Part shown: one piece after another, positions 1-64,000 of the stretch
How positions within the stretch are numbered: the stretch's first letter is position 1
Layout of the letters: each line of letters begins with the position of its first letter
Assembly: GCA_030524175.1 (NCBI GenBank)
Contig: JAUNHC010000013.1
Coordinates: 59,456 to 123,455, forward strand
Direction: 5' to 3'
Source: Eubacteriales bacterium
Lineage (GTDB): Bacteria; Bacillota; Clostridia; Lachnospirales; Lachnospiraceae
Length of the DNA: 64,000 nucleotides
Translations under genes and position numbers: made by a program
The notes under the pieces: model-generated
Databases searched by the model: none
What the model saw: only the letters and a program-made list of their open reading frames with translations
Told to the model about the DNA's origin: nothing

Positions 1-266
1 TTAAGCATCTCAAGGCTGTACATCACAGCGAATGTGCCTATGGTTGCATGGCCGCATAAGGGGACTTCGCCCACAGGTGTAAAGTATTCCAGTTTAAAAT
101 CTGCCTGTGCAGAAGGCAGAACAAAGGCTGTTTCTGAATAGCCTAACCTGTATGCCGTTTCAGTTTTTTGCTGTTTATTCAGATTATGATCCTGCAGAAC
201 AATCCCGGCTTTATTGCCCCCGGTTCCATTTTTAGTGAATGCATTTACAACATAAACTTCTATCAT
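1..266 (-). CDS. PhzF-family isomerase, N-terminal part (truncated by window edge)
   Basis: This is the first ~88 codons of a leftward gene whose remainder lies outside the window. The translation starts MIEVYVVNAFTKNG, then has GGNKAGIVL and, later, CGHATIG. These are hallmarks of the PhzF family (diaminopimelate epimerase fold): the opening beta strand with 'VDAFT'-like text, the G-N-x-A/K-G turn, and the conserved C/G-H-A-T segment. PhzF proteins are cytosolic isomerases or epimerases, mostly of unknown substrate outside phenazine producers. The start at 266 is preceded by a weak purine stretch. Substrate cannot be inferred and the C-terminal half was not seen. Confidence 0.8.
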   Translation of the reverse strand, partial: MIEVYVVNAFTKNGTGGNKAGIVLQDHNLNKQQKTETAYRLGYSETAFVLPSAQADFKLEYFTPVGEVPLCGHATIGTFAVMYSLEML

Positions 267-351
267 TTTCTAAGCTCCTGTAATTTAAAATGGATTTTTG
301 CCTTGTTATAACAGTTACGTTCGGGAGCTGACGCAGCGGTATGTCCGTAAA

Positions 352-1017
352 TCAGGAGATGATTTTTGACTCAATGTCTTCCGCCTGGCAGTAAGTCTTA
401 AGCAGGACTGCCAAACTTTCCAGATCCTGAGCCAGGTTGTCCTGACCGCTGAAGCCGAAAATCACCATGAGGATCTCCTGTGCTGATTCCGTGATCCGTG
501 TCCGTGTGGAATCACTGGTGGGATTTCCGAAAGGACCTTGGGCATCAGAGAATACAGGAAGATACTCCACGTTTATCTGATCCTTGCCGATTCCCTGATA
601 GTGGGCATTTTCTTCTGCCACCTTCCAGGTAATGGTTCCCTGGATCTTAGAGATATCATACGCCCCCAAGGAATATCCGGTTCTGATAGAAAAGAGATTA
701 TTGCACTCTACCACATTATTGATTTGGTAAAGGCCTTTTCCCTGGATGATACGGCGGCACATAGCTTCCGCAGAATTGCGGTAGCGGCTTGGCTCTTTTC
801 CAAAAGCTTTATAAGCACTGCGGGTGGCTGATATTTTTTTGCGCTTGGTTATAGCAGGCACATTTTCAACAGAAGCCTGAAGTTCTTTGCAAAAGCTGTC
901 AATCTCCGCCAAAAGGGCATCCGGACTTTCATGAACCTTCACTTTACACTGAATGCATCCCAGAACAGCATCAGGCCAAAGCTTTTTCAGATTTTCGTCT
1001 ATAGTAATTTCTAACAT
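352..1017 (-). CDS. Stand-alone B3/B4 (PheT-like tRNA-editing fold) domain protein
   Basis: The 221-residue product matches the stand-alone B3/4 domain family related to the editing module of phenylalanyl-tRNA synthetase beta subunit. Visible signatures are RSAYKAFGKEPSRYRNSAE (about residues 66-84), then 'NNVVECNNLFSIRTGYSLGAYD' split over two strands, and GPFGNPTSDSTRT near residue 162. The family is cytosolic. Some members may hydrolyse mischarged aminoacyl-tRNA, but most are uncharacterised. The ribosome site AAAGGAGAG lies just upstream of the ATG at 1017. It is followed, after a gap, by the PhzF gene on the same strand. An inverted repeat (1047-1070) lies in its leader. The family call is firm and the function is inferred only. 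Confidence 0.8.
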   Translation of the reverse strand: MLEITIDENLKKLWPDAVLGCIQCKVKVHESPDALLAEIDSFCKELQASVENVPAITKRKKISATRSAYKAFGKEPSRYRNSAEAMCRRIIQGKGLYQINNVVECNNLFSIRTGYSLGAYDISKIQGTITWKVAEENAHYQGIGKDQINVEYLPVFSDAQGPFGNPTSDSTRTRITESAQEILMVIFGFSGQDNLAQDLESLAVLLKTYCQAEDIESKIIS

Positions 1018-1149
1018 GATAATTCTCTCCTTTGATCATTATGACAGCAGTTCTGGCCCACCTGAACTGCCGCTTTTCTATATCATACTATTTTTTTCGT
1101 ATATTTTCCAGCTTTACATCCTTGTAGTAACCCTCATCTCTTATATAGT

Positions 1150-1207
1150 GTTACTGTCCACTCCGTGGCCAGTAACACGCTTCGCGATGTACAGAAATTA
1201 TGCATAC
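1150..1207 (+). repeat. Half copy of the 144-bp inverted-repeat element
   Basis: These 58 bases match the left half of the complete element at 26358-26415 with about three mismatches. They begin GTTACTGTCCACTCCG and end at ATTATGCATAC, which is the centre of the palindrome in the full copy. The right half is missing. The last base (1207) is also the first base, on the + strand, of the ABC permease stop codon. This suggests insertion or deletion at the 3' end of that gene. Confidence 0.8.
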
Positions 1208-2490
1208 TATTTATAAGACATCAAAAAGGACACTGCCAGGATTACGATAGTTATTACAAAATAGTATTTTATTAACAGCTTTTTGTGTTTTAGCTGTAAG
1301 TAAAATAAAGAAATTGTTATTACGCTTAAACTTCCTGCTGCTAATAAGAATTGAATCAATGTGCACTTCAAAATAATAGCAATCATACTCACAATACACA
1401 GCATTACAGCAACAGGAATTATTGTAAACTGAATAATTATTTCTTTATCAGAAAGCGGCAAAAATAATCCGTCTTTTGCTTTTTCTGAAATGCTGTCTAG
1501 TTGATGTAACATACTTTGAACTGTCAGCTGAAATACTGCAAGCATACCAAATATAAGCAAAGAGTATCTTATCCCACCTTCTTCCAAAAATGGAAACGAC
1601 CAAAATACAGGGTATCTGTATATCAAAAAAGTAACTGCAAATATCCCAATTCCTATTACAATCTTATCCTTTTCCAAACGGAAAATTGAAATTTCAGATT
1701 TCCACAATAAAGGATATTTTGAAATAAGCTTTTTGTTTATAGCCTTATTCTGATATGAAAGAGAAAGCAACTTTTTTTCTTCTGCATATTGACTTAATAA
1801 AAAAGTATTATTATGATTCTGTGCAACGAGTATTTTTTCCATAAATATCATTTCAGCTTCATACTTTGGTCTGTTCATATCCAGTACAAATAGTGAATGG
1901 ATCAGTAAAATAAGCCATATTATCAAATCAAGTATAACTACATAGGGAAACAGGTATGACAAGAAGGCAGTAAGACAGGTAATAGTCCAAATCAATTTAT
2001 CCAAACGTTTATTTTTGCTTTTGTTATGATAAATCTGCCAGCTTAATAAAGATGTATTTTCCAGCAGGCAAAATAAAAGAAACTGAATCACAAAAAAATT
2101 ATTATTAAAATTAAATCCATTTACAATGATAGAAAGGCAGAAAGTAATGATCAAATGCTTGATAAGCTTACCAGTCATTTTAAGCCTTAATAATTTTTTA
2201 ATTCTCTTTTCTTCAAATAAGTATAGTGTTACCGGCTTTACAACCAGAAAAGGCTTTACCTTAATAAAACAGCAGTAAAAAGAATAGAGTAACAGAAATA
2301 AATTTATATAGAACAACCCTTTCAGATTAACTTGCTTCAACTCTTTCAAAATAGGAATGACTGCAATAGTCATCTGATATGCAATAATTTCTATTACAAT
2401 AGCTGCAGAAAGGACAGGAAACAGCATATTACGGATCAGGCGTTTATATTCTCTGAGGCGGTTTAACAACAGCATTTTATAAACATACAT
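1207..2490 (-). CDS. ABC-2-like multidrug/peptide exporter membrane subunit
   Basis: This is a 427-residue, highly hydrophobic protein with about ten predicted membrane segments and Lys/Ile-rich connecting loops. It follows an ABC ATPase gene with a 12-bp gap, so it is almost certainly that transporter's permease. A strong ribosome site (GGGGAGG) precedes the ATG at 2490. Base composition is AT-rich compared with the downstream housekeeping genes, a weak sign of separate origin. The stop codon abuts a half copy of a repeated inverted-repeat element (1150-1207), so the native C-terminus may have been altered. Substrate is unknown; ABC-2 exporters paired with a MerR regulator often act in resistance or stress response. 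Confidence 0.75.
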   Translation of the reverse strand: MYVYKMLLLNRLREYKRLIRNMLFPVLSAAIVIEIIAYQMTIAVIPILKELKQVNLKGLFYINLFLLLYSFYCCFIKVKPFLVVKPVTLYLFEEKRIKKLLRLKMTGKLIKHLIITFCLSIIVNGFNFNNNFFVIQFLLFCLLENTSLLSWQIYHNKSKNKRLDKLIWTITCLTAFLSYLFPYVVILDLIIWLILLIHSLFVLDMNRPKYEAEMIFMEKILVAQNHNNTFLLSQYAEEKKLLSLSYQNKAINKKLISKYPLLWKSEISIFRLEKDKIVIGIGIFAVTFLIYRYPVFWSFPFLEEGGIRYSLLIFGMLAVFQLTVQSMLHQLDSISEKAKDGLFLPLSDKEIIIQFTIIPVAVMLCIVSMIAIILKCTLIQFLLAAGSLSVITISLFYLQLKHKKLLIKYYFVITIVILAVSFLMSYK

Positions 2491-2502
2491 AGTATACCTC
2501 CC

Positions 2503-3213
2503 CTAATCTACTAATGATAAATATATATCTTCTAAACTTGAATTGCCCGGCAGCCCATGTTTTTCGGTCAATTCCTGTTTTGTCCCCGTTGCAAGAACTT
2601 TTCCGCCATGTAAAAATATATATTTGTCACATATGTTTTCTGCCATATCCAACAAATGTGTTGAGATTAAAATCGCTTTATTTTGTTGACGAATTTCACT
2701 TAAAATACTTTTAAATATACTGATTTGTCTTGGGTCGAGTCCATTAAAAGGCTCATCTGCTATAAATATTTCATACTGCCTTAACAGAGAAATGGCTATC
2801 ATCAGCTTTTGCAATGTTCCTTTTGATAACATTGCAGGTACTTTATACAAATGCTTCTGCAGGTCTAGTTTTTCTACCAATGCTTCAATACTCACATCAC
2901 TCTGGGGGTATAGAGCCTTTACAAAATGCAAATGTTCAATAACTGTAAGCTCTTCATAATATAAAGGTGTATCAGGTACATAGGTAACAGGAAATTTGTT
3001 TCCGCACAAAAAACGTATATTTTCCCCGGCTATTTTTATTTCGCCTTTCTGTGGTTGTACTTTTTTGACAATATTATAAATTATAGTTGTTTTTCCGGCG
3101 CCATTCGCCCCAACCAATCCTGTGATTTCTCCCCGGCTGATACCGCAAGAAATATCTGTCAGGACAGGTACCTCATCATATGAAAAACTTACATTTTCCA
3201 ATTCTAAGTACAT
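2503..3213 (-). CDS. ABC transporter ATP-binding protein (ABC-2 exporter class)
   Basis: This is a 236-residue ATPase. It shows Walker A GANGAGKTT (about residues 36-44), a non-standard signature LSKGTLQK in place of LSGGQ, Walker B FIADEP, and the D-loop GLD followed by a switch His in STHLL. It energises the membrane subunit encoded directly downstream. I placed the start at 3213 (MYLELENVSF) because GGAGGAAAG lies 5-8 bases upstream; a longer frame upstream lacks a ribosome site. The gene sits 105 bp after the membrane-anchored MerR regulator, so the three probably form one operon controlled by it. Confidence 0.88.
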   Translation of the reverse strand: MYLELENVSFSYDEVPVLTDISCGISRGEITGLVGANGAGKTTIIYNIVKKVQPQKGEIKIAGENIRFLCGNKFPVTYVPDTPLYYEELTVIEHLHFVKALYPQSDVSIEALVEKLDLQKHLYKVPAMLSKGTLQKLMIAISLLRQYEIFIADEPFNGLDPRQISIFKSILSEIRQQNKAILISTHLLDMAENICDKYIFLHGGKVLATGTKQELTEKHGLPGNSSLEDIYLSLVD

Positions 3214-3318
3214 AATGCTTTCCTCCATTTTATATAAATTGCCTTGTTTATGTTTAACATACACCTTAGACAAAGGTTAAGGTCAAGATAAAAATAGAAA
3301 AAAGCAAAAAACACAAGT

Positions 3319-3927
3319 TTAATTTTTCTTTTCGTTAAAATACACAATCCTGAACATGCACCCAAACAAAAGTACCGCAAGCAATAATGTAATAATCTGA
3401 AATGGCCTATCCATATAGGCAAGGCATAAAGAAATATAGAACCATATTGTCATGATAAGTGTTGTCAACCAGCCTATTATACAAAGAAGTTGTTTTGAAA
3501 CAAAAAATAAACTCTGTATTTTATCTTGCTTTTTAATCTTTTGCAAGTTGATGACGTAAGCTTCTTTATCACAAATTATTTTTTCTATCATATCTGCAGA
3601 TAGATCATCAATTCCCATATCAGCAAATTCCTGGCATAAGATTATGTTTTGCTTAATTCTATATTCCTCTTCCTTCAAGTCTTTTAGGTGTTTATCCAAA
3701 ATACAAGATAGTTTTTCTTCCTCTTCCAGACATACTTTAATATCCTTTATAGAGATATCCAACATTCTTAATAATTTGATACAGTTTATTCTCTCAACGT
3801 CTGTTTCTGTATATTCCCTATATCCGTTAGAAAGATTGCGGGGCGGGTTGATCAGCCCCTCTTTTTCATAAAAACGTATATTGTGACTGGTTATACCCGT
3901 TCGCTTTTCTACCTCGCTGATTTTCAT
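3319..3927 (-). CDS. Membrane-anchored MerR-family regulator
   Basis: The 202-residue protein starts with a typical MerR winged helix: MKISEVEKRTGITSHNIRFY, then EKEGLINPPR and NGYREYTETDVERI. A helical dimerisation segment follows, to about residue 125. Unusually, the last ~65 residues contain two strong hydrophobic helices (about 145-170 and 178-197) and end in a basic tail, FNEKKN. The regulator should therefore sit in the membrane rather than have a soluble effector domain. Ribosome site AAAGGAAA precedes the ATG. It is first in an operon with the ABC exporter and probably senses a membrane-active compound or lipid-phase signal; that is inference. Confidence 0.85.
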   Translation of the reverse strand: MKISEVEKRTGITSHNIRFYEKEGLINPPRNLSNGYREYTETDVERINCIKLLRMLDISIKDIKVCLEEEEKLSCILDKHLKDLKEEEYRIKQNIILCQEFADMGIDDLSADMIEKIICDKEAYVINLQKIKKQDKIQSLFFVSKQLLCIIGWLTTLIMTIWFYISLCLAYMDRPFQIITLLLAVLLFGCMFRIVYFNEKKN

Positions 3928-3963
3928 TACATTTCCTTTCTGGATCTATATTCAGATAATCAC

Positions 3964-3993
3964 ATAGTATCAAACATTTTCAGGGTTAGACAA
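3964..3993 (-). promoter_or_regulatory. Promoter of the merR-ABC operon
   Basis: Read on the minus strand, TTGTCT (3988-3993) and TACTAT (3964-3969) are separated by 18 bp, about 40 bp ahead of the MerR start codon. A slightly long spacer fits MerR autoregulation. No clear dyad was seen in it. Confidence 0.55.
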
Positions 3994-4077
3994 TTTCTTT
4001 TATACTCCAATATTTTTTAACAACCGCTGCTACCATATAAATATAATACGCCTGAACGTATTTTACAAGCAAATAGG

Positions 4078-4113
4078 CCAAGCGGGTTATTGGTCACGAA
4101 GCGAACAGTAGTT
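4078..4113 (-). repeat. Degenerate fragment of the inverted-repeat element family
   Basis: On the minus strand this reads ACTGTTCGCTTCGTGACCAA followed by TAACCCGCTTGG, a recognisable but diverged version of the left arm at 26360. It lies in the 325-bp gap between the MerR gene and the GNAT gene. The rest of that gap holds the MerR promoter and an extended -10 (TGCTATGAT, 4152-4160) that may drive the GNAT gene. Confidence 0.5.
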
Positions 4114-4252
4114 AACTTCATCAACTGACACGTGCAAATGAGCCTTATATGTGCTATGATTACAATAAATCATCTCATAATTCCTGGCATAATGATAAGA
4201 ATACTACTGTACAGAACAACTAACATTTGAAGCTCAACGAAAGGATAACAGA

Positions 4253-4894
4253 ATGATCAATATTAGAAATGAAAAAGAAGCAGATTATAAAACCGTTGAA
4301 GAAATAACAAGAAAGGCCTTTTATAATATCTATATCCCAGGATGTGCCGAGCATTACTTGGTTCATGTTATGAGAGGGCACGAAGATTTTCTGGCGGAAC
4401 TGGATTTTGTAATTGAACTTGACGGTGAGATCATCGGGAATATTATGTATACCAAGGCACGTCTGGTGGATGAGGCGGGACAAGAAAAGGAGATTTTAAC
4501 CTTTGGTCCCGTGAGCATTTTACCGGAATATCAAAGATCAGGATATGGAAAAATGCTTATCGAACACTCCTTTAAACATGCTGCTGCCCTTGGATACGAC
4601 ACTATAGTGATCTTCGGTAATCCTGGTAATTATGTGAGCCGTGGTTTTAAGAGCTGCAAAAAATATAATGTTTGTGTTGAAGACGGCTCATATCCCGCAG
4701 CCATGATGGTCAAGGAACTTAAACCAGGCACTCTGGATGGAAGAAAATGGTTTTATTATGACAGTCCGGTAATGCAGATTGATGAAGAAGAAGCCCGGCG
4801 TTTTGATGAAGGATTAGAAAAAATGGAGAAAAAGTATCAGCCAAGCCAGGAAGAATTTTATATTCTCAGCCATTCCCTCATTCGCTGTGATTAA
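4253..4894 (+). CDS. GNAT-family N-acetyltransferase
   Basis: This 213-residue cytosolic protein has a GNAT fold. The acetyl-CoA loop (motif A) reads LPEYQRSGYGKMLIEHS, at about residues 97-113. It is followed by the beta-bulge segment DTIVIFGNPGNYVSRGF, typical of the YhbS-like subgroup in which a 'G-x-P-x-Y-Y-x-R-F-GF' text is common. It transfers an acetyl group from acetyl-CoA to an amine, but the acceptor is unknown. The ribosome site AAAGGATAA lies just before the ATG. An HD-domain gene follows 33 bp downstream on the same strand and may be co-transcribed. Family assignment is confident; substrate is not. Confidence 0.85.
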   Translation: MINIRNEKEADYKTVEEITRKAFYNIYIPGCAEHYLVHVMRGHEDFLAELDFVIELDGEIIGNIMYTKARLVDEAGQEKEILTFGPVSILPEYQRSGYGKMLIEHSFKHAAALGYDTIVIFGNPGNYVSRGFKSCKKYNVCVEDGSYPAAMMVKELKPGTLDGRKWFYYDSPVMQIDEEEARRFDEGLEKMEKKYQPSQEEFYILSHSLIRCD

Positions 4895-4939
4895 AGACTT
4901 ATAGTTTAAAATGAATGTACAGGGAGGGTGATGTTTTCC

Positions 4940-5569
4940 ATGGAATTGAACAGAACAACAGCGGAGCTGGAACTGGAAAAGGCAGGGAGGAGTAACCCCG
5001 GTCCCTGGGTTGACCATTCCCGGTATGTCGCAGAGGCGTGCAGACGCATCGCTGCCAGATGTGACCATTTGTCGGAGGAAAAAGCGTATCTGTACGGTCT
5101 TCTCCATGATATAGGACGTTATCCCGGTGTTACCTCAGAGCGCCATCTCCTGGATGGCTACCGGCTTTGCAAGGAAAGGGGCTGGGATAAAGCTGCACAG
5201 ATCTGCATATCCCACGCCTTTGTGATAAAGGATATCAGCAGCTCTATCGGCGTATTTGATATGCCGGATAAGGACTATAAATTTATGGAACAATTTATAA
5301 AAGATGCTGTGTATGATGATTACGACAGGCTGATACAGTTGTGTGACTGTCTGGCCCTGCCAACAGGCTTCTGTCTGCTGGAAAAACGTCTGGTGGATGT
5401 GGCTCTCCGTTACGGCACACCGCCGCCTACTGTACCCCGCTGGAAAAAGGTGCTGGAGATAAAGGATATGTTTGAAAATAAAATTAATGGTTCCATCTAT
5501 GACCTGCTTCCCGGTGTGATTGAAAACACCTTTTACAACAATAGTTACTATGCGCTCCGCAAACAGTAA
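4940..5569 (+). CDS. HD-domain metal-dependent phosphohydrolase
   Basis: The 209-residue protein carries an HD domain. A first His lies in WVDHSRYVAEACRRIA, the HD doublet in YLYGLLHDIGRYPG (about residue 60), a downstream His in ICISHAFVI, and the closing Asp in DRLIQLCDCLALP. These ligate one or two metal ions in enzymes that cleave phosphate esters of nucleotides. I chose the ATG at 4940: the GGGAGGG site at 4922-4928 is 11 bp away, whereas the ATG at 4931 is too close at about 2 bp. It follows the GNAT gene closely. The substrate cannot be told from the sequence. Confidence 0.82.
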   Translation: MELNRTTAELELEKAGRSNPGPWVDHSRYVAEACRRIAARCDHLSEEKAYLYGLLHDIGRYPGVTSERHLLDGYRLCKERGWDKAAQICISHAFVIKDISSSIGVFDMPDKDYKFMEQFIKDAVYDDYDRLIQLCDCLALPTGFCLLEKRLVDVALRYGTPPPTVPRWKKVLEIKDMFENKINGSIYDLLPGVIENTFYNNSYYALRKQ

Positions 5570-5693
5570 CCCCCATCATAGGCAAAACAGGAAAATCCGC
5601 AGACATCAGGGGCTAAATGCTAAATAATTGAATGCTGGATATTTTATTGATCCCTGCGTCAAAAATAAAACTATAATATTTTTTGTCGCTTTG

Positions 5694-5702
5694 TGTTATA
5701 AT
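5694..5702 (+). promoter_or_regulatory. Extended -10 promoter for the small hypothetical gene
   Basis: TGTTATAAT (TGn plus a perfect -10) lies 44 bp before the ATG at 5746. No good -35 is visible 17 bp upstream, which is usual for extended -10 promoters. Confidence 0.55.
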
Positions 5703-5745
5703 TAAAAGACTGGTTTATATCATTGAAAGAAGGGCAGGATCACTC

Positions 5746-6012
5746 ATGTTTCGTTTATGGGGAAAAATTTGGAAAGAGAACCATCTTATCAGAGATACCG
5801 TAGTCTGCGATGATACGCAGGATACACGTACACATAAAATTTTCCGGGGATTAGAACAGATTTGTTATGAAATGGATTTAGGCAACCCAATCTGGCTGGA
5901 TGCCACAGTGGCAGACTTCAAAAAGCATGACAAAGCCCGGTTTTATCAGGACAATTTTATTGAGCACATTGACTTTGATTATCTGGAAATCCAGGTGATT
6001 GAAGAAGACTGA
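5746..6012 (+). CDS. Small conserved-looking hypothetical protein (88 aa)
   Basis: The product starts MFRLWGKIWKENHLIRDTVV and is rich in charged and aromatic residues, with no signal peptide or membrane segment. A tract near the C-terminus, HKIFRGLEQICYEMDLGNPI, looks amphipathic, and the end is acidic (DFDYLEIQVIEED). The start at 5746 is supported by GAAAGAAGGG upstream and by its own extended -10 promoter. I recall similar short proteins in Lachnospiraceae but cannot name a family. A hairpin terminator follows, so it is a single-gene unit. Function unknown. Confidence 0.6.
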   Translation: MFRLWGKIWKENHLIRDTVVCDDTQDTRTHKIFRGLEQICYEMDLGNPIWLDATVADFKKHDKARFYQDNFIEHIDFDYLEIQVIEED

Positions 6013-6052
6013 CCTTGAATATCTGGAAGAAGATTATGAGTATATGAAAAAT

Positions 6053-6096
6053 ACCGGCAGGAATACAGCTTTCTTTGTATCCTTGCCGGCATTTTT
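6053..6096. terminator. Intrinsic terminator, probably bidirectional
   Basis: A GC-rich stem (CCGGCAGGAATAC pairing with GTATCCTTGCCGG, with small bulges) is followed by ATTTTT on the + strand. It separates the small hypothetical gene from the convergent end of the polysaccharide operon. Confidence 0.7.
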
Positions 6097-6122
6097 GTCT
6101 CATAGTCCGTCGTAGTACTATT

Positions 6123-6989
6123 TTACAATTTCTGCCCCCCCCCTGGAACATCATAGGCCAGTCTTTTCTTTGCCGCCTCCAGAAGTTCCAGCGGTGTCTG
6201 CTTTTCGTCCTCAAAAGCTGTACTGCCGAAACGCACATCGATCCGGTAGCCTTTATCAGCCATTTTCCGCTGTTCCTCTTCCAGTTTGTCCCGCAGACGC
6301 TTTTTCACGATTCTCTCACCTTCGGCGTTGGTAAACATTATGGTCCCCCATAAATAAGGAGAGCTTCGCAGAAGAAATACGGAATCCTCTGTTCTCAAAT
6401 TCTTCTGTGCCACTTCAGAAATGACTTTTATCTGTTGGGAAAAGCGCTTTTTGCCCAAAAGCTTTCTCACCTCGTCCTCATATCTCAGTTCCCATACCAG
6501 AAGCATCATGTGCATGTCATAGCGCTTGGAAATCCTCATATAAACAGCACATTCTTCTTCAAAATTGTTGATATTGGGAAGATTGGTTTCCTCATCTACA
6601 ACTGAGAATCTCTCAAGCTGCTCCAGAAGCTCATTGTTTTCTTCCTGGAGTCTTGTATGGCTCCTGCAGAAAAAGTACAGGGCCGTTGTCACCAGCGGAA
6701 TCCAGATGATCCAGAAATACAGCTGGGAATCCACAGTCTCCCCTGAACGGATCACGCCCCATAACACGTAACTCACATAGGCAAAGAGAATCAGCATATC
6801 TGTAATCAGCCCTGCAGTCACAGACACAAAATAGGTGATCAGCATAGACACGCTGGCCGCACAGTACATGAGGACATGTATCTCCCATTTATCCCCGCCG
6901 TTTCCCGTAAAGACAATGCCCACAAGTATGAGCAGCAGGAGAGCAAGAAAAGAAAGGTCGCTTTGCAATGAATAATTATGCTTCTTCAT
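6123..6989 (-). CDS. Membrane protein with degenerate GGDEF domain and intact I-site: putative c-di-GMP receptor
   Basis: The 288-residue protein has four to five N-terminal membrane helices (residues ~12-105), a short coiled linker (LQEENNELLEQLERF), then a GGDEF fold (about 130-288) recognisable from TNLPN, the closing GSTAF and LLEAAKKRLAYD. Where active enzymes have GGDEF it reads RSSPY (208-212), so diguanylate cyclase activity is not expected. The allosteric RxxD motif that binds c-di-GMP is kept as RTED (199-202) with nearly standard spacing. It is last in the polysaccharide operon and overlaps the BcsB-like gene by 14 bp; GGAGGG precedes the ATG. Known parallels are Listeria PssE and Pseudomonas PelD, degenerate GGDEF receptors that switch on polymer synthesis. 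The receptor role here is inferred. Confidence 0.82.
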   Translation of the reverse strand: MKKHNYSLQSDLSFLALLLLILVGIVFTGNGGDKWEIHVLMYCAASVSMLITYFVSVTAGLITDMLILFAYVSYVLWGVIRSGETVDSQLYFWIIWIPLVTTALYFFCRSHTRLQEENNELLEQLERFSVVDEETNLPNINNFEEECAVYMRISKRYDMHMMLLVWELRYEDEVRKLLGKKRFSQQIKVISEVAQKNLRTEDSVFLLRSSPYLWGTIMFTNAEGERIVKKRLRDKLEEEQRKMADKGYRIDVRFGSTAFEDEKQTPLELLEAAKKRLAYDVPGGGQKL

Positions 6990-9129
6990 CCTGTCCGCCC
7001 TCCTTCAATTTTCTCTGCCTTCTCTTCCTTCTTGACGAAGTCCTGAGGTGCTTCACGATCACCATGATAAGCCCCAGAAGAAGAACCCCCATGATCACTG
7101 CACTGGCTGTCACAAACATAAGCACATCTTTTCTGTCAAGAAGATTATCTACTGTGTCGATCACGGTTTTCTTATTTTTTGTAAACTGGTAAGCTGACAT
7201 ATTATCCGTGTCGGAAACATATCCGTCACCGCTGATCTTCCACAGCTCGTCTGTATCAGAAAGATACTTTGCAGCAGAAAGCATCCCGTTTTCTGAGGCT
7301 CCTGTTATGAAGAGCGCGGCTTTATCAGAACTGTACGGAGATGGAAGAAGCTGGGCCGTCCCCATTATGCTTCCCGCCTCCCGGGTGATCTGCATTTTGC
7401 TGTTCGAAAGAAGGATTCCTTCCTGGTCAAATTTAAAATAGAGCTTTTCATTATTTTCTGCCACAAGAGGATTCTCATTCCATGTACCTATAACAATAAG
7501 GTTTCTGTCCTTTAAGTCTCCCGCCTGGGCGCCCTGGGCTACTGCGATACTCCCGGAATTGTTTTTCTGGTATCTGCCCAAGGTGAGACATACGCCTCTT
7601 AACACCTCAAGGTCCGCCGCTGACGGCTTCTCAGGCAAAACAGCAAGAACCTGGTTCATACTTCCGTTTTTCACAAACGGTGCAGGATAATTATCAAATA
7701 ATAAAGGGATGTCATCTGCCAGTACCATCTTCATCATACTTTCTTCACTGACATATGCCCAGGGGTTGTCCTCCTGTCTCAGGGTACACCAAACATCCTC
7801 GATCTCAAGGTCAAAAGCAGCTTTTACTATAAAATCACCATTAATCTCCAGGTCAGCGGGAATATAAAACTCAGCCTCATCCCCGTTTGCCTTCTCTTTT
7901 GACAGCTTATGGCTTCCCACAGGTATATCATTCACATACACTGTCAGAAGGGAACGTTCAAAATCAAGATTCTCAGAGTACCTGACCTTCAAATATACGG
8001 AGCTTGAAGAGGATAAGGTCTTATTAGCCGATGAAGCCACGGAAAAAGAAACACTCTGTCGGAAAGCACCGTTAATATATGCCCCGCTGTCTGTAAGGGG
8101 CAGATACTCTTCCTGCTCTGACAGCTCCATATTCACTGTCTCACCTTCCTCCACAGGATGTGAAGTGCCTGTCATCTGATCCATATAATCTGGATTTCCA
8201 AGCATGACTCCGCCTTTTTTGAGAAGCTCTGTGTCTGAACCTGTAAGGACAAGAAGATCTTTCCCATAAACCTTGGCGTAAGCAAGAACCGCGCCTTCTG
8301 ATGCAGCTTTTCTCCCATCCTCCGAGAGTGCATCATAAATATCTCCCGGAAGCTGGTACAATTCCCCTACATAAATGCCGTAATGATAGTCCTCTTCCTG
8401 TATGGCAGTTCCCCTTTCCAGACAAAAGTTCTGGTAATCTATGGATGCATTCTGTGAAATCCCCGTCATGATCTCTGCCGCTGCTGTCAATTCACTGTCT
8501 GTGGGATTTTCCGGAAGGAACAGTGCGGAATGAACATTTTCCAATGCATCTATGGCTGTTAACTGCTCATACACATTGGCAATACTTCCTGTCTGTACCT
8601 TAGGAATATAAGAGATACTCACAGAAGAATCCTCTGATATATTCAGCCAGTTGGCTTTTGACACGTCGTCCGCACAGGGCATGGACTCATAAGTCCTGAT
8701 ATAGCTTTCCACCTTAAGCTCATTGACCCCTTCTTTAATCTTCTCCTTGGGAATGGTGATTTCTGAGGTCTGCATCTCTCCCTTGGAATCAGTGACCCTC
8801 TGTGAATAGAAGGGTTCCCCGTTAAGGGATACTGTAAAATCTGAAATATGGTCATCTCTCAGCTGGGTTACATTGTACACTATATGGAGTACGCTATCCT
8901 GTATATCCCAGTTTCCTGAGGAAAAATACTCTGTACATTCTGAAAACAGTCCTGTCATGGAGTGAGTTTCGCTGAAAGTCTCTGTATGGACAAATCCTTT
9001 GTCTTCTGCCGCCGTACTTGCCGCCGCTGTTTCAGAAGTACCTGCAGCCGGAAGAGCCATGACTGTATGTCCGCCCATACAAATTCCCAACAGCACAGCT
9101 GCCAGAAGTACAATTCTTTTGTTCTGCAT
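6976..9129 (-). CDS. BcsB-like exported polysaccharide synthase subunit
   Basis: The 717-residue protein has a Sec signal peptide (MQNKRIVLLAAVLLGICMGG, cleavage probably after a VMA), a long extracytoplasmic part of repeated carbohydrate-binding and flavodoxin-like modules as in BcsB, and one C-terminal membrane helix (VLMFVTASAVIMGVLLLGLI) followed by a very basic tail. BcsB-type proteins sit on the outer face of the membrane and guide the growing polymer out of the GT2 synthase. The start at 9129 is set by AAGGAGG; the GT2 gene ends at 9144, just upstream, so the genes are coupled. Here c-di-GMP sensing would come from the next gene, because the synthase has no PilZ domain. Confidence 0.85.
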   Translation of the reverse strand: MQNKRIVLLAAVLLGICMGGHTVMALPAAGTSETAAASTAAEDKGFVHTETFSETHSMTGLFSECTEYFSSGNWDIQDSVLHIVYNVTQLRDDHISDFTVSLNGEPFYSQRVTDSKGEMQTSEITIPKEKIKEGVNELKVESYIRTYESMPCADDVSKANWLNISEDSSVSISYIPKVQTGSIANVYEQLTAIDALENVHSALFLPENPTDSELTAAAEIMTGISQNASIDYQNFCLERGTAIQEEDYHYGIYVGELYQLPGDIYDALSEDGRKAASEGAVLAYAKVYGKDLLVLTGSDTELLKKGGVMLGNPDYMDQMTGTSHPVEEGETVNMELSEQEEYLPLTDSGAYINGAFRQSVSFSVASSANKTLSSSSSVYLKVRYSENLDFERSLLTVYVNDIPVGSHKLSKEKANGDEAEFYIPADLEINGDFIVKAAFDLEIEDVWCTLRQEDNPWAYVSEESMMKMVLADDIPLLFDNYPAPFVKNGSMNQVLAVLPEKPSAADLEVLRGVCLTLGRYQKNNSGSIAVAQGAQAGDLKDRNLIVIGTWNENPLVAENNEKLYFKFDQEGILLSNSKMQITREAGSIMGTAQLLPSPYSSDKAALFITGASENGMLSAAKYLSDTDELWKISGDGYVSDTDNMSAYQFTKNKKTVIDTVDNLLDRKDVLMFVTASAVIMGVLLLGLIMVIVKHLRTSSRRKRRQRKLKEGGQDEEA

Positions 9130-9143
9130 TTCATTCCTCCTTA

Positions 9144-10400
9144 TCATTGGAATCTTTCTGTCTTATACCATTTGGTCTCTTTATGTCCTGCTGCATCCAG
9201 AATATACTTTATCAGGCCATAGGCCGCCACTATCATCCACAGCTTTGTATATGTAAAATACATCAGCAGGATTAATCCTATATTCCTGAAATTCATTTCT
9301 CCCTTTTCCGTGGATATGGTCACAAAGGTTCCCAGCACAAACATAAGAACTGCCAAAGCCCACAGAAGATTGCCAAGTCCCGCCAGATTCAGATGTACAA
9401 CACCCGCCAGATTCAGCACAAACATAGAGTCTGAAATCAGAAGGGACAGCAGCAGAAAGAAATATGTGGAAAAATAGTAAAAAAGGTCAAACCGTATCTG
9501 TCTTGCTTCCTTCCTCCACAAAAGGGGCAGATTTTTCAGTAAAACGTAAATATTTCCCTTTACCCATCTGGTCCGCTGCCGGAACCATACAGACAATGTC
9601 TGAGGTTCCTGCTCCCATGTGACCGCAGCCGGCGCAAACTTGATCCGTTTTTTCATCATATAGATGCGGAAACTGATTTCCGTATCTTCGGCAATGGCTT
9701 TTTCATCCCATCCGCCTATTGCGTCTATGATCGTCCGGCGGATAATAAAATTTGTCCCGGGTATGGTACACAGTTTTAAAAGGTTCCATCTTCCTGCCTG
9801 CGCCATCCATTGAAAGCATAGAGTTTCAATATTGATAAATCTTGTGAGCAATGTGGCATCTCTGTTTCTTGTACGGAATTTTCCGATAACCGCCCCAAGG
9901 GAATCATCATTTTCGATTTCCCACACAAGAGTTTTAAGGGCTGCAGGTTCCGGTGTATTGTCCGCATCGTAAATAACCATATACTCTCCCACTGCGATTT
10001 TATACCCGTTATTCAAGGCCCCTGACTTTCCTCTTCCTCCGGTGACAGCATCTGTGTTGACCACATAAAGCTTCCGGTGGGGAAACTCCTTTTGGATGCC
10101 TTCCAGGATCTCAGCGCTGTTGTCAGAGGAATTGTCGTTGATCACAATAATTTCATAACGGTCTTCAGGATAATCAAAGGCAAGAAGTGCTCTCACCGTA
10201 TCTCCGATCACAATCCCCTCATTATGTGCCGGCACCATCACTGAAATCATAGGATAGCTGTTGAAATGTTTCGGCACTGCAGCATCCTTCTCACATTTCA
10301 CGTAATAAAAATATCCGCTGATGATCAAAATAATATTTAACAGCAGCAGAGACCAGATACAGATGACGGCGCCTAATGTGATATTATCCAATACTGTCAT
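9144..10400 (-). CDS. Processive GT2 exopolysaccharide synthase
   Basis: The 418-residue inner-membrane glycosyltransferase has one N-terminal helix (~10-33), a GT-A catalytic domain and four C-terminal helices. It shows the processive GT2 signature: D89 in INDNSSD, the DAD metal site at 145-147 (YDADNTPEP), the catalytic acid in AEDTE (237-241) and QRTRW (275-279), which binds the growing chain. It resembles BcsA/PgaC/PssC-type synthases but lacks a PilZ domain. The substrate is probably a UDP-HexNAc, since a UDP-GlcNAc 2-epimerase begins the operon. Its ATG overlaps the stop codon of the hydrolase/deacetylase gene, and AAGAAGGAAA serves as ribosome site. Confidence 0.9.
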   Translation of the reverse strand: MTVLDNITLGAVICIWSLLLLNIILIISGYFYYVKCEKDAAVPKHFNSYPMISVMVPAHNEGIVIGDTVRALLAFDYPEDRYEIIVINDNSSDNSAEILEGIQKEFPHRKLYVVNTDAVTGGRGKSGALNNGYKIAVGEYMVIYDADNTPEPAALKTLVWEIENDDSLGAVIGKFRTRNRDATLLTRFINIETLCFQWMAQAGRWNLLKLCTIPGTNFIIRRTIIDAIGGWDEKAIAEDTEISFRIYMMKKRIKFAPAAVTWEQEPQTLSVWFRQRTRWVKGNIYVLLKNLPLLWRKEARQIRFDLFYYFSTYFFLLLSLLISDSMFVLNLAGVVHLNLAGLGNLLWALAVLMFVLGTFVTISTEKGEMNFRNIGLILLMYFTYTKLWMIVAAYGLIKYILDAAGHKETKWYKTERFQ

Positions 10401-12736
10401 TTATTTTCCTTCTTTCTGTCGCTGCGCCGGAATTTTTGTTTGTAGATTCTCCGGCTTCCTGCAAGGATCACCCCGAATGCCCCTATGGCCGCCACAACCA
10501 CAACGATCAGGATTCTTGAGCTCTTGTTAAAAAATCCCTCCATCGCCGCTTCTGTTGTCTCCCTGTACGAATAACTGCTTTCCTCTGTTTTCTTCTGATA
10601 TACAGGTATTTCATCCGTATAGAGGCTGCGGTAGTCAGAAACAGTAAACCACTTTTTTTCTAAAAATGCCAATGTCTCCTCCCATTCCTCCTTGTCTTCA
10701 AAAACAGAAAACTGAATAACCGTGTCTGCGGGAAGTTCCGGGAACTGCTTCTCACCAGCGGTCACATCCTTCAGAAAATCAAGATTTAAAGAAACCGGTT
10801 CCTGCTCATAAGGGAAAATCTGCACACCTGCATTTTCCAGGGGCCACCGGGATCTGGCAAGCTTATTCTCCCTGGTATCCGGCCCATATCCTTCCCCCTG
10901 GTCTATTGGTTCATGGAGAACTACTGACGCCCCCTTAGCCTGAAGATATTTAAGCTTTTCCGTAAACTCGCCGTACGAGGGATAGCTTGTATTTTCGTAT
11001 ACAGGCATCACTCTGAGAATATAAGGAATTCCTCTTTCATAAAGGTCTTCTCCCATTTCTGTCAGCATGTTCATATCAGAGAATGGATACACCTCATCGA
11101 TCATCACGAAAAATCTGCCCTCAGGGCTTTCTGCCCCGAAAAAAGAATGCAGAGCACTGCTCAGGGCAACTGTACTTAGGTCCTCTCCCCGCACATAAGA
11201 AGCATACCCATAACCGTCCTTAACAACAGCATAAGGCGCTTCCTCCCCAAAAGGCAGCTGCATCCTGCCAAAACTTTCCCCGTCTGAAATCTCATCCAGA
11301 TAAAAAAGCCCTTTCTGCTTCTTCTCACTCTGCACCACATTTCCCAGATCCAGCGCTGCAAATGTATCCTTCCTGTAAGACAAACCCTCCTGTATGCCAT
11401 ATGCATTCTCAGTCCCTACAGAAAATACCCGGCAGCCACTGTCCAAGGCAGCCTGTGCGGTCTGCTCTTTTGTGGTGATCACGTAGGTATACTTTCCGGC
11501 CTCCTGCTCAGCCCTTGCCCCGTCACTCTCAAACACGGCAGTCTTACCGCATCCTTTTACAAGCTGCTCCAGGATTTCCCTCTGGTCATCCGAGGAGGAT
11601 ATAAATGTATCTTCCACCCTATCCGTCCCCTTCCCCGGCCCGGAGATCCGAAGGGCCAGGAGTGCTGTGAGATTATCGAAGGAATGAGCTTTAAGAGTGC
11701 CGCTGTCTGCAAATGCGCCGTAAACCTCGCTTTGTTTATCCGTAACCTGCAGCTCCAGCATACGTTCCAGAGCCATGTCATAAAGCTCCTGCTCCCCCGT
11801 ATTTCCCGCAATCATGGCACAAAGAGCATAGATGGCAGTGGATTCCACCTTGTTGAGAGGCTGTCCGTCTATGGAATAAGACCCGTAAATCCCGTCCCCG
11901 GCAACAGCTTCCTTCATCCATTCAATCGTTCTCGCCGGGCATCTTCCAACCTCTGACAGATAATTGACAGTGAGCAGGGATTCCACCATGTTTATATCTT
12001 CACTGGAATACGTCTGCTTCTGAACATGATATCTTGTATGGAAAAAGGGAAATCCATCTCCAAGATAACCTTCGCACATCACTTCCTCGGCTCTGTCACG
12101 TATTTCTTCCCATTTGGGATTCTCACGGGCAGCATATTCCATGGCAGTCAAATCTCCGTAGCACAGGGTCATTTCGTCACCGCTCTGATCTTCTTCCGCA
12201 GAATAATAATCAACCACAAGACCATTCTTTACATTTGTTTTCCTCAGCCATCCTGCATAGACAAGAGCCAGTTCCTCATCTCCGCCCTCATACAGTCCCC
12301 GGATGATCCTCAGATCATCCACAGCAGCGTTTACCGTCCTGGGGGTGCCGTCCTGCTCAATCCTGTAAGACAGATAACCGTCCTGCTCCAGAACACCGGC
12401 AATATACTCCTTTACTTCTCCGTAAAGCTCCTCATCTCCCGACCGGACAGCATACTCTAAAAGCAGACCTTCTGACTCCGCCAGGATTTCATGCCCTCCT
12501 GACAATTCTTCCCCTGCCTCATGGTCCAGATATTCCGTATAGACACCGCCGTCCTTCATCATTTTGCTCCGGATAAAAGAGAGACACGCTTTCTCCTCCT
12601 CACTCCGCTGTGACGAGAAGGTGTTTTCAGATTTTGAGGCATATTCTGTTATGGCAAAGGTCTCTGCCGTCCTGGAACATCCCGCTGTCATAAGCAGCAG
12701 CAGTCCGGCCAGGGCTGCCATTATTCTCTTCCGCAC
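10397..12736 (-). CDS. Lipoprotein with GH8-like and DUF2334 deacetylase-like domains
   Basis: The ~779-residue surface protein has a lipoprotein signal (LLLLMTAGCS, Cys about residue 20) and also a C-terminal membrane helix with a basic tail. Residues ~45-365 form an alpha/alpha repeat region resembling GH8: SEG (E89) as candidate acid, VDD (140-141), and FDNL (D354). Residues ~530-720 resemble DUF2334 polysaccharide deacetylases: MIDEVYPFSD (about 545-554), GIPYILRVMPVY, and VVLHEP (about 605-610). It would trim and de-N-acetylate the polymer made by the neighbouring GT2/BcsB pair. I chose a GTG start at 12736, 9 bp after GGGAGG and just past the upstream stop codon; an ATG at 12793 is possible but would overlap that gene. 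The GH8 call is weaker than the DUF2334 call. Confidence 0.72.
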   Translation of the reverse strand: MRKRIMAALAGLLLLMTAGCSRTAETFAITEYASKSENTFSSQRSEEEKACLSFIRSKMMKDGGVYTEYLDHEAGEELSGGHEILAESEGLLLEYAVRSGDEELYGEVKEYIAGVLEQDGYLSYRIEQDGTPRTVNAAVDDLRIIRGLYEGGDEELALVYAGWLRKTNVKNGLVVDYYSAEEDQSGDEMTLCYGDLTAMEYAARENPKWEEIRDRAEEVMCEGYLGDGFPFFHTRYHVQKQTYSSEDINMVESLLTVNYLSEVGRCPARTIEWMKEAVAGDGIYGSYSIDGQPLNKVESTAIYALCAMIAGNTGEQELYDMALERMLELQVTDKQSEVYGAFADSGTLKAHSFDNLTALLALRISGPGKGTDRVEDTFISSSDDQREILEQLVKGCGKTAVFESDGARAEQEAGKYTYVITTKEQTAQAALDSGCRVFSVGTENAYGIQEGLSYRKDTFAALDLGNVVQSEKKQKGLFYLDEISDGESFGRMQLPFGEEAPYAVVKDGYGYASYVRGEDLSTVALSSALHSFFGAESPEGRFFVMIDEVYPFSDMNMLTEMGEDLYERGIPYILRVMPVYENTSYPSYGEFTEKLKYLQAKGASVVLHEPIDQGEGYGPDTRENKLARSRWPLENAGVQIFPYEQEPVSLNLDFLKDVTAGEKQFPELPADTVIQFSVFEDKEEWEETLAFLEKKWFTVSDYRSLYTDEIPVYQKKTEESSYSYRETTEAAMEGFFNKSSRILIVVVVAAIGAFGVILAGSRRIYKQKFRRSDRKKENK

Positions 12737-12741
12737 AAATC

Positions 12742-14116
12742 TCAGCCTCCCTTCCCGTGAAGCCATGCTGTCCTGACTCTGCCCCATACCCAAGAAAGCA
12801 GCCGGGCGGATATCAGAAGCATTCCCATGTCAAACACTACATTATAATAAAAGAGAGTTCTTCCTGCCTCCACGGCACCGGTGTCTATTACCGTCAGTGC
12901 CATCAGTAAAACACCCATAAATATTAACAAGCCGAATAACCCTGTACTGAAACGCTCTTTCCTGCCTGCTGTACAAAATATCACCATAAAAATAAGCAAA
13001 AAGCCTAATGTCTTGGGAATATAAGAGGCCTTTACCCTGCTGTAAACCCGGAAAACTTCTGCCGCCTTTCCCTGGGGCTGCCCTTCCTTTCCTTTATCAG
13101 CAGCCGCGGTTCCGCTGTCAATGACATATCCCTGAGATGCCGCAGATTCCATCATATACATAAAACTTCCCGGATGAGTAAGATAATACAATATAATACT
13201 GCCTGTATCATAATGGCTATAAAAATCTCTATACAAAAGTTCATCGTCAGCCTTAATTACCGGATACCGCTCATATGCACTTGTCCCGTCCAATATGCTG
13301 AAGGAACTGTCAATCCCAAAGCCTCTTCCGGATTGTCCGAACTGCTCATAATACCTCTGGTCATAGAATGATATTTGTCAATAATATTGTTTTCAACTCC
13401 GTATATCTGTGACAACACAGCACCTGTAAAAAAAGCCGCTGCCCCAACACTTGCCAGAATCCGGAAAGCCTCCCGCCGCCAACAGGGTGCAACAGTTTCC
13501 CATCTTTTTTTCTTACAAAACAAACTGTCAGGTATAAAAAGGCCGCCCCTGCTGTACACCACAGAAATCCCTTATCCGGCATTGCCCATACCATCATCAT
13601 ACCGCCTCCCGCAGCAAGGAACAAAAGGAAGAACCTGTTTGAACTCTTTTGGGAAAGCAGCAAGATACAAGCTATCATAAGAATCAGGGATGGATATACC
13701 ACGCCTTCAGGACTGAAAGAACGAAACCAGTTGAGATATGCCCCATCACAAAAAATGAACACACCTAACAGAGCAGCCAGATATTTCCCTCTCTGAAGCT
13801 GCCCTGCCGCAAATTTAACAAATAAATATAAAGCCAAAAGAAAATACAGACTCAGAAGCAGTTCATAATACCGCATGTCTAAAACCGTTTTGTCTTTTGA
13901 TAACCACTGATTCAGAATCTGAGCCCCCCAGACAAAAATCTTCACAGAGAAAGGCAATGCGCTGTCCTCATAAGCTCCGGCATCCATATACGCAGGGGCA
14001 GACGGATAAAACAAAACAGCTCCCGCTGCAAGCATACCTGTTATCACAGCAAACAAAGACGGTGTAAGACGCAGCTTTCTCTTCCCGACAGCCATTTTCC
14101 CGGCCATACCTGTCAC
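12742..14116 (-). pseudogene. Polytopic membrane protein of the EPS operon, broken by two 1-base frameshifts
   Basis: Three overlapping frames together encode one hydrophobic protein. Frame 1 (from ATG 14116) runs through about seven helices to ...RKKDGKLLHPVGG. Frame 2 carries EAFRILASVGAAAFFTGAV and ...HSMTRGIMSSSDNPEEAL. Frame 3 carries GIDSSFSILDGTSAYERYPV and two or three more helices, ending at 12742. Adding one G to the GGG run at 13472-13474 and one at 13315-13317 (read on the minus strand) joins all three into a 458-residue protein with no stop. The start overlaps the wecB stop. Both lesions are single missing bases in G3 runs, so base-calling error is as likely as decay. Function unknown; it resembles large membrane proteins found with polymer synthases. 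Confidence 0.75.
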
Positions 14117-15273
14117 GTCCTTTTCTGGTTGTAAGCTAAGGTTTTGCTGTCTGACCCACTCTTGTTACATACCCTATCTTCCATATTCACGCACAAAATA
14201 TCAGCGATCCTATGACTTGCATATCCGTCTCCGTAAGGATTCACTGCATGAGCCATCTTCTCATAGACAGCTTCATCGGATAACAGAGCAGAAGCAGCAC
14301 AATAGATTTCCTCTTCACTGGTGCCTGTGAGCTTTAAAGTTCCTGCCTCCACACCTTCCGGACGTTCCGTTGTGTCCCTCATCACAAGAACAGGCTTTCC
14401 CAGCGCAGGCGCCTCCTCCTGGATACCGCCGCTGTCTGTGAGTACCAGTGCGGAATGAGCCATAATATTCTGGAAATCGTAAGGATTTAAAGGCTCCAAA
14501 AGCTTCACCTGGGGATTTCCCCCTAATATTTCCCGAGCCAGCTTTCTTATTTTCGGATTCATGTGCATGGGATATATGACACATATGTCAGAAAAGCGTT
14601 CCGTCAGACGCCGTACTGCCTTAAATATATGGATGAAAGGCTCCCCGCTGTTTTCTCTTCGGTGGGCAGTGAGAAGTACAAGCTTTTTCCCTGCAGCCCA
14701 TTCCAGGACAGGATGAGAATAGTTATCATCTAATATCAGCCGCAGAGCGTCCAGCCCTGTGTTTCCCGTCACATAAATACTCTCAGCCTTCTTGCCTTCC
14801 GCCAAAAGATTCTGTCTGGCTGCTTCCGTGGGTGCAAAATGCCAGTTGGCAACCAGCCCTACAGCCTGACGGTTAAACTCTTCCGGAAATGGTGCGTCCA
14901 GATCGTAGGTTCTAAGCCCTGCTTCCACATGTCCCACCGGTATATGCAGATAGAAACAGGCCAAAGCGGCACAGAACGCCGTACTGGTATCTCCGTGGAC
15001 CAGCACCAGATCAGGCTTTTCTTCCTTTAATACAGATTGTATCCGTTCCAGTATTCTCGTTGTAATATCGAACAGGGTCTGATCCGGCAGCATAATATCT
15101 AAATTATGATCTGAAACCACATGGAATTTTGCCAATACATCCTCTAGCATTTCCTGATGCTGGCCTGTCACGCAGACCACCATGTCTACGCCCTGTCTTG
15201 TCTTTAATTCCAGTACAAGGGGACACATTTTAATAGCCTCCGGCCTTGTGCCGAAAACTGCCATGATTTTCAT
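14113..15273 (-). CDS. wecB: UDP-N-acetylglucosamine 2-epimerase (non-hydrolysing)
   Basis: The 386-residue cytosolic enzyme interconverts UDP-GlcNAc and UDP-ManNAc. Clear family text includes MKIMAVFGTRPEAIKM at the start, VTGQHQEML, LVHGDTSTAFCAALA, GHVEAGLRTYD, PFPEEFNRQ, TAHRRENSGEP and TDSGGIQEEAP, the last binding the UDP moiety. The start at 15273 follows an AGAGAAG stretch; a longer frame upstream is charged junk. It heads the exopolysaccharide operon and overlaps the next gene by 4 bp, so the polymer is likely to contain ManNAc. The same product also feeds teichoic-acid linkage units, so the assignment to this polymer is inference from position. Confidence 0.9.
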   Translation of the reverse strand: MKIMAVFGTRPEAIKMCPLVLELKTRQGVDMVVCVTGQHQEMLEDVLAKFHVVSDHNLDIMLPDQTLFDITTRILERIQSVLKEEKPDLVLVHGDTSTAFCAALACFYLHIPVGHVEAGLRTYDLDAPFPEEFNRQAVGLVANWHFAPTEAARQNLLAEGKKAESIYVTGNTGLDALRLILDDNYSHPVLEWAAGKKLVLLTAHRRENSGEPFIHIFKAVRRLTERFSDICVIYPMHMNPKIRKLAREILGGNPQVKLLEPLNPYDFQNIMAHSALVLTDSGGIQEEAPALGKPVLVMRDTTERPEGVEAGTLKLTGTSEEEIYCAASALLSDEAVYEKMAHAVNPYGDGYASHRIADILCVNMEDRVCNKSGSDSKTLAYNQKRT

Positions 15274-15381
15274 TGGTATCTTCTCTTTTCTCTGGTTTTT
15301 TAGCTTCTCTCTTTCCTCACAGAGTTCATCAAACAACTGAATTCTTCTTAAAAAATGCTGTTATCTAATCTGCTCTGTAAT

Positions 15382-15387
15382 AGTATA
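15382..15387 (-). promoter_or_regulatory. Possible -10 element of the polysaccharide operon
   Basis: TATACT on the minus strand, about 110 bp before the wecB ATG, sits in the AT-rich 155-bp gap after the dehydrogenase gene. A hexamer TGTACT lies 17 bp upstream but is a poor -35. Weak evidence. Confidence 0.3.
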
Positions 15388-15428
15388 CTCTCCTTCACCT
15401 TCTTAGTACATAGATAGTTTATTCCAAA

Positions 15429-16385
15429 TTAATATACTCTGTTGACAGTATCCCCCTTCTGAAATCTTTCGATGTTTTTCACTACCTCATCCACCACACG
15501 GAATCTTGTCTCTTTCGCAGCCCAGGCGATATGAGGGGTGATGATAAGCTTTTTGCTGTCCTGGATTTTTAAAAGAGGATTTGCCGGGTCCATAGGCTCC
15601 CTGGAAAGGACATCCAGCGCCGCACCGGCAATCACATCCTCGGTGAGGGCCGTATATAGATCCTGCTCATTGACAATGGGGCCTCTTGCCACATTAATAA
15701 ATATGGCACTCTTCTTCATCCGGCGGAAGGCATCTAATGTCATGAGATTTTCCGTATACTTGTTTAAGGGGGCATGAACAGAAAGGAAATCCGAACGTCT
15801 CAGTATTTCCTCAAACCCAACCTGTTCGTAGGAAGAGTCATATTTACCTCCCGAGGCAGAACAGCAGATCACATGACAGCCGAAAACCTCTGCAATCTCA
15901 GCCACACGCCTGCCGATAGCCCCAAGCCCTATGATCCCCCAGGTTTTGCCTTCCAATTCGCAGAAGCTCTGGCTGAAATGGGAAAAGCAGGCTCCCCGGG
16001 CGTACTCCCCGGACTTCACATAATCATCGTAATATCTTAATTTTTCCAACACATAAAAGAGCAGGGCAAAGGTATGCTGTGCCACGCCGTTTGTAGAGTA
16101 TCCGGCCACATTGTAAGCCGGGATCCCTCTGGATTTCAGATATTCTCCATCCAGATTGTTGATTCCTGTTGCAGTGAGACACACAAGCTTCAGATTCTCT
16201 GCGCCTCCTATTGTCTCTTCACAGACAGGGACCTTGTTCGCCACAATGACATCTGCATCCTTCACCCGCTCCGGAACCTGCTCCGGTGCAGTAGAAGGAT
16301 AGATGACCACATCTCCCAGTCTATGAAAAGGGGTGAAGACCATGTCCTCACCCAAACTTTCCGCTTCTAATATAACTATTTTCAT
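15429..16385 (-). CDS. D-isomer-specific 2-hydroxyacid dehydrogenase (hydroxypyruvate/glycerate type)
   Basis: The 318-residue cytosolic NAD(H)-dependent enzyme reduces a 2-oxoacid to a D-2-hydroxyacid. The Rossmann motif GIIGLGAIGRRVAEIA is at about 150-165. Catalytic residues are visible: Arg in NVARGPIVN (~235), Glu in LSREPMD (~265), and His in TPHIAW (~290). The text ATGINNLD and NVAGYSTNGVAQHTFAL resembles glycerate dehydrogenase or hydroxypyruvate reductase. It lies 3 bp after pgi, so the two are co-transcribed, linking it to central sugar metabolism. The exact substrate is not settled. Confidence 0.88.
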   Translation of the reverse strand: MKIVILEAESLGEDMVFTPFHRLGDVVIYPSTAPEQVPERVKDADVIVANKVPVCEETIGGAENLKLVCLTATGINNLDGEYLKSRGIPAYNVAGYSTNGVAQHTFALLFYVLEKLRYYDDYVKSGEYARGACFSHFSQSFCELEGKTWGIIGLGAIGRRVAEIAEVFGCHVICCSASGGKYDSSYEQVGFEEILRRSDFLSVHAPLNKYTENLMTLDAFRRMKKSAIFINVARGPIVNEQDLYTALTEDVIAGAALDVLSREPMDPANPLLKIQDSKKLIITPHIAWAAKETRFRVVDEVVKNIERFQKGDTVNRVY

Positions 16386-16388
16386 TGA

Positions 16389-17735
16389 TTACAGCCTCTT
16401 GAGAAGCTCTTCTCTTTCTTTTTCATAGCCCGGCTTGCCAAGAAGGGCGAACATATTCTTCTTGTAGCTCTCAACACCTGGCTGATTGAATGGATTCACG
16501 CCCAGCAGATATCCGCTGATACCGCAGGCAAACTCGAAGAAATAGAATAACTGTCCAAGATAAAATTCATTCTGTTCAGGGATATCTACTCTTAAGTTGG
16601 GAACCTGTCCGTCAGTGTGAGCCAGGATGGTACCGTTCATTGCGCTCTTATTCACGAAATCAACAGTCTTTCCTGCCAGATAATTAAGGCCGTCCAAATC
16701 TACCGGTTCCTGGCCTATGACGATCTCTGCACCTGATGTCTCCACGTTCATCACTGTCTCAAACATAATACGGCTGCCGTCCTGGATAAACTGTCCCATA
16801 GAGTGCAGGTCTGTGGTCAAATCCACAGCTGCCGGGAAAATACCCTTCTGGTCTTTGCCTTCGCTCTCACCGTAAAGCTGTTTCCACCATTCGTTCACAT
16901 AGTGAAGGCTTGGCTCATAATTCGCCAGAACTTCAACTGTTTTGCCCTTGCGCAGAAGAATATTTCTGATGGAAGCATATTTCATGGCATCATTGTCTTC
17001 GAATGAGCTGTTGAGAGCTATCTCACGTCCTGAGGCAGCGCCTTCCATTAATTTGTCAATATCTGCACCGCTGGCTGCAATAGGAAGCAGGCCCACTGCG
17101 GTGAGAACTGAGAAACGTCCTCCTACATCGTCCGGAACTACGAACTCTTCATAGCCTTCCTCATCTGCCACTTTCTTAAGGGCTCCGCGGGCCTTGTCTG
17201 TGGTGGCATAGATTCTCTTGGCTGCCCCTTCTTTGCCGTATTTCTTCTCAAGCATTTCTTTGAATACACGGAAGGCGATGGCCGGCTCAGTTGTAGTGCC
17301 TGATTTTGATATCATATTGATTGAGAAATCTCTGTCTCCGATAACATCGATCAGTCCTTTGATATAGCTGCTGCTGATGCTGTTGCCTACGAAGTAGATC
17401 TCCGGAGTCTTGCGGATTTCTTTTGATACATTATTATAGAAACCATGTCTTAAGAATTCAATAGCTGCCCTGGCCCCAAGGTAGGAGCCGCCGATCCCGA
17501 TTACAAGCAGCACCTCTGAATCTTCCTGGATTCTCTTCGCTGCCTCTTTGATACGCGCAAATTCTTCTTTATCGTAATCAACAGGAAGGTCAATCCATCC
17601 CAGGTAATCATTTCCTGCCCCGCTTTTGGAAAGCAATGTTTCCTTAGCTGCCTCTGCAAGGCCTTTCATGGATTCAACCTCGTGCTCTGCGATAAAACAG
17701 CCTGCCTTTGAATAATCAAATGTTACTTTGCTCAT
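16389..17735 (-). CDS. pgi: Glucose-6-phosphate isomerase
   Basis: The 448-residue enzyme converts glucose-6-phosphate to fructose-6-phosphate in glycolysis. It has the short Firmicute form with [18 protein letters not shown] (about residues 75-92), [15 protein letters not shown], the active-site [13 protein letters not shown], and the C-terminal [15 protein letters not shown] placed the start at 17735 ([10 protein letters not shown]) because AAAGGAGAG lies directly upstream; the longer frame has no support. A good promoter lies about 100 bp upstream, and the dehydrogenase gene follows after 3 bp. Confidence 0.96.
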
Positions 17736-17838
17736 GGCTCTCTCTCCTTTATGTATGTGGAAATTCTTTTGTGGTTCCGAAGCGGTCCGCCGCTTCCACC
17801 TTACCTGTCTTCTTCTGTCGGCAGGCAATCATATAGTA

Positions 17839-17867
17839 AGTATAGCAAAAATGAAACAATTCTACAA
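17839..17867 (-). promoter_or_regulatory. Promoter of pgi and the 2-hydroxyacid dehydrogenase gene
   Basis: On the minus strand TTGTAG (17862-17867) and TATACT (17839-17844) are 17 bp apart, with TGC before the -10. This gives a leader of about 100 nt. Confidence 0.65.
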
Positions 17868-17903
17868 GTTATCGGTTAAATTTTTCTTAGTCAGGCAGAT
17901 GGG

Positions 17904-17961
17904 GTACTGTTCATCCCGCAGCCAGTAATACGCTCCGCTGGATATTACCAGTAAACAGTAA
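17904..17961 (+). repeat. Short (about 58 bp) copy of the inverted-repeat element
   Basis: The left end GTACTGTTCATCCCGCAGCC and the right end ATATTACCAGTAAACAGTAA correspond to both ends of the 26358-26501 element, while the interior is almost entirely missing. It can fold into a single hairpin. It lies in the 262-bp gap between pgi and the downstream membrane-protein gene. Confidence 0.7.
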
Positions 17962-17997
17962 TGACGGTGCACTCTCACTCCATAACCGTCTGCTCCC

Positions 17998-18591
17998 TTA
18001 ATTCATAAACTCCCTGATAATTTCTCTCATAATCTCTTCTTCCTCAGGAGTCAGCATTTTACTGAAATGACTGCCCGATGCTGCTGTCTGGCGGATACTG
18101 GCTGTGATTTTCTCAACAACCTCCTCCTGAAGCGCCGGATCTGTTTTCTGAGGTTCCGGGATTTCTTCCACCCAGGTACGCATCTGCTCCACATAATCGG
18201 CCAGAGAACTCATCACCAATTCTTCCTTATAGGTGAAATCAAGGGCCTGACGAAGAAGCAGCAGGGCAATTGGCACAGCCGCACCTACATACAGGTAACG
18301 GAGAGGCAGTCCATCCACCATATCCAGCTTTGTCACCATAAAAAAAGAAGCCCCTAAGATCACAGTACAAAGCAGAGCCGGATACCATACCAGGCGGTTC
18401 ATACGGTGCAGAAGCTTGTCCCTGGTTTTCCATAAATTCAGCCACTTTTCTTTGAGGTTCGATAAGTGGCCTGTGTTTTTGATCATTCTTCTGTAAGTAA
18501 GGTGCGTGGCTAACATTCCTATTGCTCCCATAGCCCCAAGGGCTGCCATGCAGTAGAGCAATATGTGCAGGTTCATGATTTTTTCCAGCAT
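17998..18591 (-). CDS. Uncharacterised membrane protein (three helices, acidic tail)
   Basis: The 197-residue protein has a hydrophobic helix near the N-terminus (LHILLYCMAALGAMGAIGML), two more in the middle (WYPALLCTVILGASFFMV and YLYVGAAVPIALLLL), and an acidic helical C-terminus (LTPEEEEIMREIIREFMN). The linker between helix one and two is basic. I chose the start at 18591 because GGAGGG precedes it; an upstream ATG in the same frame has no ribosome site. I do not recognise the family. It is separated from murF by a strong terminator, so it is a single-gene unit. Confidence 0.65.
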   Translation of the reverse strand: MLEKIMNLHILLYCMAALGAMGAIGMLATHLTYRRMIKNTGHLSNLKEKWLNLWKTRDKLLHRMNRLVWYPALLCTVILGASFFMVTKLDMVDGLPLRYLYVGAAVPIALLLLRQALDFTYKEELVMSSLADYVEQMRTWVEEIPEPQKTDPALQEEVVEKITASIRQTAASGSHFSKMLTPEEEEIMREIIREFMN

Positions 18592-18689
18592 AATACCCTC
18601 CTTCAAGATTCTAGAGTAATTATACATCGCTCTACTTGAACAGGGAACAAAAATCGTTCGTCAAATTCCTGTAGGAAATTACATATGCT

Positions 18690-18730
18690 GCAAAATAAAA
18701 TGCCCGGGCTCAAATATCCCGCCCGGGTCC
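18690..18730 (-). terminator. Intrinsic terminator of the ddl-murF operon
   Basis: The stem is GCCCGGGC (18702-18709) against the matching arm 18721-18728, with an 11-nt loop. On the minus strand it is followed by an ATTTTATTTT tract. Confidence 0.8.
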
Positions 18731-18754
18731 AAAAAGCCTGCAGTCACAGGCATT

Positions 18755-20125
18755 TCACATCTTCTGAAGCTGCTCAACCACGTCCTCAAACCTCATGAAA
18801 TGTGAAGCTTTAACAAGAATTGTGTCGCCTTTTTGCACATAGCTGCTGAGATGGGAAAGAAGACTTTCTCTGTCAGGTTCATAAATCACTTGAAGGCCCG
18901 CTGCCTTCTCCCTGGCTTTGTCCGCCATATACCTTGAAAGCTTGCCCACGCAGATACAAACATCAATACCGCAGATACCGGCGTGCTCCCCCACCTCCTG
19001 GTGGAGGGCGATCTCATCTGCTCCCAGCTCTCCCATATCTCCCAGGACAGCCACCCTCCGTCCGCTTCCGTCCTTCAGTACATCCAGAGAAGCCTTCATA
19101 GACATAGGGTTTGCGTTGTAGCAGTCGTCCACTATGAGGAAATTATCTGTTTCAATGATCCTGAATCTTCCGCTGATGGGCTCCAGACTCTCAATTCCCC
19201 TCTTAATTTCTTCTGAAGTCAGACCATAGATCCTTCCTACGGCAGCCGCAGCCAGGGCGTTATAAACCATATGACGTCCGGGCATAGGGATATCTGCCTG
19301 AAAACTCTCTGTGCCCATATGTATCCTGCAGGAGATACCTTTTAATCCATGGTTCACAATCTCATCCCCATAGACCTCACATTCCCCCCCAAGACCAAAA
19401 AACACCGGCATAATACCATTGTATTCTTTTACTGTGGAAAGCTTGTCATCATCTCCATTGAGCACAATATGTCCCGCTGCCTTCAGATACCCGAATATTT
19501 CTGTCTTTGCCTTAAGCACACCATCACGGTCACCCAGGTTCTCCAGATGACAGGTTCCGATGTTTGTGATCACGGCGGTATCCGGCTTCGCCACCTTGGC
19601 CAGCCGGCTCATTTCCCCGAAATCGCTGATCCCCATTTCCAGGACAGCAATTTCATCCTCATCCCGCAGCCGGAAGACCGTGAGAGGAAGCCCAAGTTCA
19701 TTGTTAAAGTTCCCGATCGTTTTCAAGGTTTTGTATTTCTGCTCCAGAACAGACGCGATCACCTCTTTGGTGCTGGTCTTGCCCACACTGCCTGTAATTC
19801 CCACAACAGGTATGTTAAGCTGTTCCAGATAGAACTCCCCAATGTCCTTCACCGCCTGAAGTGATGACTCCACGAGAATATAAGGAAAATCAGCATCCTC
19901 CAGCACACGCTCAGAGAGCGTGGCCAAAGCCCCTGCCGCTATCACCTGAGGAATAAATTTATGGGCATCCACCCTCTCCCCCACAATGGGGACAAAGAGA
20001 CAGCCCGCCTCTGTCTTTCTGCTGTCTGTGATTATAGCTGTCACTTCCGTGTACAGCTTATCCGCAGGGCCGTAATAAACACCCCGGCAGACCTGGGTGA
20101 TATTTTCCAATGTCAGATTTTTCAT
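18755..20125 (-). CDS. murF: UDP-N-acetylmuramoyl-tripeptide--D-alanyl-D-alanine ligase
   Basis: The 456-residue cytosolic Mur ligase adds D-Ala-D-Ala to UDP-MurNAc-tripeptide, using ATP. The P-loop GITGSVGKTSTKEVIA is at about 109-124, followed by TIGNFNNELGLPLTV (the MurF-specific 'NxNNxxGLP' text), GTCHLENLGDRDGVLKAKTEI, and DDCYNANPMSMKASL in the C-terminal domain. A strong ribosome site (CAGGAGGAAA) precedes the ATG. It lies 18 bp after ddl, which makes its dipeptide substrate, and the two form an operon ending in a strong terminator. Confidence 0.96.
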   Translation of the reverse strand: MKNLTLENITQVCRGVYYGPADKLYTEVTAIITDSRKTEAGCLFVPIVGERVDAHKFIPQVIAAGALATLSERVLEDADFPYILVESSLQAVKDIGEFYLEQLNIPVVGITGSVGKTSTKEVIASVLEQKYKTLKTIGNFNNELGLPLTVFRLRDEDEIAVLEMGISDFGEMSRLAKVAKPDTAVITNIGTCHLENLGDRDGVLKAKTEIFGYLKAAGHIVLNGDDDKLSTVKEYNGIMPVFFGLGGECEVYGDEIVNHGLKGISCRIHMGTESFQADIPMPGRHMVYNALAAAAVGRIYGLTSEEIKRGIESLEPISGRFRIIETDNFLIVDDCYNANPMSMKASLDVLKDGSGRRVAVLGDMGELGADEIALHQEVGEHAGICGIDVCICVGKLSRYMADKAREKAAGLQVIYEPDRESLLSHLSSYVQKGDTILVKASHFMRFEDVVEQLQKM

Positions 20126-20143
20126 GGTTTCCTCCTGATGCCC

Positions 20144-21178
20144 TCAGGCATACTTTTTCATAGACACTTTAATCAACTCTTCACAAAGGGTAGGATAATC
20201 CATCCCCAGAACCTGAGCCTCCTGAGGAATAAGGCTTGTAGGAGTCATTCCCGGAAGAGTGTTTGCCTCCAGGCAGAACATATCGCCGTTTTCCCTCATC
20301 ATGAAGTCAAGCCGGCAGTATCCTTCCAGTGACAAAGCCTTTGCAGCCTCCACTGCAAATCTCTGCATTCTTTCTGTTAGTTCAGGAGAAAGTTCAGCCG
20401 GACAAGTCTCAACAGTGGAACCTGCCTGATATTTATTCTTGTAGTCATAAAAGCCTTCCAGAGGGGCTATCTCGATAACAGGATAAGCCTCCCCGTCCAC
20501 AACTGCCACAGAAAATTCCCGTCCCTTGATATACTCTTCCACCACTACCTCATTCTCGTAAGAATAAGCATTGTCAAGGGCTTCTTCATATTCTTTCTGG
20601 TTTCCGGTGATATAAACTCCCACGCTGGAACCGCCGCAGCAGGTTTTCACCACAACGGGGAACTCCATGCCCAAATCCTTCAGATTTCTGGAAGCGGCAG
20701 TCACAGGCATTGCCACGCCTTTCGGAGTAGGGATATTATTCATCATGAAGAGTTGCTTTGTGATTCCCTTATCCATAGCCATAGCGCTGCTTAAATATCC
20801 TGTTCCCGTATATTTGATTCCCATCAGGTCAAAAGCAGCCTGAAGCTTGCCGTCTTCTCCATTGGCCCCATGCAGTCCCAGGAACACAATATCTGCAAGT
20901 TCACACAGCTTTAATACATTTGGGCCAAAAAAGCTTCTTCGTTTCTGCTTCATGTCCTCAATCTTCTCGTCAAAGCTTCTCATGTAGGAAGCTGCCTTCT
21001 CCACATCATATTCCTCGGGAAAGGCATTGTCCCAGTCCACATCTTCCATTCCGCAGAAAACATCCATCAGGACAGCGCGGTGCCCCTTCTGGCGGAGCGC
21101 CTGGCATATGCCTGTTCCTGATACAACGGATATCTCACGTTCTGTGCTGGTGCCTCCTGCTAATACAACAATCTTCAT
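20144..21178 (-). CDS. ddl: D-alanine--D-alanine ligase
   Basis: The 344-residue ATP-grasp enzyme joins two D-alanines for cell wall precursors. Evidence includes the opening MKIVVLAGGTSTEREISVVS, GLHGANGEDGKLQAAFD, KTCCGGSSVGVYI, the omega-loop text FYDYKNKY (the Tyr form that indicates D-Ala rather than D-Lac specificity) and CLEANTLPGMTPTSLIP. I moved the start to 21178, after GAAGGAG; the longer frame adds seven residues that include the ribosome site. It is first in the ddl-murF operon, with an L,D-transpeptidase gene upstream on the same strand. Confidence 0.96.
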   Translation of the reverse strand: MKIVVLAGGTSTEREISVVSGTGICQALRQKGHRAVLMDVFCGMEDVDWDNAFPEEYDVEKAASYMRSFDEKIEDMKQKRRSFFGPNVLKLCELADIVFLGLHGANGEDGKLQAAFDLMGIKYTGTGYLSSAMAMDKGITKQLFMMNNIPTPKGVAMPVTAASRNLKDLGMEFPVVVKTCCGGSSVGVYITGNQKEYEEALDNAYSYENEVVVEEYIKGREFSVAVVDGEAYPVIEIAPLEGFYDYKNKYQAGSTVETCPAELSPELTERMQRFAVEAAKALSLEGYCRLDFMMRENGDMFCLEANTLPGMTPTSLIPQEAQVLGMDYPTLCEELIKVSMKKYA

Positions 21179-21208
21179 GACTTCATCTCCTTCTCTCAAT
21201 CATAGAAA

Positions 21209-21242
21209 CTGCTGCAAAGCTTCCCTGGGAAAACTCTGCAGC
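21209..21242 (-). terminator. Hairpin between the L,D-transpeptidase and ddl genes
   Basis: GCTGCAGAG pairs with CTTTGCAGC on the minus strand, with an inner TCCC/GGGA stem. The T tract after it is weak, so it may be a partial terminator or an mRNA-stabilising hairpin. Confidence 0.45.
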
Positions 21243-21257
21243 ACCTTTGCTGTTTGT

Positions 21258-22658
21258 TTATTTGTAGACCACCACCGGCGCACCGATCCCTATATTATTA
21301 TAGATGATCTGCGCCTGATCATACGGGGTATTTACACAACCGTGGGAACCCTCCAGCATATACAGATCGCCGCCGAACTCTGTCCTCCATGTAGCATCAT
21401 GGATTCCTACATTTCCTGCAAAAGGAAGCCAGAATGTAACCTCAGCCGCATAATCCTCCCCTGTAAGAACAGACGGGGATTTCATGGCATCAATGGCATA
21501 ACATCCTGTAGGTGTCTCATTCCCTGCAATATTCGGATTCCCGGTGACCACCGAAGTATCTACAATAGGTACTCCGTCTTTATAAAATACCATTCTCTGG
21601 TTAGTCAGGTCAATCTCAACATAAGTATATCCGATGTCATTACTGTCCCGGCTCCACCCGGAATATGCATAGACAGGCTCTCTCACCTGGGTCTCTCCGC
21701 TGAGTATGGCCTGGATCAGACCATCTGTCTCTGCCTGCTGGTCGATGGCCCATCCGTAATCACCGCCTGTGATCGTCTTTTCTCTTCCGTCGTAGGTGAT
21801 AAACGTTCTCGTCTGGCCGAAGGTATCATATTTGTAGCCTAATTCATTCACATAGGCCGCAACCTGTTCCCTGTTCAGAGTATAGTCACCGTTTCCGTCC
21901 TTCACAAGCCAGTTCTTGATCACATCTTTATCCACAGTCTCTGTGCGGTCTGCAAAATCATAGGTGATGATCACACTTGTGAGCTTATTCATCTGCTCAC
22001 AATCCTTCACCAGCGTCTTGTCATCCTTATAAACCTGGGGTTTCTTATAACAGCCCTGTTCTTCCAGATCAACAGAGGTTACGCCCGTTGTCACCGCCTT
22101 GGCTATCAGCTTCTGCACCTGCTTGCGCTTCAGGGATGCTCCCTCATTTTCCGCCTGGATCTCATAGCCGTTTTCTGTCTCTTTAATATATGCATCAGAA
22201 GGCTCTACTGTGTTCTGCTCCTGCATACATTTCAAATTGCGCACCGATTCCTGAAGCTTTTCTTTATCGTAAGTGGTAGCAGTTGACAACTCATAATTCT
22301 TCTTCTGGTTAAAGGCCAGGAACCACTTAAACCGGTCCTGGGTCTCCATAAGTTTTTTCACACTGCCGTCAGGAGTGTAGGTAAGTCCTGCCTGGGCGGC
22401 CGTAATGCCTTCCTGCCCGTTGTTTCTTGTGACAATAGTAAGTGCATACGCCCCCACCTTGTCTGCGATCAGGTCTTCCGCCTCGTCAACAGACATATAG
22501 GAGCAATTCAGCCCGTTCACCATGGAACCGGGTAAAAAATGATTCGAGAAATAATACACTCCTAAGAAATAGGCTGCTGCCGTCAACAAAATGAAAACAG
22601 CAATGAGTATAACCACTATCTTCTTCCCCACGCTCATTTTTGCCTTTTCGTTTGTCAT
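21258..22658 (-). CDS. Membrane-anchored L,D-transpeptidase (YkuD) with peptidoglycan-binding region
   Basis: The 466-residue protein has a short cytosolic N-terminus and one membrane anchor (IVVILIAVFILLTAAAYFLG, about 14-33). A repeated extracellular region of the PG_binding_4 type (~50-300) follows, then a C-terminal YkuD catalytic domain. The domain shows YTYVEIDLTNQRMVFYKDG, ETPTGCYAI, a GIHDATW segment and the catalytic SHGCVNTP (Cys about residue 442). It forms 3-3 crosslinks or attaches proteins at the cell wall, bypassing penicillin-binding proteins. The ribosome site GAGGAG precedes the ATG. Its position next to ddl and murF fits a cell wall role. Confidence 0.92.
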   Translation of the reverse strand: MTNEKAKMSVGKKIVVILIAVFILLTAAAYFLGVYYFSNHFLPGSMVNGLNCSYMSVDEAEDLIADKVGAYALTIVTRNNGQEGITAAQAGLTYTPDGSVKKLMETQDRFKWFLAFNQKKNYELSTATTYDKEKLQESVRNLKCMQEQNTVEPSDAYIKETENGYEIQAENEGASLKRKQVQKLIAKAVTTGVTSVDLEEQGCYKKPQVYKDDKTLVKDCEQMNKLTSVIITYDFADRTETVDKDVIKNWLVKDGNGDYTLNREQVAAYVNELGYKYDTFGQTRTFITYDGREKTITGGDYGWAIDQQAETDGLIQAILSGETQVREPVYAYSGWSRDSNDIGYTYVEIDLTNQRMVFYKDGVPIVDTSVVTGNPNIAGNETPTGCYAIDAMKSPSVLTGEDYAAEVTFWLPFAGNVGIHDATWRTEFGGDLYMLEGSHGCVNTPYDQAQIIYNNIGIGAPVVVYK

Positions 22659-22720
22659 GGATACTCCTCAAAACTTTCATTTTTAGTCATGTCCGCATCT
22701 GCAGACATATGGGTTTACAT

Positions 22721-24004
22721 TTATTCTGCCAACAGCTTTTCCACACTTGCCAGCTTTACGCACAGCACAAACACTTTAGCTGCTGCTTCCAGCTCTTCTG
22801 TTGTGGGATAAGTGGGCGCAATACGGATATTGGAATCTTTCGGATCTTTTCCATAAGGATAGGTTGCCCCTGCCCCTGTCATTACCACGCCAGCCTCTTT
22901 CGCTTTAGAAACGATTGATTTCGCACATCCCTCCATGGACTCAAAGGAGATAAAATATCCGCCGTGAGGTTTGGTCCACTCACCGATTCCAAGCCCGGAA
23001 AGTTCTTTGTCCAAAGTGTCGATAACCATCTCGAATTTCGGACGGATCAAATCTGCATGCTTTCTCATATGGGCATGCAGGCCCTCCAGATTCTTAAAGA
23101 ATCTTACATGGCGCAGCTGGTTCAGCTTGTCATGTCCGATCGTCTGGATCTGCATATATTTCCGGAAATCTTCCAGATTTGCCTTGGAAGCAGCTACTGC
23201 CGCAATACCGGAACCGGGAAAGCTCACCTTGGAAGTGGAAGTAAATTTATAAACAATATCAGGATTTCCTGCTTTTGCACACTCACCGAGAATCTCTACA
23301 AGGAAATCCTGGTTGTCATCATAAAGATGATGGATACTGTAGGCATTATCCCAGTAAATACGGAAATCAGGAGCAGCCGGCTTCAGCCTTGCAAAACGCT
23401 CCACTGTTTCTTTGGAATAGGTGATTCCCTGCGGATTGGAGTATTTCGGCACACACCAGATACCTTTCACAGCCTCATCCTCACTCACCAGCTTCTCAAC
23501 CATATCCATATCCGGACCTGTAGACAACATAGGAACATTGATCATCTCAATACCGAAAAACTCTGTGATCTTGAAATGACGGTCATATCCCGGCACCGGA
23601 CAAAGAAATTTCACCTTATCCAGCTTGCACCATGGTGTATGACCCATAACTCCATGTGTCATGGAACGTGCCACAGTGTCAAACATAACATTAAGGCTGG
23701 AGTTACCGTAGATGATGATATGATCCGGGTCAACCTCAGACATATCCCCAAGAAGGCGCTTTGCTTCCGGAATACCGTCGATCACCCCATAATTACGGCA
23801 GTCTACACCTGTCTCACATTTCAGGTCTGCATGATTAGCCAATACATCCATCATTCCCATAGAGATATCCAGCTGGTCTGTTCCGGGCTTACCGCGGGAC
23901 ATATCCAGGGAAAGCCCCTGAGCTTTGATTTCTGCAAACTGCTGATCCAATTCCTTCTTCAGAGCGAGCAGCTCTTCTCTGCTCATTTCACTGTATTTCA
24001 TCAT
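22721..24004 (-). CDS. PLP-dependent aminotransferase (class I, aspartate/alanine type)
   Basis: The 427-residue cytosolic enzyme has the class I fold. It shows LDMSRGKPGTDQLDIS at the start, CRNYGVIDGIPEAKRLL, IIIYGNSSLNVMFDT, WCVPKYSNPQGITYS, DNAYSIHHLY, and FTSTSKVSFPGSG, where the Lys forms the Schiff base. The text matches the subgroup annotated as aspartate aminotransferase-like, found in many Firmicutes. I chose the first of two adjacent ATGs (24004), 5 bp after GAGGAGG. The open frame continues another 49 codons upstream, but that part is the structured leader and not a likely protein. It has its own promoter and a ~260-nt leader. Confidence 0.88.
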   Translation of the reverse strand: MMKYSEMSREELLALKKELDQQFAEIKAQGLSLDMSRGKPGTDQLDISMGMMDVLANHADLKCETGVDCRNYGVIDGIPEAKRLLGDMSEVDPDHIIIYGNSSLNVMFDTVARSMTHGVMGHTPWCKLDKVKFLCPVPGYDRHFKITEFFGIEMINVPMLSTGPDMDMVEKLVSEDEAVKGIWCVPKYSNPQGITYSKETVERFARLKPAAPDFRIYWDNAYSIHHLYDDNQDFLVEILGECAKAGNPDIVYKFTSTSKVSFPGSGIAAVAASKANLEDFRKYMQIQTIGHDKLNQLRHVRFFKNLEGLHAHMRKHADLIRPKFEMVIDTLDKELSGLGIGEWTKPHGGYFISFESMEGCAKSIVSKAKEAGVVMTGAGATYPYGKDPKDSNIRIAPTYPTTEELEAAAKVFVLCVKLASVEKLLAE

Positions 24005-24016
24005 AATTTCCTCCTC

Positions 24017-24116
24017 TGCCGCATTCACTGCGGCTACATTCTGGTACAGGCTTTGCCTGTTTCCTTGCGATGCGGCCCCTGCCAATTTCTCTGCATGCCG
24101 CAAACCACTGCGGCTA
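24017..24116 (-). promoter_or_regulatory. Twin repeated hairpins in the aminotransferase leader
   Basis: On the minus strand the sequence TAGCCGCAGTG plus a few bases plus GCGGCA occurs twice (24017-24036 and 24096-24116). Each forms a GCCGC/GCGGC hairpin. The one nearer the gene ends directly before the GAGGAGG ribosome site. A third short hairpin (CAGGCAAAGCCTG) lies between them. Together they could control translation; no known riboswitch class was recognised. Confidence 0.45.
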
Positions 24117-24271
24117 TATGGTATGGCCCCGCTATAATCCCCTGTGCTCATCTCCCCGCGTCACCGGATTTTTCATAACATTTCAGGCAGGCCTGATCTG
24201 TTATGATCTTTCATGTATATGAACAACCGCGGACATAGCTCCCTATATTGCATTTTTATAATGTCTTTTAC

Positions 24272-24301
24272 ATTTTAGTATGCTAAAATCATGCTTGTCA
24301 A
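24272..24301 (-). promoter_or_regulatory. Promoter of the aminotransferase gene
   Basis: TTGACA (24296-24301) and TAAAAT (24272-24277) on the minus strand are 18 bp apart. The transcript would carry a leader of about 260 nt. The 484-bp gap between this gene and the MerR gene therefore holds this leader, this promoter and the divergent MerR promoter. Confidence 0.65.
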
Positions 24302-24420
24302 GTCTTTTCCTATATTAAGCACATCAATTACAGGATTATGATACCATTCATGGTCATCAAGCAACGCATCGTAACAGGATTATATTTACCATTATACAAA
24401 AAAATACCCCTGTTCTGTAC

Positions 24421-24452
24421 TTGACATTCCCCCGCAGGGGATACCTTATACT
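24421..24452 (+). promoter_or_regulatory. MerR-type promoter and operator
   Basis: TTGACA (24421-24426) and TATACT (24447-24452) are 20 bp apart, too long for normal use but typical of MerR-activated promoters. The spacer centre carries the dyad CCCCGCAGGGG (24430-24440). The MerR gene starts 37 bp downstream, so autoregulation is likely. Confidence 0.75.
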
Positions 24453-24488
24453 TATTAACAACAGAAAGAAGCAGCAAGGAGGAACCAC

Positions 24489-25289
24489 ATGTATATCATA
24501 AGCCAATTTTCAAAGATATCCGGTCTGACAGTAAAAGCACTGCGGTATTATGATGAGCAGAATATATTAAAACCATCTTACCGTGATAAGGAAACCCTGT
24601 ACCGATATTATAATGAAACTGATCTGAAAAAAGCCGGGCTGATCAAGCTTCTGCGCTCAATAGACTTTTCTATATCAGAAATCAGAGAAACACTGGAATC
24701 CATAGAAAATGACACCGACCTAACTTATATTCTGCAGGAGAAAATACAATTTATTGAAAATCACATTCAAACAGAAAAAGCCCTCATAAATACAATAAAC
24801 AACTACTTACAGCCTCAGAAAACAGAGAAAAAAAGAGAAGACTATAAGATCACTATTGAAGAAATCCCTTCGGTTTTAGTGGCAGCTGTACGGTTCACCG
24901 GCAGGTATAACGAATTAGGCCAGTATATACCTCTTCTCTACAAAGCTGTGCAGGGTAATGTAAACGGAAATATTATAAATTGTTACTATGATGAGGAATG
25001 TGTGGAGCAGGCAGCTATGGAAGTATGTCTTCCAACAAAAAAGCGTATCAGCAGCAGCACGGCAGAATGCAAACTCCTCCCTTCTGTGAAAGCTGTGTGC
25101 ACAACCCATCACGGCAGCTATGATACACTGTATTTAGCCTATAAATCATTGTTTGAGTATGTAAATGAACATAACCTATCATTAATCCTGCCAACCAGAG
25201 AAGTCTATCTCAAAGGCCCCGGAATAATGTTTAAAGGCAACCCCGAGAACTATATCACTAAAGTCCTGCTGCCATTCAAGATTATATAA
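24489..25289 (+). CDS. MerR-family regulator with GyrI-like effector domain
   Basis: The 266-residue protein has an N-terminal MerR winged helix (MYIISQFSKISGLTVKALRYYD, then EQNILKPSYR), a coiled-coil dimer helix (~75-105), and a C-terminal GyrI/BmrR-like ligand domain (~118-266) with IEEIPSVLVAAVRFTG and the closing REVYLKGPG text. Such regulators bind bulky hydrophobic or cationic compounds and activate promoters with long spacers; exactly such a promoter lies just upstream. AAGGAGGAA precedes the ATG. The BtrH-like gene follows 10 bp downstream and is the probable target. Confidence 0.9.
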   Translation: MYIISQFSKISGLTVKALRYYDEQNILKPSYRDKETLYRYYNETDLKKAGLIKLLRSIDFSISEIRETLESIENDTDLTYILQEKIQFIENHIQTEKALINTINNYLQPQKTEKKREDYKITIEEIPSVLVAAVRFTGRYNELGQYIPLLYKAVQGNVNGNIINCYYDEECVEQAAMEVCLPTKKRISSSTAECKLLPSVKAVCTTHHGSYDTLYLAYKSLFEYVNEHNLSLILPTREVYLKGPGIMFKGNPENYITKVLLPFKII

Positions 25290-25299
25290 AGGAGACAAA

Positions 25300-26376
25300 A
25301 TGCAGAAAAAAGTAGAAAATTTCATGCCGCAGGGAGGCAGACACTGTATTACCAATTCTTTGAAACAAATATTTACTTATTACGGCTATCCGTTATCTGA
25401 AGAAATGTTGTTCGGCCTGGCCTCCGGACTGTCCTTCCTATATTTAAACCAGTCCGCCGCCCCTATGGTGAACGGAAGAATAAAAGTCTTTGAGTTTGAA
25501 AAAAAGCTGGCTTCACGGCTTAACATTGGCATTAAATGTAAATCCGGTTCAGACTACACAAAAATCTTCCAGTCAGCAAAAAATATGATAGACAAAAACA
25601 TGCCCGTACTCGTCTATGCAGATATGCCTTATCTCCAATATTTAGGCATGGACAAAAACAGTCATTTCGGCGGTCATGCTGTTGTCCTTTTCGGATATGA
25701 CGATGATGCGCAGCAATTTCTTGTCAGTGACAGGGATAACCACGATCATCCTATAAAAACTCCTTATGGAAATATAGCAGAAGATTATCACCTTGCAGGC
25801 TATAAGGAAATAGAAAAAGCACGGAGCAGCTCTTTTAAACCTTTTCCTGCTAAAAATAAATATCTTTTGTTTGATTTCAACGGATACCGGAGAATTGATA
25901 AAACCGTTTTGGAGGAAGCCATACAAGAAACATGTCAAACCATGCTTAATCCTCCTGCAAAACTGCTGGGTGTAAACGGTATCCTGAAATTCTCAAAAGA
26001 GATATTAAAATGGAAGAAATTTGACCCTGACAAATTAAAACTGTCCGCTATAACAAACTATTTCCAAATCAGCGAAGACGGTGGAACCGGCGGCGGCATA
26101 TTCAGAAACATGTACGGCGGATTCTTAATAGAAGCCGCACCTATTATGAACAATGAATCTATTGCCCGCACAGGCAGGCAATTTTTAGATATCGGAAAAC
26201 AGTGGGATAAAATCGCCGAATATCTGTGGCAGTTGTCTCTTGATGGAGATATTTCTTTATTGCATATAATGTCCGAAATAATCGAGGACATTTATCAACA
26301 GGAAATAAAACTTTATGAATCTTTACGTTTACTTACTATCCAATCCCCGGATGCAATGTTACTGTTCACTCCGTGA
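25300..26376 (+). CDS. BtrH_N/DUF4872 protein with C-terminus rewritten by a repeat element
   Basis: The 358-residue protein matches the BtrH N-terminal domain (about 5-150) plus DUF4872 (about 185-340). The Cys-His pair typical of this papain-like acyltransferase family is seen in GGRHCITNSLKQIF (Cys about 16) and HFGGHAVVLFGYDD (His about 125). BtrH moves an acyl group from a carrier protein in butirosin synthesis; stand-alone relatives have no known substrate. It is coupled to the MerR gene with GGAGACA upstream. The last codons (AMLLFTP) come from the element inserted at 26358. Removing the element and one target copy restores AIPEHK and a stop, so the native end differed in five or six residues. 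Confidence 0.82.
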   Translation: MQKKVENFMPQGGRHCITNSLKQIFTYYGYPLSEEMLFGLASGLSFLYLNQSAAPMVNGRIKVFEFEKKLASRLNIGIKCKSGSDYTKIFQSAKNMIDKNMPVLVYADMPYLQYLGMDKNSHFGGHAVVLFGYDDDAQQFLVSDRDNHDHPIKTPYGNIAEDYHLAGYKEIEKARSSSFKPFPAKNKYLLFDFNGYRRIDKTVLEEAIQETCQTMLNPPAKLLGVNGILKFSKEILKWKKFDPDKLKLSAITNYFQISEDGGTGGGIFRNMYGGFLIEAAPIMNNESIARTGRQFLDIGKQWDKIAEYLWQLSLDGDISLLHIMSEIIEDIYQQEIKLYESLRLLTIQSPDAMLLFTP

Positions 26377-26501
26377 CCAGCAACACGCTTCGCGATGTAC
26401 AGAAATTATGCATACTGCATAATTTCGCACGTTGTATGTCTCGGGATTTTCATGATATATGCATGAAAACACCTCGCGGGATATTACCAGTGAACAGTAA
26501 C
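26358..26501. mobile_element. 144-bp MITE-like inverted-repeat element with 8-bp target duplication
   Basis: The ends are perfect 13-bp inverted repeats, GTTACTGTTCACT (26358-26370) and its complement (26489-26501). The flanks carry the same 8 bp, GATGCAAT, at 26350-26357 and 26502-26509. The interior contains another palindrome, GAAATTATGCA-TAC-TGCATAATTTC (split here for clarity), so the whole element can fold into a long hairpin. There is no reading frame for a transposase, so it would move in trans. Related copies occur at 1150-1207, 17904-17961 and, degraded, at 4078-4113 and 51703-51720. Confidence 0.88.
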
Positions 26502-26539
26502 GATGCAATTCCTGAACACAAGTGATCTTATGATTTCTC

Positions 26540-26568
26540 TTGCACCTGTCTCGTTTTTCATCTATACT
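26540..26568 (+). promoter_or_regulatory. Promoter of the RlmI-like methyltransferase gene
   Basis: TTGCAC (26540-26545) and TATACT (26563-26568) are 17 bp apart. The leader is about 155 nt. Confidence 0.65.
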
Positions 26569-26592
26569 ATATCAGACAAATCCTAAAAGCCC

Positions 26593-26652
26593 AGAGCGTG
26601 TTTTGCAGACAAGCCGAGTCTAATGGGCCGGTACATTGCGCAACACGCGCTA
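26593..26652 (+). promoter_or_regulatory. Structured leader of the methyltransferase gene
   Basis: GCGTGTTTTGC pairs with GCGCAACACGC around a ~37-nt internal region. It sits between the promoter and the start codon. No known riboswitch was recognised; this is a candidate structure only. Confidence 0.35.
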
Positions 26653-26731
26653 TTTGGCCATGTCTCATGAGGTTAAATCCCGGTGCCTGGGAGGCAGCCG
26701 GATTATATATGAAGAAAAGAGGAAAAACATT

Positions 26732-27592
26732 ATGTGGATTGCAGACGGTTGGAAAGAATATGAAGTCATCGACACATCCTGCGGGGAGAAGCTGGAACGA
26801 TGGGGCGATTATCTCCTGGTTCGCCCGGACCCGCAGGTCATCTGGAACACCCCAAAAAATCACAAAGGCTGGAAGAAAATGAACGCCCACTACCATAGAA
26901 GCCAAAAAGGTGGCGGCGAATGGGAATTTTTCAATTTGCCCCAGCAATGGGATATCCATTATAAAGACCTTACCTTCCACCTGAAACCCTTTAGCTTTAA
27001 GCACACAGGGCTGTTCCCTGAACAGGCAGCCAACTGGGACTGGTTCAGCGATAAGATCCGCCGTGCCGGACGCCCTGTAAAAGTTCTCAATCTTTTCGCC
27101 TATACAGGCGGTGCCACTCTGGCAGCCGCTGCTGCCGGCGCATCCGTGACACACGTGGATGCGTCAAAAGGCATGGTCACCTGGGCAAAAGAAAACGCTG
27201 CTGCTTCCGGGCTTGGCGAGGCGCCAATACGCTGGCTGGTTGATGACTGCGTAAAATTTGTAGAACGTGAAATCCGCCGGGGCAACCGCTATGATGCTGT
27301 CATCATGGATCCCCCATCCTATGGGCGCGGACCAAAAGGTGAAATCTGGAAGATTGAGGATGCCATCCACCCTCTTGTGAAGCTGTGTACAAAGATCTTA
27401 AGCGATGATCCTCTATTTTTCCTCATCAACTCCTACACAACAGGACTGGCCCCTGCTGTGCTTACCTATATGCTGGCCACTGAACTGAAAGACTATAAAG
27501 GCCATGTGGATTCACAGGAGGTGGGCCTGCCTGTAACCTCTAACGGACTGGTTCTTCCCTGCGGTGCATCCGGCCGCTGGGAGTCAGAGTAA
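26732..27592 (+). CDS. RlmI/RlmK-like SAM-dependent RNA methyltransferase, short form
   Basis: The 286-residue cytosolic class I methyltransferase shows VLNLFAYTGGATLAAAAAG (SAM motif I, about 112-130), VTHVDASKGMVTWAKENA, RWLVDDCVKFVERE, and DAVIMDPPSYGRGPKG (catalytic PP-S/Y region). The family methylates 23S rRNA cytosine-C5 or guanine-N7. It lacks the N-terminal PUA RNA-binding domain of E. coli RlmI (about 396 residues), which suggests different target recognition. AAAGAGGAAAA precedes the ATG at 26732, and it has its own promoter. The exact modified base is unknown. Confidence 0.82.
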   Translation: MWIADGWKEYEVIDTSCGEKLERWGDYLLVRPDPQVIWNTPKNHKGWKKMNAHYHRSQKGGGEWEFFNLPQQWDIHYKDLTFHLKPFSFKHTGLFPEQAANWDWFSDKIRRAGRPVKVLNLFAYTGGATLAAAAAGASVTHVDASKGMVTWAKENAAASGLGEAPIRWLVDDCVKFVEREIRRGNRYDAVIMDPPSYGRGPKGEIWKIEDAIHPLVKLCTKILSDDPLFFLINSYTTGLAPAVLTYMLATELKDYKGHVDSQEVGLPVTSNGLVLPCGASGRWESE

Positions 27593-27765
27593 ACGGCAGT
27601 TTGCACGTAACAGACCGGGACTGCCTGAGCTGTTACGTCTGCACAACATTTTTCGTCAATTTTCATGCACCCTTAACTGGACATTCCAACACACTTAAGG
27701 TATGATGAAGACAGCATAAAAGAGTGCACCAGTCAATATCCGGGCATATCTGAGGAGGGGTAATC

Positions 27766-28629
27766 TTGGATAATTTAAACATGAAACACGAAGTGAAAAG
27801 ATATAGCTGTGCCGTTATCGCAGCCGTGATTTTCGCTGTGAACATCAAGACCTTTGTACGGGCAGGAGGTTTGTATCCCGGAGGCTTTAACGGCCTCACC
27901 CTGTTGATCCAGGGGATTTTCGAGAAGTACATGGGAATGGAGATTCCATACACGATCATCAACGTAACACTTAATATCATCCCTGTGGGGATCGGTCTGA
28001 AATTCATCGGAAAGAAGTTTACCATCAGTTCCTGCTGCGTGATTCTTCTCTCCAGTTTACTTACAGACTTTATCCCGGCCCAGCCCATCACCTATGACAC
28101 TCTGCTGACCAGTATTTTCGGCGGTCTCATCAACGGGCTGGCTGTAAGCTTATGCCTCATCGGCAACACCAGCAGCGGAGGAACGGATTTTATCGCCATC
28201 TATTTTTCAGAAAAGAGCGGCAATGATATCTGGAATTATATTCTTGTGGTAAACGCCGGCATACTTACTGTGGCAGGCTTGATCTTCGGTTGGGACAAGG
28301 CACTTTACTCCATCATCTTCCAGTTTACCTCCACCCAGGTGGTTCAGATGCTGCACCAGCGCTACAAAAAACATACTCTGATCATAGTGACAAGAAAGCC
28401 GGATGAGGTATATAAAGAGATCTCCCATCTCACAAACCACAGTGCCACACGCCTTCGGGGCGAAGGATGCTACTCCGGCGAAGAGACAAGCATGCTCTAC
28501 TCTGTTGTCTCCCGTGAGGAAGCGAAACTCCTGGTGAAAAAAGTGACTGAGGTAGATTCTATGGCTTTCATAAACATTATTAAGACGGATTTTATAAACG
28601 GACGGTTTTACCAAAAGACGGATTACTGA
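27766..28629 (+). CDS. YitT-family membrane protein (DUF161/DUF2179)
   Basis: The 287-residue protein has five or six membrane helices in two DUF161-type repeats: VRAGGLYPGGFNGLTLLIQG and NTSSGGTDFIAIYFSEKS are the repeated 'GGxxG' texts. A soluble C-terminal DUF2179 domain (about 215-280) carries HSATRLRGEGCYSGEETSML. The family is widespread in Firmicutes with no settled function. I chose the TTG at 27766 because GGAGGGG lies 6 bp upstream; an ATG at 27781 is too far from it. A small Cys-rich gene follows 33 bp downstream. Confidence 0.88.
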   Translation: MDNLNMKHEVKRYSCAVIAAVIFAVNIKTFVRAGGLYPGGFNGLTLLIQGIFEKYMGMEIPYTIINVTLNIIPVGIGLKFIGKKFTISSCCVILLSSLLTDFIPAQPITYDTLLTSIFGGLINGLAVSLCLIGNTSSGGTDFIAIYFSEKSGNDIWNYILVVNAGILTVAGLIFGWDKALYSIIFQFTSTQVVQMLHQRYKKHTLIIVTRKPDEVYKEISHLTNHSATRLRGEGCYSGEETSMLYSVVSREEAKLLVKKVTEVDSMAFINIIKTDFINGRFYQKTDY

Positions 28630-28662
28630 TGGAATTGAGTTGTAAGAAGGAGCGTGATTTCT

Positions 28663-28854
28663 ATGAAAAAGGAACCGGAACATGACAACAAGCTGCCTTT
28701 CACCTGTACACCGGAGTACGACAGGAAGGCCTGCGGTGACTGTATGTGTGCCACCTGTTACCAGCAGGAATTCTGTGACCGGTGCAGCACCTGCGAAAAT
28801 CTCTCACGCAAAAAAGAGCACTGTTACCGGTATGAGGGCGCTTACAACTACTAA
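28663..28854 (+). CDS. Small cysteine-rich protein (63 aa, nine Cys)
   Basis: The product is 63 residues with nine cysteines arranged as C-x7-C-x2-C-x1-C-x2-C-x5-C-x2-C-x2-C-x8-C. The pattern suggests a zinc- or iron-binding mini-domain. It has no signal peptide, so it probably acts in the cytosol. AAGAAGGAG precedes the ATG. It follows the YitT gene closely and ends just before a strong hairpin, so the two are likely co-transcribed. I do not recognise a named family. Confidence 0.65.
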   Translation: MKKEPEHDNKLPFTCTPEYDRKACGDCMCATCYQQEFCDRCSTCENLSRKKEHCYRYEGAYNY

Positions 28855-28868
28855 AAATGGTATGAACA

Positions 28869-28899
28869 CAGGGGTACTTGAATCTTTCAAGTACCCCTG
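28869..28899. terminator. Hairpin terminator between convergent genes
   Basis: CAGGGGTACTTGAA pairs perfectly with TTCAAGTACCCCTG across a 3-nt loop. It lies between the Cys-rich gene and the convergent ABC operon. T tracts are weak on both sides. Confidence 0.6.
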
Positions 28900-28908
28900 C
28901 AATGTTCT

Positions 28909-29799
28909 TCAGCCCTTGACGGCACCTACAGTAATCCCTTTTACCAGATATCTTTGCACAAAAGGATATATAAGCATAATGGGCAGAATCCCCGCCACTG
29001 CAATCGCCATCTTAATACCTACACTTGGAAGGCTGGCGGCCATTTCCCCTATATTTCCTCCTGCCTGTCCGCTGGCAATAAACTGAGCATCCTGCAGCAT
29101 ACGGTTGAGTATATTCTGTATAGAATAAAGATCTGTCCGGCTGGCGATATAATATAGTCCGTTCTGCCAGTCATTCCAGTATCCTAATCCCACCATCAGC
29201 CCCAAAGTAGCTATCATAGGTACCGACATGGGAAATACCACCTGAAAAAGAATTTTGAATTCTCCTGCTCCGTCGATTTTGGCTGCTTCTATGATCTCAT
29301 CAGGTACATTGGCATTCAGGTAATTTCTCATCATAATGATATTGAACGCATTCATAAGCAGATTTGGAAGCAGCAGCGCCCATATCGTATCTCTTATATG
29401 AAAGGTATTGGACCAGATGATATAAGACGGTACAAGGCCGCCGTTAAACAGCATGGTGAAAAAAATGAAAAATGCTATTATATTTCTCCCCGGCAATTCC
29501 TTCCTTGACAGAGGATATGCCAGCAGCAGTGTCATCACGATCCCCATCGCCGTACCTGCCAGGGTGATAAACACCGTGATCCCATATCCCTTTAGAATTT
29601 TGCCAGAGCCTGTGAGGATATATTTATAAGCATCCAGGCTGAAGGCTTTGGGAAAGAAGGAATATCCGTCCCTGATCAATGCCGCCTCCTCTGTAAAGGA
29701 AGATACCACCAGAAGGATAAAGGGAAGCAGACAGCACAGGGACAAGATGATCATAATTACATTTATTGTTATATGAAAACCCTTTTTATTATCAACCAT
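28909..29799 (-). CDS. CUT1 ABC transporter permease (LplC/YtcP-like)
   Basis: The 296-residue protein has six membrane helices and the permease coupling motif EAAKIDGAGEFKILFQVVFP (EAA...G loop, about 190-210). The start MVDNKKGFHITINVIMIILS and the ending FVQRYLVKGITVGAVKG are typical of the second permease in CUT1 systems such as LplABC. AAGGAGAA precedes the ATG. It is last in an operon with a nucleoside hydrolase, binding protein and first permease. No ATPase gene is present, so a shared MsmX-type ATPase encoded elsewhere is expected. Confidence 0.9.
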   Translation of the reverse strand: MVDNKKGFHITINVIMIILSLCCLLPFILLVVSSFTEEAALIRDGYSFFPKAFSLDAYKYILTGSGKILKGYGITVFITLAGTAMGIVMTLLLAYPLSRKELPGRNIIAFFIFFTMLFNGGLVPSYIIWSNTFHIRDTIWALLLPNLLMNAFNIIMMRNYLNANVPDEIIEAAKIDGAGEFKILFQVVFPMSVPMIATLGLMVGLGYWNDWQNGLYYIASRTDLYSIQNILNRMLQDAQFIASGQAGGNIGEMAASLPSVGIKMAIAVAGILPIMLIYPFVQRYLVKGITVGAVKG

Positions 29800-29907
29800 T
29801 ATATTCTCCTTAAATCCGGCGGCTATTATTTTCCGCCTGTCCCGCTACAGGGAAATCCCGGCCCCCTGCCGTGTCTGGCAGAACGGCCGGTAATCTCTCA
29901 TGTAAAA

Positions 29908-30861
29908 TCAAAACAATGCACTCTCTTTCTCCGTCTTCCGCACAATAAAGTTGGCGATCAGTACAACGGCAAACCCTACCATAGACTGATAAAATCCTGC
30001 GGCGGACGCCCTGCCCACATCATTGAGCTGCAGCAGGCCGCGGTACACATATGTATCAATAGTATTTGTCACATCGAAGAGAGGTCCGCTGTTCATGGGC
30101 ACCTGATAGAACAGTCCGAAATCTGAATAGAAGATCCTTCCTATGCTCATCAGTGTGAGGGTGATGATCGTTGTCTTGAGGGAAGGCAGAATGATATCCT
30201 TAATCCTGTGCCATCTGCTGGCACCGTCCATAACTGCGGCCTCATATAAGGTTCCGTCAATTCCCAAAATAGTAGCGTAATAAATGATGCAGTTATACCC
30301 AAAACTCTTCCAAAGCTGTACGATCACCAGGATAAAAGGCCAGTATTTCTTCTCCCCATACCAGGCCACAGGGGCCATACCCAGCTTCTGAAGTATCCCG
30401 TTGTTGATAAAACCTGACTCAGCGCTTAAAAATGCATATACAAGATAACTGATGACAACCGTGGAAATCAGGTAGGGAATCAGGATTATGGTCTGGTATG
30501 CCTTTTTCTTCTTTATCCCCCTTATTTCATTGAGCAGTATGGCCACAGCCACCGAAACCACTGTGCCAAGGACAATGAACACGAAATTATAACAGATCGT
30601 ATTGCGTGTGATGATCCATGCATCTGACGTTTTAAAAAGATATTCAAAGTTACTCAGGCCCACCCACGGGCTTTTAAATATTCCAAGCCGGTAGTCAATT
30701 TTCTTAAAAGCCACCACAAGTCCCAGCATGGGAAGATAGTTATTGATAATAAGGTAAATCAATCCCGGCGCCATCATCACATAAAAAGGCCAGCAGCGCT
30801 TCAGGACAGCACCGATTTTCTTTTTCCCCGGCTTTTTATTTACACCTGTAAGATTCTCCAT
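29908..30861 (-). CDS. CUT1 ABC transporter permease (LplB-like)
   Basis: The 317-residue protein has six membrane helices and begins with a basic cytosolic tail. LplB-type text is visible: YVMMAPGLIYLIINNYLPMLG, VAFKKIDYRLG, and the EAA motif YEAAVMDGASRWHRIKDIILP. It forms the channel with the permease encoded 108 bp downstream. I chose the start at 30861 (MENLTG), preceded by AGGGTGA; the longer frame overlaps the binding-protein gene. The imported substrate is probably a nucleoside or a ribose-containing compound, judged from the neighbours. Confidence 0.9.
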   Translation of the reverse strand: MENLTGVNKKPGKKKIGAVLKRCWPFYVMMAPGLIYLIINNYLPMLGLVVAFKKIDYRLGIFKSPWVGLSNFEYLFKTSDAWIITRNTICYNFVFIVLGTVVSVAVAILLNEIRGIKKKKAYQTIILIPYLISTVVISYLVYAFLSAESGFINNGILQKLGMAPVAWYGEKKYWPFILVIVQLWKSFGYNCIIYYATILGIDGTLYEAAVMDGASRWHRIKDIILPSLKTTIITLTLMSIGRIFYSDFGLFYQVPMNSGPLFDVTNTIDTYVYRGLLQLNDVGRASAAGFYQSMVGFAVVLIANFIVRKTEKESALF

Positions 30862-30881
30862 GGGCTCACCCTTCACCCTCT

Positions 30882-32444
30882 CTATTGTTTTGCTTTCCAC
30901 TCTTCAAACTGCTTCTGTTTTGTTTCTATGATCTTATCAATTCCGGCTGTTCTCAGTTCATCCTGGAATTTCGGCAGATTTTCGTCTATATCAACTGCCC
31001 CTGCCATCAAAGCAGCATTATATTTTGCCACTACATTAGTACAGGCGGTGATTTCATTGGTGATCCCGGAAGTATCCGGAACAAATCCAAGGGCTTTGGA
31101 CCGAAGTGCATTGTTGTTAAAGTCTTCTATCTGTTTCCAGTAGTCCTCCGGGTACGGCTCCCACACAGGTGTCTGGAATGCATTTGGCCAAATCCATGAC
31201 TGTGCCGTGTATGGTGTATTTGATGCATCAATACCCTCCGGGAAATTGATCATTTTTCCGGAATCATCTGTGTATACATAGCTCTTGTCTTCAATTCCGT
31301 TGATAAGAATGTTAGACAGCTCAGGATTGGTATACATTTCATTGAGAAGGATCATAGCCTCTTCAGGATGTTTTGTTGAGGAAGATATTCCCCACATCAT
31401 CCCCTGTACTGTCTGAGTCTGCAGCGATGCCGGCTTCAGCTCGATCACTTCAATCTCACAGCCTGTAATCCTGGCCTGCTGTTCCCCAAACAATGGTTTG
31501 AGATGAGACAATGCCGAAAATAATTTGCCGGCTCTCATAACAACAGAAGGATCATCCGTTTTGCTGAGAACATCAGGGGAGATATAGCCTGCCTCATACC
31601 ATTCCCTCATAAGGCGCACATAGTCTTCATACTCGTCAGACTCATACAAATTCACAATCTCTCCGCCCTGGCCGTTGTCAAGCATAACCCCCAGATTATT
31701 GGCATCACTGATCTGGTCCCAGCCCCAGGTGTTTGTCTGTAGTGTTCCTCCCTGGCCGCCGCTTAAAATATCAATATCCGGATGCAGTTCTTTAACCTTC
31801 GCAAACAATTCTGTACAGTCCTCTAAGGTTTCAATGGAAGAAGGATCGATACCGGTTTCCTCCAGCATATCCTTTCTCATCCAGATACCGTAGCTGTTGG
31901 CCACCTCTCTGTCTGTATATACGCCGTAGATATTGTCATTTACCCGCCCAAGCTCAAGCATATCCTCAGGGATTTCCTTCTTGATCCCTTCTCCATATTG
32001 ATCCAGCAGCTCATCCAATTCTAATGCCTGTCCGTTATTTACATAAGTGGCAAGAGGTGTGCCATACCAGGGAAGAATATCCACAGCGTCACTTCCTCCG
32101 GTGAGGAGCAGATTGGTCTGCTGCTGCCAGGAACCGATATTAATAAATGTAATATCCATGGCAACGCCTTTATCTTTCAAAATTTCATTTGCTGCTTTCT
32201 CAACCTCGTCAACCAGGGACTGGTCATTAAATGCCATAGCCGCTACTTTAAGGGTGACCACATCCCCGGAACCAGACTCAGCCTTATCTGTACCTTCCTG
32301 GCTGTCCTCTTTTGATGAGGCTTTGCCCTGGTCAGCTGACTGTTCCGAACCTGTCTCTTCCTTCGGTGTGTCCGAACCGCATCCTGCCAGCATACCTGTT
32401 ATCATTACTGCTGCAAGAACTGCTGCAATTACTTTTCTCTTCAT
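30882..32444 (-). CDS. Extracellular solute-binding lipoprotein of CUT1 ABC system
   Basis: The 520-residue protein has a lipoprotein signal, MKRKVIAAVLAAVMITGMLA followed by GCGSD (lipid Cys at 22), then a Ser/Glu/Asp-rich linker (to ~55) and a family 1 binding-protein fold. It captures substrate on the outer membrane face for the two permeases downstream. Texts such as WMRKDMLEETGID, GMMWGISSSTKHPEEAMILLNEMY and the C-terminal basic end resemble LplA/YtcQ-type proteins of complex-glycan importers. It follows the nucleoside hydrolase gene by 15 bp, so both belong to one operon. Confidence 0.88.
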   Translation of the reverse strand: MKRKVIAAVLAAVMITGMLAGCGSDTPKEETGSEQSADQGKASSKEDSQEGTDKAESGSGDVVTLKVAAMAFNDQSLVDEVEKAANEILKDKGVAMDITFINIGSWQQQTNLLLTGGSDAVDILPWYGTPLATYVNNGQALELDELLDQYGEGIKKEIPEDMLELGRVNDNIYGVYTDREVANSYGIWMRKDMLEETGIDPSSIETLEDCTELFAKVKELHPDIDILSGGQGGTLQTNTWGWDQISDANNLGVMLDNGQGGEIVNLYESDEYEDYVRLMREWYEAGYISPDVLSKTDDPSVVMRAGKLFSALSHLKPLFGEQQARITGCEIEVIELKPASLQTQTVQGMMWGISSSTKHPEEAMILLNEMYTNPELSNILINGIEDKSYVYTDDSGKMINFPEGIDASNTPYTAQSWIWPNAFQTPVWEPYPEDYWKQIEDFNNNALRSKALGFVPDTSGITNEITACTNVVAKYNAALMAGAVDIDENLPKFQDELRTAGIDKIIETKQKQFEEWKAKQ

Positions 32445-32459
32445 TTTTCATTATCCTCT

Positions 32460-33374
32460 CTATTTCGACAATTTTTCGAATAAATCTCCTAACAACTGGT
32501 CTCTTTCAATATGATATACATATTTTATCAGATGGTTTGTCTGATTTAAAGCATACTGGTTATCGTATTCAGGAACCGGACTATGTACAAGGCAATCCCT
32601 CTCAAACCGTTCGTCCAAAAGCCACGCAACTGCTGTCACATCCCAGATGATCCGGCTCCAGGTAGTATTTCCGCCGTCCCTTAGCGCCTCATTGACAGTC
32701 ACATCCACCAGATAATCGCACAGCTTATTTTTCCCTCTCAGATGATACTCAAGTTCCGGGCCGCTTACACGAAATTCTGAGACAACCCCCATACAAGGAA
32801 GCTGGACAAGCGGAACGCCGCAGCCAAACAGGACTCTGGCAGCCGTTATGTCCTGGATCAGGTTAAACTCTCTGTTTTCCGGCCACCAGTGGGCCTGTCC
32901 CCCAAGCCAGACAACCACCATCCTCTTCTTGATCTCAGGTTCCATCAGAATAGCGGAAACCACATTTGTAATAGCTGCTATGGCTATCACATACAGGGGG
33001 TTTTCCTCCGTGTGCTCCATGGCACGCTGTACCAGGTCCTCCGCAGCCTTGGACGGTACAGGCGTAACGCCGTCTTCCAGGTAATTCCTCGAACCTTCTT
33101 TTACAATCTTCTTCAGATCTTCTCTCTCCATGAGAGTAAGGATCCTCATGATCTCTTCGTAACTTTTCTCCATTCCCTCTCCGGGATCTTCACATTTCTT
33201 GTTGGAAAAGGGGGCGGCATAGATGGCCTGAAGATTCAGCTTGTCCTCAGATTTAATAAGATATGCCAGTGCATACTGGTCGTCAATCTCATTATAGGTA
33301 TCTGTATCCAGTACCACATCCACTCTTCCCGCAGGGCGTTTCAGCTGCCCTGCTAACCATGCATTATCAATCAC
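32460..33374 (-). CDS. Inosine/uridine-preferring nucleoside hydrolase family protein
   Basis: The 304-residue enzyme shows the calcium-binding signature near its start as VVLDTDTYNEIDDQYALAYL (the D-x-D-x5-DD pattern). Later come IAAITNVVSAILMEPEIKKR and the substrate-side Asn/Asp region ENREFNLIQDITAARVLF. Such enzymes split the N-glycosidic bond of ribonucleosides into base and ribose. It starts at a GTG (33374) with AAAGGAG upstream. It is first in the ABC operon and faces a LacI-ribokinase fusion across a shared promoter region, giving a complete import, cleave and phosphorylate path. No export signal is present, so it acts in the cytosol. Confidence 0.88.
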   Translation of the reverse strand: MIDNAWLAGQLKRPAGRVDVVLDTDTYNEIDDQYALAYLIKSEDKLNLQAIYAAPFSNKKCEDPGEGMEKSYEEIMRILTLMEREDLKKIVKEGSRNYLEDGVTPVPSKAAEDLVQRAMEHTEENPLYVIAIAAITNVVSAILMEPEIKKRMVVVWLGGQAHWWPENREFNLIQDITAARVLFGCGVPLVQLPCMGVVSEFRVSGPELEYHLRGKNKLCDYLVDVTVNEALRDGGNTTWSRIIWDVTAVAWLLDERFERDCLVHSPVPEYDNQYALNQTNHLIKYVYHIERDQLLGDLFEKLSK

Positions 33375-33431
33375 TGCAATCTCCTTTCTTTTTAGGAAAA
33401 TAATTTCTTAAACTGTTTTCTTTATGAGCTC

Positions 33432-33460
33432 ATTATATCTTCACATTTTTGGAAAGTCAA
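33432..33460 (-). promoter_or_regulatory. Promoter of the nucleoside hydrolase-ABC operon
   Basis: On the minus strand TTGACT (33455-33460) and TATAAT (33432-33437) are 17 bp apart, about 60 bp before the GTG start. Confidence 0.78.
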
Positions 33461-33533
33461 TATGCTTTTCATTTTTCGTTAAATAAAACTATTTTGGCAA
33501 TTGTTTTCTTATGCACTTTGTACAAGTATATAG

Positions 33534-33562
33534 TTGACAAACAGCAGTCTATCCTTCATAAT
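33534..33562 (+). promoter_or_regulatory. Promoter of the LacI-ribokinase fusion gene
   Basis: A perfect -35 TTGACA (33534-33539) and CATAAT (33557-33562) are 17 bp apart. The ~70 bp between this and the divergent promoter contains AAAAC...GTTTT half-sites that could be the LacI operator. The leader contains a TGCGGA/TCCGCA hairpin. Confidence 0.75.
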
Positions 33563-33676
33563 AATGTTGGGGCCAAAAAGTATTCTGGCTCTGATGCCTG
33601 CGGATTTCTCCGCACTTAGTGCCCCCGAAATCCTAAAAAAGTTCTGAACAGCAATGAAAAATTCATGAGGTGTTAT

Positions 33677-35581
33677 ATGACAATAAGAGAGATTGCAAAA
33701 CTGGCCGGTGTATCCATATCCACTGTATCTAAAATCGTAAATAACAAAGACCAGAATATTAATGCAGAAACCCGTAACCGGGTTTTAAAGATTGTAAAAG
33801 AATATAACTATACCCCTTACGGGACTGTAAAAAACATTTCCACAGCTAAAACATTTGTGATCGGCGTTCTCCTGCGGGACAGCAGCAGATCCGGCCGGAT
33901 GCTCCAGGGGATTATTTCAGCCGCCCAGGAGAAGGGGTACTGTCTCCTGCTATTTGACAGCTGCTGCTCTGCTTCCCAGGAGCTTAAACACATTACAGCT
34001 CTGTGCAAAAATAAGATAGACGGACTCCTGTGGGAGCCTGTCAATACGGAAAGCCTTTCACACCAGCGTTATTTTGATGACCTTGAAATCCCTGTTGTTT
34101 ATGTAAATACTCCCCAAGCCCCGGACGCATTATCTATTGATTACCGTCAGCTTGGATACTTTTGCACTCAGAAACTCATCAAATGGAGACACAACAGGAT
34201 CGGCTGTCTGATGAAGAATGACGATTACTGCTCTGCCCAGGTTTTCGAAGGATTTAAAAGCTGTCTTTTTGATCACCAGCTGTCCCTTTCTGACGGCATG
34301 GCCTTGTCTCTTTCTGACCCTTCCTGTGCCTCCACCCTTTCTTCCGGTGGGATTACGGGGATTGTGAGCAGCCATTACCATGAAGCATTGTCCCTTTACG
34401 GCCAGCTGGACAAGCAGCATTACAAGATCCCTTCCGATTTTTCCCTTATCAGCCTGCACAGCGACATCACCGAGGCTGCTGACTTTCCGCCTGTTTCCTG
34501 TGTTAGGATTCCCTTTAAAGAACTGGGCTATGAAGCCTGTCAGTCCCTTATTGCTCTGTGCGAAAAGGAGCAGGAAGAAGTTTCTCCTTTTTCCTTTGAT
34601 CACAGTCAGCTTCTCAACCATGAGGACAGTATCAATACTCCTCCCTCCTGCCGCGGGCGGAAATTTATAGTCCTGGGAAGCATCAATGCCGATGTGACTC
34701 TTACCGTTGACGGTTTTCCGGAAACAGGGAAATCTACCTTGATCACCAACTCTTCCTCATGCGCCGGCGGAAAAGGCACCAACCAGTCTGTGGGCACAGC
34801 GCGTCTTGGCCGCCAGGCTGTCCTGATCGGGAAGGTGGGAAATGACGCGGACGCAGCCCTTATCTTTGATACCTTAAGCCAGAACCAGCTTACCACCGAA
34901 GGAATTTTTAAGGATAACGGAGCTCAGACCGGAAAAGCTTATGTTTACGTACAGAAAGACGGAGAAGTCACCATCACATATATACCTGGTGCCAATCTCC
35001 GCCTTACACCAGAGGACATCCAGGCCCAGAGCCCACTGTTCCAGTCCTGTGAGTTCTGTCTGCTTTCCATGGATATTCCCATGGAAGCCGCTATGGAAGC
35101 CGCTTCTCTGGCCAAAAAATATTCTGCTAAAATAATATTAAAACCCTCAGCCTTGAGTACACTGCCTGAGATTTTCTACCGGACTACTGATATTTTCGTT
35201 CCCAACCGCCAGGAGGCTGCTGTTTTCTGCCCTCACATCGACACGGTGGAGGGACAGGCTGAGTATTTCTACAGCAAAGGAATGCCCGTAGTCATTATCA
35301 CCCTGGGACACGAAGGCTGTTATGTGAGAGCTCATCACCTGAAGAAATTTTTACCCGCAGCTGATTTCAGCACTGTGGATGCCACAGGAGGGGCGGATGC
35401 TTTCATCTCTGCCCTTGCCGTACATTTAAGTGAAGGATATCCCCTGGAAAAAGCCATCCAGATCGCCCAGTATGCAGCCGGGTTCTGTATATCGCGCCAA
35501 GGTGTGACCACTGCCCTCGTCGACAGGGATACACTTCATGCTCACATCGGGCAGGCCAGCCCTGACCTGTTAAAATTATAA
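33677..35581 (+). CDS. LacI-type regulator fused to a ribokinase (PfkB) domain
   Basis: The 634-residue protein joins two complete modules. Residues 1-50 are a LacI helix-turn-helix (MTIREIAKLAGVSISTVSKI). About 58-300 form a periplasmic-binding-like effector domain ending in VSCVRIPFKELGYEACQSL. About 328-630 are a ribokinase: IVLGSINADVTLTVDGFP, GGKGTNQ (364-370), and the anion hole with catalytic Asp574 in DATGGADAF. The start at 33677 follows GAGGTG. It faces the nucleoside hydrolase/ABC operon. It would both sense and phosphorylate the ribose released there; the coupling is inferred. The kinase active site looks intact, although DTxGAGD is altered to DATGGAD. Confidence 0.88.
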   Translation: MTIREIAKLAGVSISTVSKIVNNKDQNINAETRNRVLKIVKEYNYTPYGTVKNISTAKTFVIGVLLRDSSRSGRMLQGIISAAQEKGYCLLLFDSCCSASQELKHITALCKNKIDGLLWEPVNTESLSHQRYFDDLEIPVVYVNTPQAPDALSIDYRQLGYFCTQKLIKWRHNRIGCLMKNDDYCSAQVFEGFKSCLFDHQLSLSDGMALSLSDPSCASTLSSGGITGIVSSHYHEALSLYGQLDKQHYKIPSDFSLISLHSDITEAADFPPVSCVRIPFKELGYEACQSLIALCEKEQEEVSPFSFDHSQLLNHEDSINTPPSCRGRKFIVLGSINADVTLTVDGFPETGKSTLITNSSSCAGGKGTNQSVGTARLGRQAVLIGKVGNDADAALIFDTLSQNQLTTEGIFKDNGAQTGKAYVYVQKDGEVTITYIPGANLRLTPEDIQAQSPLFQSCEFCLLSMDIPMEAAMEAASLAKKYSAKIILKPSALSTLPEIFYRTTDIFVPNRQEAAVFCPHIDTVEGQAEYFYSKGMPVVIITLGHEGCYVRAHHLKKFLPAADFSTVDATGGADAFISALAVHLSEGYPLEKAIQIAQYAAGFCISRQGVTTALVDRDTLHAHIGQASPDLLKL

Positions 35582-36112
35582 AAAATAAATGCTGAAAAAG
35601 GGCACTTCTTCATTTCCGCACCAATAAGGCATACCGCAGGTTTCTGCCATAGCCCCGGCGTCAATGCAGTACGCAGAAAGACAGGATGCCAGCTTATCAG
35701 GAAACCTGCAAGGTTCATCAGTGATCCTACCGCACACCTCGCAGAAGGAACACGGCCCCGCCATTACACGCAGACCGTCCACGCCTTGTTTTTTCAGGTA
35801 ATCCATGAAATCACCGGTGAGCAGATTATGGGCTTTTCTTGCAGCTTTTGTCTGAGCTGAGTCCATAACGCTGTCCACCGGCTGTACCGTCTGAAGTATA
35901 AGGGCTTTCTTGTATTTCATTGTCCTTTCCTTCATCTCCGCCTGTGTCCCGCAGTCCGGGGGACAAGCATGGTTCCGTCCGTAATTGCCGCAGGTATTTT
36001 CCTCACAGTACACTCTTAATTCCGGGTCAAAGACCAATTCCTTTGATTCTATTACTTTCGCATTGGTAAATCCATATTCCAGAGCCGCTTTTACCATATC
36101 GTTACTATTCAT
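35576..36112 (-). CDS. DUF2284 predicted metal-binding protein
   Basis: The 178-residue cytosolic protein is Cys-rich, in the DUF2284 pattern: VYCEENTCGNYGRNHACPP (about 35-53), PCSFCEVCGRITDEPCRFP (about 118-136), then SAYCIDAG and MPYWCGN. The spacing suggests iron-sulfur or zinc ligation, possibly two clusters. It has no known enzymatic role. CAGGAGGAA precedes the ATG. Its stop overlaps the end of the convergent LacI-ribokinase gene by 6 bp. The permease gene upstream is separated from it by a hairpin. Confidence 0.85.
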   Translation of the reverse strand: MNSNDMVKAALEYGFTNAKVIESKELVFDPELRVYCEENTCGNYGRNHACPPDCGTQAEMKERTMKYKKALILQTVQPVDSVMDSAQTKAARKAHNLLTGDFMDYLKKQGVDGLRVMAGPCSFCEVCGRITDEPCRFPDKLASCLSAYCIDAGAMAETCGMPYWCGNEEVPFFSIYFL

Positions 36113-36176
36113 CTTTCATTCCTCCTGTTTCTCTTCAGAGCCGGGCTTTGCCATAGAATTTCACAGTAATACTAAA

Positions 36177-36214
36177 TGCACAGAAAGCATTGTATCACCA
36201 ATGCCCTCTGTGCA
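36177..36214 (-). terminator. Hairpin after the uracil/xanthine permease gene
   Basis: TGCACAGA and GCATTG pair with CAATGC and TCTGTGCA around a 6-nt loop, with a 2-by-2 internal mismatch. The T tract is poor, so termination is probable, not certain. Confidence 0.5.
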
Positions 36215-36228
36215 CACTACAAAAATTA

Positions 36229-37683
36229 TTATTTCTTCGCTTTTTTCTTCTGTGCAAGAATTTCTTCCGCAATTTCCACTTCCGATTTCTCATCCGGCGG
36301 AAGAATGATGTTCAGCAGGATCGCAAACAACGCAGCCGGAACAATACCGGAACCGCCGAAAATAAGTCCTACGCTCTCCGGAAGCTGAGCCAGAACGGCT
36401 GTGTTGGACCCAAGTCCATAGCCAAGTCCCAGAGCAACAGAGATAATAGTCACATTTCTAGGTGTAACAGGCCACTTGGTGATAAGCTGGATACCGCTGA
36501 CCACGATAGATGCAAACATCATAACTGCCGCACCGCCCAGTACACTCTGGGGCATGATGGAAATCAAAGCCGCCAGCTTCGGAAACAGACCGCAGGCAAT
36601 AAGGAAGATACCTCCAATACCGATTGAAAAGCGGTTGACAACCTTGTTCATGGCAACAAGACCTACATTCTGGCTGAAAGATGTATTTGGAAGAACGCCA
36701 AAAATTGCTGCAAAGGATGAGCCAAGACCGTCACACATAACACCGCCGGCTAATTCCTTATCTGTTGCTTCTCTCCCAAGTCCTCCCTCTGTGATACCGG
36801 AGATATCTCCCACAGTTTCCACTGCCGTAACCACAAACATGATCATAATAGGCACGATTGCTTTTGCGTCAAACACCCATTTCACAGGCATCAGCTTAGG
36901 AATGGCAAACCAAGGCGCCTCTGCCACCTTGCCCCAGTTGAGTACCCAGGCTTTCGTTGCCTCCACAGTTGCCCCTGCTTCATCCACATATGTAAATGTA
37001 TGAGGCAGAACCGCCCCCATAATGGTAACCAGTATATAACCTACGATAATACCGATCAAAATAGATGAAAAACTGGTAAATCCCTTTGTCCCATGTTTCA
37101 GGGCTATAATTACAATTAAAACTACTGCTCCCACAAGCAGATTTTCCAATGAACCGTAATCCTTGGCTGTATTACCTCCGCCGAAAGAACCGATTCCTAC
37201 TGAGATCAATGACAGACCGATGGACAATACCACCGTACCTGTTACCACTGCCGGAAAGAACTTTCTCAGGGGTTTCAGGAAACCTCCCAAAACAGTCTCA
37301 AACAGACCGCCGATAAAGGATGCCGCCAGGATAGCACCATATCCGATGACACCGCCTCCCATGGCCACCGCCACACTCTTACATACTCCGATAAAACCTG
37401 AGCTGGTTCCCATTACAATGGGAAGTTTGCCGCCTACCGGCCCCACTGTAAACACCTGGACCAGGGTTACAATTCCGGCAATAAGCATTGCATTCTGCAG
37501 AAGCGCCACCTGAAGGCTGCTGCCTGCTTCAATCCCGCACACTCCTGTGATGATCAGAAGCGGTGTAAGGTTCCCCACGAACATCGCCAGCACATGCTGC
37601 AGACCAAGAGGAATGGCCAGCTTCAGAGGCGGCTTTCCGTCCAGGTCATAGGGGGTTGCGTACTTTTTCTCGTTTGTCTCCAT
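36229..37683 (-). CDS. NCS2-family uracil/xanthine permease
   Basis: The 484-residue protein has about 12-14 membrane helices and imports a nucleobase by cation symport. Family text includes LGLQHVLAMFVGNLTPLLIITG near the start, GPVGGKLPIVMGTSSGFIGV, the motif FVVTAVETVGDISGITEGG, and ALFGVLPNTSFSQNVGLVAM (seen as AIFGVLPNTSFSQNVGL). The last resembles the xanthine/uric acid branch. I moved the start to 37683 (METNEKK), after AGGGAGAAG. Its transcript passes a terminator hairpin in the leader, so expression is probably attenuated. Xanthine versus uracil is not decided. Confidence 0.88.
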   Translation of the reverse strand: METNEKKYATPYDLDGKPPLKLAIPLGLQHVLAMFVGNLTPLLIITGVCGIEAGSSLQVALLQNAMLIAGIVTLVQVFTVGPVGGKLPIVMGTSSGFIGVCKSVAVAMGGGVIGYGAILAASFIGGLFETVLGGFLKPLRKFFPAVVTGTVVLSIGLSLISVGIGSFGGGNTAKDYGSLENLLVGAVVLIVIIALKHGTKGFTSFSSILIGIIVGYILVTIMGAVLPHTFTYVDEAGATVEATKAWVLNWGKVAEAPWFAIPKLMPVKWVFDAKAIVPIMIMFVVTAVETVGDISGITEGGLGREATDKELAGGVMCDGLGSSFAAIFGVLPNTSFSQNVGLVAMNKVVNRFSIGIGGIFLIACGLFPKLAALISIMPQSVLGGAAVMMFASIVVSGIQLITKWPVTPRNVTIISVALGLGYGLGSNTAVLAQLPESVGLIFGGSGIVPAALFAILLNIILPPDEKSEVEIAEEILAQKKKAKK

Positions 37684-37722
37684 ATCTTCTCCCTCACTTT
37701 CTCTTACTATATTTCCGCGTAC

Positions 37723-37774
37723 AAAAAAAGGAAAGCAGTCAGAACCTTGGATAGCAAAAGGTTCAAACTGCTTT
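37723..37774 (-). promoter_or_regulatory. Leader terminator/attenuator of the NCS2 permease gene
   Basis: On the minus strand, AAAGCAGT-TT-GAACCTT pairs with AAGGTTC-TG-ACTGCTTT across a 9-nt loop and is followed by CCTTTTTTT. No other minus-strand gene lies upstream before the promoter at 37799-37827, so this terminator acts inside the permease leader. I saw no purine-riboswitch core and no PyrR consensus; an antiterminator partner was not found. Confidence 0.75.
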
Positions 37775-37798
37775 GTCACGGAAACTATAAGTGTATTT

Positions 37799-37827
37799 AT
37801 TATATCCTATTTTCCCGGAAATGGCAA
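37799..37827 (-). promoter_or_regulatory. Promoter of the NCS2 permease gene
   Basis: On the minus strand TTGCCA (37822-37827) and a perfect TATAAT (37799-37804) are 17 bp apart. The leader to the ATG is about 108 nt and includes the attenuator hairpin. Confidence 0.78.
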
Positions 37828-37927
37828 GGACGATTCTGGGGAAATTTGACAAATTTCCCTTCCAATCATCCATACAAGCTCAATCCGGAACAAGCCACAA
37901 ATTAAATATACAACTCACAGTATTTTT

Positions 37928-37936
37928 TGTTATAAT
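37928..37936 (+). promoter_or_regulatory. Extended -10 promoter of the NAGPA-type glycosidase gene
   Basis: TGTTATAAT lies 57 bp before the ATG. No clear -35 was seen. Confidence 0.55.
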
Positions 37937-37992
37937 GTCAATATGATTTTCGACACTTTTTTCACTTTCAGGGAATTACAAGGGGGATTTGA

Positions 37993-39294
37993 ATGAAGAA
38001 AAAGAAATACCTGCTGTGTCTGGCGCCATTATTGCTCATATTGATCCTTTGCTTAAGCAATACGTCCACAGTCCAGGCATCCACCTATGTTAAAAAAGGA
38101 GATACCAAGGTAAGCCTTACCTCCAAAAAAACAGGCTGGGTGAAGATAGGAAACGACTACTACTTTTATAATACCAAAGGCCGGCTGCTGTGCGGGTCCA
38201 TCAAATACAAGGGCTATTACTACTACAGCACTTCCAACGGCAAGCGATTTACCGGCTGGATGAAACGTTCCGGCAACAAGTATTATTATAACAGAAAAAA
38301 CGGTGCCATGTTCCGCAACCGCTGGGCAACAGGCACCAAATACAAATATTACTTCAATGGTTCCGGCGTGGCCATCGCCAATAAATGGCTGAACTACAAC
38401 GGAAAGCGTTACTATTTCCGCAGCAACTCCACCATGGCCACAGGATGGCTGAAAATCGGTGGCTATTATTACTACTTTAACAAAAGTTCCGGTGCAATGG
38501 CAAAAAATACATGGATAGGCCAATACTATGTGGACGGCAACGGACGCCGCACTGCAAAGAAGCCCGACACTCCCGTGATCAACCAGAATGGTTCCTACTA
38601 TACATACACCAGCGCCAACTTAAATATTGAGCTGCGCAAGAAATCCACCCATGGCGTTTCCTACTGGGTGGCTCACATTCGTACAAGAAATGCCTCCCAG
38701 TTAAAATCAGCACTGTCATACGGGACTTACGGGGGCACGCGCCAGACCACCTCAAGCGCCGTATCCTCCAACGGAGGGATCATAGGCGTCAACGGCAGCG
38801 CTTTTGACTACGGAAGCGGCAAGCCGTCACCCCTTGGCATGTGTATTAAAAACGGGAAAATATACGGGGACTATATGACAAGCTACAGTGTTATGGCAGT
38901 AAAAAAAGACGGTACCATATACACTCCCGCCCAAGGTCTTATGGGAAAAGATTTAATAAAAGCCGGAGTGAAGGATACCTATAACTTTGGCCCAATCCTC
39001 ATCAAAAACGGCAATGCACAGCCCGCCTGGGCCGAGACATCCAAATACTACCCCAGAACAGCTGTGGGGATGGTAAAGCCCAACGACTACGTGCTGCTTG
39101 TCACAAACACAGGAAACTATAACGGGCTGAACCATTGGGATATGGTCAACATCTTCCAGTCCTACGGATGTAAATATGCCTACAATCTGGACGGCGGCGG
39201 TTCCGCCACGCTATATTACAACGGCAAGGTTATGAACAACCTCATAGGAGGCTCACAGCGCCCCTGCGGTGATTTCTTATACTTCACACGGTGA
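37993..39294 (+). CDS. Secreted protein with glucan/choline-binding-type repeats and phosphodiester glycosidase (NAGPA) domain
   Basis: The 433-residue exported protein has a Sec signal (KKKKYLLCLAPLLLILILCL, cleavage near VQA). About seven aromatic repeats of the 'GWxKxGxxYYYFxxxG' kind (residues ~45-190) resemble choline- or glucan-binding repeats and should anchor it to cell wall polymer. The C-terminal part (~200-433) is a NAGPA/DUF2233 phosphodiester glycosidase domain with GIIGVNGSAFDYGSG, YPRTAVGMVK and YNLDGGGSATLYYNG. It probably removes sugar phosphates from surface polymers. AAGGGGG precedes the ATG, and it has its own promoter. The target glycan is unknown. Confidence 0.87.
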   Translation: MKKKKYLLCLAPLLLILILCLSNTSTVQASTYVKKGDTKVSLTSKKTGWVKIGNDYYFYNTKGRLLCGSIKYKGYYYYSTSNGKRFTGWMKRSGNKYYYNRKNGAMFRNRWATGTKYKYYFNGSGVAIANKWLNYNGKRYYFRSNSTMATGWLKIGGYYYYFNKSSGAMAKNTWIGQYYVDGNGRRTAKKPDTPVINQNGSYYTYTSANLNIELRKKSTHGVSYWVAHIRTRNASQLKSALSYGTYGGTRQTTSSAVSSNGGIIGVNGSAFDYGSGKPSPLGMCIKNGKIYGDYMTSYSVMAVKKDGTIYTPAQGLMGKDLIKAGVKDTYNFGPILIKNGNAQPAWAETSKYYPRTAVGMVKPNDYVLLVTNTGNYNGLNHWDMVNIFQSYGCKYAYNLDGGGSATLYYNGKVMNNLIGGSQRPCGDFLYFTR

Positions 39295-39313
39295 CGCGAA
39301 CCAGCTTTACCTA

Positions 39314-40249
39314 CTACCCTTTATAAGCTGACTCTCCGGCAGCTCCCCCGGAGGTAAGACGTGCCGTATGCCTTCTGCCTTCAGTGGAAGCAAGGTATGC
39401 TCCCGCCGCCATCAGTGCCAGTGCCGCAAAAAACACAGTTCCGGGCATCTTTCTGAAAATAACAAAAGATAATGCCACACCGATAAAAGGAGCTGCTGCA
39501 TAATAAGCGCTTGTGCGGGCTGCGCCCAGACCGCGCTGGGCATACACATAGAAAAATATACTTAAACCATAAGAAACAAAGCCTAAAAGCATTGTTATCC
39601 CCAGATGATCAAATCTGGGGATTTTTTCTCCTGTTGCCAGCGCTATTGCAAGGGAACCAAGCCCCGAGCCGAACCCTTTCAGAATCACAACTTCCATAGG
39701 ATCCTTCCCTGACAGCATCCTTGTACAATTATTTTCCAGCCCCCAGCACACACAGGCAGCCAGCACAAGGAGAGAACCTGAGGAAAACCTGAAGCTCCCC
39801 CCATACTGGAGAGAAAGAATCATACTTGATAAAGTTATAAGACTGACTGCGCCCCACAATCTTCCTGTAATCCTCTCCTTAAAAACCGCCAGGGCTATAA
39901 CAGCCGTGGCAACAATTTCGAAATTATTCAAAAGAGACGCATTTGCCGCCGTTGTCAGCTGAAGGCCAAGCATTAGAAATATAGGCGCTGCAATATCCAG
40001 AATAATCATGCCTGAAATAAAGGGAAGCTGTCCTCTTGTGAGAGGCTGTTCTCTTCCTGTACGGCCTGCCGCCTTCCTTATACAGCCTACAAGAAGCATA
40101 CCGGTACCGGCACCCAGGTACAAAAAGGCCGCCATCATAGTCGGCGGAATCCTCTGAAGCAAAAGCTTGGAAAAAGGTGCATTCAGCGAATATAGAGCCG
40201 CCGCCAGCAACGCAAATAGGATATATACATTTTTCGACAATTTGTCCAT
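39314..40249 (-). CDS. EamA/DMT-superfamily transporter
   Basis: The 311-residue protein has ten hydrophobic helices in two EamA repeats; the repeat starts are visible as ALLAAALYSLNAPFSKLLLQ and VLAACVCWGLENNCTRMLSG. Such proteins export metabolites or amino acids across the cell membrane. I moved the start to 40249 (MDKLSKNVYI), which follows CGAGGAGGGAG. The first ORF residues upstream are not hydrophobic and have no ribosome site. It converges on the NAGPA-type gene with a 19-bp gap and is upstream-bounded by a bidirectional terminator. Substrate unknown. Confidence 0.87.
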   Translation of the reverse strand: MDKLSKNVYILFALLAAALYSLNAPFSKLLLQRIPPTMMAAFLYLGAGTGMLLVGCIRKAAGRTGREQPLTRGQLPFISGMIILDIAAPIFLMLGLQLTTAANASLLNNFEIVATAVIALAVFKERITGRLWGAVSLITLSSMILSLQYGGSFRFSSGSLLVLAACVCWGLENNCTRMLSGKDPMEVVILKGFGSGLGSLAIALATGEKIPRFDHLGITMLLGFVSYGLSIFFYVYAQRGLGAARTSAYYAAAPFIGVALSFVIFRKMPGTVFFAALALMAAGAYLASTEGRRHTARLTSGGAAGESAYKG

Positions 40250-40386
40250 AAGTCTCCCTCCTCGAAGCTGTTGCACTGCTTTCGTTTCCTGACACATAAA
40301 ATTTCCGTCTGTTGTGCATTTACGTTTTCCCGCATCCCCCATAGGGGGATATAAACATTATACTATACTAATATTTTTTGCACAAC

Positions 40387-40427
40387 AAAAAAACAGGCAG
40401 AACCCTTGATATTTCCGCCTGTTTTTT
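40387..40427. terminator. Bidirectional intrinsic terminator
   Basis: AAAAACAGGC pairs with GCCTGTTTTT, with A and T runs on both sides. On the minus strand it follows thiD. Confidence 0.8.
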
Positions 40428-40464
40428 CGTTTATCTCTTCTTGATCCAGCATTTTCATCGCTGA

Positions 40465-41277
40465 TTATTCCACATCCCCCATAGAGGGATATTTTTCTAC
40501 AAATCCATGATCCAGAGGCCCGCTGCCTTTTCCAATATCAAGCCCGGCTGCTAACGCCCCTGTAAGATACTCTTTTGCCCGCCCAACACTTCCCTCCATA
40601 GAGAAGCCTTTTGCCAGGTTGGAAGCAATTGCCGATGATAATGTACATCCTGTGCCATGGGAATTAGGATTATGAATCCGCACTCCCCTGAACCAAGTTC
40701 CCGAATTTTTATGCCACAGGAAATCATCCGCCCCTTGGTCTGTATGACCGCCTTTCAACAGCACTGAAGCTCCATATTTTTCATATAGAGCGCGGGCAGC
40801 GTCTTCTGCTTCACTTTTATTTTCAATCCTGTGCCCCAGCAGTGCTTCTGCCTCAGGAATATTCGGGGTTATCAAATCTGCCGCCGGAAACAATTGTGTA
40901 GTCAGCCTTTCAACGGCATCCTCTTTCAGAAGCGGTTTCCCGCTGGAGGATACCATCACTGGATCCAAAACAATATTCGCCGGTTTTTCACGTCTCAGAA
41001 TCTCCCCGGTCACGCCGATCATCTCCCCAGAGAACAGCATTCCTATTTTTACTGCATCCGGAAAGATATCCTCAAAAACAGCCTCAAGCTGCCGGTACAG
41101 AAACTCTCCCCCCACCTCCATAATACCCTTTACTCCCGTTGTATTCTGGGCGGTGAGCGCGGTGATCGCTGCCATTCCATAAACACCGTTGGCCAGCATA
41201 GTCTTCAAATCCGCCTGTATCCCCGCACCGCCGCTGCAATCACTGCCCGCAATGGCGAGCACTATCTTTCTTTTCAT
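40465..41277 (-). CDS. thiD: Hydroxymethylpyrimidine/phosphomethylpyrimidine kinase
   Basis: The 270-residue cytosolic ribokinase-fold enzyme phosphorylates HMP and HMP-P in thiamine synthesis or salvage. Clear family text: VLAIAGSDCSGGAGIQADLK at the start, VYGMAAITALTAQNTTGV, DPVMVSSSGKPLL, ITPNIPEAEALLG, VLLKGGHT, and the catalytic GTGCTLSSAIASNLAKG with the catalytic Cys/Gly anion hole. AAGGAGACA precedes the ATG. No other thiamine genes and no TPP riboswitch are nearby, so it may serve salvage or pyridoxine phosphorylation. It is a single-gene unit. Confidence 0.93.
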   Translation of the reverse strand: MKRKIVLAIAGSDCSGGAGIQADLKTMLANGVYGMAAITALTAQNTTGVKGIMEVGGEFLYRQLEAVFEDIFPDAVKIGMLFSGEMIGVTGEILRREKPANIVLDPVMVSSSGKPLLKEDAVERLTTQLFPAADLITPNIPEAEALLGHRIENKSEAEDAARALYEKYGASVLLKGGHTDQGADDFLWHKNSGTWFRGVRIHNPNSHGTGCTLSSAIASNLAKGFSMEGSVGRAKEYLTGALAAGLDIGKGSGPLDHGFVEKYPSMGDVE

Positions 41278-41384
41278 CTATTGTCTCCTTATTATATGAA
41301 GTCAAACCATATATCTGATTTTAACTAATCACCGCAGAAAACACAATACCAACTAATGTGCTGAATGCAATCCGCCCGGTTTCA

Positions 41385-41393
41385 TGCTATAAT
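41385..41393 (+). promoter_or_regulatory. Extended -10 promoter of the YesN/YesM operon
   Basis: TGCTATAAT (TGn plus a perfect -10) lies about 200 bp before the response-regulator ATG. No clear -35. Confidence 0.55.
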
Positions 41394-41399
41394 AAAGCT

Positions 41400-41592
41400 T
41401 AACTATGAGCCGTAGAGCGAATAGGTAAGCGCTGCTGCTTGACCATAAGGTCAAGCAGCTACCAAAAACACTACAACCCCAGAGCCAGTACCGTTTCACC
41501 GCTGTCCGGCCTTGGGGACAGGCAGATCACCCAGCACCAATGAGCGGCGGTGCGCAAGGTTACAGGTATCACAGATAAACGGAGGAGTTTTT
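41400..41592 (+). promoter_or_regulatory. Long structured leader of the two-component operon
   Basis: The ~190-nt leader contains an 11-bp perfect hairpin (GCTGCTTGACC-ATAA-GGTCAAGCAGC, given here in three parts) and a second stem (CCCCAGAGCC with GGCCTTGGGG). It ends at GGAGGAG before the ATG. I could not assign it to a known riboswitch, T-box or housekeeping RNA. Confidence 0.4.
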
Positions 41593-43230
41593 ATGATAAA
41601 GGTTTTTTTAGTGGAGGATGAGGCCATCATCCGCAGAAGTATCAAAAATAACATACCCTGGGAAAAGGAAGGGTACGAGTTTGCCGGGGAGGCCGGGGAC
41701 GGGGAACTTGCCTATCCCATGATCATGAAAGCAAAGCCTGACATTGTGATCACGGACATCAAGATGCCCTTTATGGACGGTCTGGAACTGGCCTCTCTCA
41801 TAAAAAAGGAGCTGCCCAATACAAAGATCATTATCCTCAGCGGCTATGATGAATTTGATTACGCTAAAAGAGCCATATCCATCGGAGTCACTGATTACCA
41901 GCTTAAGCCTATCAGCTCAGAGAAACTTCTGGAAACAATAAACCGTGTGGCTGACATTATCCGGGAGGAGCAGGAACAGCAGAAACTTCTGGAGGAATAC
42001 CAGAAGGAAAACCAGGAAAAACTGGAGCTGGATAAGGCCCGTCTCTTTTATGCCCTGGTGGAAAATTCCATCTCAACGGCAGAGGTTCTGGAATGGGGCC
42101 GCCAGCTTAATATGGATTTTACAGCTTCTTATTATACAGTAGTCTTACTTAAAATCATTTCCCGGGGCGAAAATGAAAATACTTATCAAAAACACCGGGT
42201 TGAGGCAGAGAAAAAGATTGAAGACTTTCTCAGCACGATTGACTGTATCTATTACTTCAAGCGCTGGGGGGAAGGCTGGTCCCTTCTTGTTCGGAGTGAA
42301 GAGGAATCAGGGCTACACGAGGTATTGGGCAGACTTCAGGAATTTATTTCCTCTCTTCTTCCTGACAACAGCAATCTGCAGTATTTCGGAGGTGCAGGCT
42401 GTACGGTACAGCGGCTGCGGGACGTGCGCCAGTCCTTCCTGGAGGCCAACCGGGTTTTTGCCGCACGCTTTTTCACTGAGACAAACCAGATCATCACCGC
42501 CGACGAGCTTAAAGAAAAGGATCTTATCACCGCCGAAAAAGAGGATTTAAAGAAAATAAACACTGCCAACATTGACCGCAAACTTTTAGAAAATTTCCTC
42601 AAGGTGGGTGACATTGATGAAGCTTCCGGCTTCATGGATGCCTATTTCGAAAAGGTTGGGCTTGGCAGCTATAACTCCCTTATGTTCCGTCAGTATCTTA
42701 TGGTGGATATGTACTTCTGTGTCACTAAATTTCTGGAAGGACTGGGGATCAACGCCCAGCCTCTCACAGAAAAATTCGGTGATGTGGATGAAATCAAAGC
42801 ACGTATTTCTTCTATAGAAAGTGTGTGCCAATACCTTAAGGACTTATTCACCGAAGCACTGAAGCTTCGTGACAATGCATCCATGGACAAATACAGCGGA
42901 CTGCTGGAAGATGCCGCACGGTATGTGGAGCAGAACTTTTCCAACAATGAGATTTCCCTGAACACAGTGGCTTCCCAAATCGGCATCAGCCCCAGCTATT
43001 TCAGCACGATCTTCCGTCAGGAGACAGGCCAGACCTTCATTGAATACCTTACAGGACTCCGTATGGAAAAGGCCAAGGAGCTTCTCCGCTGCACCAGCAG
43101 GAAGACCTCCGAGATTGCCTATGACGTAGGATATAAAGATGCCCACTATTTCAGCTACATATTCAAAAAGACCCAGGGACAGACTCCTAAGGATTACCGC
43201 AACGTTAGAAAGGAGAGTCCTGTCCAATGA
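41593..43230 (+). CDS. YesN-type response regulator with AraC DNA-binding domain
   Basis: The 545-residue cytosolic regulator has an N-terminal receiver (MIKVFLVEDEAIIRRSIKNN, phospho-acceptor Asp in IVITDIKMPFMDGLELA at about residue 55, and Lys in DYQLKPISS). A coiled linker and a variable middle domain follow, then a C-terminal AraC double helix-turn-helix (about 445-540) with ISPSYFSTIFRQETGQTFIEYL and AYDVGYKDAHYFSYIFKK. GGAGGAG precedes the ATG at 41593. It overlaps its partner kinase gene by 4 bp. It probably activates the galactofuranose-type ABC genes just downstream. Confidence 0.93.
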   Translation: MIKVFLVEDEAIIRRSIKNNIPWEKEGYEFAGEAGDGELAYPMIMKAKPDIVITDIKMPFMDGLELASLIKKELPNTKIIILSGYDEFDYAKRAISIGVTDYQLKPISSEKLLETINRVADIIREEQEQQKLLEEYQKENQEKLELDKARLFYALVENSISTAEVLEWGRQLNMDFTASYYTVVLLKIISRGENENTYQKHRVEAEKKIEDFLSTIDCIYYFKRWGEGWSLLVRSEEESGLHEVLGRLQEFISSLLPDNSNLQYFGGAGCTVQRLRDVRQSFLEANRVFAARFFTETNQIITADELKEKDLITAEKEDLKKINTANIDRKLLENFLKVGDIDEASGFMDAYFEKVGLGSYNSLMFRQYLMVDMYFCVTKFLEGLGINAQPLTEKFGDVDEIKARISSIESVCQYLKDLFTEALKLRDNASMDKYSGLLEDAARYVEQNFSNNEISLNTVASQIGISPSYFSTIFRQETGQTFIEYLTGLRMEKAKELLRCTSRKTSEIAYDVGYKDAHYFSYIFKKTQGQTPKDYRNVRKESPVQ

Positions 43231-44759
43231 AACCCAAAAAAAGTATTTCTCTGAAAAAGCGGCTGTTCATGCTCTCAGCCACCATCATCATCCCTCTCAT
43301 GCTTATGGTGATCAGCGTTCTTGCAGTGCTTCAGAACTTCACTGAGTCCTACAGTCAGATCGTAACCAATATCATGGAGGCCAATGACTACAATCTGACC
43401 TTTGAAAAAGAGATGAATTATACAGTATACAGGGTGGTGATCGGTTCAGCCTCCCTGGAAGAACTGAAAAACGGCGATATTGTGGAAGGAAAAGACCCCA
43501 AATATGCCACTGTGGTTAAAAATCCTTATAAAATGATAAGCAATGCCCGCCGGGATTTCCAGACAATGTCCAAAAATGCCTCAGGGATTGACAGCGTGCT
43601 GCAAATACGCGGTATTACCTCATGCCTTAACACGCTGGAAAATGTGCTTGGGAAAATAGAGAACAATCTGGGCAAGTCTTCCTCCTACACAAACAATATA
43701 TCCATGTGGGAAAATGACATCCACGGGGTCAATTCCCTGATCCAGAATTATATCCAAAAGTACATCTATTACGAAACCCTGAGCCTGGATGAGTTAAGGA
43801 AAGCAATTGAAAGGCAGACAGCAAATGCAATCATGATAAGTATCGCACTTCTCTGCGGCATCATGTTTTGTGTGATCCTGCTCTCACGGAGGATCACCCG
43901 AAGTGTAACAAACCCTATCAATGCACTGTGCGAGGCCACAAAGCAGATGGGAAAAGGTGATTTCACCTCAGAGCAGCTGATCGAATCCGATGACGAAATC
44001 CAGATACTTGTAAAGCGGTTTGATGAGATGAGGGATAAGATCGGTACGCTGGTGGATGATGTAAAAATCGAGCAGATGAAGCTAAAGGACACAGAGCTAA
44101 AGCTTCTCCAGGAACAGATCAACCCCCATTTCCTATATAATACACTGGACACGATCGTGTGGCTTGCAGAGGACGGACAGACGAAAGCTGTCGTACAGAT
44201 GACCACCTCCCTCTCAGAATTTTTCCGCACTGTGCTCAGCGGCGGCAGGGATTATATCACGATCCGGGAAGAAGAATCCCACATACACAGCTACCTGAGC
44301 ATACAGCAGTTCCGGTATGAGGATATCCTGGATTATGAAATCGATATTGACGACAACCTGTACGAATACAATATCCTGAAACTGACACTCCAGCCTCTGG
44401 TGGAAAACGCTCTCTACCACGGAATTAAAAACAAGCGGGGAAAAGGCAAAATACTGATCACAGGATATGAGGACGGCACTGATATCGTCTTTGAGGTTTA
44501 TGACAACGGAATAGGCATGACAGAGGAAGAGCTTGTTTCCCTGAGAAAGAAGGTTAAGGAGAAATCCAGCTTCGGAAGAAAGGGTTTCGGGCTTATCAAC
44601 GTGGAAGAACGTATCCGCATGAACTACGGATACCGCTACGGTCTGGAATTTGAAAGTGAAAAAGGCAAAGGGACAAAGGTGACTGTGCGCATACCGAAAA
44701 AAAACGAACCTTTTTCCAAAAATAACGAACCAATTATAAAAAAAGAAGAAAACTTCTAA
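43227..44759 (+). CDS. YesM-type sensor histidine kinase
   Basis: The 510-residue membrane kinase has two helices (about 17-37 and 205-225) flanking an extracellular sensing domain of about 165 residues, and a HAMP segment (to about 285). The cytosolic His_kinase core has QEQINPHFLYNTLDTIVWLA (phospho-His, near residue 305), the N box LQPLVENALYHGI, and the G box DNGIGM and GFGLINVEERI. Its ATG overlaps the regulator's stop. It presumably senses a sugar or its binding protein outside the cell and signals to the adjacent regulator; the ABC operon follows within 120 bp. Confidence 0.93.
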   Translation: MKPKKSISLKKRLFMLSATIIIPLMLMVISVLAVLQNFTESYSQIVTNIMEANDYNLTFEKEMNYTVYRVVIGSASLEELKNGDIVEGKDPKYATVVKNPYKMISNARRDFQTMSKNASGIDSVLQIRGITSCLNTLENVLGKIENNLGKSSSYTNNISMWENDIHGVNSLIQNYIQKYIYYETLSLDELRKAIERQTANAIMISIALLCGIMFCVILLSRRITRSVTNPINALCEATKQMGKGDFTSEQLIESDDEIQILVKRFDEMRDKIGTLVDDVKIEQMKLKDTELKLLQEQINPHFLYNTLDTIVWLAEDGQTKAVVQMTTSLSEFFRTVLSGGRDYITIREEESHIHSYLSIQQFRYEDILDYEIDIDDNLYEYNILKLTLQPLVENALYHGIKNKRGKGKILITGYEDGTDIVFEVYDNGIGMTEEELVSLRKKVKEKSSFGRKGFGLINVEERIRMNYGYRYGLEFESEKGKGTKVTVRIPKKNEPFSKNNEPIIKKEENF

Positions 44760-44809
44760 AAATAATCAACTAAATACCCAGGAATTTCCGTAGATTTTCC
44801 AGCTATTTT

Positions 44810-44818
44810 TGCTAAAAT
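44810..44818 (+). promoter_or_regulatory. Extended -10 promoter of the galactofuranose-type ABC operon
   Basis: TGCTAAAAT lies about 60 bp before the binding-protein ATG. There is no strong -35, which fits dependence on an activator such as the adjacent YesN regulator. Confidence 0.5.
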
Positions 44819-44878
44819 GTAATCATCAGCTGAGGGAAGTGAGAAACCCACAGCAAAAAATTTAAGGAGGATCTCAAA

Positions 44879-45871
44879 ATGAAGAAGAGAGTTTTATCAG
44901 TAGCATTAACAGCAGCAATGGTTGCATCTATGGCAGCAGTTCCTGCAATCACCGTTCAGGCAGCAGATGACGATTTGATCGTAGTTGGCTATGCACAGGT
45001 AGGTGCAGAATCTGACTGGAGAACAGCAAACACAGAATCCTTTAAATCCACTTTTACCGAAGAAAACGGCTATAAATTAATTTTTGACGATGCACAGCAG
45101 AAACAGGAAAACCAGATTAAGGCAATCCGTTCCTTCATCCAGCAGGATGTTGATTACATCGTAGTTGCACCGGTTGTTGAGACAGGCTGGTAAACTGTAT
45201 TGGAAGAAGCAAAAGAGGCCGGAATCCCGGTTATCCTTTCTGACAGACAGATGAAAGTTTCTGACGATTCCCTGTATGAGTGCTGGGTAGGCGGCAACTT
45301 CATCAAAGAAGGCGAAACAGCAGGCCAGTGGGTAGCTGATTACCTTGAAGAAAAAGGCCGTGGAGAAGAAGAGATCAATCTTGTAACGATCCAGGGAACC
45401 ATCGGAGCATCTGCTCAGGTTGGACGTACAGAAGGCTTTGGAAATATTGTAGAACAGCATGATAACTGGAAAATGTTAGATATGCAGTCCGGTGAGTTTA
45501 CACAGGCTAAAGGCCAGGAAGTTATGGAATCCTTCCTGAAATCCTATGATGACATTGACGTAGTAGTATGCGAGAACGACAATGAAGCATTCGGTGCTAT
45601 CGACGCTATCAAAGCTGCCGGCAAGACCTGCGGACCAGAAGGCGACATCATCGTTATCTCCTTCGACTCTGTAAAAGCTGCTTTCGAAGCTATGATCGCT
45701 GGTGACTTAAACGCTACTTTCGAGTGTAACCCGCTTCACGGACCACGTGTAGACGAAATCATCAAGAAACTGGAAGCCGGCGAAGAAGTAGAAAAGATTC
45801 AGTATGTAGATGAAGCTTACTTCGATACCTCCATGGATCTGGAATCCATTATGGCAGAACGTGCTTACTAA
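44879..45871 (+). pseudogene. ytfQ: Galactofuranose-type sugar-binding protein with in-frame TAA
   Basis: One frame of 330 codons encodes a periplasmic-binding protein of the YtfQ class. The signal peptide is MKKRVLSVALTAAMVASMAA (cleavage near VQA, no lipobox Cys), then VGYAQVGAESDWRTANTESF, FDDAQQKQENQIKAIRSFI and VAPVVETGW. The next codon is TAA (45191-45193), and the same frame continues TVLEEAKEAGIPVILSDRQM to the normal end at 45871. Relatives have Asp or Glu at the stop position, so one base change (GAA to TAA) could explain it. Everything else, including AAGGAGG and the C-terminus, looks intact. It may be a recent nonsense mutation or a sequence error. The 104-residue fragment alone would not bind sugar. 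Confidence 0.82.
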
Positions 45872-45917
45872 TCAGCGGCCATAACTGATACCAACTAACA
45901 GCCATTGGAATTTTAAG

Positions 45918-45965
45918 GTGCGGAGGGTGGAGGCCGATAAAGACCTCCCCTCCCGCACTTTATTT
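45918..45965 (+). terminator. Intercistronic hairpin after the binding-protein gene
   Basis: GTGCGGAGGGTGGAGG pairs with CCTCCCCTCCCGCAC, followed by TTTATTTA. Such partial terminators usually keep binding-protein mRNA in excess over the transporter genes downstream. Confidence 0.7.
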
Positions 45966-46050
45966 ATGCCGCACCGGACGAGAAAAAAATTTCTGGAATG
46001 ACCGGGAAGGCAGGCTAAGGGCGGAAAAATAGAAAGAGAGGCGGGACCAA

Positions 46051-47565
46051 ATGGAATCAGGCGTAGTTCTTACCATGCGAAATATCTATAAAACTTTCCC
46101 GGGAGTTAAGGCCCTGCAGGATGTGGATTTTACACTCCGAAAAGGCGAAATCCATGCTCTGATGGGAGAGAACGGTGCCGGTAAATCCACTTTAATCAAA
46201 GTATTGACCGGTGTTGAAGAATTTGAAACAGGAGAAATCATGATCGACGGAGTACAAGGCTCCGTGGTCAATAAATCTCCGCAGGAAGCCCAGATGAACG
46301 GCATCAGCACAGTTTACCAGGAAGTAAACCTGTGCCCCAACCTGTCTGTGGCAGAGAATCTTTTCATCGGCCGCGAGCCGAGAAAGGGCGGTCTTATTGA
46401 CTGGAAAACCATGAGAACAAAAGCGTCCGAGCTTCTGGAAAGCCTGGACATCCACGTAGACGTATCCTCCGCAGTGGAAAATTACTCCATTGCCATCCAG
46501 CAGATGCTTGCCATTGCCCGTGCCGTGGATATGTCGGCAAAAGTATTAATCCTTGATGAACCTACTTCCTCTCTGGATGACGGTGAAGTAGAAAAATTGT
46601 TTATATTAATGAGAAAATTAAGAGATCAGGGTGTTGGGATTATCTTCGTAACCCATTTTCTGGAACAGGTCTATGCAGTCTGTGACAAGATTACGGTTTT
46701 GCGAAACGGCACACTGGTAGGTGAATATAAAGTCGAAGAACTTCCGCGAGTACAGCTAGTAGCTAAAATGATGGGTAAAGACTTCGATGACCTTGCCTCC
46801 CTCAAAAAGGAAGGCGAATCAGCAAAGGTCGGCGAGGAAATTATCATCGAAGCCAAAGGTCTTGGACATAAGGGTACCATCCGTCCCTTTGACCTTAAAA
46901 TACATAAGGGCGAGGTTATCGGCCTCACCGGCCTTCTTGGATCCGGCCGCTCCGAGCTGGTAAGATCCATCTACGGTGCCGACAAACCAGATGAGGGTGA
47001 ACTTTTCGTAAAGGGCAAAAAGCTTCAGGTGAACTCTCCTCTTGACGCAATGATGCATGGTATGGCCTATCTTCCTGAGAACCGTAAGGAAGAAGGTATC
47101 ATCGCAGATTTGTCTGTGCGCGAAAATATCATCATTGCTCTTCAGGCAAAGAAAGGTATGTTTAAACTTCTGAGCAAAAAAGAACAGGAAGAATTCACAG
47201 ATAAGTATATCAAAATCCTCCAGATTAAGACTGCTGACAGAGAAACTCCGATCAAGCAGCTTTCCGGCGGAAACCAGCAGAAGGTGATCCTTGGCAGGTG
47301 GCTCCTGACTAATCCGGATTTCCTTATTCTCGATGAGCCTACCCGAGGCATTGATATCGGTACAAAAACCGAAATCCAAAAGCTTGTGCTGGAACTTGCC
47401 GAACAGGGCATGAGCGTTGTGTTCATCTCCTCTGAAGTGGAAGAAATGCTCCGTACCTGCAGCCGTATGGCAGTTCTCCGTGACGGCGCCAAGGTGGGTG
47501 AGCTGGAAGAGCACGAATTAAGCCAGTCTTCAATTATGAAAGCAATTGCCGGAGGTGAAGAATAA
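46051..47565 (+). CDS. ytfR: Sugar ABC transporter ATP-binding protein, two nucleotide domains (YtfR-like)
   Basis: The 504-residue peripheral membrane ATPase has two fused nucleotide-binding domains. The first has Walker A GENGAGKST (about 38-46), signature-like text YSIAIQQMLAIARA and Walker B LILDEPTSSLDD. The second has the degenerate P-loop GLLGSGRSELVRSIYG, signature LSGGNQQKVILGRWL and LILDEPTRGIDIGTK. It drives import through the two permeases encoded directly downstream (its stop overlaps the next ATG region by 1 bp). This arrangement, one double ATPase with two different permeases, is that of the YtfQRT-YjfF galactofuranose importer; the exact sugar is inferred. Confidence 0.92.
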   Translation: MESGVVLTMRNIYKTFPGVKALQDVDFTLRKGEIHALMGENGAGKSTLIKVLTGVEEFETGEIMIDGVQGSVVNKSPQEAQMNGISTVYQEVNLCPNLSVAENLFIGREPRKGGLIDWKTMRTKASELLESLDIHVDVSSAVENYSIAIQQMLAIARAVDMSAKVLILDEPTSSLDDGEVEKLFILMRKLRDQGVGIIFVTHFLEQVYAVCDKITVLRNGTLVGEYKVEELPRVQLVAKMMGKDFDDLASLKKEGESAKVGEEIIIEAKGLGHKGTIRPFDLKIHKGEVIGLTGLLGSGRSELVRSIYGADKPDEGELFVKGKKLQVNSPLDAMMHGMAYLPENRKEEGIIADLSVRENIIIALQAKKGMFKLLSKKEQEEFTDKYIKILQIKTADRETPIKQLSGGNQQKVILGRWLLTNPDFLILDEPTRGIDIGTKTEIQKLVLELAEQGMSVVFISSEVEEMLRTCSRMAVLRDGAKVGELEEHELSQSSIMKAIAGGEE

Positions 47566-48614
47566 TGAGTAAACTGAAAAAACTTACCAGCTATCGTCTG
47601 TTTTTACCTATTCTGTGCCTGGTATTGGTGCTTCTGGTAAACCTTATCACCACACCTGACTTCTTCGCTATCAGTGTGCGGGACGGTATGCTGTACGGCT
47701 ATATCATTGACGTGATCAACAGGGCCAGCGAGCTTGTGATCCTGGCAGTAGGCATGACCCTCATGGTTGCCGCCTCCGGCGGAACCGACATCTCCGTAGG
47801 CGCTGTCATGGCAGTGGTGGCTGCTGTTGTCTGCAACGTTCTTGCAGGAGGAGAGCAGTCAGTAACAGCTTATAACAATCCTTATATTTTAGGTATCATT
47901 GCAGGCTTGATCGTGGCAGTTATCTGCGGTGCTTTCAACGGTTTTCTCGTTGCAAAGCTGAAAATCCAGCCGATGATCGCAACCCTGATCCTTTTTACAG
48001 CAGGCCGGGGAATCGCACAGCTTGTTACAAACGGCCAGATTACTTATGTACGTGTTGACAATTATAAGGTTTTAGGTTCCAGCATTAAGGGACTTCCCCT
48101 GCCGGTGCCGTTCTTCATGGCAGTGATCGTGGTGGTCATCACCTCCCTGATCCTCAAGAAAACAGCACTGGGCATGTATATCCAGTCTGTAGGAATCAAC
48201 TCCAGAGCCTCCCGGCTTGTGGGACTTAAATCTTCCATGATCATTTTCCTTACCTATGTATTCGGAGGTTTGATGGCCGGAGTTGCAGGGCTTGTGGCAA
48301 GCTCCCGTATTTACTCAGCAGATGCCAATAACATCGGACTCAACATGGAACTTGATGCCATCCTGGCTGTAGCTCTGGGCGGCAACTCCCTGGGAGGCGG
48401 TAAATTCTCCCTTATGGGTTCTGTGATCGGCGCTTATACTATCCAGGCACTTACGACCACCTTGTACGCAATGCACGTATCCTCCGACCAAGTGCCGGTA
48501 TACAAAGCGATCGTGGTTGTCATTATTGTATCCTTACAGTCTCCTCAGCTGAAAAAATGGTTTAAAAAACATCAGCTGGGCAAAAAAACAGTAAATGGAA
48601 ATGGGGTGGCATAA
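47565..48614 (+). CDS. ytfT: Sugar ABC transporter permease (YtfT-like)
   Basis: The 349-residue protein has eight to ten membrane helices of the RbsC/BPD_transp_2 family: GMTLMVAASGGTDISVGAVMAV (about 65-86), AKLKIQPMIATLILFTAGRGI, and ILAVALGGNSLGGGKFSLMGSVIGA. It is the first of two permease subunits and is translationally coupled to the ATPase gene, with AGGTGAAG upstream of the ATG. It pairs with the YjfF-like protein encoded 2 bp downstream. Confidence 0.92.
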   Translation: MSKLKKLTSYRLFLPILCLVLVLLVNLITTPDFFAISVRDGMLYGYIIDVINRASELVILAVGMTLMVAASGGTDISVGAVMAVVAAVVCNVLAGGEQSVTAYNNPYILGIIAGLIVAVICGAFNGFLVAKLKIQPMIATLILFTAGRGIAQLVTNGQITYVRVDNYKVLGSSIKGLPLPVPFFMAVIVVVITSLILKKTALGMYIQSVGINSRASRLVGLKSSMIIFLTYVFGGLMAGVAGLVASSRIYSADANNIGLNMELDAILAVALGGNSLGGGKFSLMGSVIGAYTIQALTTTLYAMHVSSDQVPVYKAIVVVIIVSLQSPQLKKWFKKHQLGKKTVNGNGVA

Positions 48615-48615
48615 G

Positions 48616-49653
48616 ATGAGCGGTTCAAAAGCAGTTAAAACCAAGAAAAAAATTGACGGAAATTCTTTCCTGCTGTTGATCACCATAGTGCTGTTCTTTG
48701 TCATGTATATTGCCGGTGTCATCATCTTTAATGAGCAGGGCTTTGGCAAAGTACAGAACTTCCTGAATTTGTTTATTTCCAATGCCGGACTGATCGTCAT
48801 AGCAGCAGGCATGACCGTAGTCATGATCACCGGCGGAATTGATATTTCCGTTGGCTCAGTAGTTGCTTTGACTTGTATGCTCCTGGCATGGATGATGGAG
48901 AATAAAGGTATGGGCGCCGTCCCTGCCACCATCCTGGTTCTTGTCATGGGTGTTGTCTTTGGTCTGGCTCAGGGATTCCTGGTAGCATACCTGAATATCC
49001 AGCCGTTTATCGTAACTCTGGCGGGAATGTTCTTTGCAAGAGGTATGACAGCTATTGTATCCACAGACATGATCAGTATCACAAATGAAACCTTCCTGTC
49101 CTGGGCGAAGTTTAAAATCTACTTCCCCTTCGGCGGTTATCTGAACAGAAAAGGAGTTATGATTTATCCTTACATTTATCCAAGTGTTGTCATCGCCCTT
49201 GTGGTGTTGGTCCTGGTATTCGTCATGCTGAAATACACCAAATTCGGACGCTCCATCTACGCAGTAGGCGGAAACGAACAGTCCGCACTTCTCATGGGCC
49301 TGAATGTAAGAAAAACAAAGCTTAAAGCTTATGTATTGAGCAGTACCCTCTGCGGTTTGGGAGGATTCCTCTTCTGCCTGAATACCTGCGCCGGCTTCGT
49401 AGAGCAGGCAAAAGGACTTGAGATGGATGCCATCGCCTCTTCTGTAATCGGCGGTACTCTTCTCACCGGCGGTGTGGGAAATGTATTCGGCTCCCTCTTT
49501 GGTGTTCTCATTAAGGGTACCATCGAAGCCTTCATTACCTTCCAGGGAACTTTGTCCTCCTGGTGGACCAGAATTACCATCGCTGCACTTCTCTGCTTCT
49601 TCATTGTTCTTCAGAGTATCTTCGCTGCAGTAAAGGAGAAGAATAAGCACTGA
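48616..49653 (+). CDS. yjfF: Sugar ABC transporter permease (YjfF-like)
   Basis: The 345-residue protein belongs to the same RbsC-like family, with ITGGIDISVGSVVALTCMLLAW (about 79-100), AYLNIQPFIVTLAGMFFARG, SIYAVGGNEQSALLMGL and GGTLLTGGVGNVFGSLFGVL. It completes the heterodimeric channel. I placed the start at 48616, directly after the previous stop codon, with GGGGTGG as ribosome site. A strong bidirectional terminator follows, closing the operon. Confidence 0.92.
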   Translation: MSGSKAVKTKKKIDGNSFLLLITIVLFFVMYIAGVIIFNEQGFGKVQNFLNLFISNAGLIVIAAGMTVVMITGGIDISVGSVVALTCMLLAWMMENKGMGAVPATILVLVMGVVFGLAQGFLVAYLNIQPFIVTLAGMFFARGMTAIVSTDMISITNETFLSWAKFKIYFPFGGYLNRKGVMIYPYIYPSVVIALVVLVLVFVMLKYTKFGRSIYAVGGNEQSALLMGLNVRKTKLKAYVLSSTLCGLGGFLFCLNTCAGFVEQAKGLEMDAIASSVIGGTLLTGGVGNVFGSLFGVLIKGTIEAFITFQGTLSSWWTRITIAALLCFFIVLQSIFAAVKEKNKH

Positions 49654-49712
49654 TCCCAACTTATCAGGGAAGCTGCTGCTTAATTGCAATAAAGAGTTAA
49701 AGGTAAAATTTA

Positions 49713-49757
49713 AGCCCCCGGACTGCATGAAACGCCGCAGTCCGGGGGCTGTTTTAT
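49713..49757. terminator. Strong bidirectional terminator
   Basis: AGCCCCCGGACTGC pairs with GCAGTCCGGGGGCT (14 bp) around a 10-nt loop, then GTTTTATCTT. It separates the convergent YjfF-like and rubrerythrin genes. Confidence 0.88.
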
Positions 49758-49758
49758 C

Positions 49759-50382
49759 TTATTCTGAAAGTTTTTCCGGCTGTGCCTTATCTGCAAAGGG
49801 AGACAGCTCCAGTCGGATGAAATATCCCTGGTCGTGGTCACACACCGGACATTTCTTGGGAGCTTCTTTTGTCTCGCAGATATAGCCGCAGTTGAGGCAG
49901 ATCCATCCTGTCTTCACATCGGAGACATACAGCTTGTTCTCTTCCATCCACTTTGCAAATCTTCCGAAACGGTCGCCGTGTACCTTCTCAATCTCCGCAA
50001 TCATATGGAAAGAACGGGCCACCTTGTCAAAGCCCTCTTCCTTGGCTTTGTCGCCGAATTTTTTATACACATCATCATGTTCCTCGTATTCATTGTGCTG
50101 GGCCATACGCAGAAGCTGTGCAAGATCCTCCGTGATGTCTACGGGATAACCGCCGTCCACATGTATGGTTTCCCCTGCCAGTTCCTTCAGATGCTTATAG
50201 AAAATCTCCGCATGTTCCTTTTCCTGGTCTGCCGTGTACAGGAATACCTGAGAAACTGCCGCCTGATTCTGCTGCTTTGCCTGTCCCGCCGCGAAGGTGT
50301 ATCGGTTTCTTGCCTGGCTCTCCCCGGCAAATGCACGCATAAGATTGTCTTTTGTCTCGCTGTTTTTAAAATCTACTGCCAT
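49759..50382 (-). CDS. Rubrerythrin
   Basis: The 207-residue cytosolic protein reduces hydrogen peroxide in anaerobes. The N-terminal diiron four-helix bundle shows NLMRAFAGESQARNRYTFAA (first Glu ligand) and TADQEKEHAEIFYKHLKEL. The C-terminal rubredoxin-like iron site has two Cys pairs, WICLNCGYI and PKKCPVCDHDQGYF. I moved the start to 50382 (MAVDFKNSET), which follows GCAGGAGG. It is a single-gene unit between two sugar-transport loci and probably supports oxygen tolerance. Confidence 0.93.
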   Translation of the reverse strand: MAVDFKNSETKDNLMRAFAGESQARNRYTFAAGQAKQQNQAAVSQVFLYTADQEKEHAEIFYKHLKELAGETIHVDGGYPVDITEDLAQLLRMAQHNEYEEHDDVYKKFGDKAKEEGFDKVARSFHMIAEIEKVHGDRFGRFAKWMEENKLYVSDVKTGWICLNCGYICETKEAPKKCPVCDHDQGYFIRLELSPFADKAQPEKLSE

Positions 50383-50512
50383 AATTTCTAACCTCCTGCA
50401 TTTTTTCTTGTTTACAGTATGGACAGAAATTCCCTGGTTCATACAACTTATCTTTTATTATCCGCTCTGTGAGGAACACTCCTTCCGGCATTACCTCACC
50501 CCTCACCGGCAG

Positions 50513-51529
50513 CTATCTTACACTGTTTCCCTTCATAAGCTGGCAGTTGGAATAGGCCTTGAATTTCTTAGAGATCACTCCGTTAATTTCCTGCTCCAGA
50601 AACATCATGACAACATTTGCCCTTTCCTCATGCTCTACCTTCACTGTTGTAAGCAGAAAATCACCGGTAAGATAGCTGGGCAGTTCATCCACCCCCACCA
50701 GGGAAACCTCCCGGGGGACTGAAATTTTCTTTTCCCGCAACGCCCGCATCACTCCCATGGAAACCTGATAATTTTCCATGATAAAAGCCTCCGGCAGTCT
50801 GTGTTCCTCAAGATAAACCATCATGTTCTCATACACATCTTCCACTCTTCTCCCGATCTGGACGATAGAGTCAGCCTGAAGGGGAAGCCGGTTCTTTCGA
50901 AGCCCGGCACGGAACCCGGCCCTTCTCTGTGTAAAATTATAAATGTTTTCTGTATTCCCAAGATATCTGATCTCATGGCAGCCTCTTGCCACAAGATGAT
51001 CCACCACATCCCGGACTGCCGTCACTCCGTCGATGGCAACACAGTTATGATCCTGGCTTAAATCATTGTCATAGATCACCATAGGTTTTTTTATCATACG
51101 GAAAGGCTCAAAATGTTCGGGCTGCATTTCTGTAGCCACAAGAATCACTCCTGCCACATTCTCCTCATTTGCCTCCTGGATCACCTGGGCGATCTCCCTG
51201 GAATTGCGGCTCACATAAGTAAGCCCAAGAGTATATCCCATCCTTTTTATCTCCCTGTCAAAAACAGAAAAAACGTCAGTCCATAAGTCCAGCTCTGAAT
51301 CCTTGATGATCCTCAGCTTATTATCCACCACAATGATCTTGACCATCTTTTTTATAGAAGAACGCTGTGCCTTTTCAGGCGGTGGGCCGCCTCCGTTTAA
51401 TTCCTCCAAACATTCAAAAATCTTCTCCCTGGTTTTTTCACTGACACCAGGCTTATTATTCAAAGCAAGGGACACCGTTGCCTTAGATATTCCCAGCTTT
51501 CTTGCTATTTCCACTGCCTTGACCTTCAT
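50513..51529 (-). CDS. LacI-family transcriptional regulator
   Basis: The 338-residue protein has a LacI helix-turn-helix (MKVKAVEIARKLGISKATVS, then LALNNKPGVSEKTREKIFE) and a sugar-binding effector domain (about 65-335) with the late texts VSLVGVDELPSYL and TTVKVEHEERANVVM. The start at 51529 follows a GGGGG tract. It lies just after the DUF4038-type hydrolase gene on the same strand, separated by a terminator. A 12-bp motif, AAAAAGTTTAAA, occurs both upstream of this gene and upstream of the neighbouring ABC operon, so it probably controls both. Confidence 0.9.
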   Translation of the reverse strand: MKVKAVEIARKLGISKATVSLALNNKPGVSEKTREKIFECLEELNGGGPPPEKAQRSSIKKMVKIIVVDNKLRIIKDSELDLWTDVFSVFDREIKRMGYTLGLTYVSRNSREIAQVIQEANEENVAGVILVATEMQPEHFEPFRMIKKPMVIYDNDLSQDHNCVAIDGVTAVRDVVDHLVARGCHEIRYLGNTENIYNFTQRRAGFRAGLRKNRLPLQADSIVQIGRRVEDVYENMMVYLEEHRLPEAFIMENYQVSMGVMRALREKKISVPREVSLVGVDELPSYLTGDFLLTTVKVEHEERANVVMMFLEQEINGVISKKFKAYSNCQLMKGNSVR

Positions 51530-51590
51530 ATAAATCCCCCATATACTTCTCAGCATGTGCCGCAGATATCCGGAATCTGCTTTATGTGTG

Positions 51591-51626
51591 CAAAAGTTTA
51601 ACTATTAATTACATTTTAAACTTTTT
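51591..51626. promoter_or_regulatory. Candidate LacI operators ahead of the regulator gene
   Basis: AAAAGTTTAA (51592-51601) and TTTAAACTTTTT (51615-51626) flank the likely promoter. The second is the exact complement of the motif at 56642-56653. Confidence 0.5.
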
Positions 51627-51702
51627 CCAAACTCTGTCAATTGTTTTCTATATGATACTTGTCCCATTTTCTTTATCATACTTATCCCATGCCAGGATAC
51701 GC

Positions 51703-51720
51703 ATTACTGTTCATTCCGTG
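51703..51720 (+). repeat. Fragment of the inverted-repeat element family
   Basis: ATTACTGTTCATTCCGTG matches the left end of the 26358 element; the match then stops. It may be a remnant, or chance similarity. Confidence 0.4.
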
Positions 51721-51735
51721 CCGCAGGCAAAACAA

Positions 51736-51758
51736 ATCCCAGGCTTTGCGCCTGGGAT
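51736..51758. terminator. Terminator of the hydrolase-ABC operon
   Basis: ATCCCAGGC pairs with GCCTGGGAT around TTTGC, with TTTTATTTT on one side and TTGTTTT on the other. Confidence 0.8.
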
Positions 51759-51762
51759 ATTT

Positions 51763-53292
51763 TTATTTTGCTTCCTGTATACGTACTGCCATATATTCTC
51801 TTCCCGGCATCTCCACCTTAAACTTTCCTTTAAACCTTCCCCTGTTTTCAATGGTCATGTTCCAGGTGTCGATCACCTCAACCTGGTATTCTGTGTCATC
51901 ATCAAAGTAATACTCCCTGAAAGAAGGGCACATAAAGCTGTAATAAAAGAGATAGTATTTGTGTACTCCCAGACAGTCGTCGACTGTGGCAGCTGTCTCG
52001 TCCCACATTGCTTTTTCCCAGGGCCGCAGTCCCGGGGCCGGTGTCTCATCCATGATTTTCTTAAGGAACTTAAATCTTTCAGGACTTTCTCCCCGCAGTT
52101 CACCTCCATGAGACCACCACAGAATATTATCCTCATTCATAAAGGTTTCCCCATGTCCGGGATAACCGCCCCTGCTGAAAGCTTCCCAGAACCTTCTTGT
52201 CATCTCCTTACCGCTTATATTTCCCCAGCCGTGCTGGATATTTCCTTCATATGCTATTTCATCCAGAATAACCGGCTTCTTATAACGTTCACGCCATTCA
52301 TTCACAAGCTCTGAGGATTTGTAAAGATCCTGACGCTGAATGCTGCAGTGTGTGATCCACGGTCTGGAATAATCATAGAAAGGACGGCAGTTATGAATAG
52401 AGCGCAGGTGTTGATATACATCCTTCTCACAGACAATGTCTGCATATCTTTCCCAATCCGCTGTTGTTTTCTTTGGAAACAGGTCATATTCATTTGCCAA
52501 AGACCACCAAACGTTTCTATATGCACTTACTCTGGCAATGAGATATTTCCAGTAGAGGTCATCGCACTCCGGTTCCATCTCACTGAAGCCCCAGCGGTCG
52601 TAAGGGTGCATCACGATCAAATCAGCCTGTATTCCCAGCTCCATCAGCTTTTTAATACATTCATCAATATGCTGGAAATGTTTTACGTTAAATCTCTTGT
52701 AGTCAAAATCATTGCCCTTTGGGCACCCGTCATATTCTTTGAAATTTTCCGGGGTCAGGACAGAGCTGTCCATTGGCGTACCTTCATAAGGATAGCTTGC
52801 AGGCTCTCCCAGGTTATAGTCATAGTGCTTAGGAAAAATACAGAAGCGGATTTTATTAAAAGCACTGTCAGCCAAGGTTTCCAGCGTCTTCTTCTGCAGC
52901 TCCCGGGACTGAAGCTCCCACACATAGCAGGTGGTTCCTATGGAATAATAAGGCTTCCCGTCTTCATAAGCCAAATGGTAAGTATGGGAAACTCTCACAG
53001 GACCGTGGTTGTCTCCCGATGCCTGCATTACCTTAAAGGAACCTGTAAATACATCTTCCGAAAAACTTCCCTGCACTTTAAATGTATACTCTCCTTCGAA
53101 AGAAGGCATAAATCGTATCCTGTAAATTCCCTCCCCGTCATAAAATCCATCCACTGTTTTTGTCTCTGCTCCGCAGGAGAAAGTACCTTGTATCGTATAG
53201 TCCGTAAATGGATTGCCCTCTGACTTGCCGGGCATTTCGGCTTCAAAGGTACCCCATCTTTCAACACATTTATCATATTTGCAAGTATTCAT
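51763..53292 (-). CDS. DUF5060/DUF4038/DUF5605-type glycoside hydrolase
   Basis: The 509-residue protein has three parts: an N-terminal beta-sandwich (DUF5060, ~5-85), a TIM-barrel-like central domain (DUF4038, ~100-410) and a C-terminal beta domain (DUF5605, ~430-509). Candidate catalytic acids are Glu in VWWSLANEYDLF and Glu in KKPVILDEIAYEG, placed as in clan GH-A enzymes. There is no signal peptide, so it hydrolyses imported oligosaccharide in the cytosol. GAGGACA precedes the ATG. It is last in an operon with a CUT1 importer. The sugar is unknown; related proteins act on plant-type glycans. Confidence 0.8.
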   Translation of the reverse strand: MNTCKYDKCVERWGTFEAEMPGKSEGNPFTDYTIQGTFSCGAETKTVDGFYDGEGIYRIRFMPSFEGEYTFKVQGSFSEDVFTGSFKVMQASGDNHGPVRVSHTYHLAYEDGKPYYSIGTTCYVWELQSRELQKKTLETLADSAFNKIRFCIFPKHYDYNLGEPASYPYEGTPMDSSVLTPENFKEYDGCPKGNDFDYKRFNVKHFQHIDECIKKLMELGIQADLIVMHPYDRWGFSEMEPECDDLYWKYLIARVSAYRNVWWSLANEYDLFPKKTTADWERYADIVCEKDVYQHLRSIHNCRPFYDYSRPWITHCSIQRQDLYKSSELVNEWRERYKKPVILDEIAYEGNIQHGWGNISGKEMTRRFWEAFSRGGYPGHGETFMNEDNILWWSHGGELRGESPERFKFLKKIMDETPAPGLRPWEKAMWDETAATVDDCLGVHKYYLFYYSFMCPSFREYYFDDDTEYQVEVIDTWNMTIENRGRFKGKFKVEMPGREYMAVRIQEAK

Positions 53293-53347
53293 TATATGTC
53301 CTCATTTCTTATATATTTGAGAAATCTGCCCTAACAGGGCTGCTTTC

Positions 53348-54187
53348 TCATGATTTCACGGCTCCTGCCATTCCTTCCACAAAGTATCTCTGGAAAATCA
53401 GATATACCACCATTACAGGAATGACCGACACCAGAACCCCGGCGCACAGATATCCATAATCAGTCCCATGTTCCCCCACAAAGGTCATCAGCCCCACAGG
53501 AACTGTTTTCATGGCATTGTCATTGATGATCACACTGGCAAGCAGATACTCATTCCATGTAGAAAGGAAATCTGTGATAAACAGTGTGGCAACTGCAGGC
53601 TTCGCAATAGGGAATATAATCCGGGAAAACAGCTGCCACTTAGTACATCCGTCAATGTAAGCCGCCTCGTCTATGTCCTTTGGTATCCCCTTCATGAATC
53701 CTCTCATAATAAGAATGCAATAAGATAACCCGAACCCGATATATACATAAAACAGTCCGAAATAGGTATTGAGAAGATTCAGCTTACTGTAGATCAGGTT
53801 GATAGGCACAAGCGCTGTCTGCATAGGCAGCATCATGCCGATCAGGAAAAATATGAAAATACCTGTGCTGTGTTTGATTTTCAGCCTTGTCATGGAAAAC
53901 GCTGCCAAAGCACCCACAAAGATTCCAAGAGGAACTTTCAAAAAGGAAACGATCAGATCATTTTTCATATAAGTGAACAGCCGTCCCTGGGTAACTGCGT
54001 TTTTAAAGTTGTCCCAGGCAATCTCTGCGGGAAGCTGGAACAGGCTCAGACCGCTCATGAAGTCCTTTTTATGTTTAAGAGAGGTAGCTATGAGTGTAAA
54101 AATAGGAACGATCCACACCAGAGCAAGGACAACCAACAGCACATACAGCAGAACTTTTTTTGTAATCTTTTTACTCTTTCCGTCCAT
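53348..54187 (-). CDS. CUT1 ABC transporter permease (MalG-like)
   Basis: The 279-residue protein has six membrane helices and the coupling motif DEAAYIDGCTKWQLFSRIIFP (about 180-200). The opening YVLLVVLALVWIVPIFTLIATS and the end YLIFQRYFVEGMAGAVKS are standard for the second CUT1 permease. AGGAGGACA precedes the ATG. It follows its partner permease by 12 bp and precedes the hydrolase gene. No ATPase gene is in the operon. Confidence 0.92.
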   Translation of the reverse strand: MDGKSKKITKKVLLYVLLVVLALVWIVPIFTLIATSLKHKKDFMSGLSLFQLPAEIAWDNFKNAVTQGRLFTYMKNDLIVSFLKVPLGIFVGALAAFSMTRLKIKHSTGIFIFFLIGMMLPMQTALVPINLIYSKLNLLNTYFGLFYVYIGFGLSYCILIMRGFMKGIPKDIDEAAYIDGCTKWQLFSRIIFPIAKPAVATLFITDFLSTWNEYLLASVIINDNAMKTVPVGLMTFVGEHGTDYGYLCAGVLVSVIPVMVVYLIFQRYFVEGMAGAVKS

Positions 54188-54199
54188 GTATTTGTCCTC

Positions 54200-55072
54200 C
54201 TACTTTTCTTTTGCCGTAAATGATATGTAAGGCACAATGACCACAAGCATCATTACCACCATGACACAGGCCACCGCCGTACCCATACCGACATTGTTGT
54301 ACTGGAAGGTCTGGGAATACATGTAAGTTGCAAGCATCTGGGTGGAATTGTTGGGGCCGCCTCCTGTAAGGCCTTGCACAACATCGTAAACCTTCATGGC
54401 AGCCACGATCAGGGTGGCGATGACCATCACAAAGGATTCCTTCATCAGGGGCACAGTTACCTTGAAAAACTTTCTTACCGGACCCGCTCCGTCAATGGTT
54501 GCCGCTTCCAGAACATCCACAGATACTGACTGAAGTCCTGCCAGAAAGAGAATCATAGGCTGCCCGATCCCCTGCCACAGTGCTGCGATAAAAATTGCAT
54601 AGAGGCTGTATTTGGGATCCGAAATCCATGTCTGTTTAAAATCAACCCCAATAAGTTTAAAGAACTGGTTGATAAAACCAATGTTGGGATTGTAGATCCA
54701 TCTCCAGATAATAGCCACCGCGATGGGCGCAATGACACAGGGGAAATAGAAGAATGCCCGGAATACGGTACGGCCCCTGAACTGCTTGTTCAAAATAACT
54801 GCAAATCCCAGTGCCACTGTCATAGTCACACAAATGGTAAGCACGATCCAGATCAGATTGTTCTTCAGCGCGATCGCAAATGTGGGGTCTGCAGTAAACA
54901 GAGTTGTATAGTTCTTTAATCCTACAAACTCCTTCTCTGAAACTCCGTTCCATTTAAACAAACTGATGAACAAGGAATAAAATACAGGAACAACAATGAC
55001 CGAAAGATAAATAACTGCTGCAGGAATTAAAAATGCATATGCACCGAAATTCGATTTCTTTTTTGTTTTCAT
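54200..55072 (-). CDS. CUT1 ABC transporter permease (MalF-like)
   Basis: The 290-residue protein has six membrane helices with MalF/UgpA-type text: FLIPAAVIYLSVIVVPVFYS, FRAFFYFPCVIAPIAVAIIW and the coupling motif LEAATIDGAGPVRKFFKVTVP. I moved the start to 55072 (MKTKKKSNFG), directly after GGAGGGG; the longer frame runs through the ribosome site. It follows the binding-protein gene by 141 bp. Confidence 0.92.
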   Translation of the reverse strand: MKTKKKSNFGAYAFLIPAAVIYLSVIVVPVFYSLFISLFKWNGVSEKEFVGLKNYTTLFTADPTFAIALKNNLIWIVLTICVTMTVALGFAVILNKQFRGRTVFRAFFYFPCVIAPIAVAIIWRWIYNPNIGFINQFFKLIGVDFKQTWISDPKYSLYAIFIAALWQGIGQPMILFLAGLQSVSVDVLEAATIDGAGPVRKFFKVTVPLMKESFVMVIATLIVAAMKVYDVVQGLTGGGPNNSTQMLATYMYSQTFQYNNVGMGTAVACVMVVMMLVVIVPYISFTAKEK

Positions 55073-55213
55073 TCTATGGTACCCCTCCGTTTCTACCGTC
55101 ATACAGAAAGCCCTCTGCCAAACCACGTTCTAAAAAAACAAGGCAGCGTCCTTCCCTATGATGCACGAAAAGGGCCGGCAGATGCCGGCCCCGCCTATGC
55201 TAAGAACATCCTG

Positions 55214-56455
55214 TTATTTTGCCTGGTAAGCTTCAATAGCAGCCTGGATATTAGCAGCTCCTTCTTCTGGTGTCATCTGGCCGTTGGCAATTGCATCCTG
55301 TGCATTAAACAGAACATCAGCCACCTCTGTGGGGAACGCCTGGTCTGTGATCGTAAATGTTCCGTTTGTGTTGGAGGTTTCAATCATACCATCTACATTG
55401 ATCTGGTCTTCCGGAGCTTTTTCGCCTTCTTTTGGAAGTGGAAGGTTATAATACTCACCATACTCAGCTACATTTTCACTGCTGTAATAGTAGTCCGTAA
55501 ATTTCACGGCAGCATCCAGCTCTTCCTCTGTAAGATTCTTATTAAACTGTGTCATCTCTGCAAATGCAGACATTCTGCTGGAAGCCTCTGCTGACGGGAA
55601 GGAGAATACCCCGTAATTAGTAATGTCAAGCTCATTCTGAAGGATCATGCCGTCATACCACTGTCCCTGAATATCCATTGCACATTCCCCGGAACCAAAG
55701 GACATGATGGTATCATTGGGGTCTGCTGTGAGGAAACCATCCGGGAAGTATCCTGCGTCCACCCACTCTTTATATTTAGCAAGAGCCTGTACCACAGCCT
55801 CATTGTCCCAGCTCTCATCAAAACTGTTCATATTATCATGAAGGTCTGCCCCTGCGAAATGTTCCACAAGAAGCTCCACCCATCTCATAACATGCCATCC
55901 GTTCAGTCCGGCCGCTGCCATAGGCACATATCCGTTCTCCTTCAAAACAGCACAGGCTGCCTCAAACTCTTCAAAGGTGGCCGGCACTTCTATGCCGCAC
56001 TCATCAAAAATAGTCTTATTATAATAAACTCCAAGGACATTGTAGCTTGTGGGATAACCTGAAAGCTGGCCGCCCAGGGTACATAAATTCAAGGCGCCTG
56101 CACTGAAGGTATCCTCCCAGCCGTTGCTTTTGGCGTACTCTGTCAGGTCATAGGTCTTGCCGTTGTCAACATAAAACTGTCCCAGACTTCCTCCCCAGTT
56201 AAACCACATATCCGGAAGACTGTCAGAGGATGCGGCAACCTTGCAGGCATCCTTGATTCCATCTGTGTCATAGAAAGATGCTGTGATCTTAATATCCTCA
56301 TTAGCCTCATTAAAGGCCTCCACAATAGGCTCCACTGCTTCCTGTCTCGTATTGAGAGTCCAGAATGTCAATTCCGTTGCTGCGCTCACACTGGAAGCTC
56401 CCCCCAGCAACATTGTACCTGCCAGCGCTGATGCAATTACCTTTTTTAACTTCAT
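55214..56455 (-). CDS. Extracellular sugar-binding protein without lipobox
   Basis: The 413-residue protein has an export signal (MKLKKVIASALAGTMLLGGA, cleavage near VSA) and a family 1 solute-binding fold: LTFWTLNTRQEAVEPIVEAF, YPTSYNVLGVYYNKTIFDE, CAMDIQGQWYDGM. It delivers oligosaccharide to the two permeases. There is no Cys after the signal, so it is not a lipoprotein, which is unusual for a Gram-positive binding protein; it must be held by other contacts or be freely secreted. AAGGAGGAA precedes the ATG. It heads the operon. Confidence 0.88.
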   Translation of the reverse strand: MKLKKVIASALAGTMLLGGASSVSAATELTFWTLNTRQEAVEPIVEAFNEANEDIKITASFYDTDGIKDACKVAASSDSLPDMWFNWGGSLGQFYVDNGKTYDLTEYAKSNGWEDTFSAGALNLCTLGGQLSGYPTSYNVLGVYYNKTIFDECGIEVPATFEEFEAACAVLKENGYVPMAAAGLNGWHVMRWVELLVEHFAGADLHDNMNSFDESWDNEAVVQALAKYKEWVDAGYFPDGFLTADPNDTIMSFGSGECAMDIQGQWYDGMILQNELDITNYGVFSFPSAEASSRMSAFAEMTQFNKNLTEEELDAAVKFTDYYYSSENVAEYGEYYNLPLPKEGEKAPEDQINVDGMIETSNTNGTFTITDQAFPTEVADVLFNAQDAIANGQMTPEEGAANIQAAIEAYQAK

Positions 56456-56483
56456 CTTGTTTTCCTCCTTGTTGAATTAAACT

Positions 56484-56504
56484 AATTAAACCTTTTGTTT
56501 AATT
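56484..56504. promoter_or_regulatory. Inverted repeat ahead of the binding-protein gene
   Basis: AATTAAAC-CTTTT-GTTTAATT lies about 30 bp before the ATG (arms 56484-56491 and 56497-56504). It may be an operator for the LacI regulator or another repressor. Confidence 0.4.
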
Positions 56505-56641
56505 TCCGTGTTTATTTGTTGAGTTAACTCTATCATAGAGTTTTATGTATTTCAAGAGTCTTTTACATCTTCTCCATAACTTCCAGTTTTAACAGTTTAT
56601 TTTTATGCATATTTAACATTTATTTTTATTATCACCGTTTC

Positions 56642-56681
56642 AAAAAGTTTAAATGTTTAGTCATTGTTCTCTAAACGTTTA
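56642..56681. promoter_or_regulatory. Candidate LacI operators upstream of the ABC operon
   Basis: AAAAAGTTTAAA (56642-56653) repeats the motif found before the LacI gene. The perfect palindrome TAAACGTTTA (56672-56681) is a typical LacI/CcpA-class half-site pair. The 363-bp gap here holds these sites, an inverted repeat and the terminator below. Confidence 0.5.
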
Positions 56682-56720
56682 CATATTTTACGGAACAACA
56701 GTCATATAAAGAACGCAAAA

Positions 56721-56767
56721 AATCCTATGGCAGCCAGTGTTTATATTACTTGGTTTTCCATAGGATT
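56721..56767. terminator. Bidirectional terminator
   Basis: AATCCTATGG pairs with CCATAGGATT, with an A run on the left and TTTTATTAATTTTT on the right. It follows the Rpn-type nuclease gene on the minus strand. Confidence 0.75.
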
Positions 56768-56818
56768 TTATTAATTTTTCTATTCAGTTTTCTGCTTTAT
56801 TATGTTATCTCTGACTCT

Positions 56819-57820
56819 TTATGAAAATTGCTTGGAGTTTTCCATGACAAGATTAAACTCTTTACATAATTTTTTCATATAATCCCTGTCACTGACAACT
56901 CTGCCCACCTCATTACTGCGCCCATTTTCAAGCAAAAGCTGAATCAACCTGATGACACGTTCCTCACCTTTCTCGATTCCCTTTTCCATTCCTCGCTCAA
57001 CTGCATCCTCGTATAAATCATCCAAGGCCTTACACATGTCGATTTCCCCCTTTCCCTGTCCGCCTACGGGAATATCCTTCAACTGTTTTTCTGAATTGAG
57101 TAATACACGGATTGCGTTATATGTATCCACACCTATATTTTGGAAAAATTCCTTGTTTCCATTAATATAACCCACCAATTCGTTCTTCTTATTCTTATAT
57201 TTTAGCATCTCAAAAATCAGTTGTAAATCCTTTTGGAAGTTTTCCACATCCTTGATACGCATTACATCCACCAGATTGATCCTATAATTAGGCACGTATT
57301 TTTCCAGGATTTCCCGGCTTGATAAACTTAATTCTTCAGGAAACATCCCATGGATATCCAGACTCCCGTCCCACGGCTTACTGCCGTAATAAAAAACAAG
57401 GGTGATCACCGGAAATATCACATCATCTTTTTTGAAATGTGATAAATATTCTTCTGCCGTCACCTTATTCCCGTTTTGCCAACCTTCTTTCCATAACTGG
57501 TCAATCTGCTCAGTATAGGACACACTGTCATAAAGCATATTGCGTACCGGCATGGCATAATGTGTCTTTCCCTGGTTTTCACAAGCCAGAATAACAAACT
57601 TCAGCCCCCTTTTCCACCGCATGACAACGTCACGGTATCTCTTAAAAGCCTTATCCTTCCCTTCCTTATCCACGATCAGGATATCTGATTCTCCTCTTAT
57701 TTCTTCCAATTCCCCGGGACGGATAACCTCGGCACCTTTAAAAAGCACGCCGTTAAACAAGCCTGCGAAACGCCCCTTATGGGACAGCCACCTGCTCATG
57801 ATAATATCATTTTTCCCCAT
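56819..57820 (-). CDS. Rpn-family recombination-promoting nuclease (PD-(D/E)xK type)
   Basis: The 333-residue protein fits the Rpn/YhgA-like family, often annotated as putative transposase. The nuclease core is near the N-terminus: FNGVLFKGAEVIRP, Asp in GESDILIVDKEGK (about 53-65) and the E-x-Q pair in FVILACENQGKTHYAMP (about 85-101). A C-terminal helical region ends with the charged run RGMEKGIEKGEERVIRLIQ. I moved the start to 57820 (MGKNDIIMSR), after AAGGAG. These nucleases are thought to promote RecA-independent recombination or act in defence. It stands alone. No target site or second gene is visible. Confidence 0.85.
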   Translation of the reverse strand: MGKNDIIMSRWLSHKGRFAGLFNGVLFKGAEVIRPGELEEIRGESDILIVDKEGKDKAFKRYRDVVMRWKRGLKFVILACENQGKTHYAMPVRNMLYDSVSYTEQIDQLWKEGWQNGNKVTAEEYLSHFKKDDVIFPVITLVFYYGSKPWDGSLDIHGMFPEELSLSSREILEKYVPNYRINLVDVMRIKDVENFQKDLQLIFEMLKYKNKKNELVGYINGNKEFFQNIGVDTYNAIRVLLNSEKQLKDIPVGGQGKGEIDMCKALDDLYEDAVERGMEKGIEKGEERVIRLIQLLLENGRSNEVGRVVSDRDYMKKLCKEFNLVMENSKQFS

Positions 57821-58138
57821 AGATTCTCCTTGCTCAATTATTTTAAATGGTACATTCACAGAAACTGTGACAAGATTTTCCGGATCAGATGACCCATAAA
57901 TAAGATTTTTTTGGCAGGACTGCCGAGATGAAGTGCAATGTTTCAATAAATCTTTTCCAGATAACTATATTCTACAACAGCGCAATCCCAATTTCAAGAA
58001 CAACAGCACAAAATACACAGCACTGTCAGCAAAAAAACGAGCGTGTCAGTACACTAGAGTCTGTTTGAAAATTTATTCCGGCAAAATGCAAAGATTTACA
58101 AACCTATTGCCTGACGGCTTTTTCTAATATAGAATATC

Positions 58139-58147
58139 TGGTATAAT
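58139..58147 (+). promoter_or_regulatory. Extended -10 promoter of the response-regulator gene
   Basis: TGGTATAAT lies 42 bp before the ATG at 58190; no clear -35. Confidence 0.55.
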
Positions 58148-58189
58148 GACATGTCTCTTTAGAATTGAAAGCAGAAAGGAATCTTAAGC

Positions 58190-58894
58190 ATGGCCAGCCG
58201 GATACTTATTATAGAAGATGACAATGATATCAACCGCCTTTTGCAGCGCATCCTGGAAAAAGCCGGATACGAGACGGAAACAGCCTTTTCAGGAACAGAA
58301 GGAAAACTGCTCCTTTCTCTGAAAACCTTTGATCTGGTTCTCATGGATTTAATGCTTCCGGGCATGTCCGGAGAGGAATTGCTGATGCAGCTCCGCCATA
58401 ACCATAACATACCCGTAATTGTACTTTCGGCAAAAGAAAGCCTGGAGGACAAAGTGAAGGTACTGGGGCTCGGCGCTGACGATTACATGACCAAGCCCTT
58501 TGAAAAGCCGGAACTGCTGGCAAGAATCCAGGCCCAGCTCCGCCGGTCCCAAACCTATTCAAAATCTTCCGGGCCAGAGAGAAAAAACACACAGGAAGAC
58601 AAACTTGTATGCCGGGGACTTACACTTTTTCCGGAATACTTAAGTGCTACCCTTAACGGCACGGAACTTACCTTTACCACTTACGAATTCCGTATCCTCC
58701 AGGTTATGATGACGCACCCTCAGAAGGTTTTTTCCAAGGAAAGTCTCTATCAGGCAGTGTGGAATGAAGATTCCTGTATTGAAGACAATTCCATCAGCGT
58801 CCATATCAGTAATATCCGCAAGAAGCTTTCCCAGGTGTCTGACGAAGAATTTATCAAAACTGTATGGGGGTTAGGTTACAAAATCAGTAACTGA
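58190..58894 (+). CDS. OmpR-family response regulator
   Basis: The 234-residue cytosolic regulator has a receiver domain (ILIIEDDNDINRLLQRIL, phospho-Asp in LVLMDLMLPGMSGEELL at about 52, Lys in DYMTKPFEKPE at about 101) and an OmpR winged helix (about 135-232) with FTTYEFRILQVMMTHPQKVF and the closing VWGLGYKI. AAAGGAATC precedes the ATG. It opens a module with an ABC exporter and a sensor kinase, the layout used for resistance to bacitracin, lantibiotics and other envelope-active peptides. A tandem repeat 34 bp downstream is its probable binding site. Confidence 0.93.
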   Translation: MASRILIIEDDNDINRLLQRILEKAGYETETAFSGTEGKLLLSLKTFDLVLMDLMLPGMSGEELLMQLRHNHNIPVIVLSAKESLEDKVKVLGLGADDYMTKPFEKPELLARIQAQLRRSQTYSKSSGPERKNTQEDKLVCRGLTLFPEYLSATLNGTELTFTTYEFRILQVMMTHPQKVFSKESLYQAVWNEDSCIEDNSISVHISNIRKKLSQVSDEEFIKTVWGLGYKISN

Positions 58895-58927
58895 CTGGAT
58901 CCTTCGTAATTGCCAAAATCAGTTCTC

Positions 58928-58949
58928 TTTACACTTTCTTTAAACTTTC
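58928..58949 (+). promoter_or_regulatory. Tandem 11-bp repeats: probable response-regulator site
   Basis: TTTACACTTTC and TTTAAACTTTC lie end to end, with one turn of DNA spacing typical of OmpR-family sites. They sit just upstream of a weak promoter (-10 TAAGAT, 58976-58981) in front of the ABC ATPase gene. Confidence 0.6.
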
Positions 58950-59006
58950 CAAAGGACTGCTTTATGTTTAAAGCATAAGATAGGAGAAAAGAAAGGAGCT
59001 TTGATC

Positions 59007-59930
59007 ATGACAGAATCTGTTTTAACAGTGAACAATTTAACAAAGCATTACAAAAAGACTGCCGTTCTGGACAATGTGTGTCTTGATATTCCAAGAGGGG
59101 CTATTTACGGCCTTGTGGGAAGCAACGGTGCCGGAAAATCAACTATGATGAGAATCATTGCCGGCCAGACCTCACTTGACAGCGGAGAAATCATCTTGTT
59201 TGGAACAAACCCTCAAGGGTTCAACTGTACTGTCCGTCACAGAATGGGCGCACTTATAGAAACCCCTGGCTTTTTTCAGACTCTCACTGCTGAAGAAAAC
59301 CTTGAATATTACCGGCTTCAGTTCGGTGTGCCGGGAAAAGAACGGGTGGCAGAGCTTCTTGAGCTTGTGGATCTGGCACAGGCAAAAGGAAAAAAATTCA
59401 AGAATTTTTCCATGGGTATGAAGCAGCGGCTTGGACTGGCCTTAGCACTGCTCCACTCCCCTGAATTTCTTATCCTGGATGAGCCTATTAACGGTCTGGA
59501 CCCAGAGGGTATCCACCAGATGCGTCAACTCTTCCTGGACATAAACCGTAAACTAAACATGACACTGCTCATATCCAGCCACATTCTGGCAGAGCTGGAA
59601 AATGTGGCAACAGTCTATGGCTTTCTCTCTCACGGAAAACTGGTACAGCAGATTACTGCGGAAGAGCTTAAAAAGAAATGCAGTACCTACATTGACCTGG
59701 TTGTAAGAGACAATACACAAATGTGTATCATTCTTGAAAAAGATCTGGGAATCACTGATTACCAGGTTCATCCTGACGGACATATCCATCTTTTCCATGC
59801 AGAGGGATGTGAGGAAGAAATTGTCCGTACAGCCGTCACCAAAGGAATTGCCCTGAAATCCATCTCCTCCCACGCAGTGAATCTGGAGGACTATTACATG
59901 AATCTGATGGGAGGAAATGAACATGCTTAA
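59007..59930 (+). CDS. ABC exporter ATPase (BcrA/lantibiotic-protection type)
   Basis: The 307-residue ATPase has Walker A GSNGAGKST (about 36-44), Q-loop region GALIETPGFFQTLTAEENL, signature FSMGMKQRLGLALAL, Walker B FLILDEPINGLDP and the switch ISSHILAELE. The ETPGF text is typical of BcrA-like exporters. A C-terminal domain of about 90 residues follows. I chose ATG 59007, 7 bp after AAAGGAG, over a TTG at 59001. It pairs with the permease encoded next, overlapping by 8 bp, and likely protects against cell-envelope peptides. Confidence 0.92.
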   Translation: MTESVLTVNNLTKHYKKTAVLDNVCLDIPRGAIYGLVGSNGAGKSTMMRIIAGQTSLDSGEIILFGTNPQGFNCTVRHRMGALIETPGFFQTLTAEENLEYYRLQFGVPGKERVAELLELVDLAQAKGKKFKNFSMGMKQRLGLALALLHSPEFLILDEPINGLDPEGIHQMRQLFLDINRKLNMTLLISSHILAELENVATVYGFLSHGKLVQQITAEELKKKCSTYIDLVVRDNTQMCIILEKDLGITDYQVHPDGHIHLFHAEGCEEEIVRTAVTKGIALKSISSHAVNLEDYYMNLMGGNEHA

Positions 59931-60681
59931 TTATATTAAAAGTGAATTTTATCAGATACGTCACAATAAAAGCTTACTGTGGGCAGGGGGTATAATGGCC
60001 CTCCTTATCATTGCCGTGGCGGGCTTTATAAAATATTTTTCCTCTCGGTTCGGCGCTGATATGGCTACCTTTTCGCCCCTTTATACATCCATGTCTCTTA
60101 TATTTGCTGTGTCCGGCATTTTTGCTTCCTTTTTTGAAAACGGGGAACATATGCGGCATCACACATTAAAAAACAGCGTGGCATTCGGCATCCACCGCAG
60201 TAAAATCTATATAGGAAAATTTGTAAGCCAGTTCATAACCTGTACTTTCATGTATCTTTTCCTGGCCGCCTTCTATATAGCAGTTACCTGTGTTGTATTG
60301 GGAGTGCCTTCGGGTAGTGAATTTATCAGCCTGTTCCGTGCATTGGCAGGGGGATACCCCTTATGTATCTGCTGCTTTTCCATATCCATGTGCTTTTTTA
60401 CCAATATGGGAAACGGTGCAGGAGGCCTCTGGTCCGCTCTTGGTGTAGTGTATGTCCTGCCCAATGTGTTCTCTTTACTTTCCACAAGGTTTCCCATTTT
60501 TGATTTTCTTTATAAGTGGAGCCCTGTCAACATGACAAGATTCCAGCTTGACGGCATAAAACGTTTTGCCTTCTGGGACACTGCCTCAGGCATGGCACAC
60601 TGCTATCTTACCGGAATCATGGGAACTGTAATGTTTCTCATTATCGGCATGTACTGGCTGGAGCGAAGGGAAATAAGGTGA
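59923..60681 (+). CDS. ABC exporter permease (BcrB-like)
   Basis: The 252-residue protein has six membrane helices. The beginning MLNYIKSEFYQIRHNKSLLW and the segment FENGEHMRHHTLKNSVAFGI are typical of lantibiotic-immunity/BcrB-type permeases. I chose ATG 59923, 8 bp after GGGAGGA; the ATG at 59917 is too close to it. It overlaps the ATPase gene, showing tight coupling. The sensor kinase gene follows 35 bp downstream. Confidence 0.86.
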   Translation: MLNYIKSEFYQIRHNKSLLWAGGIMALLIIAVAGFIKYFSSRFGADMATFSPLYTSMSLIFAVSGIFASFFENGEHMRHHTLKNSVAFGIHRSKIYIGKFVSQFITCTFMYLFLAAFYIAVTCVVLGVPSGSEFISLFRALAGGYPLCICCFSISMCFFTNMGNGAGGLWSALGVVYVLPNVFSLLSTRFPIFDFLYKWSPVNMTRFQLDGIKRFAFWDTASGMAHCYLTGIMGTVMFLIIGMYWLERREIR

Positions 60682-60716
60682 TCATTCAAGTACTGCGTCT
60701 GTAAAGGAGGTGCCTT

Positions 60717-61625
60717 GTGCTGCCTGTTGTTGTCATTATCCTGGTTTTTATCATAGTTGCTCTGCTGATGCGCCTCTTTTCCCTTCACAGGGCTATGGAC
60801 GCTGTAACCCGGGAGCTTAAAGATATGAATCAGACGGAACCTGTTCACCGTCATATACAGGTTCCTGTTCCTGACCGCCATCTGGAGCTGCTGGCAGAAG
60901 AAATAAACTTCTATCTCACTCAATCCTTTTCCAGAAGCTATGAACAGAAAAAGCGTGAGCAGGATATCCGCCGGGAAATCACCAATATTTCCCACGACCT
61001 GCGCACGCCTCTTACCAGTATTCTCGGTTATCTGGAGCTTCTTTTGGATGAGCCTCTCACAGAGGAACAGTCAGAATATATACACATTGTCCAAAATCGT
61101 TCCAAGCACCTGAACCTTCTTATTTCCCAGCTCTACGAATATGCCCGTCTGGAAGCCAGCGGACTTCCTCTTAAGTCAGAGCTTGTGGATCTTACAGGGG
61201 TGTTAAAGGAACATCTCCTTTCCTATTATCAGGAATACCAGGACAACGGAATCACGCTCACTCCTTCTCTCCCTGATACTGCCTTGTTCATCAGGGGGGA
61301 CAGGGATGCCCTTGAACGCATCCTTCAGAACCTCACAGCCAATGTCCTCCGTCATGCCTGCGGACAGGCTGCCGTCACTTTGGCCCAGGAAAAAGGACAG
61401 GCTCTGATCACTTATTCCAACCATTGTCCCGGTCTCACGGAAGAGCATGTACTTCATCTATTTGAAGCCTTCTACACAGCAGACCAAGCCAGAACAGCCC
61501 AGCGCAGCGGCCTGGGAATGACAGTTGCAAGGCTGTTGGCCCAACAGATGGGAGGCAGTATGGACGCCGGACTCATTGATGGCCGCCTTGAGATTCAGTG
61601 CCGCTTTCCACTGGCTCCTCAGTAA
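60717..61625 (+). CDS. Small sensor histidine kinase of the exporter module
   Basis: The 302-residue kinase has only one N-terminal membrane helix (LPVVVIILVFIIVALLM) and no sizeable extracellular domain, as in intramembrane-sensing kinases. The HisKA box reads TNISHDLRTPLTSILGYLEL (phospho-His about 97), the N box LQNLTANVLRHA, and the G2 box RSGLGMTVARLLAQQMGG. It starts at GTG 60717, 4 bp after AAAGGAGGTG. It should phosphorylate the OmpR-type regulator encoded at the front of the module, probably with the exporter as the sensor. Confidence 0.9.
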   Translation: MLPVVVIILVFIIVALLMRLFSLHRAMDAVTRELKDMNQTEPVHRHIQVPVPDRHLELLAEEINFYLTQSFSRSYEQKKREQDIRREITNISHDLRTPLTSILGYLELLLDEPLTEEQSEYIHIVQNRSKHLNLLISQLYEYARLEASGLPLKSELVDLTGVLKEHLLSYYQEYQDNGITLTPSLPDTALFIRGDRDALERILQNLTANVLRHACGQAAVTLAQEKGQALITYSNHCPGLTEEHVLHLFEAFYTADQARTAQRSGLGMTVARLLAQQMGGSMDAGLIDGRLEIQCRFPLAPQ

Positions 61626-61696
61626 CTGTGTTGCCCTGGATCCTCAGCGGCTTTCCGCCTGAAATCACTGTACTGCCTTACGCATTGCAATCGTGC

Positions 61697-63049
61697 TTAT
61701 TCCCCGGGATGTGTCTGATTCCAGAGTTGGTCTGCCCGTACTTTCCAGTGTTCTGCATAAGCATCACATTTGCTGCACAAATGGTCTGCCGACTCCGGTG
61801 ACTGCATGTCCGTGGATTTTGCACCGGATCCCTCCACCATGCTGCGGAGCTTCTCTGGATTCTCAAGCATGGGACATGGACGCAGCATGTTCTGGTTAAA
61901 GGGCTGTCCGTCGTGATAAGCCATAAACAGGGGATTTCTTAACGCCTGCAGCAATGTCTGGTCATGTATGTTTGTGTCTGAATAATGGATGAACGCACAA
62001 GGCTCCACGTCACCGTTTGCATTGATGTGCAGGTAATGTCTGCCACCGGCAATACACCCGCCGATATATTCTGCGTCATTCTGAAAATCAATGGAGAATA
62101 TGGACTTTGTATGTCTGTATTCTCTTATTTTTCTGTACATATGCTCCCGCTGGTCAGGAGTGAGAAGTAAATCTGCTGCCGCATCATTTCCAACCGGCAT
62201 ATAATGAAAGAACCATATAAACATGGCGCCGCATTCAATGAGCTTATCAATATATGCTTCACTGCTCACATCATCCACGTTTTTACTTGTGTAGCAGGTA
62301 GAGATTCCAAATGGCAGGCCGTTGCTTTTAAGAAGCTCCATGGCGTGCATCACTTTTTTGTAAACCCCAGGCCCCCTGCGTCCGTCATTGGCTTCCTCGA
62401 AGCCTTCCAGGCTGATGGCTGGTACAAAGTTCTTTACCCGCAGCATTTCGCCGCAGAATTCTTCGTCAATCAATGTACCGTTGGTAAAAGACAAGAACTC
62501 ACAGTCAGGATGCATTTCGCAGAGTTTTATCAAGTCTTTTTTTCGCACCATAGGCTCTCCTCCGGTATAAATATACATATAAGTGCCCAGCTCCTTGCCC
62601 TGACGGATAATGGAATCCAGTGTATCAAGGTCAAGACTTAGATTATGTCCGTATTCAGCAGCCCAGCACCCGGTACAATGGAGATTACATGCGCTTGTGG
62701 GATCCAGAAGAATTGCCCATGGTACATTACAGTTATATTCTTCCGACAGACGGTCCTGAGTGGCGCTGCCGTTAAGACTGGCATTCAGGATAAAGTTTCG
62801 GAAAAATGTCTTCCTGACTTCAGGGTCCAGATCGTATACCCGCAGAATCAACTGGTACCAGTTATCCTTTGCCTCAATAACATTGCGTATCGCATTTCTC
62901 TGAGAGGCATACCAGCCTTCCGGACAAACATGGTCAACCAGTTCCATCAGCTTAGGGATATTGGTCTCCGGGTCTTTTTCAAGGTAATCCATACCTTTTG
63001 TCACTGCCGCAGAAATGGCAGCATGTTTCGCTTTGTCAGTAAATTTCAT
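61697..63049 (-). CDS. Radical SAM protein with SPASM-like C-terminal cysteines
   Basis: The 450-residue cytosolic enzyme has a ~110-residue helical N-terminal extension, then the radical SAM cluster motif C121-x3-C125-x2-C128 in TSACNLHCTGCWAAEYG, the YTGGEP SAM-binding text (about 161-166), and C-terminal Cys at 332, 351, 392, 425 and 428, which could hold one or two extra iron-sulfur clusters. SPASM enzymes usually modify peptides or protein side chains. No precursor peptide was seen nearby. AAAGGAGG precedes the ATG. The DUF308 membrane gene lies 33 bp upstream on the same strand, so both may be co-transcribed. Confidence 0.88.
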   Translation of the reverse strand: MKFTDKAKHAAISAAVTKGMDYLEKDPETNIPKLMELVDHVCPEGWYASQRNAIRNVIEAKDNWYQLILRVYDLDPEVRKTFFRNFILNASLNGSATQDRLSEEYNCNVPWAILLDPTSACNLHCTGCWAAEYGHNLSLDLDTLDSIIRQGKELGTYMYIYTGGEPMVRKKDLIKLCEMHPDCEFLSFTNGTLIDEEFCGEMLRVKNFVPAISLEGFEEANDGRRGPGVYKKVMHAMELLKSNGLPFGISTCYTSKNVDDVSSEAYIDKLIECGAMFIWFFHYMPVGNDAAADLLLTPDQREHMYRKIREYRHTKSIFSIDFQNDAEYIGGCIAGGRHYLHINANGDVEPCAFIHYSDTNIHDQTLLQALRNPLFMAYHDGQPFNQNMLRPCPMLENPEKLRSMVEGSGAKSTDMQSPESADHLCSKCDAYAEHWKVRADQLWNQTHPGE

Positions 63050-63082
63050 TTTGCTCCTCCTTTGTAAATACCATTATCAGTG

Positions 63083-63661
63083 TCAGCAGTAATCGTCTAT
63101 GTAAGAAGATGACTGCTTTTTTATCAATTTAACTGTGTACACTGCCACGCAGAGATTCAATATCCCTTCAAGCAGGATGGAAATTCCGGCCAGTATCATC
63201 ATTATCCGTGCCCCTTCGAAAGGCTTTACCAAAAGAATCGTTCCGAATACACCTGTAACAATGGCTACTATGAGAATTCTCCACCACATCCCAAGGCCAA
63301 ATTTTCTTGCGTCAATGGACATCTGTATCTTAAACAGGGCGTCTGCCAGAATGATCACTCCGAATACTGCAAAAAACAAACTAGTCATAACTTCACTGCG
63401 GATTATGACCACCGCACCTATGGCTATGATCAATATCCCAAAAGCAAGATCAAACTGAAAAGCAAGACAGTAGGAATCTTTTGAAAAATAGCCAATGATT
63501 TTTATGATCCCGTCAAGAATTAATAGCACCCCTACCAGAATACAGAAAACCTTTGCGGAGCAGCCGGGAAATACGATGAGCCATGCACCCAGCAGGCAAA
63601 ACAGAACAGACATAATAATATATCCATTCTTCGCAATTTTCAGAATTCTTATGGATTCCAT
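63083..63661 (-). CDS. DUF308/HdeD-family membrane protein
   Basis: The 192-residue protein has six membrane helices in three hairpin-like pairs: NGYIIMSVLFCLLGAWLIVF, FCILVGVLLILDGIIKIIGY, FGILIIAIGAVVII and further. This matches the DUF308 (HdeD-like) family of uncertain function, sometimes linked to acid stress. I chose the start at 63661 (MESIRILKIA), after GAAAGGAGGG; the longer frame includes the ribosome site. It precedes the radical SAM gene on the same strand and is preceded by a terminator-like hairpin. Confidence 0.85.
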   Translation of the reverse strand: MESIRILKIAKNGYIIMSVLFCLLGAWLIVFPGCSAKVFCILVGVLLILDGIIKIIGYFSKDSYCLAFQFDLAFGILIIAIGAVVIIRSEVMTSLFFAVFGVIILADALFKIQMSIDARKFGLGMWWRILIVAIVTGVFGTILLVKPFEGARIMMILAGISILLEGILNLCVAVYTVKLIKKQSSSYIDDYC

Positions 63662-63724
63662 ATGAGCCCTCCTTTCATTTATCATTTTATATCCAATCTT
63701 CCCCATTAAAAACAGACAAAAAAG

Positions 63725-63753
63725 GGCTGATGCCTAAAATTCAGACATCAGCC
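63725..63753 (-). terminator. Terminator-like hairpin upstream of the DUF308 gene
   Basis: GGCTGATG pairs with CATCAGCC, and on the minus strand is followed by CTTTTTTGTCTGTTTTT. It either ends transcription coming from beyond the window or attenuates the DUF308 transcript. Confidence 0.65.
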
Positions 63754-63835
63754 GATCATTAACCAATCTTTTAAATCAATCCCGGTACTCTTTTCTCCAT
63801 TACACTATAGCAATGATGTCGGGGCCAAAAGGGAA

Positions 63836-64000
63836 CCGGGGCAGGCGCTGTCCTCTCCAGACAGACTTGCGGAAGCGCGCCTGAAAATCCAGTGCTTACG
63901 AAGACTTAGGCGCGAAGGCTCTCCTGAGCGTCTTAGTCGCAGTTAGTACTTAGTTGAAGGGAAGCGAGTGTCTGCCTGAAGAGGACAGCGCCTGCCCCGG
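63836..64000. repeat. Palindromic structured element at window edge
   Basis: A 21-bp arm at 63836-63856 (CCGGGGCAGGCGC...) is repeated exactly as its complement at 63980-64000. Between them are shorter pairs such as AAGAC/GTCTT and GCGGAAGCGC. No reading frame is evident. It may be a structured non-coding RNA or a mobile inverted-repeat element; it may continue past the window. Confidence 0.6.

Follow-up and report, generated by a model that had tools for sequence, protein, structure and literature searches.

The window, that is, the whole 64,000-nucleotide stretch of DNA analysed here, carries on its minus strand, from position 15273 down to 6123, six closely packed gene units in the order wecB, membrane protein, two-domain lipoprotein, GT2 synthase, BcsB-family protein, and degenerate GGDEF protein. 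This order and the tight spacing had been proposed in an initial annotation, and both are borne out by profile matches and by overlaps of 4 to 52 bases between the longest open reading frames (ORFs) of adjoining genes. A similar gene set recurs in about 100 retrieved loci and is therefore not a chance assemblage. The polytopic membrane protein is present as a gene, but in three frames rather than as one intact ORF, and its two larger pieces were taken into the Pfam/NCBIfam scan. The features are as follows:

14113..15273, minus strand: wecB, UDP-N-acetylglucosamine 2-epimerase (TIGR00236, 485 bits, cut-off 210; sole match in the genome)
12742..14116, minus strand: pssA-like (WsfD family) GT-C membrane transferase, three frames in the assembly (WsfD profile; fold model of an intact relative)
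10397..12793 (12793 being the longest-ORF start), minus strand: GH126-PssB fusion lipoprotein (ORFs, profile and structure-sequence matches)
11651..12601, minus strand: GH126 domain of the fusion, residues 65-381 (match to 3ren; E106 and D159/D160 kept)
10613..11128, minus strand: DUF2334/CE4-fold domain of the fusion, about residues 556-727 (model, fold matches, column counts)
9144..10400, minus strand: pssC, GT2 polysaccharide synthase without PilZ (Pfam/NCBIfam, Listeria identity, motif columns)
6976..9147, minus strand: pssD, BcsB-like membrane-anchored partner (PF03170)
6123..6989, minus strand: pssE, predicted degenerate GGDEF c-di-GMP receptor, YdaK counterpart (GGDEF profile; motif)
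6384..6395, minus strand: RxxD I-site RTED, residues 199-202 of PssE (motif alignment)

The synthase (112 bits against Glyco_tranf_2_3) belongs to the PssC/YdaM clade of GT2 enzymes and, as the initial annotation had noted, lacks a PilZ domain in the Pfam scan. It is 65% identical to PssC of Listeria valentina (64% to 65% to 3 Listeria records) and near-invariant in its motif columns, whereas PssB, PssD, and PssE share just 23% to 30% identity with the Listeria valentina proteins. The gene that follows overlaps it by 4 bases and encodes a BcsB-family protein (PF03170, 136 bits, cut-off 21), for which a sequence search of the PDB returned no match at E 0.01. We take ydaM and ydaN to be the Bacillus names of the pssC and pssD counterparts. 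In the sections of Chen et al. 2014 cited here, Listeria PssC is a GT2 enzyme and pssD is already the BcsB orthologue (PMC4125290). The BcsB partner, earlier held up as a distinguishing mark, is thus a native Pss subunit, and the proposed hybrid of Pss, Pel, and Bcs parts is rejected; no Pel family, those of the PelD/PelF/PelG set included, was matched among the operon proteins scanned.

Assignment to a cellulose or poly-N-acetylglucosamine (PNAG) operon, to which the BcsB family match and the rank of PgaC/IcaA as the top NCBIfam match of the GT2 might point, is very improbable: PgaC/IcaA reaches 186 bits where its cut-off is 422, the top-scoring BcsB equivalog 56 bits where 750 are required, and no match to PilZ, BcsZ, PgaB, IcaB, or IcaC was found in the scanned proteins (for the GT2, among the 25 families listed of 30). 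A BcsA with PilZ, BcsA/BcsB above their equivalog cut-offs, and a PNAG partner (PgaB or IcaB/C) are accordingly all missing from the scan results, and the GT2 tree and the gene content likewise contradict this assignment. The operon does group cleanly with a described system, an outcome that the initial annotation had set against its own proposal, but that system is Pss, not cellulose or PNAG. On sequence grounds we assign the operon to the Pss/Yda class (Listeria pssA-E/Bacillus ydaJKLMN), Listeria branch, as a variant of a known machine; we place it in the wider class rather than in the complete Listeria type because its PssA lies in three frames.

Relatives were collected by scanning genome contigs with the window's GT2, from which the best 80 of 139 were kept; genomes sampled at the level of genus, family, order, and class supplied further loci. 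With profiles made from the window plus its matches, 102 loci with GT2 and BcsB were identified, a selection that makes them no independent test of that pairing (L112, L113, L125, L146, and L147 were left out). These comprise 77 loci with the Listeria order (GGDEF last, window included), all with PssA and PssB matches, 21 with the Bacillus order, where GGDEF precedes pssB, and 4 in which no GGDEF gene was found. In a 56-row GT2 tree, thinned to 17 of the 65 lactobacilli and built without L116 because of its short length, a single change parts the two orders, and the window falls within the Listeria-order group with an SH-aLRT support of 98; two rows labelled as Listeria-order, L040 and L077, have no GGDEF gene in the retrieved sequence. 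The nearest GT2 row is L112, from the same family (88% identity over 260 columns), the readable part of which arranges GT2, BcsB, and GGDEF as the window does, the remainder being masked. Nine other loci of this family (L105, L106, L108-L110, L129, and L143-L145) have the Bacillus order. Gene order is thus conserved, as the initial annotation had asked to be checked, but it does not simply follow taxonomy, and the nine family loci together with the sister position of L112 indicate that the window copy's lineage differs from that of most of its family. To judge from the sequences, transfer or ancient duplication followed by loss may account for this.

A tblastn search of plasmid records gave no sign of operon transfer in the 11 records returned (7 from Acinetobacter, 3 from Listeria, and 1 from Enterococcus), several of which are chromosome-sized. 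The GT2 matches in the Acinetobacter records (45% to 49% identity, with some 60% of the query covered) likely represent another synthase. The system is rare: with the source genome counted each time, BcsB-family matches, not all of them Pss loci, occur in 1 of 80 relatives, 10 of 392 genomes of the order, 14 of 391 of the class, and 25 of 398 of the phylum; within the genus, 2 of 64 genomes carry a GT2 orthologue at E 1e-60. Three loci with a BcsB-family match beside a long GT2 ORF of weak PssC score (112 to 115 bits; L193, L194, and L198) were excluded from the Pss count and are probably cellulose-type operons.

The last gene encodes a membrane protein with a GGDEF match of 26.9 bits (cut-off 23.8), which stays under the cut-off of TIGR00254. 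No GG[DE]EF motif is present; the sequence RTED, an RxxD I-site, lies five residues ahead of the degenerate motif RSSPY, just as the RxxD of Listeria PssE lies five residues before DKDDA. According to the sections cited of Chen et al. 2014, the Listeria protein is a degenerate GGDEF receptor that binds c-di-GMP with a Kd of 0.79 uM (PMC4125290). Polymer formation in Listeria is known to require PssE. Of 101 PssE rows, 85 retain RxxD and none (0/101) has the canonical motif; the 16 rows without RxxD include five from Enterococcus, several from lactobacilli, and one that is truncated. The earlier view of the locus as a c-di-GMP-linked exopolysaccharide operon is supported, with the switch itself a prediction for the source organism. 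The genome holds 41 GGDEF matches including pssE, one of them under the family cut-off, and may possibly encode many c-di-GMP makers. No c-di-GMP riboswitch was matched in Rfam at gathering score across the window; a promoter and terminator scan gave 24 and 13 against 15.2 and 8.4 expected, respectively, and carries no weight in the interpretation.

The single wecB match of the genome lies in the operon, which agrees with the in-operon source of UDP-ManNAc proposed earlier. The polymer of Listeria Pss is composed of ManNAc and Gal, according to the cited part of PMC5422440, and a ManNAc polymer is a reasonable but indirect reading of wecB here. Of the 98 loci whose order was assigned, 23 have wecB inside the retrieved stretch, namely 14 of 77 with the Listeria order (6 on the same strand, 8 on the opposite one) and 9 of 21 with the Bacillus order, all on the same strand. 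Given the 8 opposite-strand copies among those 14, we regard wecB as a frequent neighbour of the operon, not as a constant member of it.

The third gene encodes two domains in one lipoprotein, as previously described, with an N-terminal lipobox and a C-terminal hydrophobic helix (both identified by eye). The first domain had been called GH8-like, but GH126 fits better: the search turned up no more than two solved relatives, 3ren, matched by residues 65-381 (E 6e-45), and 6r2m, matched by residues 102-342 (E 3e-11). Both CPF_2247 (3REN) and PssZ are GH126 proteins according to the cited part of a survey of this family (PMC7479077). E106 is invariant (83/83 rows), as are D159 and D160 (84/84 rows); read off the alignment, E106 would correspond to Glu84 of the literature, the general-acid Glu (PMC7479077). 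The relation to CPF_2247 and PssZ and this conserved residue together place the domain in GH126. Extra domains are present in <1% of GH126 members, and DUF2334 is not mentioned in the survey's text (PMC7479077).

Among 83 loci with both domains, GH126 and PssB share one frame in the window only; no such frame was found in 4 other matching genomes among 396 of the family, and the fusion is seen in one assembly. Two loci, L027 and L033, have a separate GH126 gene directly before pssB, with a 4-base overlap and 3 intervening bases, respectively, and their pssB keeps its own signal-like start, a segment missing from the fusion. In a tree of 66 rows, L033 splits off first within the Listeria-order group and L027 sits beside the window; in the 56-row tree, L027 has no settled place. 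Judged from sequence comparison, the GH126-PssB fusion appears to be new, as does, at the family level, the one-event pattern linking PssA to the deacetylase site that is described below.

The second domain, corresponding to PssB, gives a DUF2334 match of 39.8 bits (cut-off 26) over positions 2-72 of 203 only, and its model (pLDDT 85.6) has a CE4 fold, with matches to CE4 enzymes, NDST1, and Agd3. The CE4/CE18 metal triad consists of D plus H-x3-H, according to the cited part of PMC12022489. At the triad positions the window has D566, E567, H627, and D631, so that the second histidine is replaced by aspartate and the acidic pair reads D-E, against E-D in complete rows. The hydrolase half of the fusion thus stands, as GH126, but the deacetylase half has an incomplete triad, and the partly deacetylated polymer of the initial annotation is not supported; deacetylation by this domain is unlikely on sequence grounds because the metal site is incomplete. 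That PssB is nonetheless an active de-N-acetylase, making the polymer partly cationic, agrees with the fold matches and with the retention of D566, E567, and H627, but is distinctly improbable in view of D631, the inverted acidic pair, a DUF2334 match that spans near full length in three PssA-less loci (1-203, 2-202, and 1-202), and the lack of a complete triad in any of the 101 PssA-bearing rows, window included.

By contrast with those rows, the triad is complete in 13 of 18 PssA-less loci, a pattern that rests on one evolutionary transition and counts as 1 independent pair. A tentative reading, to which we give rather low odds, is a swap of tailoring that took place once in the class: PssA-less loci would have an active PssB and a cationic polymer, and the gain of PssA would have turned PssB into a pseudo-deacetylase and the product into a glycosylated polymer, PssB perhaps holding the chain for PssA. 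The window would then represent a third state, with PssA lost again, PssB dead, GH126 joined to it, and trimming alone shaping the polymer. Should the pattern hold, the genome alone would tell glycosylated from deacetylated Gram-positive Pss-type polymers, a difference that decides polymer charge and stickiness. Neither PssA nor PssB is assigned a reaction in the cited parts of the Pss literature, and a literature search found no paper combining DUF2334, deacetylase, and exopolysaccharide.

The membrane protein gene occupies three successive frames (13361-14116, 13257-13562, and 12742-13293), the pieces of which match positions 67-216, 217-269, and 271-450 of the NCBIfam WsfD model, the only match to it in the genome, and, aligned to a profile made from 90 relatives of intact length, follow one another without gaps (17-242 as two segments, 240-294, and 296-485). 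A PssA is thus present upstream of PssB, but not intact. Modelling of an intact Listeria valentina relative suggests a GT-C-fold transferase; the WsfD model found no match in 14 control genomes, B. subtilis included. Seven relatives also have a broken pssA, and since their breaks sit elsewhere in the protein (for L057, judged from its tail piece), a conserved programmed frameshift was rejected. In L144 (9771-12929, a 1053 aa ORF) and L145 (17779-19500), an additional WsfD-like membrane protein is encoded close to the clostridial-order operon and may be a second decorating transferase.

Two explanations of the frame changes were weighed. Assembly or sequencing errors in a complete operon are quite conceivable, if short of an even chance: the genome is a draft assembly in 119 contigs with a completeness of 90.7%, and one change lies close to a homopolymer run, but both changes fall in pssA alone, and 24 runs of at least 7 equal bases in 50 other window genes are all read through. 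Since those genes were picked as unbroken, the contrast with pssA (two frame changes in 2.4% of the coding bases compared) is weak and favours real loss only weakly. The further possibility that the operon is a decaying remnant with a true pssA pseudogene, its polymer no longer made, draws on the same contrast, on the broken operon genes of several lactobacilli and an Enterococcus and the broken pssA of seven relatives, and on the rarity of the set in the genus. It is somewhat doubtful, given that the 5 remaining operon genes are intact with conserved motifs and that the Bacillus operon works (cited parts of PMC5422440 and PMC13274460) with no WsfD match in B. subtilis, so that loss of PssA need not halt synthesis. 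The loci with stops or frame changes in operon genes (L029, L045, L060, L070, L092, and L104, from Enterococcus and several lactobacilli) suggest repeated decay of the system or poor assemblies. Elsewhere in the window, a sugar-binding-protein-like gene (44879-45871, plus strand), directly preceding ABC transporter-like genes (names assigned by eye), is disrupted by an in-frame TAA at 45191-45193 and forms a second disrupted gene.

The best overall explanation, to which we assign a probability of about 0.85, is a Pss/Yda-class operon for a WecB-fed, c-di-GMP-switched, and GH126-trimmed polymer, with a pseudo-deacetylase PssB and a disrupted PssA. WecB would supply UDP-ManNAc, PssC would polymerise ManNAc at the membrane and extrude the chain, and PssD would take it up on the outside, while binding of c-di-GMP to the intact RxxD I-site of PssE would turn the synthase on. 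At the outer surface, the GH126 domain may trim the polymer, and the CE4-like domain of PssB, its deacetylase activity probably lost, may have a structural or binding role. The predicted task of PssA is the attachment of side sugars taken from a lipid-linked donor; disruption of PssA predicts an undecorated polymer or a decaying operon, and if the loss is real, the operon may be silent.

The locus places a c-di-GMP-controlled surface-polymer machine, known from Listeria and Bacillus, in rare members of a group that the initial annotation took to be gut Lachnospiraceae, and the analysis separates two arrangements of the Pss-type operon. A literature search found no paper joining at least 4 of the terms Blautia, Lachnospiraceae, exopolysaccharide, c-di-GMP, and BcsB. 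Listeria, PssE, and YdaK go unmentioned in a review of c-di-GMP-regulated exopolysaccharides (PMC8461298), as do Listeria and ydaJ in the main text of an EPS-operon survey (PMC7112194).

Among more distant systems, the gts operon of Lactobacillus acidophilus is of a different kind, in which a GT2 and its small partner occur with a degenerate EAL receptor (cited part of PMC6123363). Pseudomonas PelA (GH166 plus a CE4/CE18-like deacetylase, in the material consulted) and PgaB resemble the fusion by analogy, each being an exported protein of a polymer system that joins a glycosidase to a deacetylase-like domain, but they belong to other GH families, the window's triad is incomplete, and no Pel or Pga match occurs among the operon proteins scanned. 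Bacillus subtilis ydaJKLMN shares with the window, in the descriptions drawn on here, a glycosyl hydrolase, the degenerate GGDEF receptor YdaK, a glycosyltransferase, and EPS genes, and B. subtilis is also matched by the BcsB and DUF2334 models; its GGDEF gene is second, however, and PssA is not matched. The clostridial arrangement PssA-GGDEF-PssB-PssC-PssD ... GH126 and wecB (L105, L106, L108-L110, L129, L143, and L144, all of the window's family) has all seven protein types in common with the window but differs in the position of GGDEF before pssB, in a separate GH126 gene after pssD, and in its separate branch of the GT2 tree. Closest is Listeria pssA-E, with the same A-B-C-D-E order (L043, Listeria valentina), a 65% identical GT2, a BcsB-like PssD, and the same I-site spacing in PssE; Listeria pssZ presumably lies away from pssA-E. 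The window differs from it in that wecB heads the operon, GH126 is fused to PssB, and pssA is broken.
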